Assembly: GCA_028282145.1 (NCBI GenBank)
Contig: JANQIN010000026.1
Coordinates: 1 to 42,923, forward strand
Source of the DNA: Thermodesulfobacteriota bacterium
GTDB taxonomy: Bacteria; Desulfobacterota; Desulfuromonadia; Desulfuromonadales; Geopsychrobacteraceae
Direction: 5' to 3'
Length of the DNA stretch: 42,923 bases
Of the stretch, positions 1 to 42,923 are shown one piece after another. Position 1 is the stretch's first letter. The number at the start of each line of letters is the position of its first letter. The notes beneath the pieces were generated by a model. It made no database searches. It was not told the DNA's origin and saw only the letters and a list, made by a program, of their open reading frames with translations. A program made the position numbers and the translations under genes.

Positions 1-65
1 AGCACGGCACGAGATGACCCATGATCGTCGATTGCAGCAGAAGAGCCTATGGATCATTCAGGCGT

Positions 66-1844
66 CTACATGGCGAGTCGCGACTTTTCCGGACTCAGCT
101 TGGCCTCCAGCCTGCGTGCGTACAGACTCATCCCGTAGCAACAGACGAAGTAGAGGACGGCAGCCGTCGTATAGATCTCAAAGGCGTTGACCAACAGGCG
201 GTTGTTGAGCACATAGGCCACGGTGGTCAACTCGGTCACACTGATGATATATGCCAGCGAGGTATCCTTGAAGATGGCGATAAAGAGCCCGACAATCGCC
301 GGGATCATCTGTTTGAGCGCCTGTGGTAAAACGATCTTACGCATGGTCTGCAGCCAGGTCAGACCGGTACTGATCGCCGCCTCGGTCTGGCCGGAAGGAA
401 GGTTCTGAATACCGGCACGAACGATCTCGGCCATATAGGCCCCGGTAAAAATAGTGATCGCGATCGTGGCGCTCCAGAAGACATCAAGCTGAACCGTGAA
501 GACGACCGGGGCAAAAAAGTAGACCCAGAAGATAACCATAATCAGGGGATTCCCCCGGATCAATTCAATATACAGAGTCGCCGGAATCCGGGCGGCAGCG
601 TTCTTCGCAGTCCGCCCGACACCCACCACCAGACCGATAAAGAAGCTGGCAACGATGACAATGACCGACATCACCACCGACATGGCCAGTCCGCCCAGGC
701 CGAAAAAGACCTCGCTCGACTCCCCGTTGGGGAAACGCCACCAGAGCATGGTCGGCAGGCTGTCCCAGATCACCTGAAAGTTGAAGGTCATCAATCCACG
801 AACGGTCTGGACAACCAGAAAGAGCAGGATCAGGACAAAGCCGCCCTTCCCTGCCCATTCGGCCCCTGTCCACAGCCCCTGTCGAATCCTCCGCAATTTC
901 AATTCGGCGGGCGAGTAGGACAAACGAGCCGCCCTCTTCACATGAATCTGATGATGCAACAGGTGACACAGCTGGGTGTACCCGGCGGTCAGGGGCCAGA
1001 AAAGCACATTGGCCGCCTGCCGCAAAATGGGTTGTTTATCCCTGGGGATAATCTTCAACCGCACATTGACCAGATTGAGAAAAAGAGAGATCAGCATCGA
1101 CAGGCCCAGGTAAATCCCTGTCGCAACCGCAGTGGCCTCGAACCCGGCGTAGGTCAGCGACTCGACCTCCTGTGCACTCCAGCAGACCTCGGCCACCCCA
1201 ACGGTCATCGCCAGGGAGGAATTCTTCATATTGTTGAGAAATTCACTGCCCAGCGGTGGGATGATCTGGCGAAAAGCCAGAGGGAGAATGATCTTGCGCA
1301 AAGTCTGGGGAAAGGTGAGGCCCGACGAATAGGAGGCTTCCAACAATCCTTTGGGAATCGATTGAATCCCAGCCCGTATAATCTCAGCGACAAAGGCTGC
1401 AGTATAAATCCCCAGGCCGATGGTCGCGACCCAGAACTCGAAATTGAGTTCGAACAGCTTCATCCGGATCTCTTCCGGGAACGCCATCGGCAGGGCGAAA
1501 TTCCAGAAGAACAGTTGCACCAGCAGCGGCGTGTTACGAAAGAACTCGATGACCGAAGTGGCAAAGTAGTAGACCGGTTTGAACGACGACAGTCGCGCCA
1601 GTCCCAGGGTGGTCCCGAGCACCAGTGCAAGAACGGCTGAATAGAGGGAGATCTGAACCGTCAGATTCAGCCCCTGCACCATCATTTCTCCCAGATGACC
1701 GTATTCCGTTTCGGAAGTAAAGACCGCCCAGTTGAAATCGTAGTCAAAACGGAATATCCAGCCGAAGTAATAAACGAACAGCCCGGCCAATCCGCTGAGG
1801 AACAGGTACTGCACCCAGGTTTTCTCAAAAAGTCGTATCAGCAT
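66..1844 (-). CDS. Fused amino acid ABC transporter permease (two permease domains)
   Basis: Inner-membrane channel of a polar amino acid (HAAT/PAAT family) importer, 592 residues, about twice the usual length for this family. It carries two BPD_transp_1 domains in one chain, roughly residues 50-270 and 375-590. Each has its own EAA cytoplasmic loop that contacts the ATPase: one begins EIIRAGIQSIPKG at about residue 154, the other EIVRAGIQNLPSG at residue 473. Most relatives encode the two permeases separately (GltJ/GltK, AapQ/AapM), so the fusion probably forms the whole channel alone. It is the last gene of a leftward operon behind the binding protein, 263 bases away. The start has only a weak ribosome site. 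The substrate cannot be read from sequence; glutamate/aspartate or general L-amino acids are the likely choices. Confidence 0.9.
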   Translation of the reverse strand: MLIRLFEKTWVQYLFLSGLAGLFVYYFGWIFRFDYDFNWAVFTSETEYGHLGEMMVQGLNLTVQISLYSAVLALVLGTTLGLARLSSFKPVYYFATSVIEFFRNTPLLVQLFFWNFALPMAFPEEIRMKLFELNFEFWVATIGLGIYTAAFVAEIIRAGIQSIPKGLLEASYSSGLTFPQTLRKIILPLAFRQIIPPLGSEFLNNMKNSSLAMTVGVAEVCWSAQEVESLTYAGFEATAVATGIYLGLSMLISLFLNLVNVRLKIIPRDKQPILRQAANVLFWPLTAGYTQLCHLLHHQIHVKRAARLSYSPAELKLRRIRQGLWTGAEWAGKGGFVLILLFLVVQTVRGLMTFNFQVIWDSLPTMLWWRFPNGESSEVFFGLGGLAMSVVMSVIVIVASFFIGLVVGVGRTAKNAAARIPATLYIELIRGNPLIMVIFWVYFFAPVVFTVQLDVFWSATIAITIFTGAYMAEIVRAGIQNLPSGQTEAAISTGLTWLQTMRKIVLPQALKQMIPAIVGLFIAIFKDTSLAYIISVTELTTVAYVLNNRLLVNAFEIYTTAAVLYFVCCYGMSLYARRLEAKLSPEKSRLAM

Positions 1845-2107
1845 GGCACCACAAGTAAACGACTGCCCCGGGAGGGAAACCTCCCGGGACGGTTTGTTAT
1901 GATTTTTGATCTTTCTATAGCTTGATCAAAGTCGGGTTATTCGTGAACCTTCGGCGCAAAACCGACCCGTGTGCTTCAGATCGATCCAAGCGCAGATTCA
2001 CGCCTTGCAGGCAGGCCTGAAGGCCTGTCGAAACACGCGAAGCGAGCATGGGTCGAGATGAGGTGCAATGGACGGTCGCAGCATAATGGATTCATGAAAG
2101 ATCCGAC
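1845..2107 (-). other. Long intercistronic gap with hairpins
   Basis: This gap separates the binding-protein and permease genes of one operon and holds no credible gene. It contains a perfect 9-bp stem at 1867-1875/1880-1888 (CCCGGGAGG with a four-base loop) just before the permease start, and a 6-bp stem at 2012-2017/2022-2027. Neither has a T-run on the minus strand, so they are probably RNA-stabilising or partial attenuating hairpins that keep binding-protein levels above permease levels. That role is inferred. Confidence 0.5.
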
Positions 2108-2941
2108 TTAAGGCCACATTTCGATCTGCTCGGTCATGGGGAACGGAGTTTCGGTATTGGGACCGAACCACTTATTGTAGATGGCCATGTAGGTGCCATC
2201 CTTCCACATGTCCTGCAAGGTGAAGTTAATCGTGTCACGCCACCTGGAGTCGTCCTCCGGCAGACCGATGCCGTAAGGCTCCGGGGAGATGAATTCACCC
2301 ACCAACTCGTACTTGCCCGGCTCCTTCGCCGCCAGGGCGATCAGCAGGGTGGAGTCGGTGGTGATCGCCTGTACCCGGCCGGAGCGCAGGGCTTCGAACA
2401 TCTCGACTTCGTTCTGGTAGCCGGTGACTTTGGGGTTCTTGTTGCCCAGGGACTTGAGAAACTTCTTGGCATTGACAATGGAGGTCGTCCCCTGCATCGA
2501 ACCGATTTTGGCGTTCTTCAGAGCGGCACCGTCGGCAAACTGGCCTTTGCGAGCGAGAAACTTCTGACCATCAAAGAAATAGGTGATGGAGAAGTCGATC
2601 TTTTCATCACGGATCCGCTTGTGGGTCATGTTGGACAAAACCATGTCGACCTTGGGTGGGTTGGTTTGCACAAAGGAGATCCGGGTCTTGTTGTTCACCA
2701 CGACCTTCTCAAGCTTGGCACCCAGTCGCTTGGCGATCTCGGTAGCAACGTCCACGTCAAAACCGACCCATTCGTTTTGGGCATTGATAAACCCGAACGG
2801 TTTCCCTTTATTGGAGATCCCGGCCCGGACCACTTTATCTCCGGTCACCCGATCGTAGGTGGGACCCGCTACCGCAGCAGAAGCGGCCACCAGGCCGATC
2901 GCTGCCATCAACACAACTGCCTTTTGAATCATCTTGCGCAT
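2108..2941 (-). CDS. Amino acid ABC transporter periplasmic binding protein
   Basis: Secreted receptor of the polar amino acid importer, 277 residues, of the SBP_bac_3 family. A Sec signal peptide occupies about residues 1-25 (MRKMIQKAVVLMAAIG..., AXA-type end near AVAG). The mature part has the typical two-lobe hallmarks, including GVFD-like WVGFDVDVATEIAKRLG and a later segment ending KWFGPNTETPFPM. The start is well supported by an AAGGAGAAGAGGA leader. It lies between its ATPase gene (upstream) and the fused permease gene (downstream). Family membership is clear; the ligand is not. There is no lipobox, so it is expected to be soluble in the periplasm. Confidence 0.9.
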   Translation of the reverse strand: MRKMIQKAVVLMAAIGLVAASAAVAGPTYDRVTGDKVVRAGISNKGKPFGFINAQNEWVGFDVDVATEIAKRLGAKLEKVVVNNKTRISFVQTNPPKVDMVLSNMTHKRIRDEKIDFSITYFFDGQKFLARKGQFADGAALKNAKIGSMQGTTSIVNAKKFLKSLGNKNPKVTGYQNEVEMFEALRSGRVQAITTDSTLLIALAAKEPGKYELVGEFISPEPYGIGLPEDDSRWRDTINFTLQDMWKDGTYMAIYNKWFGPNTETPFPMTEQIEMWP

Positions 2942-2978
2942 TCCTCTTCTCCTTGGTGTTATTGATGGTGCATACCAG

Positions 2979-2998
2979 TGAGGCGGCTTCCCGCCTCA
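2979..2998 (-). other. Intercistronic hairpin upstream of the binding-protein gene
   Basis: Perfect 8-bp inverted repeat TGAGGCGG/CCGCCTCA with a 4-base loop (GAAG on the minus strand). It sits between the ATPase and binding-protein genes, about 40 bases before the latter's start. No T-run follows on the minus strand, so a 5'-end stabiliser or processing site is more likely than a terminator. Confidence 0.5.
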
Positions 2999-3035
2999 TA
3001 ACCCTCCTGGGCATGGTTTCAAAATATTCCAGTTT

Positions 3036-3785
3036 TCAATGACTCAATATTTTGCTCAGAAACGATTTGGTCCGATCGCTCTGCGGATTATTGAAAAACT
3101 CTTCCGGAGTGTTCTGCTCGACCAACCGTCCTTCGTCCATAAAGATCACCCGGTCGGCAACCTCCCGGGCAAATCCCATCTCGTGGGTGACACAGACCAT
3201 GGTCATCCCTTCCCGGGCCAGGTTCTTCATGACGTCCAGGACCTCGTTGATCATCTCGGGGTCCAGCGCCGACGTCGGTTCATCAAACAACATGATTTTC
3301 GGTTTCATCGCCAGGCCGCGTGCAATAGCCACCCGTTGTTGTTGTCCACCGGAAAGCTGACTGGGATAAGCGTCGGCCTTATCCGGAATATTGACTTTGG
3401 CCAGAAGATCGTGGGCCAGATCGAGTGCATCCCTCCGAGCCATCTTTCGCACCAGGGTCGGAGCCAGCAGGATGTTTTCCAGCACCGTCATATGAGGGTA
3501 GAGGTTGAACTGCTGAAAAACAAAACCAACCTCCGCCCTCAACTGGACCAGGTTGATCTTCGGATCGTCCAAATCCATCCCGTCGACGACAATCCGCCCT
3601 TTCTGGATCGGTTCGAGCCGGTTGATGGTGCGGATCATGGTGCTTTTGCCCGAACCGGAAGGACCACAGACAACGACCACCTCTCCTGAGGCGATTTCGA
3701 GACTGACATCTTTGAGGACATGGAGGTCTTCGCCATACCACTTATTGACATTGTTCAGATGAATCACAGCGTCACCTTTTGACAT
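3036..3785 (-). CDS. Amino acid ABC transporter ATP-binding protein (GlnQ/AapP type)
   Basis: Cytoplasmic ATPase of the polar amino acid importer, about 249 residues from the start chosen here. It has Walker [10 protein letters not shown], the Q-loop context [11 protein letters not shown], the intact signature LSGGQQQR, Walker [15 protein letters not shown] and the switch histidine in VTHEMGFA. It is the first gene of the operon with the binding protein and fused permease. An in-frame GTG at 3812 would add nine residues (MPQRVPNIP), but it lacks a ribosome site and the conserved family sequence begins near [10 protein letters not shown]; neither start has a good Shine-Dalgarno. The promoter must lie in the 3786-3990 region shared with the divergent rubrerythrin gene. 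Confidence 0.92.
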
Positions 3786-3871
3786 TGGAATATTCGGTAC
3801 CCTCTGAGGCACAAGGGGCGATGGTAACAGGTTCGCAATCGAAAAAAAACACTCTTTTCGCCAATATTGCT

Positions 3872-3966
3872 GTAATTATTACGCAGATCTGAACACTTTA
3901 ATCGCCAATGAAATCTCGGCATTTTTGCGCTGTTCCGAAGGCTCGCCGAACCCTTTATGTAATTAC
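3872..3966. promoter_or_regulatory. AT-rich palindromes in the divergent ABC/rubrerythrin control region
   Basis: GTAAT-T-ATTAC at 3872-3882 is a perfect 5-1-5 palindrome, and GTAATTAC recurs at 3959-3966, about 20 bases before the rubrerythrin -35. The layout resembles PerR-type operators (TTATAAT-N-ATTATAA), and PerR commonly controls rubrerythrin and superoxide reductase, but the match is only partial. The region between the two divergent genes holds no other gene. Confidence 0.3.
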
Positions 3967-3985
3967 GGTGGGTTAGGTCGATTCA

Positions 3986-4013
3986 TTGAAATCGGAATCA
4001 CTTTTGTTACACT
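3986..4013 (+). promoter_or_regulatory. Probable sigma-70 promoter for rubrerythrin
   Basis: TTGAAA (3986-3991) and TACACT (4008-4013) are separated by 16 bases, close to the sigma-70 consensus. The predicted start near 4020 would give a leader of about 50 bases. That leader contains a strong hairpin at 4030-4053. Confidence 0.5.
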
Positions 4014-4029
4014 TTGCGCATTTGCCTGT

Positions 4030-4053
4030 GCGACCGGAATGACTCCCGGTCGC
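4030..4053 (+). other. 5' UTR hairpin before rubrerythrin
   Basis: GCGACCGG (4030-4037) pairs perfectly with CCGGTCGC (4046-4053) around an 8-base loop, ending 18 bases before the start codon. It leaves the GGGAGG ribosome site free, so it could protect the 5' end of the transcript. Confidence 0.45.
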
Positions 4054-4071
4054 CAGAATCGGGAGGCCGCC

Positions 4072-4644
4072 ATGTCCCTGAAAGGTACTCGAACCGAGAA
4101 GAATCTTCTGGTTGCGTTCGCCGGTGAAAGCCAGGCCCGTAACCGTTACACCTTTTTCGCTGCCCAGGCGAAAAAGGAAGGTTATGTCCAGATTGCCTCA
4201 ATCTTTGAGGAGACTGCAGATCAGGAAAAGGAGCACGCCAAACGGTTTTTCAAGTTCCTGGAAGGGGGCGATGTGGAGATTTTGGCCGCCTACCCGGCCG
4301 GCCGGATCGGCACCACCGGGGAAAACCTGCTCGCTGCAGCGGAAGGTGAACGGATGGAGTGGGGGACTCTTTATCCCGACTTTGCCGATGTGGCCCAACA
4401 GGAAGGCTTCCCGGAAGTCGCAGCAGCCTTCGAAGCCATTCTGGTTGCCGAAAAGCATCATGAGAAACGTTACCGGGACCTGGCAGCGAATATCGAAGCA
4501 GGACGCGTTTTCAAGCGTGAGGCTAAGGTGGTCTGGCGCTGCCGCAAATGCGGTTTTCTTCACGAAGGGGAGGAGGCGCTAGAGCTCTGTCCCGCCTGCA
4601 TACATCCCCAGGCTCACTTCGAGCTTTTGGGCGAAAACTACTGA
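4072..4644 (+). CDS. rbr: Rubrerythrin
   Basis: Non-haem di-iron peroxidase that reduces hydrogen peroxide in anaerobes, 190 residues from this start. An N-terminal four-helix ferritin-like domain carries the iron ligands in GESQARNRY, EETADQEKEHAKR, EGERMEW and EKHHEKRY. A C-terminal rubredoxin-like iron site follows, with two CxxC pairs (CRKCG and CPAC). The reading frame stays open upstream to 3925, but the start at 4072 has GGGAGG seven bases before it and matches the family N-terminus (MSLKGT). The superoxide reductase gene follows 63 bases downstream, so the pair removes superoxide and then the peroxide made from it. Confidence 0.95.
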   Translation: MSLKGTRTEKNLLVAFAGESQARNRYTFFAAQAKKEGYVQIASIFEETADQEKEHAKRFFKFLEGGDVEILAAYPAGRIGTTGENLLAAAEGERMEWGTLYPDFADVAQQEGFPEVAAAFEAILVAEKHHEKRYRDLAANIEAGRVFKREAKVVWRCRKCGFLHEGEEALELCPACIHPQAHFELLGENY

Positions 4645-4707
4645 CACCTTTTTGCATGACCATTTTCCCCGCTTAAACAAGCGGGCCAACAACCAACAGG
4701 AGGAATT

Positions 4708-5088
4708 GTGGCCAGTCAATATGAAGTGTATAAGTGTGATCTGTGTGGCAACATCTGTGAGGTTCTTCAGGGCGGCGCCGGCGAGCTGGTCTGCTGCGGT
4801 GAGCCGATGAAGCTTCTGAAAGAAAACACCGTCGATGCAGCGACCGAAAAGCATGTTCCCGTCATCGAAAAAGGGGACGGTTTCATCAAGGTTTCCGTTG
4901 GCTCCGTAGCCCACCCGATGGAAACAGCTCATTTCATTCAGTGGATTGAGCTCATTGCTGACGGTAAGAGCTACAAGCAGTTTCTGCAGCCTGGTGAGGC
5001 GCCGGAGGCCGTGTTCAACGTAACCGCCGACCAGGTAACTGCGCGCGAATACTGTAATCTGCACGGTCAGTGGAAAGCCGAAGCGTAA
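4708..5088 (+). CDS. dfx: Desulfoferrodoxin (2Fe superoxide reductase)
   Basis: Reduces superoxide to hydrogen peroxide without making oxygen; cytoplasmic, 126 residues, the usual length. The N-terminal desulforedoxin domain has the Fe(Cys)4 ligands C10, C13, C29 and C30. The catalytic domain shows the His4Cys site: a histidine in EKHVP, two in [10 protein letters not shown], and the Cys and His of [10 protein letters not shown]. Translation starts at GTG 4708, five bases after AGGAGG. It is expected to be co-transcribed with the rubrerythrin gene and is followed by a clear terminator. Confidence 0.96.
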
Positions 5089-5110
5089 AGATTCGGTGAA
5101 GTTTCATCCC

Positions 5111-5139
5111 AAAGCCGGCCCGGAAGGGTCGGCTTTTTT
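5111..5139 (+). terminator. Rho-independent terminator of the rbr-dfx operon
   Basis: AAAGCCGGCCC (5111-5121) pairs with GGGTCGGCTTT (5126-5136), 11 bp with one G-U, around a GGAA loop, running into T6 at 5134-5139. Confidence 0.9.
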
Positions 5140-5145
5140 ATTTAT

Positions 5146-5154
5146 TGGTATGAT
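5146..5154 (+). promoter_or_regulatory. Extended -10 promoter candidate for the lipoprotein gene
   Basis: TGGTATGAT is an extended -10 element (TG-N-TATGAT) right after the rbr-dfx terminator and about 30 bases before the start codon of the lipoprotein gene. No good -35 is visible, as is usual for this class. Confidence 0.4.
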
Positions 5155-5183
5155 GGGCTAGCGGGAGGAAACGGAGCCTCGTC

Positions 5184-5708
5184 ATGACAAATCCATCCAG
5201 ATCGGCCCAATACCACACACGTATCGCAGCAGGCTTGACAGCGCTCCTGCTGACTTTTGGTTGCATGCCTTCTCCACCGGTTGCCGACGCGCGACTCAAA
5301 GGGATCGCCAGCCTTCACATCGAGGACACCACCATCGGATCGGTCGCCCTTGTACCTTCGGAAGCCAATCGTGTTGCCAAAACGCTCACGGTAGAACTCC
5401 AAAAAGCGCTTGAAGCGCGGGGTTATGTCGTTCAACCGTCCAACGTTGATGCCCGCCTCAAGGTTCACATCGATTACGTGCGGGACCAGCGGGTCCACCA
5501 CAGTTACTGGTGGGAAAGAAGGTGGCCAAAGATCGAACTCTACGGCACCATGACCCTGATCGGTGGAGACGGTGAGAAGCTCAGCCGGCAGGAGGTTTTC
5601 GCCGAAGGCCCTGTGGACAGCCTTAGCGACCCGGAAATCTACGGGACCCTGGCCCCATCGAAGAATCTGGCCAGGGCCATTGCAGCCCGCTTTCCTTTAC
5701 GGAGATAG
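5184..5708 (+). CDS. Uncharacterised lipoprotein
   Basis: 174-residue protein with a positively charged start, a hydrophobic stretch and a lipobox ending LTFGC27, so probably a lipoprotein processed by LspA. The mature part has a YajG/DUF4136-like flavour: two paired elements (ALVPSEANRVAKTLTVELQKALEARGYVVQ and VDARLKVHIDYVRDQ) suggest a small alpha/beta periplasmic domain. A GGGAGGAAACGGAG leader supports the start. No enzymatic motif is seen and I do not assign a function. It stands alone, convergent with the protease gene only 18 bases away. Confidence 0.75.
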   Translation: MTNPSRSAQYHTRIAAGLTALLLTFGCMPSPPVADARLKGIASLHIEDTTIGSVALVPSEANRVAKTLTVELQKALEARGYVVQPSNVDARLKVHIDYVRDQRVHHSYWWERRWPKIELYGTMTLIGGDGEKLSRQEVFAEGPVDSLSDPEIYGTLAPSKNLARAIAARFPLRR

Positions 5709-5726
5709 GACCACACTGCCGACTCT

Positions 5727-6956
5727 CTAGTCCGGCCGGCTTAAAGCCGCGACCCTCTCTGTTGCAGGAGGATGGGAATAATAAAACCGGGCGTAGAGGG
5801 GATGGGGATGCAGATTGCTGAGGTTCTCCCGGCTGAGCTTTATCAGAGCCGATGCCAGTGCTCCCGGGTTTCCGGTCAACTCTCCGGCATAACCATCGGC
5901 TTGCCACTCCTGTTTCCTCGACCGCCAGCTGGACCAGGGGATGCCGAAAAAGCCGAGGAGCGATCCGGCGAACCCCAGTATCAGAAAGCGAGCATAGTCC
6001 GAAGCCTGGATCAGACCGACCAGAGAGGGGACCTCTGGCCTTTTGAGGCACCACCAGCCAGCAAAACAGGCACCGAGAGAAATCAGCAAGGTGCGTATGA
6101 GTGTTTTCCGGATGTGCCCGTATTTCCAATGTCCCAATTCGTGCGCCAGAACCGCCAGAATCTCCTCATGCCCCATCTGCTCCAGCAAGGTGTCAAAAAG
6201 AACAATACGTTTATCCTTTCCGATCCCCGTAAAATAGGCATTGGAGTGACCGCTTCGTCGGCTGGCATCGACCTGGAAAATCTTCTCCACCCGCAGGCCT
6301 GTCTTTTCAACCAGAGTTTGGATTCCCGTTCCCAGTTCCGAGTCCTGTAACGGGGTGAACTTAAAGAAAAGGGGCTCAATCACGTAGGGGCTGATCCAAA
6401 TGACAAAGAGCACAAAGAGTGCGAGTACGCCCCAGACCGGTAGCCACCACCATTCCGGCAGGGCATTTACCAGAGCCAACGCTCCCGCCAGAAGCGTGCC
6501 CATAAAGAGGACGGTGAGAAGCAGCCCCTTGAACTGGTCGGCGCACCAGAGGCGGAAAGTCGTCGTGTTGAAGCCATGACGCTCTTCCACGACAAAGGTA
6601 CGCCAAAGGTTAAAAGGCAGGCTCAAGAGTGTACTGGCAACAAAAAGCCCCCCGAAAAAGGTCAGCCCACTCGTCAGATAGCCTGTCGAAACCGTATTGA
6701 CCCAGCGATCGTAGAACCCCAGTCCTCCGCCAAACAGAAAGTACAGCACAACAGCCTGGGAAGACAACGACTCCACCAACCCCAGACGGCTGAGAGCCAA
6801 AGTGTAATCCCGGCTTTTCTTCAGCGTTTCCCGGTCGATCACCCCCTCGAACCCTGCGGGGACCCGGTGACCGTGTCTTTTGAGATGGTTGAGATTGAGT
6901 TGGCGTAGAACCAAACGCACCAGCAGGACCCCAAGGGCACACCATAATAACACCAT
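5727..6956 (-). CDS. M48 family (Ste24-type) integral membrane zinc protease
   Basis: 409-residue polytopic membrane protease of the CAAX prenyl protease 1/Ste24 family. The zinc-binding motif is H272-E273-L-G-H276 (AHELGHWKYGH), and a downstream glutamate lies in QEWQADGYAGEL. Several hydrophobic segments precede and flank the catalytic helix, and the length matches the family. In bacteria these proteins are thought to degrade membrane or envelope proteins, since prenylation is absent. The start is supported by AAGGTGG. It lies 20 bases downstream of the DUF523/DUF1722 gene on the same strand and is probably co-transcribed with it. Confidence 0.9.
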   Translation of the reverse strand: MVLLWCALGVLLVRLVLRQLNLNHLKRHGHRVPAGFEGVIDRETLKKSRDYTLALSRLGLVESLSSQAVVLYFLFGGGLGFYDRWVNTVSTGYLTSGLTFFGGLFVASTLLSLPFNLWRTFVVEERHGFNTTTFRLWCADQFKGLLLTVLFMGTLLAGALALVNALPEWWWLPVWGVLALFVLFVIWISPYVIEPLFFKFTPLQDSELGTGIQTLVEKTGLRVEKIFQVDASRRSGHSNAYFTGIGKDKRIVLFDTLLEQMGHEEILAVLAHELGHWKYGHIRKTLIRTLLISLGACFAGWWCLKRPEVPSLVGLIQASDYARFLILGFAGSLLGFFGIPWSSWRSRKQEWQADGYAGELTGNPGALASALIKLSRENLSNLHPHPLYARFYYSHPPATERVAALSRPD

Positions 6957-6976
6957 GACAGGACCACCTTTGTGGA

Positions 6977-7924
6977 TCAGAGTTGGACCCGCAACTTCAG
7001 CTCCAGCGGGTGCGGATGCAGGTAAACCTGCTGGTTCAGATAGGGCTCTCCATATTTGCGGGTAAAATGATTCAACAGGGTAATCGGTACCAGCAGGGGA
7101 ACAAGCCCGGCACGATAATGATCAAACAGTTCCAGAGCTTCGACCTTCTCCTCCGCTGTCAAATCTTTCTTGAAGTAACCGAGTACGTGCTGAAGAACGT
7201 TCACCTGCTTGCGCACGGTGGTCTTCAACCGCACCGCTTTCATCAGGCAGGTCTCATACCCGTCAATAAAATCCTCCCGGCTTATAACACCGACTTGAGC
7301 CACCAGCTTCCCCATCTGCCGCAACAGGTCCGGGCTGTGAGACATCAAGAGAAGTTTGTGCCGGGCATGAAACTCAACCAGGGCTCCTGAGGTCCCGGCT
7401 GCCAGAGCTTCACGCCACCGCTTGAAGGTAAAAACACATTCAATAAAGGTTTCTTTCAGCTTGGGGTCGTGCAAACGGCCATCCTCTTCCACGGGGACCA
7501 GAGGGAAACTTTCCATAAAGATGCGGGCGAACATTCCGACACCGGTTTTTTTCGGCATGCCGCTATCATCATAAAGGCGAACCCGCTCCATTCCGCTGGA
7601 CGGCGACTTGGACTTGAAAATAAAACCGCAGAGATTTTCGGAGGCCAGCTCTTCCACCCGCTCCCGAGCCCAAGCTTCCATCCTCTCGGTGATATCTTCT
7701 CCACTTTGGGAAAAGACCAGGCGCGCCTCATCCGGTTTCTTGCCGATCAACCGCAATGCCGGCCGCGGTGTGGGCAGGCCAAGCTCCACTTCAGGGCAGA
7801 CCGGCACATAGTCGACAAACTGCCCCAGGGTATCCCGCAGCCAGCGATCCAGCTTATGGCCCCCATCGTAACGAACCTTCTCGCCCAGCAGACAAGAACT
7901 GATCCCTACCCGAATTTTTTCCAT
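6977..7924 (-). CDS. DUF523 and DUF1722 domain protein
   Basis: 315 residues. The N-terminal DUF523 domain (about residues 1-150) has the family features ISSCLLGEKVRYDGGHK, CPEVELGLPTPR and LCGFIFKSKSPSSG. The C-terminal DUF1722 domain (about 190-305) includes HKLLLMSHSP and a helical segment ending NQVYLHPHP-like LNQQVYLHPHPLELKLR. This fusion (YbgA-like C-terminus) is widespread in proteobacteria, without a settled biochemical role; the conserved cysteines suggest metal or thiol chemistry. The start at ATG 7924 is preferred to 7936 because GGAGG lies just upstream. It is followed closely by the Ste24-type gene. Confidence 0.9.
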   Translation of the reverse strand: MEKIRVGISSCLLGEKVRYDGGHKLDRWLRDTLGQFVDYVPVCPEVELGLPTPRPALRLIGKKPDEARLVFSQSGEDITERMEAWARERVEELASENLCGFIFKSKSPSSGMERVRLYDDSGMPKKTGVGMFARIFMESFPLVPVEEDGRLHDPKLKETFIECVFTFKRWREALAAGTSGALVEFHARHKLLLMSHSPDLLRQMGKLVAQVGVISREDFIDGYETCLMKAVRLKTTVRKQVNVLQHVLGYFKKDLTAEEKVEALELFDHYRAGLVPLLVPITLLNHFTRKYGEPYLNQQVYLHPHPLELKLRVQL

Positions 7925-7984
7925 AGCAACCTCCATTTCACTGAAATCATAAATGGAATCGTTAGGATTGTCTCGGTGCCGGGG

Positions 7985-8021
7985 AAAAAAGGCGGGATTC
8001 GGTGTAGCACCGAACCCCGCC
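7985..8021 (-). terminator. Rho-independent terminator of the metal/ABC operon
   Basis: Read on the minus strand, 8021-8008 pairs with 8004-7991 (GGCGGG/CCCGCC plus TTCGGTG/CACCGAA, one A-C mismatch) around a 3-base loop, then runs into T6 (7990-7985). It closes the leftward operon after the DUF4857 gene. Confidence 0.88.
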
Positions 8022-8075
8022 CGTCAGCTTCAGCATTGAACAGATCCGACCTTGAGCCGGAAAGATCACTTTCGG

Positions 8076-9692
8076 TTAATTCAATTCGATAAAGTCCAGC
8101 TTATTATAGGCCTTATCAAACAAGGTCGCCCGATAGATTTTCGTATCATCGTAGCGCACGATGTAATGCAGCGGGTTTGCTAGCAGTTTAAAGCTCATGG
8201 TCCGGTAGTCGAACTTTTCCAGATCCAGAGGGATCAACGTATAGTCCGGATACGAGATCAGATAGACCCGGCTGTTACTGTCGATCACATAACCGTAGAA
8301 GTTTTTCTGTCGGTTCTCCGACACCCGAACATGCTGAATATCACCGATGCCTTCAGGCAGGGCCAGCTTATCGACCTTCAGCTGGAAATCACCACGACGC
8401 ATATTAAAGAGTGCGCCGGTGCTGTCTTTGATGAAGTACCCCCAATCGAACGGTTTCATATTGGTGGTCTTGCCCCAGATACCGGTAATGGGAAACTGCA
8501 GTCCGGCCTCCTTGAAGGCAGCGTTGATCTGGTCGGTCAGTTTCTCCATCACTTTGACCGACTCGGCCTCCCAGACCTTTACCCGATCGTTTTTGACCGA
8601 CAGGATCTCCTGCGGGAAGGGGATGACCCCTTTATCGCTCAGCGGATTAAACAGGGGGTAGAGCTGCGCTTCCTTGGTTTGCAGGTAACTCGGATTGTAG
8701 GCCAGGGTCAGGCGGGCCGATTTGATGCGGTCGCGATCGTACAGTTCGCCCTGCACTTCGACCGGCAGCAGGCCCTGAATTTCGAGGTTTTTCCAGTACA
8801 CGAAGGGAAGATTGTCTTCAAAACTGAAGCGCCCATAGGACTTGGTCGGCGTGGCATAGTGGAAATCATGCCCGGCGCCGTTTTTCTGATACAGCCACTC
8901 GTTGAGAATGGGCGAATACCAGATGTAATACTTCTTGAACTCCTTGGCGATCTCCTCCTGATAGCGTTGCCCACCGATTACCAGGATCAGAGCGCAGGCT
9001 GCCAGACCGCCGCCGTAAGCGATCCATCGGGGCAGGCGCAGGCTTTTGACGCTGAGGAAGCTGTCGTAGACCGCCAGCACCAGCCAGATACTGACCAGAA
9101 GCAACACCAGATCGTTGGGGCTATAGCGCTCTTTGAAGAACAGCAGGGCGATGACCAATGCAAAGAACAGCTTGCCCCAGCGTTGCCAGTTGCCACGTTC
9201 GATAATGACGCTGGCCAGCCCCAGATAAAGGATCAGCGCGGGCAGCTGCCAGTAAAGGCAGTCTTTGATCACTATGCGCACGATCTCCGGGGGATAATAG
9301 TCGGCGGTCATCCAGGCCAGCATCCCTCCCAGCACACCGTTGACCAGGAGCAGTGCAACCGCCCCCGCCAGCAAATGGTGTCGCACCAGTGCATCAAGCG
9401 GGACCGGCAGATGGGTCAGGATACGCACCCGGTTCTGGATTGCTTCGGGTAGAAACTGGCCAAAGGCAAGCACCGCAGCAGCCAGAAGAAAGAACGGCGC
9501 CAGATAGGCGTACGGTTTGTCTTCCAACTGGGCAAAACGGTACCACATCATCGACTCAGGCTCGATGGTGGCGTAGGCTGTGCTCAGCTCAAAGCCGTAA
9601 TGTGCCCCGGCGGCCGCAGCCGCCAGAACCAGCGGCAGAAGCAATCGCTTCAATTTGAGCCATTCTTTTTGGTAGATCGCCTGCACTTTCAT
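8076..9692 (-). CDS. DUF4857-type ABC transporter membrane protein
   Basis: 538-residue membrane protein, presumed partner of the adjacent ATPase. It has about eight hydrophobic segments in the first 250 residues (for example LLLPLVLAAAAAGA, YAYLAPFFLLAAAVLAFG, LAACALILVIGG). A hydrophilic region of about 285 residues follows, with WIWP-free, YP-rich repeats such as SYPDYTLIPLDLEKFDY that look like a periplasmic beta domain. The layout fits ABC-2-like exporters of the DUF4857 family, whose substrates are unknown. The start codon overlaps the ATPase stop by one base (TGATG), so the two are translationally coupled. A strong terminator follows. Confidence 0.8.
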   Translation of the reverse strand: MKVQAIYQKEWLKLKRLLLPLVLAAAAAGAHYGFELSTAYATIEPESMMWYRFAQLEDKPYAYLAPFFLLAAAVLAFGQFLPEAIQNRVRILTHLPVPLDALVRHHLLAGAVALLLVNGVLGGMLAWMTADYYPPEIVRIVIKDCLYWQLPALILYLGLASVIIERGNWQRWGKLFFALVIALLFFKERYSPNDLVLLLVSIWLVLAVYDSFLSVKSLRLPRWIAYGGGLAACALILVIGGQRYQEEIAKEFKKYYIWYSPILNEWLYQKNGAGHDFHYATPTKSYGRFSFEDNLPFVYWKNLEIQGLLPVEVQGELYDRDRIKSARLTLAYNPSYLQTKEAQLYPLFNPLSDKGVIPFPQEILSVKNDRVKVWEAESVKVMEKLTDQINAAFKEAGLQFPITGIWGKTTNMKPFDWGYFIKDSTGALFNMRRGDFQLKVDKLALPEGIGDIQHVRVSENRQKNFYGYVIDSNSRVYLISYPDYTLIPLDLEKFDYRTMSFKLLANPLHYIVRYDDTKIYRATLFDKAYNKLDFIELN

Positions 9693-10549
9693 CAGTATTT
9701 ACCCACAAAGCCGAGAAACTTCTCTTCAAAATTCACTTGCACTTCGGTCAGCGGCTGGCCAATCTCCCGCTCCAGCTCTTCCCGGTCGAAAAAGCTGAAC
9801 AACTGGTGGCCGGTCTTATGTGTTTCAAACCGATGAACCTTGTCGGAGGCCGCAGGAGCCTCGGTGCACTCATAGCATCGAAACCCCCTGCAAAAGCCAG
9901 CCATGCTGTTCTGGTAAACATCGGTCGAGCGATCAACAATAGCGATCTCGTCGACCAGATTTTCCAGGTCGTTCATCACATGAGAGGTGATGAGAACCGT
10001 CTTCTCGGTTCCGTAGAGATAATCCTTCAGGTAATCGACAAAGAGACGGCGATAGCCGGCGTCGAGCCCCATGGAATAATCGTCGAGGATCAGCAGGTCG
10101 GCATCCTGGGCAAAGAGCAGTCCCAGCACCACCTGAGATTTCTGACCGAAGGACAGAGAGGACAGTTTCTGCGTCAGACTCAAATCCATCAGGTCGATCA
10201 GTTCGAAAAAGACCTTGCGATCCCATTTGGGATAAAACGAGGAGAAGAACCGTTCCACCTGTGTCACACTCATGGTGTCGTAAGAGGTGAAACCCTCATA
10301 TAGCAGGGCGATACGCTCCCGGGTTTCGGGCGGAAGGCAGTAGGAAGATTCGCCCAGGATGAGGCATTCCCCCTGCTGGGGCCGGATATACCCCATCAGG
10401 ATATTGATCAGGGTGGACTTGCCGACCCCATTTTTTCCCAGCAGACCAAAAACAGTGCCGGTCTGAATTTCAAGGTTCAGATCGGCATAGATTTCCTTAC
10501 TGCCATAGGCGTGATACAGCTGCTTGATTTCAATGGCCGGGGTAGACAC
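9692..10549 (-). CDS. ABC transporter ATP-binding protein with degenerate motifs
   Basis: 285 residues. Walker A is intact (GLLGKNGVGKST), but the signature reads LSFGQKSQ instead of LSGGQ, and Walker B reads LLILDDYSMGLD, with Asp where the catalytic Glu is normally found and Tyr where Pro is usual. The switch histidine is present (LITSHVMNDLE). A C-terminal extension of about 75 residues has cysteines (CRGFRCYEC). Translation starts at GTG 10549, immediately after the stop of the Cys-rich gene, and ends overlapping the DUF4857 start. The pair is of the ABC-2 type and the substrate is unknown; context suggests metal homeostasis. Confidence 0.88.
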   Translation of the reverse strand: MSTPAIEIKQLYHAYGSKEIYADLNLEIQTGTVFGLLGKNGVGKSTLINILMGYIRPQQGECLILGESSYCLPPETRERIALLYEGFTSYDTMSVTQVERFFSSFYPKWDRKVFFELIDLMDLSLTQKLSSLSFGQKSQVVLGLLFAQDADLLILDDYSMGLDAGYRRLFVDYLKDYLYGTEKTVLITSHVMNDLENLVDEIAIVDRSTDVYQNSMAGFCRGFRCYECTEAPAASDKVHRFETHKTGHQLFSFFDREELEREIGQPLTEVQVNFEEKFLGFVGKY

Positions 10550-10696
10550 TCAATCAGACTCCTTCGTGCCTTTGCTGCTGTCATGGATCCCGTCGCAGGT
10601 CGACTTGCCACAACCGCAGCCTTTCTTCTTGAACATGCTGCGGTAGATATAGAAGACTGCAACGGCAAATACGAGGGCGATAAAAAGCTGTTCCAT
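10550..10696 (-). CDS. FeoB-associated Cys-rich membrane protein
   Basis: 48-residue protein. One N-terminal transmembrane helix (MEQLFIALVFAVAVFYIY) is followed by a basic stretch and a cysteine cluster, FKKKGCGCGKSTC (C27, C29, C34), then a charged tail. This is the layout of the small FeoB-associated Cys-rich proteins found with feoAB in many anaerobes, proposed to bind iron or help the FeoB pore. AAGGTG lies upstream of the ATG. Its TGA stop abuts the GTG start of the ABC ATPase, and a hairpin separates it from the DUF4198 gene. Confidence 0.85.
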   Translation of the reverse strand: MEQLFIALVFAVAVFYIYRSMFKKKGCGCGKSTCDGIHDSSKGTKESD

Positions 10697-10718
10697 GTAT
10701 TCACCTTACCAGAAAATG

Positions 10719-10747
10719 TCCGGCACCGGTCGTCGACCGGTGCCGGA
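10719..10747 (-). terminator. Strong hairpin between the feo genes and the ABC genes
   Basis: TCCGGCACCGGT (10719-10730) pairs perfectly with ACCGGTGCCGGA (10736-10747), a 12-bp GC-rich stem with a CGTCG loop. On the minus strand only a short T-rich stretch follows (CATTTTC). It is probably a partial terminator that lowers expression of the three downstream genes relative to feoAB. Confidence 0.6.
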
Positions 10748-10755
10748 ACAGGGGG

Positions 10756-11571
10756 TTACTGCATATCTTTGGCTTCAACCCAGATAACGGCGTCCTGGCT
10801 CAGCTCTTTACCCTTGTGTTCGGTATCGCTACCGGCACCCAGAGCGCAGAAGCCCCACCAGCCAGCCTTGGGCAGACCGAAGGTGAACTGACCGTTGGCA
10901 TCGGCTTTGATGCCCTGAGTCACGAAGCTGTCCTGAGGGGCGCTAAAGCGCTTCTTGCCCATGGCGTTGGCAGTGATGTCAACGTCGTGGTTCAGGTATT
11001 CCACTTCGATCTCAGCGAAAGGAACGGGCTTGCCGTTTTGCTTGACGATACCGGTGAAGGTGGAACCGGTCCAGATGGAGTAAGGCTTGTTCAGCGGAAC
11101 GATTTCGGCCTTCAGACCCAACTCAGCGTCCCAGTCGGTGGGCGCACCAGCCACATTGACAACCATCTTGGTGATCTGCTGGATGTAGATATCTTCGTTG
11201 CTCTCGTAGTAGGGAGCCGGCTTCATCACGAACAGGTGATCGCCCATGCGGCGAGCCTTGTACGTCGATGCATAGCCACCGGCCGAGTTGGTGGTTCCCT
11301 TCCAGGTGATGGGCTTCAGGGTCGGCAGCAGGTCCTTCTTCTTCCCTTTGTTGATGACATAGAACTCCTCGACCGGAGCCGGAGTCTTGCTGTCATGCTG
11401 CAGGCCCATTTCCATGGTGTGCTCATCGGCGAAGGGGTGGTTAAACACGTGGCGCAACTCAATGACGCTCGGCTTTTCCAGAGCCGAATTAGGGGTGTAC
11501 ACCATCTGGAAATGGGCAAGTGCGTTACCGGCAACCAGGGCGAAAATAAAAACCATTATCAACTGCTTCAT
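10756..11571 (-). CDS. Secreted DUF4198 protein (NikK-like metal transport accessory)
   Basis: 271 residues with a clear signal peptide ending NALA, so the mature protein would begin HFQMVYTP. DUF4198 proteins are periplasmic, made of Ig-like beta domains, and occur with ECF nickel/cobalt transporters (NikK) and other metal importers. Histidines cluster near the mature N-terminus (RHVFNHPFADEHTME, GLQHD), as expected for a metal ligand set. GAAGGAG precedes the start. It lies after feoB and the small secreted gene in the same orientation, so a role in delivering metal to FeoB is plausible. Family membership is likely; the metal is not known. Confidence 0.82.
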   Translation of the reverse strand: MKQLIMVFIFALVAGNALAHFQMVYTPNSALEKPSVIELRHVFNHPFADEHTMEMGLQHDSKTPAPVEEFYVINKGKKKDLLPTLKPITWKGTTNSAGGYASTYKARRMGDHLFVMKPAPYYESNEDIYIQQITKMVVNVAGAPTDWDAELGLKAEIVPLNKPYSIWTGSTFTGIVKQNGKPVPFAEIEVEYLNHDVDITANAMGKKRFSAPQDSFVTQGIKADANGQFTFGLPKAGWWGFCALGAGSDTEHKGKELSQDAVIWVEAKDMQ

Positions 11572-11614
11572 AAAAAAACTCCTTCTCTCTACACGAATGA
11601 TTTAAGCGGTTAGA

Positions 11615-11926
11615 TTATTCGACGATGTCCTTACCGTCGACATAGACTGCATGACCTTCACCAGCGTTGAAGACCGCCTGGTATTTACCGGAGGGCTTCT
11701 TGAAGTTTACTTCACTGTACTCGTTCATTTTGGTTTTGAGGATCACCTTACCGTTCTGCTCGACACGAAATTCGACACCGCTGGCGCTGCTGCCGTCGCT
11801 GAAACCGCCTTCGCAGGTGATGGTACCGTCACCCTCATCAAAGCAAGACATCAGTGCCGAGTGCGCCATGGCCGACGTGGCCGAGAAGACCAACAAGCAA
11901 GCCAGTACAAACAGTTTTTTCAGCAT
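11615..11926 (-). CDS. Small secreted protein (NikL-like in size and context)
   Basis: 103 residues. The signal peptide ends SAMA, so the mature protein of about 82 residues would begin HSALMSCFDEGDG. It has two cysteines (MSCFDEG...ITCEGG) that could form a disulfide, and a beta-rich body (GVEFRVEQNGKVILKTKMNEY) resembling a single Ig-like or CopC-like domain. The start overlaps the end of feoB by 7 bases, and AGAAAGGG lies upstream inside feoB. Size, secretion and position before a DUF4198 gene recall NikL of nickel ECF systems, but I cannot confirm homology by eye. Confidence 0.75.
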   Translation of the reverse strand: MLKKLFVLACLLVFSATSAMAHSALMSCFDEGDGTITCEGGFSDGSSASGVEFRVEQNGKVILKTKMNEYSEVNFKKPSGKYQAVFNAGEGHAVYVDGKDIVE

Positions 11927-14373
11927 TGTTCTAACCCTTTCTCCATTTTTCCGACATGCCAGCCGGAGCGTTTTGTTCTTAAGAAACCCAAAATCAGTGT
12001 CGTCAGTACAACGGCGATATAGAAGTTACGCATCATCTCCGCACCGGTCCAACCCAGGGTCAACGCCAGGCTGAAGGCCGCGGTGGAAAGACCGATCCCC
12101 AGAGCAATGGGGAAGAAGATGGCAAACAGCATCCAGCGATACGAATTGGCCTGCAGCCGGACCACCACCATGGTAGCGATACACGGGGGCGTCAGAATCA
12201 TAAACAGCAACATCGACGAGGCATGAATCGGCGTGTAGGCCCCATCCTGAGCAAAGGCCTCTTCAGGGCTCAGGTCCGACTTACCTTTCTCATAGATCGA
12301 CCCCAGGGTCGCGACGGCACTCTCTCGTGCCGCAAAGGAGCTTAAGAAAGCAACGTTGATCCGCCAGTCAAACCCGGCATAGGTAGTCAACGGCTCCAGC
12401 GCACGACCGAACATGCCGAGGAAGGAGTTGCGGATCTTCTCGCTTTTGATCGCAATCTGTAGACGCTTATTGACCTTGGACAGTTTACGTAACTGACGAT
12501 TTAACTGTTTCGCCTCTTTATTGTCCGGACGCACCAACGGGAACAACTGGGGATTTTCAGCCAGATACCTGGCATCCATACCCGCGACCGCCTCTTTGCT
12601 TGTAGCCAACATCCGGTTGGCCTTGTAGCTGTCGTAAATTCCCAGCAGAGCAAAGACCTCATGCGGTTCATCGACAAACTCGGCGTACTGGGTCTTCGAG
12701 GCTTTCTTGGTGAAGGACGCAATCGCCTTGTCCCCTTCCTGATGGAAGCCGGCCATCTTTTCGTCGGACACTCCCGGGTACTGCAGCAGTACAAAGAGGA
12801 CGACCGCCACCGCTACTACAATGGTAACCACCTTCTTTACATAAAGCCAGACACGCTGACAGGCGCGGAATAAAACGCCGCGCACCGTCGGGATGTGGTA
12901 GGCGGGAAGCTCCATAACAAATGGAGCCGTCTCATGGTTTTTGAGTACCGTTGAAGTCAGCAACCGGGCAACGATCAGGGCGATAAAAAGGGTCACTGTC
13001 GAGATGTAAAACATCATGATCGACATCTGATCCTTGAAAAAGGCCCCCAGCAACAAGGTGTAAAACGGCACCTTGGCCAGACAGTTCATGTAGGGGACCG
13101 TCAGCACCGTCGCCAAACGGGCTCTGTCGTCGGCAATCCCCTTGGTGGACATGACACCCGGTACGGCGCACCCACCGACAAAGGCGCCACCAAGGACCAG
13201 AGGCAGCGTCGACTGTCCGTGAAGGCCGAAACGCTTGAAGACCCGATCGAGTATAAAGGCCATTCGCGGCATATAGCCCACATCCTCCAGGATGGCGATC
13301 AAGGCAAAGAGGATGAAGAAGATGGGGAGATAATTCAGCAATGCCAACACCGAGTTGGTCATCCAGATACCAAAGTCGGTTATCAGCGGCACTTCGATGG
13401 ACGTCGCCACCGGCAGTATGGAGATAATCTTGTTTTTCACCGCCGCCAGAAGCGGCCAGGTGTAATCGGTCAGCTTGTAGCCATACACGATGGCGAGCTG
13501 GTAAATGGCGCAGATGATGCCGAACAGGATCGGGAAGGCAAGCCACTGGTTGAGGATAATCCGGTCCAGGCGTGCTGTAATCGTATCCTGGCTTCCGCCC
13601 TCCTCCTTGACACACTTGTGAAAGACCACATCGGCATTCTGGTAACGGAGCCGCGCAATCGCCTGATCAACATCCAGATCGTGGGTGCGATGAATCTCAT
13701 CGGCCAGGTCGGTCACCTCGGCAGCAGAAATACCGGTTCGTTCAAGCACAACCTGGTCTTTTTCCAGGGTCTTGATCGCCAGCCAACGTTGGGGAAGAGC
13801 GGTCTCCACCCTGATCCGCTCTTCCAGTTGGGTGATATAGGGTTCGAGAGCATCGTAATCGATACGGAAGGGCTCAACCGTCTTTGTCGCGCTGGCCCGT
13901 CGAACGGCATCAAAAATCTCCTGCCGCCCTTCCCGCCTGGAACCGATGGCTTCAACAACCTCGACGTTGAGCAGTTCAGACAGACTGGCCGAGTCGATAG
14001 AAATATTCCGCCGTTCGGCCACGTCCATCATGTTGAGGACGACAACAACCGGTTTGCCGAGCTCAAGGAGCTGGAAAGTCAGATAGAGACTGCGCCGCAG
14101 GGTGGCAGCATCCACCACATTGACGATGACATCCGGAGCCTCATCCATCAGAAAGGTCTTGGCGACCCGCTCTTCCAGCGAATAGGTACTGAACGAATAG
14201 GTTCCCGGCAGATCAACAAATTCGAATTTGGTGCCTTCAATCTGAATCCGGGCCGTCTTTTTGTCGACCGTCACCCCCGGATAGTTGGCGATGTGCTGGT
14301 TGGCCCCCGCCAGAAGATTGAAGATGGTCGACTTACCGCAATTGGGCTGCCCGGCCAGTGCTACTTTGGTCAT
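11920..14373 (-). CDS. feoB: FeoB-family metal transporter
   Basis: Inner-membrane transporter with a GTPase domain, 817 residues (the family is usually about 650-780). The G motifs are GQPNCGKST (G1), the GVTVDKK threonine (G2), DLPGTYS (G3) and NMMD (G4). The core membrane part follows. The two gate motifs differ from the norm: GGCAVPGVMSTKG instead of the GCNVPAIMATR pattern, and PYMNCLAKVP instead of PFMSC-S/G-AR-LP. A hydrophilic segment of about 115 residues (around 530-645) lies between late transmembrane helices and is longer than usual. It overlaps feoA by 4 bases (ATGA). Iron(II) import is the default call; the changed gate leaves manganese, nickel or cobalt possible. Confidence 0.93.
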   Translation of the reverse strand: MTKVALAGQPNCGKSTIFNLLAGANQHIANYPGVTVDKKTARIQIEGTKFEFVDLPGTYSFSTYSLEERVAKTFLMDEAPDVIVNVVDAATLRRSLYLTFQLLELGKPVVVVLNMMDVAERRNISIDSASLSELLNVEVVEAIGSRREGRQEIFDAVRRASATKTVEPFRIDYDALEPYITQLEERIRVETALPQRWLAIKTLEKDQVVLERTGISAAEVTDLADEIHRTHDLDVDQAIARLRYQNADVVFHKCVKEEGGSQDTITARLDRIILNQWLAFPILFGIICAIYQLAIVYGYKLTDYTWPLLAAVKNKIISILPVATSIEVPLITDFGIWMTNSVLALLNYLPIFFILFALIAILEDVGYMPRMAFILDRVFKRFGLHGQSTLPLVLGGAFVGGCAVPGVMSTKGIADDRARLATVLTVPYMNCLAKVPFYTLLLGAFFKDQMSIMMFYISTVTLFIALIVARLLTSTVLKNHETAPFVMELPAYHIPTVRGVLFRACQRVWLYVKKVVTIVVAVAVVLFVLLQYPGVSDEKMAGFHQEGDKAIASFTKKASKTQYAEFVDEPHEVFALLGIYDSYKANRMLATSKEAVAGMDARYLAENPQLFPLVRPDNKEAKQLNRQLRKLSKVNKRLQIAIKSEKIRNSFLGMFGRALEPLTTYAGFDWRINVAFLSSFAARESAVATLGSIYEKGKSDLSPEEAFAQDGAYTPIHASSMLLFMILTPPCIATMVVVRLQANSYRWMLFAIFFPIALGIGLSTAAFSLALTLGWTGAEMMRNFYIAVVLTTLILGFLRTKRSGWHVGKMEKGLEQC

Positions 14374-14678
14374 ACAAACTCCACCTGGATAAGAGCGGCC
14401 TCGGTTTGACGCAGGGTCACCAGGTAGCCATGAATCTCAATTTCAATAGGATCGCGCAATGGCGCGTTCCGAACCATCAGAACCTCGGTGCCGGGCACAA
14501 AACCCATGTTCATCAACTTCTGCCCCAGCGCCCCGGTTGCGGAGCATTTCAGGATAGTGGCCTTCTGATTTTTCTTCAGATCGGCGAGAGTGGTGGCCGA
14601 CCTTCCCGAACAACCGGAACCACCGGTGCCCGATTCACTGCCACTATCCACTATCTGCTCTACCGGAAAATCCTTCAT
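14370..14678 (-). CDS. feoA: FeoA-domain protein
   Basis: Small cytoplasmic SH3-like protein that works with FeoB, about 102 residues from this start (family 75-100). The FeoA core runs from TLADLKKNQKATILKC through LGQKLMNMGFVPGTEVLMVRNAPLRDPIEIEIHGYLVTLRQTEA. An N-terminal extension of about 25 residues is Gly/Ser-rich with one Cys (SGSESGTGGSGCSGRS). The start is set by AGGAG in front of ATG 14678; a further in-frame start at 14723 lacks this. The stop overlaps the feoB start. Confidence 0.92.
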   Translation of the reverse strand: MKDFPVEQIVDSGSESGTGGSGCSGRSATTLADLKKNQKATILKCSATGALGQKLMNMGFVPGTEVLMVRNAPLRDPIEIEIHGYLVTLRQTEAALIQVEFV

Positions 14679-14798
14679 CTCATCTCCTGATCTCTGTACT
14701 TCACCTGCGTCGGCTGCATTCAACCATTACCCTCTTTCAGGAAGGTCTGGGTGCTGCGAAAATAATCTACTACCATCTTTCTAACGGCCAGACAAGGG

Positions 14799-14823
14799 GA
14801 AAGTGAAATTCGGTTTCATTTTC
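14799..14823. promoter_or_regulatory. Operator-like inverted repeat upstream of feoA
   Basis: GAAAGTGAAA (14799-14808) and TTTCATTTTC (14814-14823) form arms matching at 9 of 10 positions around 5 bases. It lies next to a weak minus-strand -35 candidate (TTGTCT, 14795-14790) for the feo operon. A second palindrome, AACCAT-C-ATGGTT, lies at 14828-14840. The match to a Fur box is poor. The 450-base stretch between feoA and the porin start contains these elements and the Fur-like site at 15052, and no gene that I can support. Confidence 0.4.
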
Positions 14824-15051
14824 TAGAAACCATCATGGTTGGCTAACATTCTGTATTAGATGTGCTCGCAGAAACGCCTTTCCAAACGGTAGAAAGGAAC
14901 CAACGTCAACCGGGATACAAAATCACAAGGAACCGGAACCCATCCCTGTCATGCCTGCCACCTTTTCGTGATCTCCGTCACATTTGGGCTGATTTACTGT
15001 TTTCACGTTGACTGGCTCACTCAGTTCTCGTAAATTCCAGTCTCATTGCAT

Positions 15052-15068
15052 TTGATAACGGTTATCAA
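15052..15068. promoter_or_regulatory. Fur-box-like palindrome upstream of the porin gene
   Basis: TTGATAAC-G-GTTATCAA is a perfect 8-1-8 inverted repeat. Its core TGATAAC-G-GTTATCA fits the classic Fur 7-1-7 pattern (TGATAAT-N-ATTATCA) at 12 of 14 arm positions. A half-site TTGATAAC recurs at 15093-15100. It lies about 65 bases before the porin start and 375 bases upstream of feoA. Confidence 0.65.
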
Positions 15069-15131
15069 TTTCCATATCGGCAATCCAATTCATTGATAAC
15101 CAGGTCTTTTTCCACAGGAGTTCAGACAATC

Positions 15132-16133
15132 ATGAAACATATCCTCGTAACCCTTACCGCCCTGGGATTGGTTCTGGCCATCACCTTCCCCGCCTTTGCC
15201 AGCGACCCGACAATTTACAGCTCCATTCGTATGCAGACCTTTTATGTGGACGGTGACGATGGGAGCACCGACACCAAAGATCTGAAGTGGACCCTGCAGG
15301 GGAACACCCATATCGGTGTTGACTTTGAAGTCAGTGACGCTGTTTTCGGGAATGTCGAGCTGGACATCGGTGACGGAGTTGAACTGAGCGCCGCGTTTGG
15401 GGTGTGGGATTTCGGGCCAGGCAATCTCATGATTGGGCAGGATTCCGCACCGTTTGACTGGGGGCCCGATCAAGTAGCCGCAGAGGACAATGATATGGCC
15501 GGGTATGGTTCTCTGGGCATCGATGCCGCGGCTCAAATGACCGTCAATATGGACAACGGCTTATACCTGTCACTTTTTGACAATACCAACGACAATGTCA
15601 ATAGCGACGACATTGAGCTTCCTCTTTTGGCTGTTGGCTTCAATGGTGAAACCGGCAACACTGCTTTCGGTTTTGGTGCTGCCTATACCACCTACGAGAA
15701 AGCCGCCGGCATGGATGCCAATACTTGGTTGGCCTATGCCCAAGCCGAACAAGGCCTTGGTGCAGTGACTTTGCTGGGTAAAATCTACTACGGTCAGAAC
15801 CTGGGTGAGCTCGGCGGTTATGCCGGCCCCAGTGCCACTTACGATGCGACCGGCGATGAAGACGCCGACACAATCGCAGGCTTCCTTGCTGTGGCCGGTC
15901 AGGTCAACGACAAGGTTTCCTACCTGGCAGCTATTGGGTATGCTACCACCGACCGCGCCGACTACTCGGACGATGATGCACAACTGTCTTACTATGTCCA
16001 GTTTCCTATCGAGGTTTCCAAAGGATTCCAGGTCGTACCCAGTGTCGCTGTTTTCGACAAGCTTGATGATACTTCCGGCAACGACGAAGGGAGCGAGCTT
16101 TACGTTGGTGCAAAGTGGCAGTTTGATCTATAA
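15132..16133 (+). CDS. Porin-like outer membrane beta-barrel protein
   Basis: 333 residues. A signal peptide ends at about AFAS (MKHILVTLTALGLVLAITFPAFA). The mature protein is rich in alternating hydrophobic/polar beta strands, Gly and acidic residues, and ends VGAKWQFDL, consistent with a C-terminal outer-membrane insertion strand. Length and pattern fit a general porin, but I recognise no specific family. AGGAG precedes ATG 15132; an in-frame ATG at 15093 lacks a ribosome site. It is transcribed divergently from feoA under a Fur-like palindrome, so a diffusion channel for cations or iron complexes induced by iron limitation is a reasonable guess. A terminator hairpin follows. Confidence 0.85.
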   Translation: MKHILVTLTALGLVLAITFPAFASDPTIYSSIRMQTFYVDGDDGSTDTKDLKWTLQGNTHIGVDFEVSDAVFGNVELDIGDGVELSAAFGVWDFGPGNLMIGQDSAPFDWGPDQVAAEDNDMAGYGSLGIDAAAQMTVNMDNGLYLSLFDNTNDNVNSDDIELPLLAVGFNGETGNTAFGFGAAYTTYEKAAGMDANTWLAYAQAEQGLGAVTLLGKIYYGQNLGELGGYAGPSATYDATGDEDADTIAGFLAVAGQVNDKVSYLAAIGYATTDRADYSDDDAQLSYYVQFPIEVSKGFQVVPSVAVFDKLDDTSGNDEGSELYVGAKWQFDL

Positions 16134-16148
16134 GCCAAGTCTGAATCA

Positions 16149-16177
16149 AACCTGCCCCGGCACATCCGGGGCAGGTT
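16149..16177 (+). terminator. Terminator-like hairpin after the porin gene
   Basis: AACCTGCCCCGG (16149-16160) pairs perfectly with CCGGGGCAGGTT (16166-16177), 12 bp around a CACAT loop, 15 bases after the stop codon. There is no immediate T-run (CCAGGACTTTTCC follows), so termination may be partial. Confidence 0.7.
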
Positions 16178-16278
16178 CCAGGACTTTTCCGAAAAAAATA
16201 CGCCCCATTTTCCCGCCTCAATAAAATAATCCCGGACCCTCCCTTTTTCCAAAGCCAAATATTTTATCTCGATTTTTC

Positions 16279-16307
16279 TTGACATCTTCCCTACTTTCTT
16301 CTACTTT
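16279..16307 (+). promoter_or_regulatory. Promoter candidate for the small RNA
   Basis: A perfect -35 TTGACA (16279-16284) has a 17-base spacer to TACTTT (16302-16307), a weak -10. An alternative -10, TATCAT (16317-16322), lies inside the Fur-like site but lacks a good -35. Either would be blocked by a protein bound at 16306-16322. Confidence 0.45.
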
Positions 16308-16322
16308 GAAAACGGTTATCAT
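16306..16322. promoter_or_regulatory. Second Fur-box-like site
   Basis: TTGAAAACGGTTATCAT differs from the porin-side palindrome at 15052-15068 at only two of 17 positions (an A for T in the left arm and the last base). It overlaps the predicted -10 or start of the small RNA. Confidence 0.55.
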
Positions 16323-16476
16323 ATTCCTGTTCAGTTTTTAACAACGGGTTACTCTTCAGTAGCTTCCAAATGTGGGTAGAATAACGAAAACAGCGTTAAC
16401 GCATCCTCTACGCGGGCTTCTCCTCCTGCGGGGTGCGAACAAGGGTGGGCGGATACATGGTGTATCCGCCCTTTTT
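16314..16476 (+). ncRNA. Probable Fur-controlled small RNA
   Basis: No open frame of note lies here, yet a promoter-like element, three stem-loops and a perfect terminator follow in order. Stem 1 is GGTTACT/AGTAGCT (16347-16353 with 16358-16364, CTTC loop). Stem 2 is GCATCC/GGGTGC (16401-16406 with 16431-16436) enclosing CGCGGG/CCTGCG (16411-16416 with 16425-16430), with a four-base bulge; its loop CTTCTCCT resembles an anti-Shine-Dalgarno sequence. Stem 3 is the terminator at 16447. The 5' end is estimated and could be as late as about 16329. By its control and size it would be a functional analogue of RyhB-type iron-sparing RNAs; this is inference. Confidence 0.55.
16447..16476 (+). terminator. 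Rho-independent terminator of the small RNA
   Basis: GGGCGGATACA (16447-16457) pairs perfectly with TGTATCCGCCC (16461-16471), 11 bp with a TGG loop, followed by T5 (16472-16476). It is too far from the porin stop and too well formed to be its first terminator, since another hairpin lies at 16149. Confidence 0.88.
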
Positions 16477-16595
16477 GTATTGTTGGATTTGAAAGGCTAA
16501 GGTGGCCTTGAATTTCGCTCGCCCATCCAATGGGCTCGTGTCTGCTCTTAATGGAAAGTGGTATAACTTGGAATAGATTGATACAGGAGGTCAGC

Positions 16596-17195
16596 ATGGA
16601 GCCGGAGAAAAACGCAATTCCTGAGAAGACCCGATGCACCTGGTGTCTCGGATCGGATATCTACATCCACTACCACGATACCGAATGGGGTGTACCGGTC
16701 ACCGACGATCGAAAACTGTTTGAGTTTTTGACGTTGGACGGGGCCCAGGCCGGTCTGAGCTGGCTCACTATCCTCAAGAAAAGGGAGGGTTACCGGGAGG
16801 CTTTCTGCAACTGGGATGTGGAAGCAATCGCGCGGATGGGCGAGAAAGATGTGGCCCGACTCAGAGAGAATCCGGCCATCGTCCGCAATCGCTTGAAGAT
16901 CGAAAGTACTCTCAGTAACGCCCGCGCCTACCTGAAAGTCCTGAATTCAGGGAAGACCTTCTCCGACTACCTGTGGCAGTTTGTCGACGGAACCACTATC
17001 CAGAACCGCTGGCAGGACCTGTCCCAGGTCCCGGCCACCACTCCGGAAAGCGATGCCATGAGCAAACAGCTCAAAAAGGACGGCTTTCGTTTTGTGGGGA
17101 GTACCATCTGCTACGCCATCATGCAGGCCGCCGGAATGGTCAACGACCACACCGTCGACTGTTTCCGCCATGCAGATCTTAGTGAGCCGGCCTGA
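16596..17195 (+). CDS. tag: DNA-3-methyladenine glycosylase I
   Basis: Base-excision repair enzyme that removes 3-methyladenine from alkylated DNA, cytoplasmic, 199 residues (family about 185-195). Diagnostic Tag motifs are RCTWCLGSDIYIHYHDTEWGVP at the N-terminus, a zinc-ligand Cys and His set with C-terminal DHTVDCFRH, and LDGAQAGLSWLTILKKREGYREAF in the helix-hairpin region. The start at 16596 has AGGAGG five bases upstream. It is followed closely by a YdhR-like gene on the same strand. Confidence 0.94.
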   Translation: MEPEKNAIPEKTRCTWCLGSDIYIHYHDTEWGVPVTDDRKLFEFLTLDGAQAGLSWLTILKKREGYREAFCNWDVEAIARMGEKDVARLRENPAIVRNRLKIESTLSNARAYLKVLNSGKTFSDYLWQFVDGTTIQNRWQDLSQVPATTPESDAMSKQLKKDGFRFVGSTICYAIMQAAGMVNDHTVDCFRHADLSEPA

Positions 17196-17240
17196 GCTGT
17201 TGACCCTGACATGAGGTCAGGCAAACTTCGGGAGGTCGAG

Positions 17241-17552
17241 ATGATCGTTACCCTGGTACACATTCCTCTGCAGAATCCAATGACCCTGCGACAGGCCACC
17301 GATGCCTTCCTGGCATCGGCTCCCCACTACCAGGAGATGGCAGGCCTGATCCGGAAATACTACACCCTTTCGGAAGACGGTCTTTTTGTCAACGGCGTCT
17401 ATCTCTGGCATAACCGGGAGGGGGCCAATCGATGTTTTGATGAGACCTGGCGCACCATGATCGAAAACAAATACCAGACCTCCCCGACCGTCACCTATCT
17501 CGACTGCCCGGTGGTGGTGGATAATCTTAAGGGGGAAATCCTCGCCCCCTAG
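17241..17552 (+). CDS. YdhR-like putative monooxygenase (ABM fold)
   Basis: 103 residues, a small ferredoxin-like alpha/beta barrel of the dimeric antibiotic-biosynthesis monooxygenase type. Visible features are the first beta strand MIVTLVHIPL, the central GLIRKYYTLSEDGLFVNGVYLWHNREGANR with the typical Trp-containing strand, and the C-terminal VTYLDCPVVVDN. GGGAGG precedes ATG 17241. Members of the YdhR group have no settled substrate. It follows tag by 45 bases and may share its transcript. Confidence 0.78.
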   Translation: MIVTLVHIPLQNPMTLRQATDAFLASAPHYQEMAGLIRKYYTLSEDGLFVNGVYLWHNREGANRCFDETWRTMIENKYQTSPTVTYLDCPVVVDNLKGEILAP

Positions 17553-17639
17553 ATTTCCAGGACGTCGGAAAAAACTCCCGATTCCTTGTCTTCCTGGGGT
17601 ACACTGCCACCCAAATTGCGCAGCCAAAGAGGGTATTTA

Positions 17640-18092
17640 ATGGTTTCCAAAGACACAATAGACCGCTTCCTGGAGAATAAAAAACTGGCCCTGGTGGGCG
17701 CCTCTCGTAACCGAACGGCCTTCGGCAATGTTGTTTTGCGGGAACTCCACACCAAAGGCTACGAGATGACGATCATTCACCCCAAGGCTCGACAGATCGC
17801 TTCTTTTGATACCTGCCCCTCCATCAAAGACCTTCCCGAAGATGTCAAAGCTGTTGTGATCGGGGTTCAACCTGAAGCCGCGGTCAACGTGGTGAAAGAA
17901 GCCATTGACAAAGGGATTCGCCATATCTGGCTGTTGCGGGGGGTGACTTCGGACAAGGCCCGGCGCCTGGCAGAACAACACGAGGTTTCCCTGATCGACG
18001 GAGAATGTATTCTGATGTATGCGGAACCCGTTAATTGGCTGCATGGGATGCACCGTTGTTTCAGGAAACTGGCCGGCACCCTCCCCCAATAA
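17640..18092 (+). CDS. CoA-binding domain protein (YccU-like)
   Basis: 150 residues with a Rossmann-like CoA_binding_2 fold: KLALVGASRNRTAFGNVVLRELHTKGYEMTIIHPKA near the N-terminus, VKAVVIGVQPEAAVNVVKEAIDKGIRHIWL in the middle and GECILMYAEPVNWLHGMHRC at the end. The family binds coenzyme A and is related to succinyl-CoA synthetase alpha domains; the physiological role is unknown. ATG 17640 with AGAGGG upstream matches the family N-terminus better than the frame opening at 17586. The thioesterase gene follows 32 bases downstream, so the two may act together on acyl-CoA. Confidence 0.88.
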   Translation: MVSKDTIDRFLENKKLALVGASRNRTAFGNVVLRELHTKGYEMTIIHPKARQIASFDTCPSIKDLPEDVKAVVIGVQPEAAVNVVKEAIDKGIRHIWLLRGVTSDKARRLAEQHEVSLIDGECILMYAEPVNWLHGMHRCFRKLAGTLPQ

Positions 18093-18124
18093 CCAACTCT
18101 TGCAATACAATCAGCAGCTTAATC

Positions 18125-18595
18125 ATGGATTTCTCTTCCAACGTATTCACTGCAGATAGCCTGACCGATTTTCTCCACCACGAAATTCCCCTGGCAGCGG
18201 CGATGGGGGTTCGTGTTGGACACCTCACACCTCGATCAATAAAGCTGACCGCGCCCTTCACAGCCAATAAAAATCCTCACGGGACGATTTTTGCCGGCAG
18301 CCAGTCCACCCTGGGAATCCTTGCGGGTTGGGCCTTGCTTCATGCGGCCCTGCGATCCCTCAAGGTTCACGGTTCTCTCGTGATCCGCGAGAGTCATATC
18401 CGGTATGACCGACCCGCCCGATCCGACCTTTGGGCCGAAGCACAATTGGACGAATCAGAGCTCCTGGTTTTTCTCCAAGAGGCACAGAAAAAGGGGCGAG
18501 CGCGCCTCCAAATCACTTCGTCACTTGGAGACAATCAGGGCCAGGTTGCTACCCAAATCGGTATCTATGTGGTTTTACTTGAAAATGTTTTTTGA
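18125..18595 (+). CDS. YiiD_C-type hotdog thioesterase
   Basis: 156 residues forming a hotdog-fold domain of the YiiD C-terminal type. Visible pieces are the N-terminal helix (LTDFLHHEIPLAAAMGVRVGHL), the central-helix segment NKNPHGTIFAGSQSTLGILAGWALLH and strand VIRESHIRYDRPARSDLWAEAQ. These domains act as thioesterases or acyl carrier interacting enzymes; the substrate is unknown. The usual partner, an acetyltransferase domain, is not fused here. ATG 18125 has no strong ribosome site (CAGCTTAATC upstream). Confidence 0.8.
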   Translation: MDFSSNVFTADSLTDFLHHEIPLAAAMGVRVGHLTPRSIKLTAPFTANKNPHGTIFAGSQSTLGILAGWALLHAALRSLKVHGSLVIRESHIRYDRPARSDLWAEAQLDESELLVFLQEAQKKGRARLQITSSLGDNQGQVATQIGIYVVLLENVF

Positions 18596-18621
18596 CAACC
18601 CCAGGTAGACTATGGCAGTAT
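18592..18621 (+). promoter_or_regulatory. Promoter candidate for pagL
   Basis: TTGACA (18592-18597) overlaps the stop codon of the thioesterase gene; CAGTAT (18616-18621) lies 18 bases further. The -35 is perfect and the -10 weak. Confidence 0.35.
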
Positions 18622-18673
18622 TTACGCTACATTAGTTTTTACTTATCTTAAACCAACACTCTGGAGAGCAACC

Positions 18674-19231
18674 ATGATGCGGACCCTTGTCCTCGCTTAT
18701 CTCGCCGTATTCTTCCTGATTTGTAGTCCCCTGCCATCTGTCGCAGAGGAAAAAGACGCGTCGTGGGTGCATGAAATCCGCTTTGGCATTCTGGATCACG
18801 ACACCGACGGTCTCTGGTCCGGTTTCAAGCGGGAAGATGGGATCGACATCAACGCCGAAATCCTTTTTACGCCAAGTTTTGACACCTTCCTGGGCTCTCT
18901 GCGCCCTCACCTGGGAGCAACGATCAACACCCAGGGCTACACCAGTAAGGTCTATGCCGGAGGCACCTGGCAGTACGAATGGGAAAGCGGCCTCTTTCTG
19001 GAGGCCGGGCTGGGCATAGCCGCTCACAACGGTGAATCCGAAACCGACACCAAGATGGACTATAAGGAATTGGGTTCATCGGTCCTCTTCCGGGTCCACT
19101 TCGAGGGTGGGTATGCTTTTAACGAACATCACCGCCTCTCGATCATGTTTGATCATATTTCCAACGCTTACCTGTACGATCCCAACGAAGGGATGGACAC
19201 TCTGGGCCTTCGTTACGGTTACCGGTTCTAA
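18674..19231 (+). CDS. pagL: Lipid A 3-O-deacylase (PagL family)
   Basis: Outer-membrane beta-barrel enzyme that removes an acyl chain from the 3-position of lipid A, 185 residues (family about 170-190). The signal peptide ends near PSVAE, and the barrel has alternating strands such as FEGGYAFNEHHRLSIMFDHIS. The catalytic pair of the PagL family is H161 and S163 within DHISN, and the chain ends RYGYRF, an outer-membrane C-terminal strand with terminal Phe. GGAGAG precedes the start. It stands alone, followed by the TerC control region. Confidence 0.86.
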   Translation: MMRTLVLAYLAVFFLICSPLPSVAEEKDASWVHEIRFGILDHDTDGLWSGFKREDGIDINAEILFTPSFDTFLGSLRPHLGATINTQGYTSKVYAGGTWQYEWESGLFLEAGLGIAAHNGESETDTKMDYKELGSSVLFRVHFEGGYAFNEHHRLSIMFDHISNAYLYDPNEGMDTLGLRYGYRF

Positions 19232-19283
19232 CGCCGAAAAAACGACCTATCACGCTTCCCGTCCGAGGAGACTCGACCTCTTG

Positions 19284-19320
19284 ACAGCCGCTGTTTTTTA
19301 AACAGCGGCTGTGCTATGCT
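19284..19320 (+). promoter_or_regulatory. Inverted repeat and extended -10 element upstream of the TerC gene
   Basis: ACAGCCGCTGTTT (19284-19296) and AAACAGCGGCTGT (19300-19312) form a perfect 13-bp inverted repeat around TTT. Its right arm ends in the TG of an extended -10, TGCTATGCT (19312-19320). It could end transcription from pagL (no T-run follows) or be an operator for the TerC gene. It does not resemble the yybP-ykoY manganese riboswitch sometimes found before TerC genes. Confidence 0.5.
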
Positions 19321-19335
19321 CCCTGCCTTCTTAGG

Positions 19336-20193
19336 ATGCAGAAGGAGTTGTTTTTGGAAACCATGATTCAACAATTGACCGCCGAATTTCTTCTTCTGGG
19401 AGTTGGCGACGCTTTTACCATTCTGACCCTGGCTGCCCTGGAAGGCGTCCTTTCGGTCGACAACGCCCTGGTGCTGGCCATCCTGGTTCGGGGTCTTCCC
19501 AAAGACCAGCAGAAACGCGCCCTGACTTACGGCATTGTCGGCGCTTTTGCCTTTAGAATTATTGCACTGATTTTTGCTGCCTACCTGATGAAACTCTGGG
19601 TCTTCAAGCTGATCGGCGGGGGCTATCTGCTCTACCTGGCGATGAAACATATGTTCTTCTTTTTCAAGGAAGATGCCCACCAGGGCCGAGCAAGCACTTC
19701 CAAGAGCTTCTGGAAGACGGTACTTCTCGTGGAACTGACCGATATCGCTTTCTCGATCGACTCCATCACGACCGCCGTCGCCATGACCGACAAACTGGCG
19801 GTGGTATGGATCGGTGGAATCCTCGGCATTATCTTCCTTCGCTTCGCCGCCACCTTCTTCGTACAGATGCTTGAGCGGCTTCCCTCGTTGGAGGATCTGG
19901 CCTACCAACTCATTTTTTTCATCGGTGCCAAACTTTCTCTGGAGGCCTTCCATGTCGAGATCAGTCATGACATTTTCTGGCTGATGATGGCTATCATCGC
20001 CACTCTGGGAGCATCTCTGGTCTTTCGTGATTACTATCAGCGCAAAACTCACACCGAACACAAAGACCGACTTCTGAACCGTCTTGAAAAGGGAGAGGTT
20101 TCACTGGGAGAACTCAAAAGAATGGAAGCGCTGCCCCAAGAGGTGGTGCACTGGTTGATGGCCCACGATTGGCCCAAAGAGGACAAAAGATGA
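19336..20193 (+). CDS. TerC-family integral membrane protein
   Basis: 285 residues with about seven transmembrane helices and the family's two acidic signatures, EGVLSVDNALVLAI and IAFSIDSITTAVAM. TerC-family proteins are linked to metal ion export (manganese, calcium) and tellurite resistance. The C-terminal 45 residues are a soluble charged tail. The ATG at 19336 has no good ribosome site; AAGGAG (19342-19346) would instead serve TTG 19354, giving a protein six residues shorter. The stop overlaps the next gene by 4 bases. Confidence 0.9.
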   Translation: MQKELFLETMIQQLTAEFLLLGVGDAFTILTLAALEGVLSVDNALVLAILVRGLPKDQQKRALTYGIVGAFAFRIIALIFAAYLMKLWVFKLIGGGYLLYLAMKHMFFFFKEDAHQGRASTSKSFWKTVLLVELTDIAFSIDSITTAVAMTDKLAVVWIGGILGIIFLRFAATFFVQMLERLPSLEDLAYQLIFFIGAKLSLEAFHVEISHDIFWLMMAIIATLGASLVFRDYYQRKTHTEHKDRLLNRLEKGEVSLGELKRMEALPQEVVHWLMAHDWPKEDKR

Positions 20194-20639
20194 ATGCCGC
20201 TCTTGTCCTCTTTGCCCTGGCTCTGTTGGCGGGAATCAGTATCCCGACCCAGGCCGGTGTGAATGCAACCCTCGATCAGTCGCTTCGCTCCCCAATCTGG
20301 GCAGCGACGGTCAGCTTTGCCGTTGGAACAGTCACTCTGCTGGTCTATGCCCTGGTCCTGCGGCTGCCACTTCCTCTCCCGGCACAAGCCGCTTTGGCTC
20401 CGTCATGGTCCTGGTTCGGCGGCGTCCTTGGGGCTTTTTTCGTTTCGGCAACTATCTATCTTGCACCCAAGCTTGGAGCGACCACCATGCTGGGCGCTCT
20501 TTTGGGGGGCCAGATGCTTGCCGCCCTGATCCTGGATCATTTCGGTTGGCTGGGATTTCCGACCCAACCAATCACCATGATGCGCCTTCTTGGGGTCGGG
20601 CTGATCCTTGCGGGCGTCTGGTTGATCCGAACTCACTAA
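20190..20639 (+). CDS. YdcZ-like (DUF606) DMT-superfamily membrane protein
   Basis: 149 residues, almost all hydrophobic, with four or five transmembrane helices. DUF606 traits are the start LFALALLAGISIPTQAGVNATLDQSLRSPIWAATVSFAVGT and the later APKLGATTMLGALLGGQMLAALILDHFGWLGFP. Half-size members of the drug/metabolite transporter superfamily are thought to work as dimers; the substrate is unknown. It starts inside the last codon of the TerC gene (ATGA overlap), so the two are translated together. Confidence 0.88.
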   Translation: MNAALVLFALALLAGISIPTQAGVNATLDQSLRSPIWAATVSFAVGTVTLLVYALVLRLPLPLPAQAALAPSWSWFGGVLGAFFVSATIYLAPKLGATTMLGALLGGQMLAALILDHFGWLGFPTQPITMMRLLGVGLILAGVWLIRTH

Positions 20640-20687
20640 CGGTGCCCGTGCCTGCAGAACCGACCAACTGGCTCAATCCCCACAACT

Positions 20688-20721
20688 TGTTATGATTACT
20701 TCATGGCCCGGGATTAATCCC
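20688..20721 (+). promoter_or_regulatory. Extended -10 promoter and palindrome before the Cache lipoprotein gene
   Basis: TGTTATGAT (20688-20696) is an extended -10; the 12-bp palindrome GGGATTAATCCC (20710-20721) lies just after the predicted start site, where a repressor could bind. It is 35 bases before the start codon. Confidence 0.4.
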
Positions 20722-20755
20722 AGAGAATATCCTCTCGCATCCATGGAGCCGGAGC

Positions 20756-21757
20756 ATGAAACTTGGACTTTTCCCTCTCGGGCTGGGGCTTTGCCTTCTG
20801 TTCGTCAGTTGCGAAGCCCCAACGGATCGAACGAAAGCGGCGCGTCAAGAACTGCAACAGATTGCTCGGCAACTGGACACGGAATTTTCAAGAGTACGTC
20901 AGGCCGCTGCAGAACTTGCGCAGAAAACGGAAAAAGCCTATCTCAAACCCGATGTCGCTCTTCAGAATGTGGACCGCTCGGCCTACCGGATGACCTCCGG
21001 TGGGGCTTTCTACAAACACCGTGAGGATGGAAATTCGGCTCTCTGGATTTCCGGTGCGATCCCGGTTTCCGAGGAGATCAAGAGGATTGCTTATCTGACC
21101 GAAGCGATTGAGACAGATCTGCAGAGGCTTGTAAAAAACTACCCGGCCATTATTCAAGCTTACTATAACGATCGCCATTCACTGAACAGGATCTTTCCGC
21201 CGTTCGATGTGCTTTCCCAATATCCCGAAAAGATGGACATCCCGTCTTACAATTTCTATTACTTGGCCGATCCGTCGCACAACCCGGAACAAAAGGCGGT
21301 CTGGGTCGATGAACCCTACGTCGATCCGGCAGGACGAGGATGGATGGTGTCGGCTATCGCCCCTGTTTACACAGATGGGACTCTACAGGGTGTTGCCGGC
21401 GTCGATATAACTATTGCGACACTCACCAAAAGAGCTCTTGAGGAACCGGGGAATTCCGTATTACTCGTAGATCGAAGGGGGGTCCTTGTCACCGCCCCCA
21501 ACGATCTGATCCGACTCCTGGGGATGCTCCCTCTGGGAGACTATAAGTACATTCAGGCGATTTCCCAGGATACCTACCGGAAGGGAGACTACAACCTGCT
21601 TCGGAGCAAAGACAGACAGATACGTCGCATGGCCGAACAATTATTACAGCAGGGAAAAACGGAAGTTGAATGTACGATACAGGGAGCTGTCTATCGGGTC
21701 CTGGTCGAACCGGTACCGGAACTTCAGTGGTTTCTTTTGACAGTGATCCCACGCTGA
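20756..21757 (+). CDS. Cache-domain lipoprotein (putative periplasmic sensor)
   Basis: 333 residues. The signal peptide ends in a lipobox, LFVSC19. A helical segment (about 27-70) is followed by a double-Cache-like extracytoplasmic domain with typical pieces WISGAIPVSEEIKRIAYLTEAIE, IQAYYNDRHSLNRIFPPFD, AGRGWMVSAIAPVYTDGTLQGVAGVDITI and VYRVLVEPVPELQWFLLTVIPR. It has no transmembrane or output domain, so it would sense a ligand while anchored to a membrane. It ends 11 bases before the GGDEF-EAL gene, which suggests it reports to that enzyme. The start is only weakly supported (GGAGC). Confidence 0.82.
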   Translation: MKLGLFPLGLGLCLLFVSCEAPTDRTKAARQELQQIARQLDTEFSRVRQAAAELAQKTEKAYLKPDVALQNVDRSAYRMTSGGAFYKHREDGNSALWISGAIPVSEEIKRIAYLTEAIETDLQRLVKNYPAIIQAYYNDRHSLNRIFPPFDVLSQYPEKMDIPSYNFYYLADPSHNPEQKAVWVDEPYVDPAGRGWMVSAIAPVYTDGTLQGVAGVDITIATLTKRALEEPGNSVLLVDRRGVLVTAPNDLIRLLGMLPLGDYKYIQAISQDTYRKGDYNLLRSKDRQIRRMAEQLLQQGKTEVECTIQGAVYRVLVEPVPELQWFLLTVIPR

Positions 21758-21768
21758 GGAAACACTTC

Positions 21769-24700
21769 ATGACCCCAGATTCCTCACAATCTCTGAAGAC
21801 ATCTTCTCCCAGGCTGGTTATCGCCCTGTGGTGCGTTCTGATCGTTGTCGGCATTTGGCTTTTTATCGGCATTGTCGACCAATTTGTCGAGGACAGAAAG
21901 AATCGTCTTCTGGATCAGCTTGCGCGCACAGGCCTGGCACTGGAAGAGAAACATCGGCAGAACCTGGAACAGTGGACGGTGTTCTCAAGGCACCCCGACC
22001 TTCTCAATCTGGAAGAGCTTTCACGCCATAATCCCTCCCTACACAAGGTGCTGAAACAGATCTTTTCTGTCCAGCAGGACCACCTTGTCTACCTCGCCTT
22101 GGTGGCGGACAACGGGGAGTCGCTCCGATTGCAGCGAGCTCGGGGGAATTACTATCGTCTTTATGAGACTGCAGGGGCGCCCGAGAGTAAATTCTACAGC
22201 CATCAGGCTGAGGAGAAGCTTGAACACTCGCTACTCCATATTGTAAGACCGCTTAAAAAACCGGGTAATCGTGCCCCCCTTTGTCTTGTAGCCGGCATCG
22301 ATCTCACACGTTTTTTCCAGGCAGAACTCCGAAGGGTTCATCCGGGGAAAAGGGTCTGGAGCTGGGCTATGAATCCCGGAGGAGAAATCATCTCGGTTCT
22401 ATCGCCCGAACAGACTCCCCTCATGCCTTCCGACATGACATTACTGGATGCTCAGAAAGTCTGGGCGGATATCCTGGAGGGGTACCAGGGCGAGTTGGCT
22501 CACCAGCTTCAGCTCACCTCGGCCTACAAGGTCCACACCTCCTACTATCCTGTACGTATCGGTGAGGCGTATTTCGGAATCGGCTTTTCCGCAGAAAGGC
22601 CGTTCTTCCTGGGGCCGATTTACCGAACCAGTATTCTTCTCTCGACGATCTTCCTTATAGCCCTTTTTCTCGCCGCCGTTCTTTTTCGAAAGATACTGCA
22701 GCAACGGACCCAGGCAGAATCGGAGGTCAGGCAATCCTATAAAAACCTTTATGCATTGATCAACAGCTCCAATGACCTCTTGTTTCTGAAAGACGACCGG
22801 TGCCGGTACCTCATCGCCAACCGTGCCCATGCGGCTATATTCGGAGTACCGGCAGAAGAACTCCTGGGGCGCACCGACTTTGATTTCCTGCCCGTAGAGG
22901 CGGCCCAGACCTGTTGGGACAGCGATCAGCAGGCGCTCAGCGAGGGCAGTTGTTCACGAGACGAGAAGATCGGCGATCAGATGTATCACGTGGTCAAACA
23001 CCGTATCGAAGACCGGGATGGTCAACCATGGGGGATTGCTGCCGTTATCCGTGACACGACCGATCGACGCGCGCTCGAAGAATCGTTGCGGCAGGCCCGT
23101 AACCATCTGGAGAAACGTGTTGCAGAAAGAACGCAGGAATTGCAAGGGGTCAACCGGTCCCTAACGGAAGAGGTTCAGACCCGGAAACAGGTCCAGGACC
23201 GGCTACAGCTGATCAACCGGATTTACGAGAGCGGACTCGAAGGGATCGTCATTACCGATGCCCAGGCCAATATCCAAGAGGTGAATCCTGCGATCTGCCG
23301 AATCACCGGTTACGACCCGGACGAATTGATCGGGCGCACTCCCCGGGCTCTCAAATCCGACCGACATGAACCGCAATTCTACCGGGAACTCTGGCAGTCA
23401 ATCCTGATTCAAGGTCACTGGGAAGGAGAGATCTGGAATCGCCGAAAGAGCGGCGAGATCTATCCGGAGTGGCTTCGCATTACCGCTGTGAAGGATGCGG
23501 AAGGCGAGATCACCCATTTTGTTTCCTTGCATCACGACATTACGGAAAGCAAGAACAAAGAAGAACAGATCCGCCACTTGGCTTTACACGATGCCCTGAC
23601 CGGGTTACCGAACAGGTTGCTTCTGATGGACCGGTTGCATATGGCCATCCACCAGGCCGACCGGAACGGTCTTCAGCTGGCCCTTCTTGCCGTCGATCTG
23701 GATAATTTCAAAAATGTCAACGACGGTTTGGGACACCCCACTGGAGACGCCCTTTTGCAGGAGATTGGTCAAAGGTTGCAGGAGTGTACCCGGCAACAGG
23801 ATACGGTCTGTCGAATGGGCGGAGACGAATTTATCCTGCTCCTTTCTCCGGTTGAGGATCGGAAAGCAGCAGCAGCGGCAGCCGACCGTATTCTGGAAGC
23901 CCTCAAACCTGTCTTTTATATCAACAACAATGAGCTTCACGTTGGAGCCAGCATCGGAGTTGCCCTGTATCCGGAGCATGCAGACACGCCGGACACTCTG
24001 ATCAAAAATGCCGATATGGCCATGTACCTCGCTAAAAACAAGGGCAAGGACGGCTTCCAGTTCTTCACACGGGAGATGCATGCCCAGGTTCTGGAACGGA
24101 TTGAGCTCGAACATCAATTACGCCACGCCCTCGCTGAGGATCAACTGAAAGTCTTTTTCCAGCCGCTGATCGATGCAGAGACAGGAAGAGCACTGGGTGT
24201 CGAGGCCTTGGCCCGCTGGGAACGAGAGGATGGAGAGTCAATCTCTCCCGACCAATTCATCCCTGTTGCTGAAGAATCCGGATTGATCGAGACTGTTTCG
24301 GCCCAGATTTTCGACAAAGCCTTTCGTCAGGCGCGACACTGGCAGCAGACCTATCTCCCGGATTTCCGGCTGGCACTCAACGTCTCCGCCCGACAGCTTC
24401 AGGGGGAATCTCTCTGCATGCTTCTGGATCGGCTCCAGGATCGGTATGGTGTCGCCCCGCAGAATGTCGAACTCGAGATTACAGAAACGGCAATTATGGA
24501 GGACATGGGCCAAACCATCCCTCTGCTTCATCAGCTGGCGAAGCGAGGATACAGACTGTCGATTGATGATTTTGGCACCGGCTATTCCTCGTTGAACTAT
24601 CTCAAGCGTTTTCCGATTCACAAATTAAAGATCGACCGATCGTTCGTTCGCGATCTGCCGCAGGATCAGGACGATGCCTCGATTGTAGAGGCGATTATCT

Positions 24701-24927
24701 CCATGGCCACAAGCCTCGACCTGGAAGTGCTGGCAGAAGGCGTTGAAACCCGGGAACAGGAATCCTACCTGAAAAACCTGGGTTGCCATCAGTTTCAAGG
24801 ATATCTCTTCAGCAAGCCGATCAGCTCCTGCGAACTGGCCCTCTATCTGCAGGAACACCCTGCTCTCTTCCCTGAAGACAGTCAAAGTCTTCCCCGCCCT
24901 GTTGCAGGTTCGTCACGATCAACCTAA
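21769..24927 (+). CDS. PAS-PAS-GGDEF-EAL cyclic-di-GMP enzyme
   Basis: 1052-residue inner-membrane protein. TM1 is about residues 17-38, a periplasmic sensor region runs to about 285 and TM2 is 287-306. Two PAS domains follow (about 328-440 and 482-605), then GGDEF and EAL. The GGDEF motif is intact at 684-688, with an inhibitory RxxD site (R675-D678) at the canonical five-residue spacing. The EAL domain keeps its key residues (E812 in VEALARW, N in ALNVSARQ, E in LEITETAIM, D933-D934, K in KLKIDRSF, E in LAEGVET). Both synthesis and breakdown of c-di-GMP are therefore possible. The frame is open back to 21670, but ATG 21769 with GAGGAAA is the likely start. Confidence 0.93.
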   Translation: MTPDSSQSLKTSSPRLVIALWCVLIVVGIWLFIGIVDQFVEDRKNRLLDQLARTGLALEEKHRQNLEQWTVFSRHPDLLNLEELSRHNPSLHKVLKQIFSVQQDHLVYLALVADNGESLRLQRARGNYYRLYETAGAPESKFYSHQAEEKLEHSLLHIVRPLKKPGNRAPLCLVAGIDLTRFFQAELRRVHPGKRVWSWAMNPGGEIISVLSPEQTPLMPSDMTLLDAQKVWADILEGYQGELAHQLQLTSAYKVHTSYYPVRIGEAYFGIGFSAERPFFLGPIYRTSILLSTIFLIALFLAAVLFRKILQQRTQAESEVRQSYKNLYALINSSNDLLFLKDDRCRYLIANRAHAAIFGVPAEELLGRTDFDFLPVEAAQTCWDSDQQALSEGSCSRDEKIGDQMYHVVKHRIEDRDGQPWGIAAVIRDTTDRRALEESLRQARNHLEKRVAERTQELQGVNRSLTEEVQTRKQVQDRLQLINRIYESGLEGIVITDAQANIQEVNPAICRITGYDPDELIGRTPRALKSDRHEPQFYRELWQSILIQGHWEGEIWNRRKSGEIYPEWLRITAVKDAEGEITHFVSLHHDITESKNKEEQIRHLALHDALTGLPNRLLLMDRLHMAIHQADRNGLQLALLAVDLDNFKNVNDGLGHPTGDALLQEIGQRLQECTRQQDTVCRMGGDEFILLLSPVEDRKAAAAAADRILEALKPVFYINNNELHVGASIGVALYPEHADTPDTLIKNADMAMYLAKNKGKDGFQFFTREMHAQVLERIELEHQLRHALAEDQLKVFFQPLIDAETGRALGVEALARWEREDGESISPDQFIPVAEESGLIETVSAQIFDKAFRQARHWQQTYLPDFRLALNVSARQLQGESLCMLLDRLQDRYGVAPQNVELEITETAIMEDMGQTIPLLHQLAKRGYRLSIDDFGTGYSSLNYLKRFPIHKLKIDRSFVRDLPQDQDDASIVEAIISMATSLDLEVLAEGVETREQESYLKNLGCHQFQGYLFSKPISSCELALYLQEHPALFPEDSQSLPRPVAGSSRST

Positions 24928-24974
24928 AATGCGCCGATTGTCTGGTAGGCTTGTCTATGAATAAAGGAGAATCC

Positions 24975-25529
24975 ATGGGTAAAAAAGTCCTGCTCCCCAT
25001 TGCCGAGGGGGTGGAAGAAATCGAAACCGTCACACTGATCGATGTGCTGCGACGCGCAGGTGCTGAGGTCAGCGTTGCTGCCATTGGCAAGGAGACCACT
25101 GTCACAGCAGCCCGGGGGGTGGTTCTTGTGGCCGATTGCCTCCTGGAGTCGATTCTGGAAGAGACCTTCGATCTGATTGTCCTCCCCGGTGGGCTTCCAG
25201 GAGCTGAGCACCTTCGTGACTGCCAACCTCTGATGGAGATGTTGCATCGTCAGAAACAGGAAGGCCGGCTTTACGGAGCCATCTGTGCCTCTCCGGCCGT
25301 CGCCCTGGCGCCGCACGGCCTCCTGGCAGATAAAATGGCATGCTGCTATCCCAGCTTTTTCAAAGAATTGCCCAATCCCGGGCTGGCTGACTTGAAGGTC
25401 GTGATCGACGGGAATTGTGCAACAAGCCAAGGTCCGGGAACAGCCATGCGTTTCGCCCTGGCCCTGGTGGGAGAACTCTTCGGCGAAGAGAAGAAAAGAG
25501 AGACCGGCCGGGCGTTACTGGCCGAGTAA
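24975..25529 (+). CDS. DJ-1/PfpI family protein (YajL-like)
   Basis: 184 residues of the DJ-1/YajL/ThiJ branch. The conserved glutamate is in AEGVEEIE and the nucleophilic cysteine is in GAICASPAVAL (nucleophile elbow); LIVLPGGLPGAEHLRD is the usual strand-loop. Members act as protein/nucleotide deglycases or redox chaperones, protecting against glyoxals and oxidative stress. AAAGGAG precedes ATG 24975; an earlier in-frame ATG at 24951 would add eight residues without a ribosome site. It is followed 13 bases later by the CopZ-like Fe-S gene. Confidence 0.9.
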   Translation: MGKKVLLPIAEGVEEIETVTLIDVLRRAGAEVSVAAIGKETTVTAARGVVLVADCLLESILEETFDLIVLPGGLPGAEHLRDCQPLMEMLHRQKQEGRLYGAICASPAVALAPHGLLADKMACCYPSFFKELPNPGLADLKVVIDGNCATSQGPGTAMRFALALVGELFGEEKKRETGRALLAE

Positions 25530-25542
25530 CAAGGAGCATCGG

Positions 25543-25998
25543 ATGTCGGACTTACTGTGCCCGCACTGCCGGCAGCAAGGCGAACCTGTTCAGATCACCA
25601 CGGTGAAAGCCCTGGTTCTTGAGGAGTTCCGCCATCTTCTAACGGACGGCCCCTACCGGCTGTGCCAGACCCCTGACTGTGGGATCGGTTACTATGGTCC
25701 GGCAGCACCGGCGCTTCATCCTTACCAGCTCAAAGCCCCCTTGCACTTCAAAACCGGCGCTCATCCTCGCTATGCCTGCTATTGCAACAAGGTGACCGAA
25801 GACGAAGTTTTCCATACCGTCCGGGAAAAAGGCCTGGTCCAGATGCAAGCCATCATACGTTCCCTCAGAGGAGAGGCCCAGTCCGACTGCCGCCATAAGA
25901 ACCCATTGGGCCGGTGCTGCTCTGAGCGCTTTCATGAAATCATCGATAGGGCCAAAGTCCATCCGGACAAGCCGGCCAAAGGAGACAAAGCCGGATGA
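25543..25998 (+). CDS. Putative CopZ-like Fe-S/zinc metallochaperone
   Basis: 151 residues. An N-terminal zinc-ribbon-like part has CPHC (C6, C9) and a later CQTPDC. The second half carries a Bfd-like [2Fe-2S] motif, CYCNKVTEDEV followed by CRHKNPLGRCC, with the helical context VFHTVREKGLVQMQAIIRSLRG. This resembles the N-terminal region of Archaeoglobus CopZ and a set of bacterial iron-sulfur metallochaperones, but no C-terminal heavy-metal-associated domain is present. AAGGAG precedes the start. The next gene starts within its last codon. Confidence 0.72.
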   Translation: MSDLLCPHCRQQGEPVQITTVKALVLEEFRHLLTDGPYRLCQTPDCGIGYYGPAAPALHPYQLKAPLHFKTGAHPRYACYCNKVTEDEVFHTVREKGLVQMQAIIRSLRGEAQSDCRHKNPLGRCCSERFHEIIDRAKVHPDKPAKGDKAG

Positions 25999-26657
25999 AT
26001 CGGATACCCCGTCATTTACCTGTTCTTCTCGGACTGTTTTTCCTCATTCTTTTGACTCTCGGTTGCAGCCAGGTCTATTACGGCACCATGGAGAAGCTCG
26101 GGAAACACAAACGGGACCTGCTGAGAGACAATGTCGAGGAGGTTCGGGAAGAGCAACAGGAGGCCAGCGACCAGTTCAAGGATGCTCTGACCCGCCTGCA
26201 GGAACTGACCGGCGGGGTGGCAGACAAGGACCTGGAGAAGGCCTACAACCGTCTGAAAAAAGACTACGACCGGTGCGAGGACAAGGCGGAAGTCGTGCGG
26301 GACCGGATCGACAAGATCGATCGGATCGCCAAAGATCTGTTCGATGAATGGCAGGGCGAAATCGACAGTATGTCCAGTACCAGCCTGAAGAGCAAAAGCC
26401 GGGACAAGCTTCGCGCCACCCAAAAGAGATACGCCAGCCTCCATCGCGCAATGACCCGGGCAGAGAAACAGCTGAATCCGGTACTGGTACAGTTTCGGGA
26501 TCAGGTCCTGTACCTGAAGCATAATCTCAACGCCAGTGCAATTGCCGGGCTGAAAACAGAAGTTCGAATCATTCAGACCGATGTCAGAGCCCTGCTCAGG
26601 GACATGCAGAAATCGATTGCGGAGAGTGAGCGTTTTATGGCGGCCCTTCCCCAATAG
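25995..26657 (+). CDS. DUF2959 lipoprotein
   Basis: 220 residues. A lipobox (LLTLGC24) follows the signal sequence, and the mature protein is an extended coiled coil, very rich in charged residues (KLGKHKRDLLRDNVEEVREEQQEASDQFKDAL...). The family signature region is the start SQVYYGTMEKLGKHKRDLL. The function is unknown. It overlaps the CopZ-like gene by 4 bases (ATGA). Confidence 0.9.
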   Translation: MNRIPRHLPVLLGLFFLILLTLGCSQVYYGTMEKLGKHKRDLLRDNVEEVREEQQEASDQFKDALTRLQELTGGVADKDLEKAYNRLKKDYDRCEDKAEVVRDRIDKIDRIAKDLFDEWQGEIDSMSSTSLKSKSRDKLRATQKRYASLHRAMTRAEKQLNPVLVQFRDQVLYLKHNLNASAIAGLKTEVRIIQTDVRALLRDMQKSIAESERFMAALPQ

Positions 26658-26750
26658 CTCGCCTGTTTCCACCTTCACTTCCGGGGATTTTTCCCGTACT
26701 ATGCAGATGTCCATATTTATTGTCGCAGTCCGGCAAGGGAGTCGATCCGT

Positions 26751-27209
26751 ATGAAAAAGTTTCTTGGTTGTGTTTTAAGCTTTCTTCTACTCACCCCTGC
26801 GGCCCTTGCCGATACGCCGCTCGGAGCACCGATCACCCTCTCCCAAAGTATCCCTGTTTCGGACATTCTGGCGCACCCGGATCGGTTTGTCGGCCAGAAG
26901 GTGCGGATACGGGGTCTGGTGGTCGATGTCTGTGCTAAACGAGGCTGCTGGATGGCCCTGGCCAGTGAGAAAGGATTCGATCAGTTAAGGGTCAAGGTTC
27001 GTGACGGTGTCATTGTCTTTCCGATGGAAGCCCGAGGAAGGGAAGCATCCGTCGAAGGCGTCGTGGAAAGATTTGAGGTCTCACCCGAACAGCGACTACG
27101 TCGCGCCAAACACCTCGCGGAGGAGCGAGGACAAAAGTTCAACCCGGATGACCTGAAGCAGAAAAGAATTGTTTATCAGATCCGGGCTACCGGGGCCGTT
27201 CTGCATTAA
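26751..27209 (+). CDS. DUF4920 secreted protein
   Basis: 152 residues. The signal peptide ends ALAD, and the mature protein is an OB-fold-like domain of the DUF4920 family with the diagnostic cysteine pair VCAKRGCWMAL and the segment VEGVVERFEV. The cysteines could bind a metal or form a disulfide. GGGAG precedes the start. It is followed 3 bases later by the PepSY-type membrane protein gene; the pair is expected to be one transcript. Confidence 0.83.
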   Translation: MKKFLGCVLSFLLLTPAALADTPLGAPITLSQSIPVSDILAHPDRFVGQKVRIRGLVVDVCAKRGCWMALASEKGFDQLRVKVRDGVIVFPMEARGREASVEGVVERFEVSPEQRLRRAKHLAEERGQKFNPDDLKQKRIVYQIRATGAVLH

Positions 27210-27212
27210 GAT

Positions 27213-27761
27213 ATGAACTGGCGTCGCCTGAATACTGCCCTTCATCGGGACCTGGGATACCTTTGTGTCGGCCTGACACTGGTCTACGCCCTGAGTGGAC
27301 TGGCCCTGAACCATACTTACCACTGGAACCCCAACTACAAGATCAGCCGTTATCAGGTCCTGCTTCCTCCAGAGTTATTAAAGCAGACCGACCCGCAATT
27401 ACTGGGGCAGGCGGTATTGGAGCACTTGGACATTCAACAACCGCTACGCAATCACTACCGGAGTGGACCGACCACTCTGGATCTGTTTATGGAAAAAGGA
27501 AAGATTCAGATTGCTCTGGATTCGGGGCGGGCCCAGATCGAATACGCCCGCCCCCGAACCGGCCTGAAGGAGATCAACGCCCTCCATCTGAACCATCCTC
27601 GCCGGGCCTGGACCTGGCTGGCCGATATTTACGCCGTTGCGCTTTGTCTTCTGGCCATAACCGGCCTTTTTATTCTGCGGGGAAGAAACGGCCTGCGAGG
27701 GCGTGGTGGATGGCTGACCCTGGCAGGAATCGTCCTTCCGATCGTCGTTCTGCTGCTCTAA
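27213..27761 (+). CDS. PepSY-associated transmembrane protein
   Basis: 182 residues. An N-terminal helix (HRDLGYLCVGLTLVYALSGLALNH) is typical of PepSY-associated TM proteins, with the HR...H pattern seen in these iron-related and respiratory membrane proteins. A periplasmic domain of about 110 residues follows, then two C-terminal helices (IYAVALCLLAITGLFILRG and WLTLAGIVLPIVVLLL). It starts 3 bases after the DUF4920 stop, without its own clear ribosome site, so translational coupling is likely. The function is unknown. Confidence 0.8.
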   Translation: MNWRRLNTALHRDLGYLCVGLTLVYALSGLALNHTYHWNPNYKISRYQVLLPPELLKQTDPQLLGQAVLEHLDIQQPLRNHYRSGPTTLDLFMEKGKIQIALDSGRAQIEYARPRTGLKEINALHLNHPRRAWTWLADIYAVALCLLAITGLFILRGRNGLRGRGGWLTLAGIVLPIVVLLL

Positions 27762-27786
27762 TCATCCCCTCTCCACCGAAAACGCT

Positions 27787-27815
27787 TTGTTTCCGCAAAG
27801 GAAACAGGCTATAAT
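27787..27815 (+). promoter_or_regulatory. Promoter with operator-like repeat for the desulforedoxin-like pair
   Basis: A perfect -10 TATAAT (27810-27815) is 17 bases from TTGTTT (27787-27792). The inverted repeat TGTTTCC-GCAAA-GGAAACA (27788-27806) fills the spacer and overlaps the -35, so a protein bound there would block RNA polymerase. The predicted leader of about 110 bases before 27936 contains no gene. Confidence 0.6.
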
Positions 27816-27935
27816 CGCCACCCGACCGGGAATATACCCGAACGCTTTGCGGCAGAAGCCATCACCTCGATAATTCCAGGCCTGGGTGGCTCACCGCTGA
27901 ACCCCAGAACAGAAAAGAGCAAGGAGTACAGATCG

Positions 27936-28142
27936 ATGAGTCAATTTCCGACATCTGCCCCGCACGAATGGGGACTTGAGGAGTGGGAGAACGCCCTGAA
28001 CATTCAGGTCGGTGCTGCGTACGCATGCCGTGCCTGCGGTAACCTTGTCATGGCCACTCGTGGTGGTGTTGGCGTGCTGGAACTGAAGTGCTGCGGCGCC
28101 CCGATGGAAAAGGTCAACACCAAGTTTGACAAGGAGGCCTGA
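27936..28142 (+). CDS. Small desulforedoxin-like protein (single domain)
   Basis: 68 residues. A flexible N-terminus of about 25 residues precedes one desulforedoxin-type Fe(Cys)4 motif: CRACG and, 17 residues on, KCCGAPM. The spacing and the CCGxPM ending match the N-terminal domain of desulfoferrodoxin, but there is no catalytic SOR domain. AAGGAG lies upstream. It is probably a small electron carrier or scaffold, co-transcribed with the next gene (2 bases apart). Confidence 0.8.
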   Translation: MSQFPTSAPHEWGLEEWENALNIQVGAAYACRACGNLVMATRGGVGVLELKCCGAPMEKVNTKFDKEA

Positions 28143-28144
28143 TC

Positions 28145-28399
28145 ATGGCCAACACCAAAAAAGGGGACGTCTACTTCTGTCCCGTCTGCGGCGCCGAAAT
28201 GACCGTGCTGAACGGCAAAGGCGGAGACATGGAACTCCATTGCTGCAACGTACCGATGGAGCTGGTAGAGCGGAACATTGTGTTCTTCTACTGCCCTGAC
28301 TGTGCTGCGGAAGTGACTCTGCTGCGTGGGCAGGAAGACAATCTCGATCTACACTGCTGCAATAAACCGATGATTGCTGTTGAGGCCATGGCAGCCTGA
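28145..28399 (+). CDS. Tandem desulforedoxin-like protein (two domains)
   Basis: 84 residues holding two desulforedoxin-like repeats in tandem: CPVCG...HCCNVPM (residues about 12-37) and CPDCA...HCCNKPM (about 49-76). Each has the CxxC and CC pairs of an Fe(Cys)4 site, so one chain could bind two irons and mimic the desulforedoxin homodimer. No catalytic domain is present. AAGGAGG precedes the ATG, and the preceding gene ends 2 bases earlier. A strong terminator follows. Confidence 0.82.
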   Translation: MANTKKGDVYFCPVCGAEMTVLNGKGGDMELHCCNVPMELVERNIVFFYCPDCAAEVTLLRGQEDNLDLHCCNKPMIAVEAMAA

Positions 28400-28417
28400 T
28401 ACGGCTCCAAGTGACAG

Positions 28418-28455
28418 AAAAAGGCCGCCTTCCTTTGGGAAAGCGGCCTTTTTTT
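28418..28455 (+). terminator. Rho-independent terminator after the desulforedoxin-like genes
   Basis: AAAAAGGCCGC (28418-28428) pairs with GCGGCCTTTTT (28443-28453) around a 14-base loop, with T7 (28449-28455). It works in both directions and also lies downstream of the HD-GYP gene on the other strand. Confidence 0.92.
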
Positions 28456-28471
28456 GACGAAAATTGGGGGT

Positions 28472-29140
28472 TCAGGCCGTACAGAGTTCCGTTGAAAACC
28501 AGTCCCCGTCATGAAATGAAAAGAAATCCCCCTGCTCCAATTCACGATTGGATTGAAATACCTGCAGTTTCAACCGGTGCCGTATCCGGCCAAAAGCATC
28601 GACACAATCCGGACAAAACTGGCTTCCGGCATTATTGAGGATTTCCCGAACAGCATATTCAAAGGTCAGACGGGCACGGTAGGGTCGATCGGAGGTGATG
28701 GCATCGAAAGCGTCTGCCAGGGCGATCACACGGGATTCAATCGGAATTTTGTCGCCCCAGAGGTTGTCCGGATACCCCCGTCCATCCCAGCGTTCATGGT
28801 GATGCCGGACAAGGCGGGCCAGACCACGGAAGGTGGGGATACGCTCCAGGACATCCTCCCCCACGACGGGATGGGTCTGAACCTCCTGGTACTGGCGGTG
28901 TGATAGCACGCCCGGTTTGCGGAGGACCTCGTCCGATATGGCGATCTTGCCGATATCGTGCAGATGAGCCACAATCCGGATACGCTGAGTCTCCTGGGGG
29001 GACAGGCTCAACTCGCCCGCAATCAGTTCCGCCAATCGGGCTACCCGATAACAGTGCTCGTAAGTGTAAGGGTCCCGAGCCTGCAGGGTCGTTGCAACCA
29101 ATTTAAGGACATCGTCCATTTCAACGGATGCATCCAGCAT
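28472..29140 (-). CDS. HD-GYP domain protein (c-di-GMP phosphodiesterase-like)
   Basis: About 222 residues, nearly all HD-GYP domain. Visible residues are HCYRVA, HLHDIGKIAI (the HD pair), a GED-containing stretch THPVVGEDVLE, and HHHERWDGRGYP (the GYP signature); RVIALADAFDAITSDRPYR follows. It should hydrolyse c-di-GMP, or act as a sensor if inactive. There is no receiver domain or transmembrane segment. The frame is open to ATG 29221; ATG 29140 with GGAG seven bases upstream is preferred. It is convergent with the desulforedoxin-like genes. Confidence 0.88.
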   Translation of the reverse strand: MLDASVEMDDVLKLVATTLQARDPYTYEHCYRVARLAELIAGELSLSPQETQRIRIVAHLHDIGKIAISDEVLRKPGVLSHRQYQEVQTHPVVGEDVLERIPTFRGLARLVRHHHERWDGRGYPDNLWGDKIPIESRVIALADAFDAITSDRPYRARLTFEYAVREILNNAGSQFCPDCVDAFGRIRHRLKLQVFQSNRELEQGDFFSFHDGDWFSTELCTA

Positions 29141-29280
29141 GCACACACTCCATTCCAACGACGTAGGGCTTGAAAAATGAAGTCCACTAATGCACCCCCT
29201 CCTTCTTTTCAAAAAAATCATAAAAATTCAGACGTTGCGCAGGAATAGTTAACCTTTTTTAGAAAAATTGCAATAAAAAA

Positions 29281-29354
29281 ATGCTCGCCAGCGAGAATTA
29301 AAAAGTTCTCCCCGGTGGCGCCCATCAGGCTAAGTGGTAAACTTTTCGAGCATT
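29281..29354 (+). ncRNA. Structured leader upstream of mscS
   Basis: ATGCTCG (29281-29287) pairs with CGAGCAT (29348-29354), extendable by flanking A/T pairs, enclosing a multibranch region. Inside are CGCCA/TGGCG (29286-29290 with 29316-29320) around GAGAA/TTCTC (29293-29297 with 29306-29310), and a possible GCC/GGC arm near 29319-29331. The outer and first inner stems share two bases, so only one can be complete at a time. I match it to no known riboswitch family. It ends 26 bases before the mscS start. Confidence 0.4.
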
Positions 29355-29380
29355 TCTCATTAAAATGACCGGAGGAAAAA

Positions 29381-30199
29381 ATGCCCATCGATATCCAAAT
29401 GGAGGAAATCGCCCAAACCTATCTGATCCCCTGGGGTCTTAAAATCGCCTACGCCGCAGCCATCCTGCTCATCGGCCTTCTGATCACCCGAATTCTTATC
29501 CGCCTGGTCCGTAAACTGCTTGCCAAATCCGGAGCCGATGAAATTCTGGTCAATTTTATCGCGTCCATCGCCAAAGCCATTCTGCTGCTGTTCGTCTTTG
29601 TCGCTTCCCTGGACCAACTGGGTGTGGACACAACCAGTCTGGTTGCCCTGCTCGGTGCCGCCGGCCTGGCCGTTGGTCTGGCCCTCCAGGGATCTCTACA
29701 GAACTTTGCCGCCGGCGTTATGCTGGTTCTGTTTCGGCCGTTTAAGACCGGTGATTTTGTCGAAGCAGGTGGGACATCCGGCATTGTGGAACAGATCACT
29801 ATCTTCAGTACACTGATGCGAACCGGGGACAATCGGGAAGTGATTATCCCCAACGGGGCTATTTACGGCGGCACCATCACCAACTACTCTGCCAGAGCAA
29901 CCCGGCGTATCGACATGGTGTTTGGAATCGGGTACGACGACGATATGAAAAAGGCCAAAGATGTCATCTGGCAGGTTCTGAAGGCCGATGACCGTATTCT
30001 GGCCGATCCCGAACCGGTAGTCGCGGTGGGTGAACTGGCTGACAGTAGTGTCAACTTTGTAGTTCGGCCATGGGTTGCCTCCGGCGATTACTGGCCCGTC
30101 ACCTTTGATCTCAACGAAAAGATCAAAGCTTCTTTTGATACCGAGGGGATCTCCATTCCCTACCCGCAGATGGATCTGCACGTCAACAGTCCCGAATAG
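29381..30199 (+). CDS. MscS-family mechanosensitive ion channel
   Basis: Inner-membrane channel opened by membrane tension during osmotic downshock, 272 residues, close to E. coli MscS length (286). TM1 is about 18-40, TM2 about 60-80, and the pore-lining TM3 with its Gly/Ala repeat is ALLGAAGLAVGLALQGSLQNFAAGVMLV. The cytoplasmic beta and alpha/beta cage follows (FKTGDFVEAGGTSGIVEQI, NREVIIPNGAIYGGTITNYSARATRRIDM). GGAGGAAAAA precedes the start. The family is certain; paralogue identity is not. A structured leader lies just upstream. Confidence 0.93.
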   Translation: MPIDIQMEEIAQTYLIPWGLKIAYAAAILLIGLLITRILIRLVRKLLAKSGADEILVNFIASIAKAILLLFVFVASLDQLGVDTTSLVALLGAAGLAVGLALQGSLQNFAAGVMLVLFRPFKTGDFVEAGGTSGIVEQITIFSTLMRTGDNREVIIPNGAIYGGTITNYSARATRRIDMVFGIGYDDDMKKAKDVIWQVLKADDRILADPEPVVAVGELADSSVNFVVRPWVASGDYWPVTFDLNEKIKASFDTEGISIPYPQMDLHVNSPE

Positions 30200-30206
30200 C
30201 TTCCGT

Positions 30207-30232
30207 ACCCCCGGTGGAGATTGCGCCGGGGG
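30207..30232 (+). terminator. Possible terminator hairpin after mscS
   Basis: CCCCCGG (30208-30214) pairs with CCGGGGG (30226-30232) around an 11-base loop. No T-run follows, so it is a weak candidate. A -10-like TACAAT (30257-30262) follows, ahead of the phosphatase gene. Confidence 0.35.
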
Positions 30233-30281
30233 GTCACTCTCTTCCCTGACCTGCGGTACAATGCGGGTTAAGGAGAGGATG

Positions 30282-30947
30282 ATGTCGACACCCGTACACA
30301 AGGGGCGCCTCCTGGCCGTTGGCGACATTCATGGTTGCCGGAACGCTCTGCAAGTCATTCTCGATCACGTTTCTCCGCGAACGGAAGATCAGTGGATTTT
30401 TCTGGGAGACTACATCGACCGGGGACCGGACAGCCGAGGCGTGCTCGACACCTTGCTGGATTTCTCAGGAAAGTTTCCCAACACGGTCTTCCTCCGCGGG
30501 AATCACGAGCGGATGCTTCTGGACTATCTGGATTCGGGCGACCGATTCCCATACCTTTTGAACGGTGGCCTTTCCACCCTTGCCAACTACGGCGGCTTCA
30601 CCACCGGAATCCCCTCTGCCCACCGACACTTTCTTGAGCAACTTGTCCCTTACCACCAGCAGGATGGCTTCATCTTTGTTCATGCAGGGCTGCGACCGGA
30701 GGTCCCTCTCAAGGATCAATCGGAACATGACCTTCTGTGGATACGGGACGACTTCCTGACGTCAGATTACAGTTGGGGGGACACCGTGGTATTTGGGCAT
30801 ACCCCCCAGAGAACCCCCTTACTGCAGAATGAGAGGATCGGCCTGGATACCGGAGCGGTCTACGGCCGCGAACTGACCTGCTGCGAAGTACACACCCGTC
30901 GATTCTGGAGTGCTTCGGAGGAGTTCATCCGCCCTTCCGACGCCTGA
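30282..30947 (+). CDS. PPP-family serine/threonine protein phosphatase
   Basis: Metallophosphoesterase of the PPP family (bacterial PrpA/PrpB and lambda phosphatase like), 221 residues. Motifs in order are GDIHG (metal-binding Asp and His), GDYIDRGPDS, RGNHE and the later HAG and FGHTPQR histidines. It should dephosphorylate proteins or a diadenosine polyphosphate, and cannot be told apart by sequence. AAGGAGAGG favours ATG 30282 over the adjacent ATG 30279. Its 3' end overlaps the tail of the convergent U32 gene by 23 bases. Confidence 0.9.
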   Translation: MSTPVHKGRLLAVGDIHGCRNALQVILDHVSPRTEDQWIFLGDYIDRGPDSRGVLDTLLDFSGKFPNTVFLRGNHERMLLDYLDSGDRFPYLLNGGLSTLANYGGFTTGIPSAHRHFLEQLVPYHQQDGFIFVHAGLRPEVPLKDQSEHDLLWIRDDFLTSDYSWGDTVVFGHTPQRTPLLQNERIGLDTGAVYGRELTCCEVHTRRFWSASEEFIRPSDA

Positions 30948-32142
30948 GGAGGTCACCGGGAGCCGCACCGGCTGGCAGAGGCATTCTGACCCTCATATTT
31001 GCATGCGCAGACTCAATCCGTTCCCCCTGCAGATTTGAAAATCGATCGGGGGAAAAAGAGAGGGTCCTCATTTTGGGACCCACCAACTCGAGGGTTTCAC
31101 CCGGCAGCACTCTATTCCGGGTATCTGCCACGAGGGTTCCATCTTCCGCGCGGCGGATCACCCCCAGGAAATCGGCTTGTCGCACATAATGGCTGTCGGC
31201 GTCATGAATGGCCGGATCGGTTCGAGGGAACAGAAAACCGGTATCGTAGGGGCGATGGCTGACAGTCTCAAGTTCCTCCCTCCAGGAAGGGTCGACCGTC
31301 CAACCTTCAGGATTCGCCGCCAGGGAATCCAGGGCCGCCCGATAGACCCGGGTCACCACCGCGACATAATAAACGGACTTCATCCGCCCTTCGATCTTAA
31401 AACTGTCGATTCCGGCATTCACCAAGGGGCCCAGATGGTCGATCAGGCAGAGGTCCCGACTGTTGAAAAGATAGGTTCCGCGCTGATCTTCTTCCACCGG
31501 CATCACGTCTCCAGGTCGCATTTCCTCGACAACATGATACTGCCACCGGCAACTGTGACTACAATCTCCACGATTGGCGGACCGGTCATTCATAACCGAG
31601 GAGATGAGACAACGACCGGAGTGAGCAACACACATGGCACCATGGACGAAAGCTTCCAGTGCCATCTCCGCCGGTGTTTGTGACCGAAAAAGGCGGATGT
31701 CTTCCAGGGAGAGCTCCCTGGCCAGATTAATCCGACCGACCCCCGAATCCCACCAGAAGGTTGCCGCATGACCGTTGCAGGTATTGGCTTGGGTGGAAAG
31801 ATGGATACTCCGATCCGGATCGATACGGCGGATGGCCGTCAGAACACCGGGATCGGAGACAATATAGGCGTCTAAATCCAGAGGTTTCAGCTCTTCCAGG
31901 TAATTTTCCAGGGCACCGAATTCACAGGGTTTCAATGAAGCGTTTACCGTCAGGTAGATTTTTTTCTTCATCATACCGGTCAAGCGGCGGGCTTCGCCCA
32001 GCTCTTCCAGGGAAAAGTTTCCAGCGTTGGCACGTAAGCCAAAGTCCTGTCCACCGAGATAGACCGCATCTGCCCCGAAATGAAGAGCCACTTTCAACTT
32101 TTCCATGTCGCCGGCAGGGGCGAGCAATTCAGGCATTCTCAT
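30925..32142 (-). CDS. U32 family peptidase-like protein (TrhP/YegQ type)
   Basis: 405 residues. The TIM-barrel-like N-terminus (MPELLAPAGDMEKLKVALHFGADAVYLGGQDFGLRANAGNFS) and the cysteine-rich region (MCVAHSGRCLIS, NRGDCSHSCRWQYH) are characteristic of U32 proteins that help hydroxylate tRNA position 34 or 23S rRNA, and are proposed to hold an Fe-S cluster. E. coli TrhP is longer (453), so this one has a shorter C-terminus, ending at LLRRRKGG. GGAAAGGAAGGG precedes the start. The last 23 bases overlap the tail of the phosphatase gene on the other strand. Confidence 0.88.
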   Translation of the reverse strand: MRMPELLAPAGDMEKLKVALHFGADAVYLGGQDFGLRANAGNFSLEELGEARRLTGMMKKKIYLTVNASLKPCEFGALENYLEELKPLDLDAYIVSDPGVLTAIRRIDPDRSIHLSTQANTCNGHAATFWWDSGVGRINLARELSLEDIRLFRSQTPAEMALEAFVHGAMCVAHSGRCLISSVMNDRSANRGDCSHSCRWQYHVVEEMRPGDVMPVEEDQRGTYLFNSRDLCLIDHLGPLVNAGIDSFKIEGRMKSVYYVAVVTRVYRAALDSLAANPEGWTVDPSWREELETVSHRPYDTGFLFPRTDPAIHDADSHYVRQADFLGVIRRAEDGTLVADTRNRVLPGETLELVGPKMRTLSFSPDRFSNLQGERIESAHANMRVRMPLPAGAAPGDLLRRRKGG

Positions 32143-32217
32143 CTTCGAATTCCCTTCCTTTCCTAGACTGCGGGCCTAACATACCTGAAATACGGACAAT
32201 TTCAAAGGCGATCAAAC

Positions 32218-32246
32218 TTGACATCCTTAACCGAAGTTTATACTTT
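32218..32246 (+). promoter_or_regulatory. Promoter of the YbgF/LysM operon
   Basis: A perfect -35 TTGACA (32218-32223) is followed by TATACT (32239-32244, 15-base spacer) or TACTTT (32241-32246, 17-base spacer). The predicted start is near 32253, giving a leader of about 30 bases. Confidence 0.6.
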
Positions 32247-32284
32247 TAGGCAGTGAATTCCTGCTTTCCCCGGGTGGTAATGCC

Positions 32285-32962
32285 ATGTTGCGTATGCAAA
32301 GAACCTTCTGGTGGTGGGGTATCCTTACCCTGGCGCTCCTGATTTCAGGATGTGCACCGCCCTCACCGTCTCAACAACCGACCGAAGAAGTTGATCGCCT
32401 CCGCCAGCAACAGAGCGAAATGGCACAAGAACTGCAGTCTCTTCGAGAAGAATTGGCCCGCCTCAAACAAGCGGACGGCGATCCTGTTGCAATGCCGTCG
32501 ACAGGGTCTCTGCCTCCGGGGACAACTCAGCAGGACCTTACGATCCTGACAGAGCCGGAAGCCGAGGGTGCCAAACTCTATCGAGAAGCTTTTCTGGACT
32601 TTTCCGCCGGGCACTATGCGATTGCCATCGCAGGATTCCAGGCTTTTATCGGTGCCCAACCGGAAAGTCCGTTTGTCAACAGCGCCCGCTATTGGCTGGG
32701 GCACTGTTATACGGGGATGGGACAACCGGAACTGGCTGTCCAGAGCTTTGAGCAGTTGATTGAAGAAGCACCGGAAAGTAAACGCGCCCCAACGGCCCTG
32801 GTTCATCTTGCAACGCTCTACCAGCAGTTGAACATGCCGGACCAAGTCCGCAGGGCATTGGACACCTTGCGTTTTGACTATCCCGATAGCTCCGAAAACC
32901 GCCGGATTGAACAGCAAGGGTTCCAACCGGCCCTTGAAGCGACCGAGGGGAAAAATGAATAA
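32285..32962 (+). CDS. YbgF/CpoB-like tetratricopeptide lipoprotein
   Basis: 225 residues. The lipobox LLISGC ends the signal sequence. Residues about 33-65 form a coiled coil (VDRLRQQQSEMAQELQSLREELARLKQ), and residues about 95-220 hold tetratricopeptide-like repeats (ALYREAFLDFSAGHYAIAIAGFQAFI..., SARYWLGHCYTGMGQPELAVQSFEQLIEEAPES...). This is the YbgF/CpoB layout, periplasmic partners of the Tol-Pal system and of peptidoglycan synthesis. Unlike E. coli CpoB it is a lipoprotein. Its stop overlaps the LysM gene by 8 bases. Confidence 0.88.
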   Translation: MLRMQRTFWWWGILTLALLISGCAPPSPSQQPTEEVDRLRQQQSEMAQELQSLREELARLKQADGDPVAMPSTGSLPPGTTQQDLTILTEPEAEGAKLYREAFLDFSAGHYAIAIAGFQAFIGAQPESPFVNSARYWLGHCYTGMGQPELAVQSFEQLIEEAPESKRAPTALVHLATLYQQLNMPDQVRRALDTLRFDYPDSSENRRIEQQGFQPALEATEGKNE

Positions 32963-33965
32963 ATTGATTCAGTTGGTAGCAGCACTGATGTTGTGTCTCT
33001 GTTTCTGTGTCCCTGCCGGGGCAGCACAAGACGAAGGCCGGGTGTACGTCATCAAGAAGGGGGACACCCTCTGGGGGCTGTCCGAACGGTTTATCACCGA
33101 CCCCTATTACTGGCCCAATCTCTGGGCCAACAACCCCTTTATACGTAACCCACATCTGATCTACCCGGGTCAGAAGGTCATGGTCCGCGACGGTCGTCTG
33201 ACGATCATTCCCGAAGGTGGCACCACCGATGGGAGCCAACCGGTTGACCCCTCTTCCCTGCCGCCACTGCCGGACCCCATTGATGAAGTCCGTATCAAAA
33301 CCCACGCCGGCTCGGAAGGGTTTATCGTTGACGATGAGTTCCAGTACAGCGGACGGCTGGTCGATTTTGTCGACACCCGCCTCATTGCAGCGACAGGCGA
33401 CATCGCTTTTGCCGACTTCAAGGTGATCGATGACGTATTTGAAGGGGATGAATTCATGGTGTACCGCAAAAGCCGTGACATTCTGCACCCCAGGACCGGC
33501 AAGCCGTTCGGTACCCTTATCGAGGAACTGGGTTCGGTCCGGGTTCAGTCGATCAACGATCAGGTGGGTACGATGCTGATCATCCGGACTGCTCGAGAGG
33601 TCGCCCGTGGGGATCTGCTGAAACCCGCTGTCAGCTACAACCCGGTCATCACCCTGAAACAGGCACCCAAGACACTCTATGGCGTCGTTGTTACCGGCAG
33701 GGAAGACAAAACCAACCAGGGAGCCAACGAACTGATTTATGTAGACATCGGTTCCAAGATGGGCCTTGAAGTGGGGAACATGCTGGACATCTCCCGCCCG
33801 CGTGAACGCACCAAACACGCCATCAAGGAGGATCTGAAGCTGCCGGAGCGTCTCCTGGGGGTTGCGGTTGTGGTGGATGTCAAACCGAACAGCGCAGTTG
33901 CTCTGCTGGTGAAAAGCGTCGACGCCATCCGCAACGGGGACAGTGTCCGAACCGTTACACCCTGA
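32955..33965 (+). CDS. Secreted LysM domain protein
   Basis: 336 residues. The signal peptide ends near PAGAAQ. A LysM peptidoglycan-binding domain follows at about 28-80 (VYVIKKGDTLWGLSERFITDPYYWPNLWANNPFIRNPHLIYPGQKVMV). The rest (about 95-336) is a beta-rich region repeated in proteins of this group, with no catalytic motif seen. ATG 32955 with AGGGG upstream overlaps the YbgF-like gene, and the two form one operon. It is probably anchored to peptidoglycan. A terminator follows. Confidence 0.88.
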   Translation: MNKLIQLVAALMLCLCFCVPAGAAQDEGRVYVIKKGDTLWGLSERFITDPYYWPNLWANNPFIRNPHLIYPGQKVMVRDGRLTIIPEGGTTDGSQPVDPSSLPPLPDPIDEVRIKTHAGSEGFIVDDEFQYSGRLVDFVDTRLIAATGDIAFADFKVIDDVFEGDEFMVYRKSRDILHPRTGKPFGTLIEELGSVRVQSINDQVGTMLIIRTAREVARGDLLKPAVSYNPVITLKQAPKTLYGVVVTGREDKTNQGANELIYVDIGSKMGLEVGNMLDISRPRERTKHAIKEDLKLPERLLGVAVVVDVKPNSAVALLVKSVDAIRNGDSVRTVTP

Positions 33966-34000
33966 GTCGAAACTGTTCCGGAGAAAATCCGGAGTTGACG

Positions 34001-34025
34001 GGGGCGGGCAACCGCCCCTTTTTTT
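34001..34025 (+). terminator. Rho-independent terminator after the LysM gene
   Basis: GGGGCGG (34001-34007) pairs with CCGCCCC (34012-34018) around a GCAA tetraloop, followed by T7 (34019-34025). It lies within the 5' extension of the dprA frame, which shows that dprA must start further downstream. Confidence 0.9.
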
Positions 34026-34060
34026 GTGCGGGCTTTGAGGCCCTGTTACTGGAGGGGACG

Positions 34061-35161
34061 TTGAATTGCTCAGACCGAATGCGCCATATCCTGCAGGTCC
34101 ATATGGTACCCCAACTTGCACGTAAGGGGATTCCAGCCTTGCTGAAAGCGTTTGGGAGTTGGGAAGGCATCATCGCAGCCACCCCAGACGAATGTTCCGA
34201 ACGCACCGGCCTCCCTTTGAACGCCTGTCAGGCCATTCTCGATACGGAAGACCCTCGCCTGGAAAGGGCTGTCCGCACACTTGAAGATCTGCAGGCTAAA
34301 GTCATCACCTGCCAAGACCCGGGCTACCCCGCAGGCCTGACAACGCTGCCCCAACCACCTCCCGTCCTTTATTACCGCGGCCATCCCCCTACGGTGGAGA
34401 CCGCTCTTGCCATAGTCGGGGCCCGAAAAGCCACCCGGGGCATCTGCCAATTTGTCCAGAAAATGGCGAGGGATCTAACCGGTTATGGTATCTGCATCGT
34501 CAGCGGACTGGCCCGTGGTCTGGATACGGCCGCTCATCAGGGTGCTCTGGAAGGGGGAGGAGCGACTATCGGTGTTCTTGGTTGCGGAATCGACCGAATC
34601 TACCCTGCAGAAAACAGCGCTCTGGCCGAGGCGATGTTGGAAAACGGCACAATCCTGTCGGAATATCCCCCCGGGGTCCCCCCTTTGCCGCAACATTTCC
34701 CGGCACGGAACCGTATCATCAGCGGGCTCAGTCAGGGGGTTCTGGTCGGTGAGGCCACACGCAACAGTGGGTCGCTGATCACCGCCGACTTCGCACTGGA
34801 ACAGGGGCGCGAGGTCTTTGCCCTTCCCGGACTGCCCTATTCCGAGTGGAGTGCCGGCACCAACGACCTCCTGAAACAGGGAGCCCAGCTCGTCACGGAA
34901 GTGGATGATATCCTTCAGGTTCTCTGGCCCTGTCGTCCCACGGTTGCCGCCCAAAAAGCGACGGAAGACCTTGCCGGATCTCTCAGCGGTCCGCAAAAAA
35001 CCGTCCTCGACATGATCGGTCCAACCCCCTGCCACATCGACGAAATCACCCGTCAAAGTGGGTTGACACCTATGGAGGTTTCGGCTACGTTACTCGACCT
35101 AGAACTTCAGGGTGGTGTAGAGCAGTTATCGGGGATGCGGTATATTCGCCGAATCCACTGA
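34061..35161 (+). CDS. dprA: DNA-processing protein DprA
   Basis: Loads RecA on incoming single-stranded DNA during natural transformation, 366 residues from this start. An N-terminal helix-hairpin region is followed by the Rossmann-like DprA core (AIVGARKATRGICQFV, SGLARGLDTAAHQGAL, GVLGCGIDRIYPAENSAL, FPARNRIISGLSQGVLVGEATRNSGSLITADFALEQGREVFALPG). A C-terminal winged-helix-like region includes IDEITRQSGLTPMEVSATLLDLEL. The start is TTG 34061, just after GGAGGGG; the frame continues upstream through a terminator, which cannot be coding. The neighbours smg and topA are typical. Confidence 0.93.
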   Translation: MNCSDRMRHILQVHMVPQLARKGIPALLKAFGSWEGIIAATPDECSERTGLPLNACQAILDTEDPRLERAVRTLEDLQAKVITCQDPGYPAGLTTLPQPPPVLYYRGHPPTVETALAIVGARKATRGICQFVQKMARDLTGYGICIVSGLARGLDTAAHQGALEGGGATIGVLGCGIDRIYPAENSALAEAMLENGTILSEYPPGVPPLPQHFPARNRIISGLSQGVLVGEATRNSGSLITADFALEQGREVFALPGLPYSEWSAGTNDLLKQGAQLVTEVDDILQVLWPCRPTVAAQKATEDLAGSLSGPQKTVLDMIGPTPCHIDEITRQSGLTPMEVSATLLDLELQGGVEQLSGMRYIRRIH

Positions 35162-35191
35162 TGTTGCCACACAACACCAAGAGGAGGTTGC

Positions 35192-35662
35192 TTGAAAGAG
35201 CGTGTTCTGGCCATCGTCAATCTGATCGCACAGTACATCATGGACGATGATGAGATGGCCTTGAATGAGCAGGAGATCGTCGAAGAGCTGCTGACCGTCG
35301 GTTTCGAGGCCGAAGAGATCAGTGCGGCCTTTTCCTGGATGGAAAACATGTCCCAGGAGCAAGCAGGACGTAATAACGACTTTCAGCCCCAGACCGGGAT
35401 TCGGATCTTTACCGAAGAGGAAAAGATGGCAATCTCCTCCGAAGGCCGGGGTTTTCTCCTCCGCCTGCAGCAACTGGGGATTCTCCAGCCTCTGCAGAAA
35501 GAGGAAATCATCGACCGGCTGGTTTATATGAGTGAAGAACCGGCGGACCTGGAAGAGGTCAAGACAGTCACCGCTCTGACGCTGTTCGCCGACACCAACC
35601 AGAAATGGCAGCAGGAGATCCAGAGTATTCTGGGCAATGATCTTACCAGCATTTTTCACTGA
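35192..35662 (+). CDS. smg: Smg family protein (DUF494)
   Basis: 156 residues, acidic, DUF494/Smg family. The N-terminal part (MKERVLAIVNLIAQYIMDDDEMALNEQEIVEELLTVGFEAEEISAAFSWMENM) matches the conserved helical region. The C-terminal half (LLRLQQLGILQPLQKEEIIDRLVYM) suggests a helical repeat. The function is unknown; it is commonly encoded between dprA and topA. Translation starts at TTG 35192, four bases after GAGGAGG. Confidence 0.9.
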   Translation: MKERVLAIVNLIAQYIMDDDEMALNEQEIVEELLTVGFEAEEISAAFSWMENMSQEQAGRNNDFQPQTGIRIFTEEEKMAISSEGRGFLLRLQQLGILQPLQKEEIIDRLVYMSEEPADLEEVKTVTALTLFADTNQKWQQEIQSILGNDLTSIFH

Positions 35663-35740
35663 TCAACCGGGCCGGCGGCCAACGCCACCCGGTCTTTTGC
35701 TATAGTTCTGGGATGAAAATCCACTGGATCGAGGCACTCC

Positions 35741-38119
35741 ATGGCACAAAGTCTTGTCATTGTTGAATCCCCGGCAAAAGCCAAAACCATCGAAAAGTTC
35801 TTGGGCAAAGGCTACAAGGTCCTGGCATCCTACGGCCATGTCCGGGCTCTTCCCAGCAAACAGGGATCGGTCGATACCGAAAAAGGGTTCGAGCCCCTGT
35901 ACCAGGTGCTGCCGGACAGCAAAAAGCACATCTCCGCCCTGAAAAAAGAGGCCGCCAAGGCCGAGGAGCTGATTCTCGCAACAGACCTCGACCGCGAAGG
36001 AGAGGCTATCGCCTGGCACCTGTTGGAGGCTCTGGGGATCGACGAAAGCGCCAACAAACCTCAAGTCAAACGGGTGGTCTTCAATGAGATCACCAAGGAC
36101 GCCATCCTCGGCGCCATGGCCGAACCGCGCACCATCAGTCATGAGCTGGTGGACGCCCAGCAGGCCCGATCTATTCTGGACTACCTTGTGGGCTTTAATC
36201 TGTCCCCTTTCCTGTGGAAGAAAATCCGCTACGGCCTGTCTGCCGGACGGGTCCAGTCGGTCGCTCTTCGGCTGATCTGTGAACGACAGAAAGAGATCGA
36301 CGCCTTTGAGGCTCAGGAATACTGGACCATTGATGCCAGCCTGCAAACCGACGACCAGGCCCAGTTCACCGCTCGACTTCATACCCTGGACGGGAAACGT
36401 CTCGACAAACTGGCTATCGGTTCCGAAAAAGACGCTCAGGCGATTCTCGACGGTCTTTCCGGGGCCGACTGGCAGATCGCTTCACTGGTAAAAAAACAGA
36501 AGAAGCGCAACCCGGCAGCCCCCTTTATCACCAGTACCCTGCAGCAGGAAGCCAGCCGTAAACTCGGGTTCTCCGCACGCAAGACGATGAGCTTGGCGCA
36601 AAAGCTGTATGAGGGGATCGACATCGGCGCAGAAGGCTCTGTCGGCCTGATCACCTATATGCGTACCGATTCGGTGACGCTGTCTACACAGGCGACCGAT
36701 GAGGCCCGCCAGGTCATCATCGACAAATTCGGTTCCCAATATGCTCTCGACAAGGCCCGAGTCTACAAAACCAAGAGCAAGAACGCCCAGGAGGCCCACG
36801 AAGCGATCCGGCCCACCTCGGTGGCTCGCATACCGACCGAAATTAAGAAGTTTCTCTCACCGGATCAGTTCAAGCTTTACAACCTGATCTGGCAACGAAC
36901 CGTCGCTTCCCAGATGGCCACTGCTATCTTTGACGCCACGACCGTTGATATCTCTGCCGGAAGCCGTTGTGGCTTCCGTGCCAGCGGCCAGGTGATCCGC
37001 TTTGCCGGTTTTATGAAGCTCTATATTGAAGGGGTTGATGCCAAAGCCGAAAAGGAAGAATCGGTGGCGCCGGATAGCGAAGAGAAAGAAGGGACCCTGC
37101 CGGCTATGGAAGAAGGCCAGCCTCTGGCCCTGCAGGAACTCCTGCCGGAACAGCACTTTACCCAGCCCCCTCCCCGTTTCACCGAGGCCAGTCTGGTAAA
37201 GACCCTGGAAGAGTACGGCATCGGTCGTCCTTCGACCTACGCCAGCATCATCCAGACCCTGGTGACCCGTAAGTATGTCCGTTTGGACGGCAAGGCGTTT
37301 ATCCCGGAAGATATCGGCAAGGTGGTTTCCGATCTTCTGGTGCAACATTTCAGCACCTACGTCGATTACGATTTCACCGCCGGTCTGGAAGAACAACTGG
37401 ATGCCATCAGCCGGGGCGAAAAGCAGTGGAAGCCGATGCTGGGTGAGTTCTGGCAGCCGTTTATCGATCTGCTGAAGAAAAAAGAAGAAGAGGTCAAGAA
37501 GTCCGACGTCACCACCGAGGCAACGGACAAGAGTTGTCCCGAGTGTTCCAAACCGCTGGTCATCAAACTGGGACGCCGTGGCAAATTCCTGGCCTGCAGC
37601 GGTTTCCCCGACTGCCGCTATACGGAACCTCTGCCGACCAACGGTGAAGAAGCTCCAGCCGAGGAACCGGTACTGTCCGATGTCAAATGTGATAAATGCG
37701 GCGCCCCTTTCCTGATCAAGACCGGCCGTTATGGCAAGTACCACGCCTGCAGCGCCTACCCGGAGTGCAAGAACACGCAACCCCTGGTCAAGCCCAAAGG
37801 AACCGGTATCACCTGTCCTCAGTGCAAGGAAGGGGAAATACAGGAGAAGAAGAGCCGCTACGGCAAGATCTTCTACTCCTGCAATCGCTATCCCAAGTGC
37901 AAGTACGCCCTGTGGAACAAGCCGGTGGAGCAGGAGTGCCCCAGTTGCAAAAATCCCCTGCTGATGGAAAAGACCACCAAGCGCGACGGCACGGTTCTTC
38001 TCTGCCCGGCGGAGGAGTGTGACTACAAAAAGGTCCTGATCCCGCCGGAACCAAAACCGGAGAAGGTGACCAAGAAATCTCCGGCCAAGAAAAAAGCACC
38101 GGTCAAAAAGAAAAGCTGA
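35741..38119 (+). CDS. topA: DNA topoisomerase I
   Basis: Relaxes negative supercoils through a 5'-phosphotyrosine, 792 residues. The Toprim domain is at the N-terminus (LVIVESPAKAKTIEKFL, LATDLDREGEAIAWHLLEAL). The catalytic tyrosine is Y306 in GLITYMRTDSV, and SAGRVQSVALRLICERQKEI is also typical. The C-terminus has three or four topoisomerase zinc fingers of the CxxC type (CPECSKP, CDKCGAPF, CPQCKEGE, CPSCKNP), then a Lys-rich tail (KKSPAKKKAPVKKKS). It sits 78 bases after smg; a weakly terminated leader for trmFO follows. Confidence 0.97.
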   Translation: MAQSLVIVESPAKAKTIEKFLGKGYKVLASYGHVRALPSKQGSVDTEKGFEPLYQVLPDSKKHISALKKEAAKAEELILATDLDREGEAIAWHLLEALGIDESANKPQVKRVVFNEITKDAILGAMAEPRTISHELVDAQQARSILDYLVGFNLSPFLWKKIRYGLSAGRVQSVALRLICERQKEIDAFEAQEYWTIDASLQTDDQAQFTARLHTLDGKRLDKLAIGSEKDAQAILDGLSGADWQIASLVKKQKKRNPAAPFITSTLQQEASRKLGFSARKTMSLAQKLYEGIDIGAEGSVGLITYMRTDSVTLSTQATDEARQVIIDKFGSQYALDKARVYKTKSKNAQEAHEAIRPTSVARIPTEIKKFLSPDQFKLYNLIWQRTVASQMATAIFDATTVDISAGSRCGFRASGQVIRFAGFMKLYIEGVDAKAEKEESVAPDSEEKEGTLPAMEEGQPLALQELLPEQHFTQPPPRFTEASLVKTLEEYGIGRPSTYASIIQTLVTRKYVRLDGKAFIPEDIGKVVSDLLVQHFSTYVDYDFTAGLEEQLDAISRGEKQWKPMLGEFWQPFIDLLKKKEEEVKKSDVTTEATDKSCPECSKPLVIKLGRRGKFLACSGFPDCRYTEPLPTNGEEAPAEEPVLSDVKCDKCGAPFLIKTGRYGKYHACSAYPECKNTQPLVKPKGTGITCPQCKEGEIQEKKSRYGKIFYSCNRYPKCKYALWNKPVEQECPSCKNPLLMEKTTKRDGTVLLCPAEECDYKKVLIPPEPKPEKVTKKSPAKKKAPVKKKS

Positions 38120-38138
38120 AGCCCGCTTTCAAAACCCG

Positions 38139-38281
38139 TATACTAGTTCCTGGCCAAGGGCGCGCCATTGCCTGCGGACTGTGCCTTGCCTCGTCGCACA
38201 GGAAAAACTCTGAATCCAAAATTTTAAGTATTGCAGAGCACTGAAAATGGCCAGCTCGTTTGAGTCGGCCATTTGTTGTTT
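38139..38281 (+). ncRNA. Structured leader or attenuator upstream of trmFO
   Basis: A -10-like TATACT (38139-38144) is followed by a transcript-like region with several pairings. CTGGCCA (38150-38156) is complementary to TGGCCAG (38248-38254), which is also the 5' arm of the terminator below. In between, CTGTGC/GCACAG (38179-38184 with 38196-38201) and CTCTG/CAGAG (38208-38212 with 38234-38238) can pair. The 5' segment could therefore compete with the terminator, as in an attenuator. No open frame or known riboswitch motif was recognised. It could also be an independent small RNA. Confidence 0.4.
38245..38281 (+). terminator. Terminator-like hairpin in the trmFO leader
   Basis: AAATGGCC (38245-38252) pairs with GGCCATTT (38267-38274), with an inner CTC/GAG pairing around GTTT, followed by the T-rich stretch TGTTGTTT. 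It lies 22 bases before the trmFO start. Confidence 0.65.
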
Positions 38282-38303
38282 CACCCTCAAGGAATAATCG
38301 TCT

Positions 38304-39632
38304 ATGAGCACTCCCGAAATTGCCATTGTCGGCGGAGGATTGGCCGGCTGTGAAGCGGCCTGGCAGGCGGCCCTGGAAGGGGCCCAGGTCCGCCTCATCG
38401 AGATGAAGCCCCATCGATACTCAGAGGCCCATGAATCGCCCGACCTGGGTGAGCTGGTCTGCAGCAACAGTCTCCGGGGCGCCGGGATGAACAACGCTGT
38501 CGGTTGTCTCAAGGAAGAACTCCGCCGCTGTAACAGTCTGATTATCGAAGCGGCCGACGCCACCGCCGTTCCCGCCGGTGGTGCCCTGGCTGTCGATCGG
38601 GAGCAGTTCGCCGCCTACCTGACCCGAAAGATTGAGGAACATCCCTCGATCGACCTGGTGCGGGAGGAGCTCTGCGACATACCGGAGGAAGGGACGGTCA
38701 TCCTGGCCTCCGGCCCTCTGACATCCCCCGCCCTATCCGAAAAGATCGCCGCTCTCACCGGGGAGGAACACCTCTATTTCTATGACGCTATCGCGCCCAT
38801 TGTCGAAGCAGACAGTATCGATCTGTCCGTGGCCTGGAAGGCGAGCCGGTACGGCAAAGGGGGGGATGACTACATCAACTGCCCGATGGACGAAGAACAG
38901 TATAAGACCTTTGTCGCCGACCTGGTGGCAGCGGAGAAGGTCCCCACCCGGGACTTTGAGAAGCTGGTCCACTTCGAAGGCTGCATGCCGATCGAGGAGA
39001 TGGCGGAACGGGGCGAGATGACCCTTGCCTTTGGCCCGATGAAGCCCAAAGGGCTCCCCGATCCCCGGACCGGCCGGGAACCCTACGCCGTTCTTCAACT
39101 GCGGCAGGACAACGCTCATGCCAGCCTCTTTAATCTGGTCGGGTTCCAAACCAAACTGACCTATCCCGAGCAGAAACGGATTTTCACCCAAATCCCGGGC
39201 CTGGAAAACGCCCGCTTCAGCCGTCTGGGAAGCATGCATCGCAACACCTTTATCAATGCCCCCACCTGCCTTGAAAACCTACAACTCAAGGCCAGCCCAC
39301 GTCTCTTTTTCGCCGGGCAAATCACGGGTGTTGAAGGGTATGTCGAATCGGCCGCTTGCGGCCTTCTGGCAGGGATTTTTGCACCTCGCTGGCAACGACA
39401 GGAGGAGCTTCCCCTGCCTCCGGCCACCACCGCACTGGGGGCCCTGCTGCATCACCTGCGAGAAGCGGAGGCTGAGAACTTTCAGCCAATGAACGTCAAC
39501 TACGGGCTTTTTCCCAAGCTGGAGGGACGGAAGATGAAGCGGGCCGATCGGCGTCTAGCGATGGCGGAGCGCGCCCTGAATGACCTGGCTCCCTGGTGGC
39601 AACAGATCCTGGAGGCTCGCCATGACGGATAA
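38304..39632 (+). CDS. trmFO: Folate-dependent tRNA (uracil-54-C5) methyltransferase
   Basis: Makes ribothymidine at tRNA position 54 using methylenetetrahydrofolate and FADH2, 442 residues. The FAD-binding start is [31 protein letters not shown]. Conserved cysteines of the family are in [10 protein letters not shown] and [33 protein letters not shown] is the C-terminal FAD motif. AAGGAA precedes the start. It begins a chain of overlapping genes (maf, yggS, gph, MOP-like). It replaces the SAM-dependent TrmA of many proteobacteria. Confidence 0.97.
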
Positions 39633-40233
39633 CGACAGCCAACTGGTCCTGGCCTCCGCCTCCCCCCGACGACGAGAACTTCTGGAACAGGTCGGTCTGT
39701 CCTTTCTCGTGCATCCCAGCCAGGCCGATGAGTCTGAACTGCCCGGTGAAACACCGGAGGAACATGTCATGCGCCTCAGCCGCGTCAAGGCGAAGGAAGT
39801 GGCTGACCGGATGGAGATCCCCGGACGGTTTTTTCTTGGAAGCGACACTATTGTCCTTCGTGATAATGAGATTCTGGGAAAGCCTGCCGATGCGGAAGAG
39901 GCGGCGACCATGCTTCGGTCTCTGGCCGGGAGGAGCCACCAGGTGATTTCCGGTTTTGCCATCGTCGACCGTGCAACCGGCCAGGTCCAGGAGAAGACGG
40001 TCACCACCCAGGTCTGGTTCCGCCCCTTGACCGACAGGGAAATCGATGGCTACATTGCCAGTGCGGAACCGATGGACAAGGCCGGAGCCTATGGTATTCA
40101 GGGATTGGGGGCCTTTATGGTGTCGCGCATCGAGGGCAGCTACAGTAACGTGGTTGGCCTGCCTCTGTGCGAGGTGGTCCAGGCCCTGGAAGCGATCGGT
40201 GCCATCTCTCTCTTTTGTGGGGATATGACATGA
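39622..40233 (+). CDS. maf: Maf-family nucleoside triphosphate pyrophosphatase
   Basis: House-cleaning enzyme that hydrolyses non-canonical or modified nucleotides, 203 residues. Diagnostic pieces are the N-terminal [21 protein letters not shown], the catalytic-region FFLGSDTIV with [11 protein letters not shown], and [31 protein letters not shown] 39622 overlaps the trmFO stop by 11 bases. The frame extends upstream to 39580, but that part lies inside trmFO. The dTTP versus m7GTP/UTP specificity cannot be settled by eye. Confidence 0.95.
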
Positions 40234-40931
40234 GCATTGCAGACAATATCGCTGAAATCCGGGAGCGAATTGAAGCGGCCTGCCAACGCAGCGGCAGGGA
40301 AGCCGAAGAGGTCCATCTGCTGGCGGTCTCGAAGGTGAAACCAGCCACCGACATCGATGCAGCCTTTGCAGGCGGACAGGTGCGGTTCGGAGAATCCTAC
40401 GTACAGGAGTTTGCCGAAAAGGTCGACCAGGTGAGCTCCCCGGTCGAATGGCATTTTATCGGAAGCCTGCAGACCAACAAGGTCAAATACCTGCGGGGCA
40501 AGGTCGCCATGATCCATTCGGTCGACCGCCTGTCCCTCGCCAAAGAGATCGACAAACAGTGGGGAAAGATCGAAACGCCCATAGACATCCTGCTTCAGGT
40601 CAACCTTGGTGAGGAGGAGACAAAATCTGGAACCACCGCAGAAGAGTTGGAGGTCCTGGCCCGTGACTGCAGTGCGTTGCCCTGGGTTCGGGTTCGGGGG
40701 CTGATGTGCCTTCCCCCCTGGGAAGCCGACCCCGAAGATGTACGTCCCCATTTCCAGCAGTTGAAAGAGCTTTCTATTCGGTTGGCCGACCTTGATCTTC
40801 CGCAGACCCGCATGGATCATCTCTCTATGGGGATGAGCCATGATTTTGAGGTCGCGGTGGAAGAAGGCGCCACTCTGGTCCGGGTCGGCACCGCGATCTT
40901 CGGCGCCCGCCCCCCGAAGGTCGCCGGATGA
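40230..40931 (+). CDS. YggS family pyridoxal phosphate-binding protein
   Basis: PLP homeostasis protein (YggS/PLPBP), 233 residues. The PLP-binding lysine is in LLAVSKVKPATDI; further motifs are FGESYVQEF, WHFIGSLQTNKVKYL, MIHSVDR and the C-terminal LSMGMSHDFEVAVEEGATLVRVGTAIFGARP. It buffers PLP and has no enzyme activity in its known relatives. It overlaps the maf gene by 4 bases (ATGA), as it does the next gene. Confidence 0.95.
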   Translation: MSIADNIAEIRERIEAACQRSGREAEEVHLLAVSKVKPATDIDAAFAGGQVRFGESYVQEFAEKVDQVSSPVEWHFIGSLQTNKVKYLRGKVAMIHSVDRLSLAKEIDKQWGKIETPIDILLQVNLGEEETKSGTTAEELEVLARDCSALPWVRVRGLMCLPPWEADPEDVRPHFQQLKELSIRLADLDLPQTRMDHLSMGMSHDFEVAVEEGATLVRVGTAIFGARPPKVAG

Positions 40932-41575
40932 CCGATCGGTTCTCCACCTATCTCTTCGATCTCGATGGAACCCTGATCGACTCTCTGGCCGACCTGCGCA
41001 CCGCCCTGAACCTGGTGAGGAGCGATTATTCCCTGCCCGATATGGAGATCGAGGAGGTTCGCCAGAAGGTAGGCGATGGCGCACGCAAACTGGTGGAGCG
41101 CTCTCTTCCTGAAAGCCTGTTTTCGGACCAGGCTGTGCAGGCCTTTCTTTCGTACTATTCAGAGCACCTGCTTGAGCACACAAGACCCTATCCGAAGATC
41201 CCAGCCCTCCTGGCGAGACTTCAGGAACAGGGTGCCCGACTGGGCGTCGTCACCAACAAACCTCTGGCCATGACCCAACCTATCCTCAAAGGGCTGGGGC
41301 TGACGGGCTTTTTTCAGGTCGTTCTGGGTGGTGACAGTCTGCCGACCAAAAAGCCTCACCCCGGAATGATTGAGGAAGCGATGCGCATCCTCCAGAGCTC
41401 GCCTCAGGATACGCTGGTCGTAGGGGACCATCATACGGATCTCCATGCCGGCGACGCGGCCGGGACACATACCTGCTTCTGTGAATGGGGATTCGGTCAT
41501 AGCGACGGCCTGTCACCCGACCTGACAGCTGCAACCTCTCAGGCTCTTTGCGATCTTCTGGCGCCCGCACCATGA
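40928..41575 (+). CDS. gph: HAD-family phosphatase, phosphoglycolate phosphatase-like
   Basis: 215 residues. HAD motif I is FDLDGTLIDSLADL, motif II lies at GVVTNKPLAMT, the motif III lysine is in KKPHPGMIEEAM, and motif IV is VVGDHHTDLHAGDAAG. The cap helices match the Gph/PGPase subgroup, which removes 2-phosphoglycolate made during DNA repair. Substrate assignment is by subgroup only. It overlaps yggS and the next gene by 4 bases each. Confidence 0.87.
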   Translation: MTDRFSTYLFDLDGTLIDSLADLRTALNLVRSDYSLPDMEIEEVRQKVGDGARKLVERSLPESLFSDQAVQAFLSYYSEHLLEHTRPYPKIPALLARLQEQGARLGVVTNKPLAMTQPILKGLGLTGFFQVVLGGDSLPTKKPHPGMIEEAMRILQSSPQDTLVVGDHHTDLHAGDAAGTHTCFCEWGFGHSDGLSPDLTAATSQALCDLLAPAP

Positions 41576-42861
41576 CATCCCCCCACCCATTAACAACGGG
41601 AAAGATCGGGCGCTTCTACCTGCCGTTGCTGCTCAACGTGCAGTTGATGAGCGTATCCCATACCATCATTAACGGTGCCCTGGCCCGCCAGGGGAATCCG
41701 GTTATAGAGCTGGCAGCTTTCGGCGTGGCCGTGGCTCTTCATCTCTTTATCGCCGCCGTCGCCTTTCAGAACCACACACTGGTGCTGGCACGTGGCAATA
41801 GTCGCTGCGGCTTCCTGAGGGTCAGCAGCTACAGCCTTGGGCTGGCGGGGCTGGTGACCCTCGTTCTCGTCGCTCTGGGATATTCGTCGGTCGGTGACTG
41901 GGTCCTGAACAGCCTGCTTGGTGTCACCGGGGAGATTGCGCGTCAGGCAAAAGCGGCCCTCCGTGTTCTTGCCTTCCTGCCCTTCTTCACCGGGATCCGC
42001 GGCCTGGCTCAGGGCCTTCTCATTCGGGCACACCGCACCGACCTGGTCTCCCTGTCCACACTGATCCGTATCGGAGCGCTGCTGATTTCTCTCCCTCTGG
42101 GAACCCACTGGTTTCAGGGTGCCGCTCTCGGGGCCTTTTCTCTCTGGTGCTGCATCACCGTGGAAACCGTTTTCGCCATCGGATTCGCCTGGCGTTGCCA
42201 TCGGCCCTGGGAGGAAAAGGAACCGTCCGACAGCTTTTTGGAAATCTGCCGTTTTGCCCTTCCCCTGTCAATCGCCAGCAGTCTGCAACTAACCCTCCCG
42301 CTCCTGGTATCGGCCATTATCAGCCGGTTACCGGACGGGGAGATCGCTCTTGCCGGTTTTGGCGTGATCCGGGGCTTCCTTTTCCTTCTGGCGGGCCCCC
42401 AACGAAACCTCCAACAAGCCTACCTGGCATTGGTTCATTCCAAAGAGGACAACCGCACCCTGTGGCGTTTCAATCTCAAGGCGGGGAGTTCTCTGGCTCT
42501 GCTGATGCTTCTGATCGCCATTCCATTCAACAGCCTGGTCCTCGGTCAATGGATGGGGGTGACAGTGGAACTTCGCACAACAATGACCCTGCCGATGATC
42601 ATCGCAGGCCTTTTTCCGCTGGGTGTGGGAGTGGTCTATCAGTGGGCCGGTCAATTTACCCGGGGCGGCCAGACCGGGCTGATAGGTCGCGTCGTTTTGG
42701 TAAAGATTCTTTACCTGTCAGCCTGGTGGGGCCTGCTCAACCTGCTGAACTGGCCACCGCTCCCCCTTTCGGGGACCTTGGTCGCCATCCTGCTTTTTCT
42801 TTCCGCACAATGGATCGAAATTCTCTACCTCGGGGCAGAGAACCGCAAAGCTGCTTACTGA
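41572..42861 (+). CDS. Polytopic membrane protein, MOP/flippase-like
   Basis: 429 residues with 11 or 12 predicted transmembrane helices arranged as two halves, for example QLMSVSHTIINGALARQGNPVIELAAFGVAVALHLFIAAVAF and, in the second half, LPLSIASSLQLTLPLLVSAIISRLPDGEIALAGFGVIRGFLFLLAG. The overall layout, with matching AALGVALHLF and AGFGVIRGFLF segments, resembles the MATE/MurJ/Wzx (MOP) superfamily. I do not recognise a specific family and do not assign a substrate. It overlaps gph by 4 bases and ends the trmFO chain. The last 62 bases of the window hold an AAAGGAGAGG sequence but no visible start codon. Confidence 0.7.
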   Translation: MTSPHPLTTGKIGRFYLPLLLNVQLMSVSHTIINGALARQGNPVIELAAFGVAVALHLFIAAVAFQNHTLVLARGNSRCGFLRVSSYSLGLAGLVTLVLVALGYSSVGDWVLNSLLGVTGEIARQAKAALRVLAFLPFFTGIRGLAQGLLIRAHRTDLVSLSTLIRIGALLISLPLGTHWFQGAALGAFSLWCCITVETVFAIGFAWRCHRPWEEKEPSDSFLEICRFALPLSIASSLQLTLPLLVSAIISRLPDGEIALAGFGVIRGFLFLLAGPQRNLQQAYLALVHSKEDNRTLWRFNLKAGSSLALLMLLIAIPFNSLVLGQWMGVTVELRTTMTLPMIIAGLFPLGVGVVYQWAGQFTRGGQTGLIGRVVLVKILYLSAWWGLLNLLNWPPLPLSGTLVAILLFLSAQWIEILYLGAENRKAAY

Positions 42862-42923
42862 GAATGGCCCCACAAAGGAGAGGATCGAAACCTTTTTAAA
42901 ACGCCGGGACGAAGCCCCCACGG

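Follow-up and report, generated by a model that had tools for sequence, protein, structure and literature searches.

We propose that the leftward operon at 7985-14678 of the window (the whole 42,923-nucleotide stretch of Thermodesulfobacteriota DNA that was analysed) specifies a FeoB system under Fur control that has two periplasmic metal-binding proteins of its own and, optionally, an ABC device, a reading to which we would give a probability of roughly 0.6. Comparison of genomes shows that FeoA, FeoB, a predicted secreted NikL-like protein and a predicted secreted DUF4198 (NikK-like) protein are encoded together and travel together; metal binding by the pair, delivery of the metal to FeoB and the part played by the ABC proteins are what we infer. 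Seven ORFs, all on the minus strand, were recovered in exactly the order first claimed for this locus: feoA (14370-14678; 102 aa from an ATG at 14678, a longer frame being possible from a TTG at 14723; PF04023, E=9e-20); feoB (11920-14373; 817 aa; PF02421, 3e-62, with PF07670 and PF07664); the gene for the FeoB-type, NikL-like secreted protein (11615-11926; 103 aa); that for the NikK-family DUF4198 secreted protein (10756-11571; 271 aa); that for a FeoB-associated, Cys-rich, single-TM protein (10550-10696; 48 aa; PF12669, E=6e-7, passing the gathering score of 27 with 30.0 bits); that for an ABC transporter ATPase (9692-10549; 285 aa; PF00005, ABC_tran, E=2e-19); and that for a DUF4857 protein (8076-9692; 538 aa; PF16149, E=4e-62). 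The gene junctions of the original prediction were reproduced as well: feoA and feoB overlap by 4 nt (14370-14373), feoB and the NikL-like gene by 7 nt (11920-11926), and the ATPase and DUF4857 genes by 1 nt (9692), while the stop of the Cys-rich gene (10550) abuts the GTG start of the ATPase gene (10549). The strong terminator expected at the operon end is also there on the minus strand, running from 8022 to 7990 (7990-8022), with a 15-bp stem containing 10 GC pairs and a TTTTTT run.

The FeoB encoded here has GTPase, Gate and C-terminal domains and is accompanied by FeoA, as expected of a Feo system, and it scores 470 bits against TIGR00437 (cut-off 315). It belongs to a clade defined by its neighbours: in trees built with and without insert columns, the NikL-linked FeoBs all fall to one side of a single branch that has 100% SH-aLRT support, and NikL linkage requires 1 change on the FeoB tree against a shuffled mean of 15.9. 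The unlinked FeoBs that were checked in context are without NikL and without DUF4198. A loop of 136 residues (532-668) is weakly suggested, by hydropathy and charge, to be periplasmic. We considered, and rejected, that a long loop might be found in this clade alone: at this position the linked FeoBs have 132-146 residues and the unlinked ones 21-119, some of them reaching 110-119, with one of 139, so that the lengths overlap and the loop is typical, not diagnostic. Three genomes of the phylum have FeoB divided, near mid-protein, between two neighbouring open frames (L055, 5815-8319; L057, 9075-11582; L059, 8639-11140).

The association of this FeoB clade with the NikL-like protein was quantified by running a NikL-like model on 395 genomes of the phylum and a linked-FeoB model on a draw of the same size. 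The NikL scores form groups (above 90, about 56-70 and below 43 bits) and the linked FeoB class scores above 845 bits, the next class topping out at 735 bits. FeoB-type NikL, the high group, occurs in 27 of the 29 genomes with the FeoB clade and in none of the 366 others (Fisher p about 9e-40, a value that overstates the certainty since related genomes are not independent). One of the two NikL-less genomes has FeoA-FeoB-DUF4198 with no NikL match, and the other is truncated at a contig end. Where context is readable the high-scoring NikL genes adjoin FeoB, the exceptions being L074 (a truncated contig) and L076 (a second copy); low-scoring ones lie mostly with DUF4198 and ABC ATPase genes, in the style of nickel systems, and most of their products carry a C-terminal membrane anchor.

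The arrangement reaches far beyond related genomes. When 84,980 species genomes were scanned, 355 relatives were confirmed, and the best 80 of these 355 span Desulfobacterota (Desulfuromonadales and others), Campylobacterota, Pseudomonadota and Deferribacterota, with Vibrio, Photobacterium, Proteus, Oligella, Ignatzschineria, Helicobacter and SAR324 among the sources. FeoB adjoins NikL in 73 of these best 80 loci (62 immediately upstream, 10 divergent, and L135, where FeoB is also divergent and lies in two frames); four of the remainder lie near a contig or locus start, and L115, L139 and L142 are FeoB-less outright. DUF4198 adjoins NikL in 73 of the best 80 of 355 too. This is not a chance neighbourhood, and homology, synteny and the single FeoB clade together uphold the central claim of the original prediction, namely that this FeoB system has NikL/NikK-like periplasmic proteins dedicated to it. 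In four Vibrio loci (L107, L114, L119, L135) a single DUF4198 gene lies between two FeoB-type NikL genes, with feoAB divergent and ABC-DUF4857 after the second NikL gene.

The likeness of the secreted proteins to NikL and NikK proved to be one of homology, by searches with NF058648 and PF10670, and not of membership of the nickel families. The NikL-like protein matches NCBIfam NikL NF058648 (E=3e-12) at 46.8 bits, below the cut-off of 100, covers only positions 2-88 of the 180 in the profile, and lacks the C-terminal membrane anchor that is present in Nik-type NikL sequences; a sub-threshold match to the first half only marks it as a NikL homologue and not as NikL. The DUF4198 protein passes PF10670 comfortably (E=1.5e-55; 189 bits, gathering score 34). 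Predicted cleavage at an A-x-A/H pattern would leave both mature proteins starting with histidine (His22 of the NikL-like precursor and His20 of the DUF4198 one), and an N-terminal histidine of a mature protein is a recognised type of metal ligand. In the mature FeoB-type NikL proteins H1, C7, C17 and H71 are invariant (41/41 sequences), as are H1, H26 and H32 in the mature FeoB-type DUF4198 proteins (36/36), although H1 is invariant partly by construction, the aligned sequences having been chosen by a pattern that demands His at the predicted cleavage site. Most of the few sequences that miss the pattern still have His after a small residue; the DUF4198 protein of L142 does not. Nik-type NikL lacks the Cys pair but retains the first His and usually the later one; H1 and H26 of DUF4198 are common to the Nik type, and H32 is absent from the aligned Nik-type proteins. 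On these alignments the FeoB-linked pair is diagnosable, by two invariant cysteines (C7 and C17, which could form a disulfide) and no C-terminal anchor in NikL and by an extra invariant histidine in DUF4198. The FeoB-type NikL group is not a strict clade in a short-column tree. The mature NikL-like protein is confidently modelled as an Ig-like fold (AlphaFold pLDDT 96); its best fold match, MG1 of alpha-2-macroglobulin (Z 12.3), we read as a shared Ig-like fold and not as a shared function, and no convincing sequence-related solved structure was found for either secreted protein. Plasmid-borne DUF4198 proteins account for 18 records, below 60% identity.

Regulation by iron is suggested by a scan with a Fur matrix built from published sites (PMC545781). 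A Fur-box-like palindrome, TTGATAACCGTTATCAA (15052-15068; 17.8 bits), lies between feoA and a divergent gene, and a second site (14803-14819; 15.0 bits) lies 5' of feoA; weaker sites are predicted within feoA (14430-14446; 15.2 bits) and at the start of the DUF4198 gene (11546-11562; 15.6 bits). Five of the six best predicted sites in the 42.9 kb window are in or beside the operon, and the Fur-like sites score above the expectation from shuffled sequence. Most clade relatives likewise have a site 5' of feoA (shuffle p <=0.015; L091, L116 and L098 are without one), and Fur and flavodoxin genes are recurrent neighbours at other loci. The divergent gene (15132-16133, plus strand) has a signal peptide and no Pfam match and probably encodes an outer-membrane beta-barrel; it shares the Fur-like promoter region and is possibly co-regulated with the operon, and in Geobacter porins adjoin Fur-regulated feoAB (PMC545781). 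The top score of the window, 20.3 bits, belongs to a site at 16306-16322, between this divergent gene and a methyladenine glycosylase gene.

Between the DUF4198 and Cys-rich genes lies a hairpin (10719-10747, minus strand) with a perfect 13-bp stem and no good T-run, which had been suggested to split the operon into two levels of expression. The suggestion gains partial support: a strong hairpin does occupy this gap in the window and in 10 of the 10 relatives examined, but the hairpin sequences are unrelated, and what is conserved is the position. A clear T-run follows only two of these hairpins, which makes a role in transcript stability or partial termination likelier than full termination.

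The genome to which the window belongs holds three NikL/DUF4198 pairs: the Feo pair, a NikM-NikL-NikK set and a pair in a haem-type operon. The NikM-linked NikL scores 104.3 bits against the NF058648 cut-off of 100, and NikM, NikQ and NikO are all absent from the FeoB block. We therefore rejected the idea that the Feo pair has strayed from a nickel ECF transporter, since a separate, true NikM-NikL-NikK set is present. The third pair lies in locus L077 (C28 of the same genome, 1992-11937) with genes, in this order, for a TonB receptor, the DUF4198 protein, the NikL-like protein, PepSY_TM, the radical SAM haem-degradation enzyme HutW, a 240-aa frame, CbiQ, a double ATPase and flavodoxin. The locus is probably an operon for haem/iron uptake under anaerobic conditions, equipped with an ECF-type transporter and a NikL/DUF4198 pair of its own. 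With three pairs beside different partners in one genome, the pair seems to be a periplasmic module that has been put to use with more than one kind of metal or haem importer.

These findings bear on which metal is moved and on what the secreted proteins do. IcuB belongs to COG5266, the group of DUF4198 type. Links with nickel and cobalt are on record for the NikL and DUF4198 families (PMC2667541; IcuB, PMC2732905), and a manganese-specific FeoB homologue, PG1043, has been reported in Porphyromonas (PMC10434189), so that this FeoB clade might move Ni2+, Co2+, Mn2+ or Zn2+, with the NikL/NikK-like proteins marking its specificity. We consider this improbable, given the Fur-like promoter sites and the recurrent flavodoxin and Fur neighbours, the NikM-NikL-NikK set already present, and the fact that the operon's FeoB is the only one in this 94%-complete genome. 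Relatives of the accessory genes also respond to iron elsewhere: DUF4198 genes of Caulobacter are Fur-repressed and iron-responsive (PMC3751524), and a DUF4857-ABC locus of Bacteroides thetaiotaomicron rises 36-128-fold on iron depletion (PMC10434189). Expression of the IcuB locus, for its part, rose during evolution under metal limitation (PMC2732905).

Hardly more credible is that the secreted pair acts as a ferric reductase or electron-transfer accessory, or as an outer-membrane-side scavenger, as suggested for DUF4198 with PepSY and DUF2271. DUF4198 is indeed common in PepSY-like clusters (1500 clusters; PMC8238504), and the third pair of this genome adjoins a TonB receptor, a PepSY protein and HutW; but neither the NikL-like nor the DUF4198 protein matched a known flavin- or haem-binding domain, the NikL-like protein is a small Ig-type beta fold, and the conserved FeoB block is without a PepSY or cytochrome gene.

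The ABC pair is a looser part of the system. DUF4857 is encoded in 7 of 60 related genomes, that of the window included, and in these the whole seven-gene order is kept, contig-end truncations aside: six relatives have FeoB and the following five genes in identical order, two of them being without FeoA, with the contig starting inside FeoB. Across the best 80 of 355 loci ABC and DUF4857 genes are found in 28, and their place varies: several Campylobacterota have them ahead of feoA, Vibrio behind NikL and Desulfuromonadales behind DUF4198. Thus the predicted linkage of the ABC pair stands, but as an optional module and not a fixed part; its absence from most loci indicates that it is not essential to the basic system. 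For the prediction that the pair is exporter-like we would substitute a NosFY-like one, by fold match. The AlphaFold model of the DUF4857 protein (pLDDT 89) has a NosY/ABCG-like transmembrane half (1-215) and a beta-rich half (about 250-538) that is presumably extracytoplasmic. Over about 200 residues the membrane half matches NosY of NosDFY (Z 14.4), ABCG1 (14.0) and CcmB (13.8), with the caveat that middling Z values are common among helical bundles, and Foldseek alone gave weak matches (E at least 0.016), so that the NosY-like call leans mainly on the second aligner. NosDFY includes the periplasmic beta-helix protein NosD; the C-terminal half of the DUF4857 protein has only weak matches, of beta-propeller type (Z about 9). 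In seven loci (L051, L065, L137, L140, L149, L162, L166) the two halves are separate genes, which supports a two-part design like that of NosY and a periplasmic partner. In L080 (G336, 8126-9301) a NikL paralogue lies directly before a short frame whose match is to the final 76 positions of DUF4857, and FeoB is not adjacent.

This patchy occurrence in 28 of the best 80 loci also suits an ABC-DUF4857 pair that is a separate iron-regulated transporter, be it an exporter of chelators or peptides or an envelope-stress device, and that merely shares the Fur regulon. The position-conserved hairpin parts the pair from the secreted genes, ABC-DUF4857 has been reported with TonB receptor and PepSY genes in Bacteroides (PMC10434189), and P19/FTR1 loci such as that of Campylobacter hold ABC genes of unknown substrate (PMC6083913). 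We regard this as a serious though unlikely reading: the ABC pair joins the block at different positions in different lineages, with NikL directly upstream of the ATPase gene in Vibrio, which favours a functional tie to the FeoB system.

We propose that, after signal-peptide cleavage, both secreted proteins would begin with the invariant histidine, offering its amine and imidazole as ligands, and that H71 and perhaps C7/C17 of the NikL-like protein, and H26/H32 of the DUF4198 protein, would complete metal sites. These sites may collect periplasmic Fe2+ and pass it to FeoB, possibly via the 136-residue loop. With less certainty, where the ABC ATPase and the DUF4857 permease are present, ATP hydrolysis might move the extracytoplasmic domain, as in a NosFY-like machine, and so load, unload or mature the periplasmic carriers, and the Cys-rich membrane protein might be a FeoB accessory. 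The hairpin after the DUF4198 gene could allow the secreted proteins to be made above the level of the downstream membrane machinery. Our boldest suggestion, which we hold tentatively, is that this is a widespread, separate class of FeoB with a periplasmic metal-delivery pair (in effect FeoK/FeoL), which a NosFY-like ABC-DUF4857 device serves or drives in some lineages, ATP-driven periplasmic remodelling feeding the FeoB channel.

The operon bears on how iron reaches FeoB from the periplasm: the Feo partners described to our knowledge, FeoA and FeoC, both lie in the cytosol. It supplies candidate periplasmic FeoB partners that are genetically linked and co-distributed in several phyla and that have diagnostic residues. 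Neither a FeoB-NikL link nor a single operon of FeoB with DUF4198 was found in the open-access literature; the only paper there to name both FeoB and NikL is a 2004 survey of delta-proteobacteria, which puts them in separate systems. Our findings also bear on the orphan NikK and NikL proteins left unexplained by a survey of nickel transporters (PMC2667541), and for the iron-responsive DUF4857 they provide a working hypothesis and the prediction of a membrane half resembling NosY.

Among known systems, FeoABC is alike in having FeoA, a FeoB with all the expected domains and Fur-type regulation (here as predicted sites); the present operon instead adds two secreted NikL/NikK-like proteins and sometimes ABC-DUF4857, its FeoB falls in a separate clade, and there is no FeoC among the genes found here. 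The NikKMLQO nickel/cobalt ECF system has a homologous NikL and NikK (DUF4198) pair beside a metal importer, but the importer here is FeoB and not NikM/NikQ/NikO, NikL is short and anchorless with two invariant cysteines, and DUF4198 has its added invariant histidine. The FTR1/P19 operon (FetMP-type; Campylobacter 1649-1656) resembles ours in combining an inner-membrane iron permease, a periplasmic metal protein and ABC permease and ATPase genes in one operon with Fur control (predicted for ours), whereas the FeoB operon has a different permease, different periplasmic proteins and no thioredoxin. Finally, NosDFY and NosL cooperate in building a copper site in the periplasm, and this role is the basis of the analogy that we propose for ABC-DUF4857: the membrane half of DUF4857 resembles NosY, and in either system a metal protein is accompanied by a periplasmic domain or partner, but in DUF4857 the periplasmic half is fused (though separate in some loci) and has weak propeller-type matches, and the metal expected is iron.

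Follow-up and report, generated by a model that had tools for sequence, protein, structure and literature searches.

A candidate Fur-controlled small RNA with an anti-Shine-Dalgarno loop near feo and porin-like genes in a member of the Geopsychrobacteraceae

The window, a stretch of 42,923 nucleotides from a Thermodesulfobacteriota bacterium (Geopsychrobacteraceae), very probably encodes a small RNA that is not translated and is expressed under iron scarcity. It may repress the translation of further genes, as a counterpart, particular to this lineage, of regulators described from other bacteria. This would probably be a new Fur-controlled small RNA, ordinary in kind. The explanation we favour, with a confidence somewhat above even, is that the small RNA has a gene of its own within the Fur regulon and that it blocks translation through an anti-Shine-Dalgarno loop. 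Comparative sequence evidence supports the proposed Fur box and promoter geometry, and the putative terminator, the missing reading frame and the exposed loop were read from the sequence itself.

The candidate unit (16279–16476) occupies part of the ~465 bases between the stop codon of a porin-like gene and the start of tag (Table 1). The sequence-only reading had placed it near a Fur-site porin and feo genes, and this was borne out, as a second Fur box precedes the porin-like gene and feoA and feoB lie on the opposite strand. The hairpin 3′ of the porin gene would separate that gene from the RNA gene, and the extended −10 element TGGTATAAC could belong to a promoter of tag's own. A Fur promoter without a gene, the terminator, the porin's own hairpin and the possible tag promoter together make a free-standing RNA the simplest reading of the interval. 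Two further observations concern the neighbouring genes. A DUF4198 protein is encoded behind feoB (10756–11926, minus strand), with a small secreted-looking protein between the two. Three tandem paralogues of the porin-like protein (39–50% identity) are encoded elsewhere in the same genome (G000:C183:3103-6979).

Table 1 Features of the candidate small-RNA locus and its surroundings (positions in the window).
Feature	Position	Strand	Remarks
feoA and feoB, ferrous iron uptake	11920–14723	−	
Second Fur box TTGATAACGGTTATCAA, perfect palindrome	15052–15068	+	5′ of the porin-like gene
Porin-like outer-membrane protein	15132–16133	+	No Pfam match; weak relatives in the order
GC-rich hairpin, terminator-like, no immediate T run	16149–16177	+	3′ of the porin gene; from sequence
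−35 element TTGACA, perfect	16279–16284	+	From sequence; spacing to Fur box common to other promoters
−10 element TACTTT, 17-bp spacing, 3/6 match	16302–16307	+	Phase as in relatives' TATTTT/TATCTT
Fur box TTGAAAACGGTTATCAT (15-base form TGAAAACGGTTATCA, 16307–16321)	16306–16322	+	Overlaps −10 and expected start
Predicted small RNA, ~163 nt	16314–16476	+	Start estimated from the −10
Hairpin 1, loop CTTC	16346–16365	+	P = 0.006 against shuffles (16345–16365)
Hairpin 2, TAACG-AAAACAG-CGTTA, A-rich loop	16382–16398	+	By folding; absent from the sequence-only reading
Hairpin 3, with anti-Shine-Dalgarno loop	16400–16437	+	P = 0.018 against shuffles (16401–16436)
Loop CTTCTCCT, 8 nt	16417–16424	+	Unpaired probability ~1.0; complementary to AGGAGAAG
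Intrinsic terminator, 11-bp stem and T5	16447–16476	+	Stem-loop 16447–16471
TATAAC preceded by TGG, possible extended −10	16562–16567	+	Suggested by motif
tag, DNA-3-methyladenine glycosylase I (PF03352)	16597–17195	+	

The perfect −35 element and a palindrome resembling a Fur site that spans the −10 and the start, both proposed from the sequence alone, were present; the Fur box overlaps TACTTT and the start of transcription expected near 16314. TACTTT was missing from a plain sigma-70 scan because it matches the −10 consensus at just three of six positions, and this weakness was counted against the favoured explanation. It stands in phase with the corresponding TATTTT and TATCTT elements of related Fur promoters, and the distance from TTGACA to TGAAAACGGTTATCA is 28 bases.

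We compared this arrangement with promoters across the order. Among the matches listed for 136 genomes, the box TGAWAACGGTTWTCA occurred at 51 sites versus 2 for the reversed control, and TTGACA placed 16–32 bases 5′ of a slightly looser box occurred at 12 sites versus 0. TTGAC and the box were 28–30 bases apart in 28 of 33 cases, a statistic that includes a locus (L142) not belonging to the order and for which part of the loci were collected with a pattern permitting 21–37 bases, a range wider than the result. The most frequent value, 28, is that of the window, which shares it with 13 other pairs of promoter and box in this comparison. The genes tested behind such promoters encoded FeoA (three), a Fur-family protein (one) and extracellular or periplasmic solute-binding proteins (five), for which the setting suggests iron as the substrate. 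The FUR box of delta-proteobacteria differs from that of E. coli, tTGAAAAcGgTTTTCAT is among the published Desulfuromonas FUR boxes, and porins with FUR boxes have been described in delta-proteobacteria (PMC545781). The box at the RNA locus fits this published delta-proteobacterial form, and the genome encodes Hfq and six FUR-family proteins. On the promoter comparisons and the published box together, 16279–16322 can be read with high confidence as a Fur-controlled promoter, and Fur control of the small RNA, as originally proposed, is strongly supported.

Folding of the predicted transcript recovered the three stem-loops described from the sequence alone, the T5-tailed terminator among them, and added hairpin 2 and an enclosing helix that pairs 16326–16332 with about 16437–16443, which had been missed. 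The whole RNA folded better than its shuffles in two tests (z = −4.4 and −3.2). Without the terminator it did not (z = −1.2, P = 0.13), so the terminator bears much of the stability, and this was counted against the favoured explanation. An anti-Shine-Dalgarno core fell within a hairpin loop in just 25 of 2000 shuffles. After the terminator stem the tail reads T5 and then GTATT. Seven or more T residues at the terminator are described for Hfq-binding RNAs of E. coli (PMC5558911). By that account the T5 tail is too short, which argues mildly against an E. coli-type dependence on Hfq; the Hfq gene that an Hfq-dependent RNA would need is present in the genome.

If the favoured explanation holds, Fe-Fur bound at its box would hide the −10 and the start while iron is plentiful. 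When iron runs short, RNA polymerase would make the ~163-nt RNA from about 16314 to the terminator. The RNA would then show CUUCUCCU in its hairpin loop, pair with AGGAG or AGGAGAAG ribosome sites of some mRNAs and stop their translation, perhaps with Hfq; expression, Fur binding at this site, the block, the choice of targets and the sparing of iron are all inferred steps of this scheme.

Pairing of the loop with ribosome sites had been central to the sequence-only reading. The loop itself stood up, being present, unpaired and rare by chance, while its pairing with real targets stays at the level of prediction. AGGAGAA occurred before ATG 154 times in the genome versus 49 in the control, which makes loop-compatible ribosome sites common. 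Targets were predicted for 1337 crude gene starts, drawn from ~1.34 of 3.24 Mb (~40% of the genome), with accessibility considered on both sides. By far the most used segment of the RNA was the loop, with 59 of the best 100 target sites. The best predicted targets, named by inspection, were ABC transporter, chemoreceptor-like, solute-binding and phosphotransacetylase-like proteins. An enrichment of iron proteins was not visible among them at ~40% of the genome and with annotation by inspection. The predicted targets amount to generic ribosome sites, and this was counted against the favoured explanation. The one attractive target, the mRNA of an IscU-like gene (L223, G000:C93, ~5640, minus strand), had been missed by the crude gene calls and was scored by hand. 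Its ribosome site, GAGGAGAAG, is perfectly complementary over 9 nt to the loop and its neighbour. Folding of the mRNA is predicted to occlude that site, which is why its predicted total of −4.7 kcal/mol fell below ~200 of the 914 scored starts. Within the window, a solute-binding protein gene (39150–39983, minus strand; ribosome site AGGAGAAG) was the third-ranked predicted target.

These predictions leave anti-Shine-Dalgarno action of the RNA evenly poised, and an iron-sparing role like that of RyhB, FsrA or IsrR a tentative proposal. They also bear on the strongest alternative, a Fur-controlled RNA that acts otherwise, through its 5′ end or 16371–16381, by binding protein, or mainly on a single neighbour (the porin mRNA, for example), with an incidental CTTCTCCT loop. 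The lack of a common theme among the loop's targets favours it, as does the use of 16314–16322 and 16371–16380 among the best 100 target sites. However, the loop's dominance among those sites, its full openness and its rarity in shuffles argue for the loop as the acting part, and we rate the alternative as improbable, albeit the best of those considered.

Conservation of the RNA was sought in several ways. DNA searches of 98 relatives gave only short chance or Fur-box matches and no RNA homologue; at the level of the order, the matches consisted of the Fur box alone. A pattern combining Fur box and loop matched only the window and three places elsewhere in the class (277 genomes), and none of its 22 matches in genome_contigs carried a delta-proteobacterial title. 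The sequence-only reading had looked to a covariance search in related genomes: a single-sequence model run over 136 genomes of the order found no homologue in which compensatory changes in the stems could be compared, the next best match having an E value of 0.03, and so speaks neither for nor against covariation. The model matches that were read lay inside open frames with no Fur box upstream and were rejected. Used as a synteny handle, the porin had no relative in genome_contigs and weak ones in the order. The genomes searched did not turn up another species of the genus. Rfam gave no match for the RNA, the RyhB and PrrF covariance models included. The failure to find a homologue by DNA, pattern, synteny or model search was counted against the favoured explanation. 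The RNA is single copy in its genome; a repeat element was rated low. This lack of detected conservation and the single copy also speak for a Fur promoter with a short, terminated and functionless transcript, but the unit is complete from promoter to terminator, its hairpins are well formed and its anti-Shine-Dalgarno loop is exposed, all of which would be hard to square with such a transcript, and we regard this reading as unlikely.

Equally unlikely, in our estimate, is a role of the interval as a leader or attenuator for tag under Fur control, with readthrough of the terminator passing the effect of iron to that gene. In an ORF scan tag followed next on the same strand, its start 274 nt past the Fur box, as a leader would have it. 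However, a strong terminator and possibly tag's own extended −10 intervene, and no Rfam leader reached its gathering score (L20_leader, 18.4 versus 58.7 bits; trpB motif, 19.6 versus 59). At most of the examined promoters of this kind the gene starts within ~120 nt. An mRNA for a very small protein is highly improbable: a GTG at 16372 opens 42 codons and an ATG at 16370 opens four, but both starts lack a ribosome site and the longer frame, the longest present, reads through the terminator, so that the earlier claim of no open frame holds in substance. An own promoter, a terminator and no frame are the sequence features of an independent, trans-acting small RNA, the locus shows all three, and we consider it likely that the locus yields a terminated non-coding RNA.

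Fur-repressed small RNAs are known from several bacteria and include RyhB, PrrF, NrrF, FsrA, IsrR and BrrF. RyhB of Enterobacteria and PrrF1/F2 of Pseudomonas resemble the candidate in being Fur-repressed, independent and terminator-ended, and Hfq is encoded in the candidate's genome; they differ in that no Rfam sequence match links them to it and in its proposed pairing through an anti-Shine-Dalgarno hairpin loop. FsrA of Bacillus subtilis is Fur-repressed and binds the Shine-Dalgarno sequence via a C-rich motif, and IsrR of Staphylococci, also Fur-repressed and composed of hairpins and a terminator, pairs around ribosome sites through C-rich single-stranded regions (PMC9410917). FsrA thus shares with the candidate Fur repression and a C-rich reach to the ribosome site, which in the candidate is predicted; unlike the candidate it has the helpers FbpA/B/C, and no sequence relation between the two was seen. 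IsrR has three C-rich regions and demonstrated targets, whereas the candidate has one CTTCTCCT loop and predicted targets. If the candidate works as proposed, FsrA and IsrR would be its nearest mechanistic parallels; membership of any of these Fur-repressed families is unsupported by sequence. BrrF of Burkholderia, not found outside its own order, and RusT of Caulobacter are further small RNAs of iron starvation (PMC7377471, PMC11005374). Both are unlike the candidate, as BrrF lies 3′ of the Fur-regulated hemP and the RusT promoter has no recognised Fur site.

Fur-controlled small RNAs arise independently and repeatedly in different bacteria, and none was found for Geobacter-type organisms in the open-access literature searched. 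The FUR box and the gene content suggest that the organism studied here belongs to the Desulfuromonas/Geobacter group. It is conceivable, though rather doubtful, that the candidate is the first iron-sparing small RNA under Fur repression in this delta-proteobacterial lineage, independent in origin of RyhB, PrrF, FsrA and IsrR and acting through a single anti-Shine-Dalgarno loop. Such an RNA is of interest because Geobacter-type energy metabolism depends on iron proteins; if real, it would steer metabolism under iron shortage in anaerobes that have an abundance of haem and Fe-S proteins. With a sharply bounded locus and a known promoter geometry, the question is directly testable.

The promoter geometry also has uses beyond this locus. 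TTGACA followed after 28–30 bases by TGAWAACSGTTWTCA marks iron genes order-wide (loci L066–L077 and others). This fixed arrangement could help to map the Fur regulon of the order and provides a handle to seek further such RNAs within it. In the genome studied here, the third strict Fur box (L094, G000:C5:1018-1032) stands before a gene for a Crp/Fnr-type regulator.
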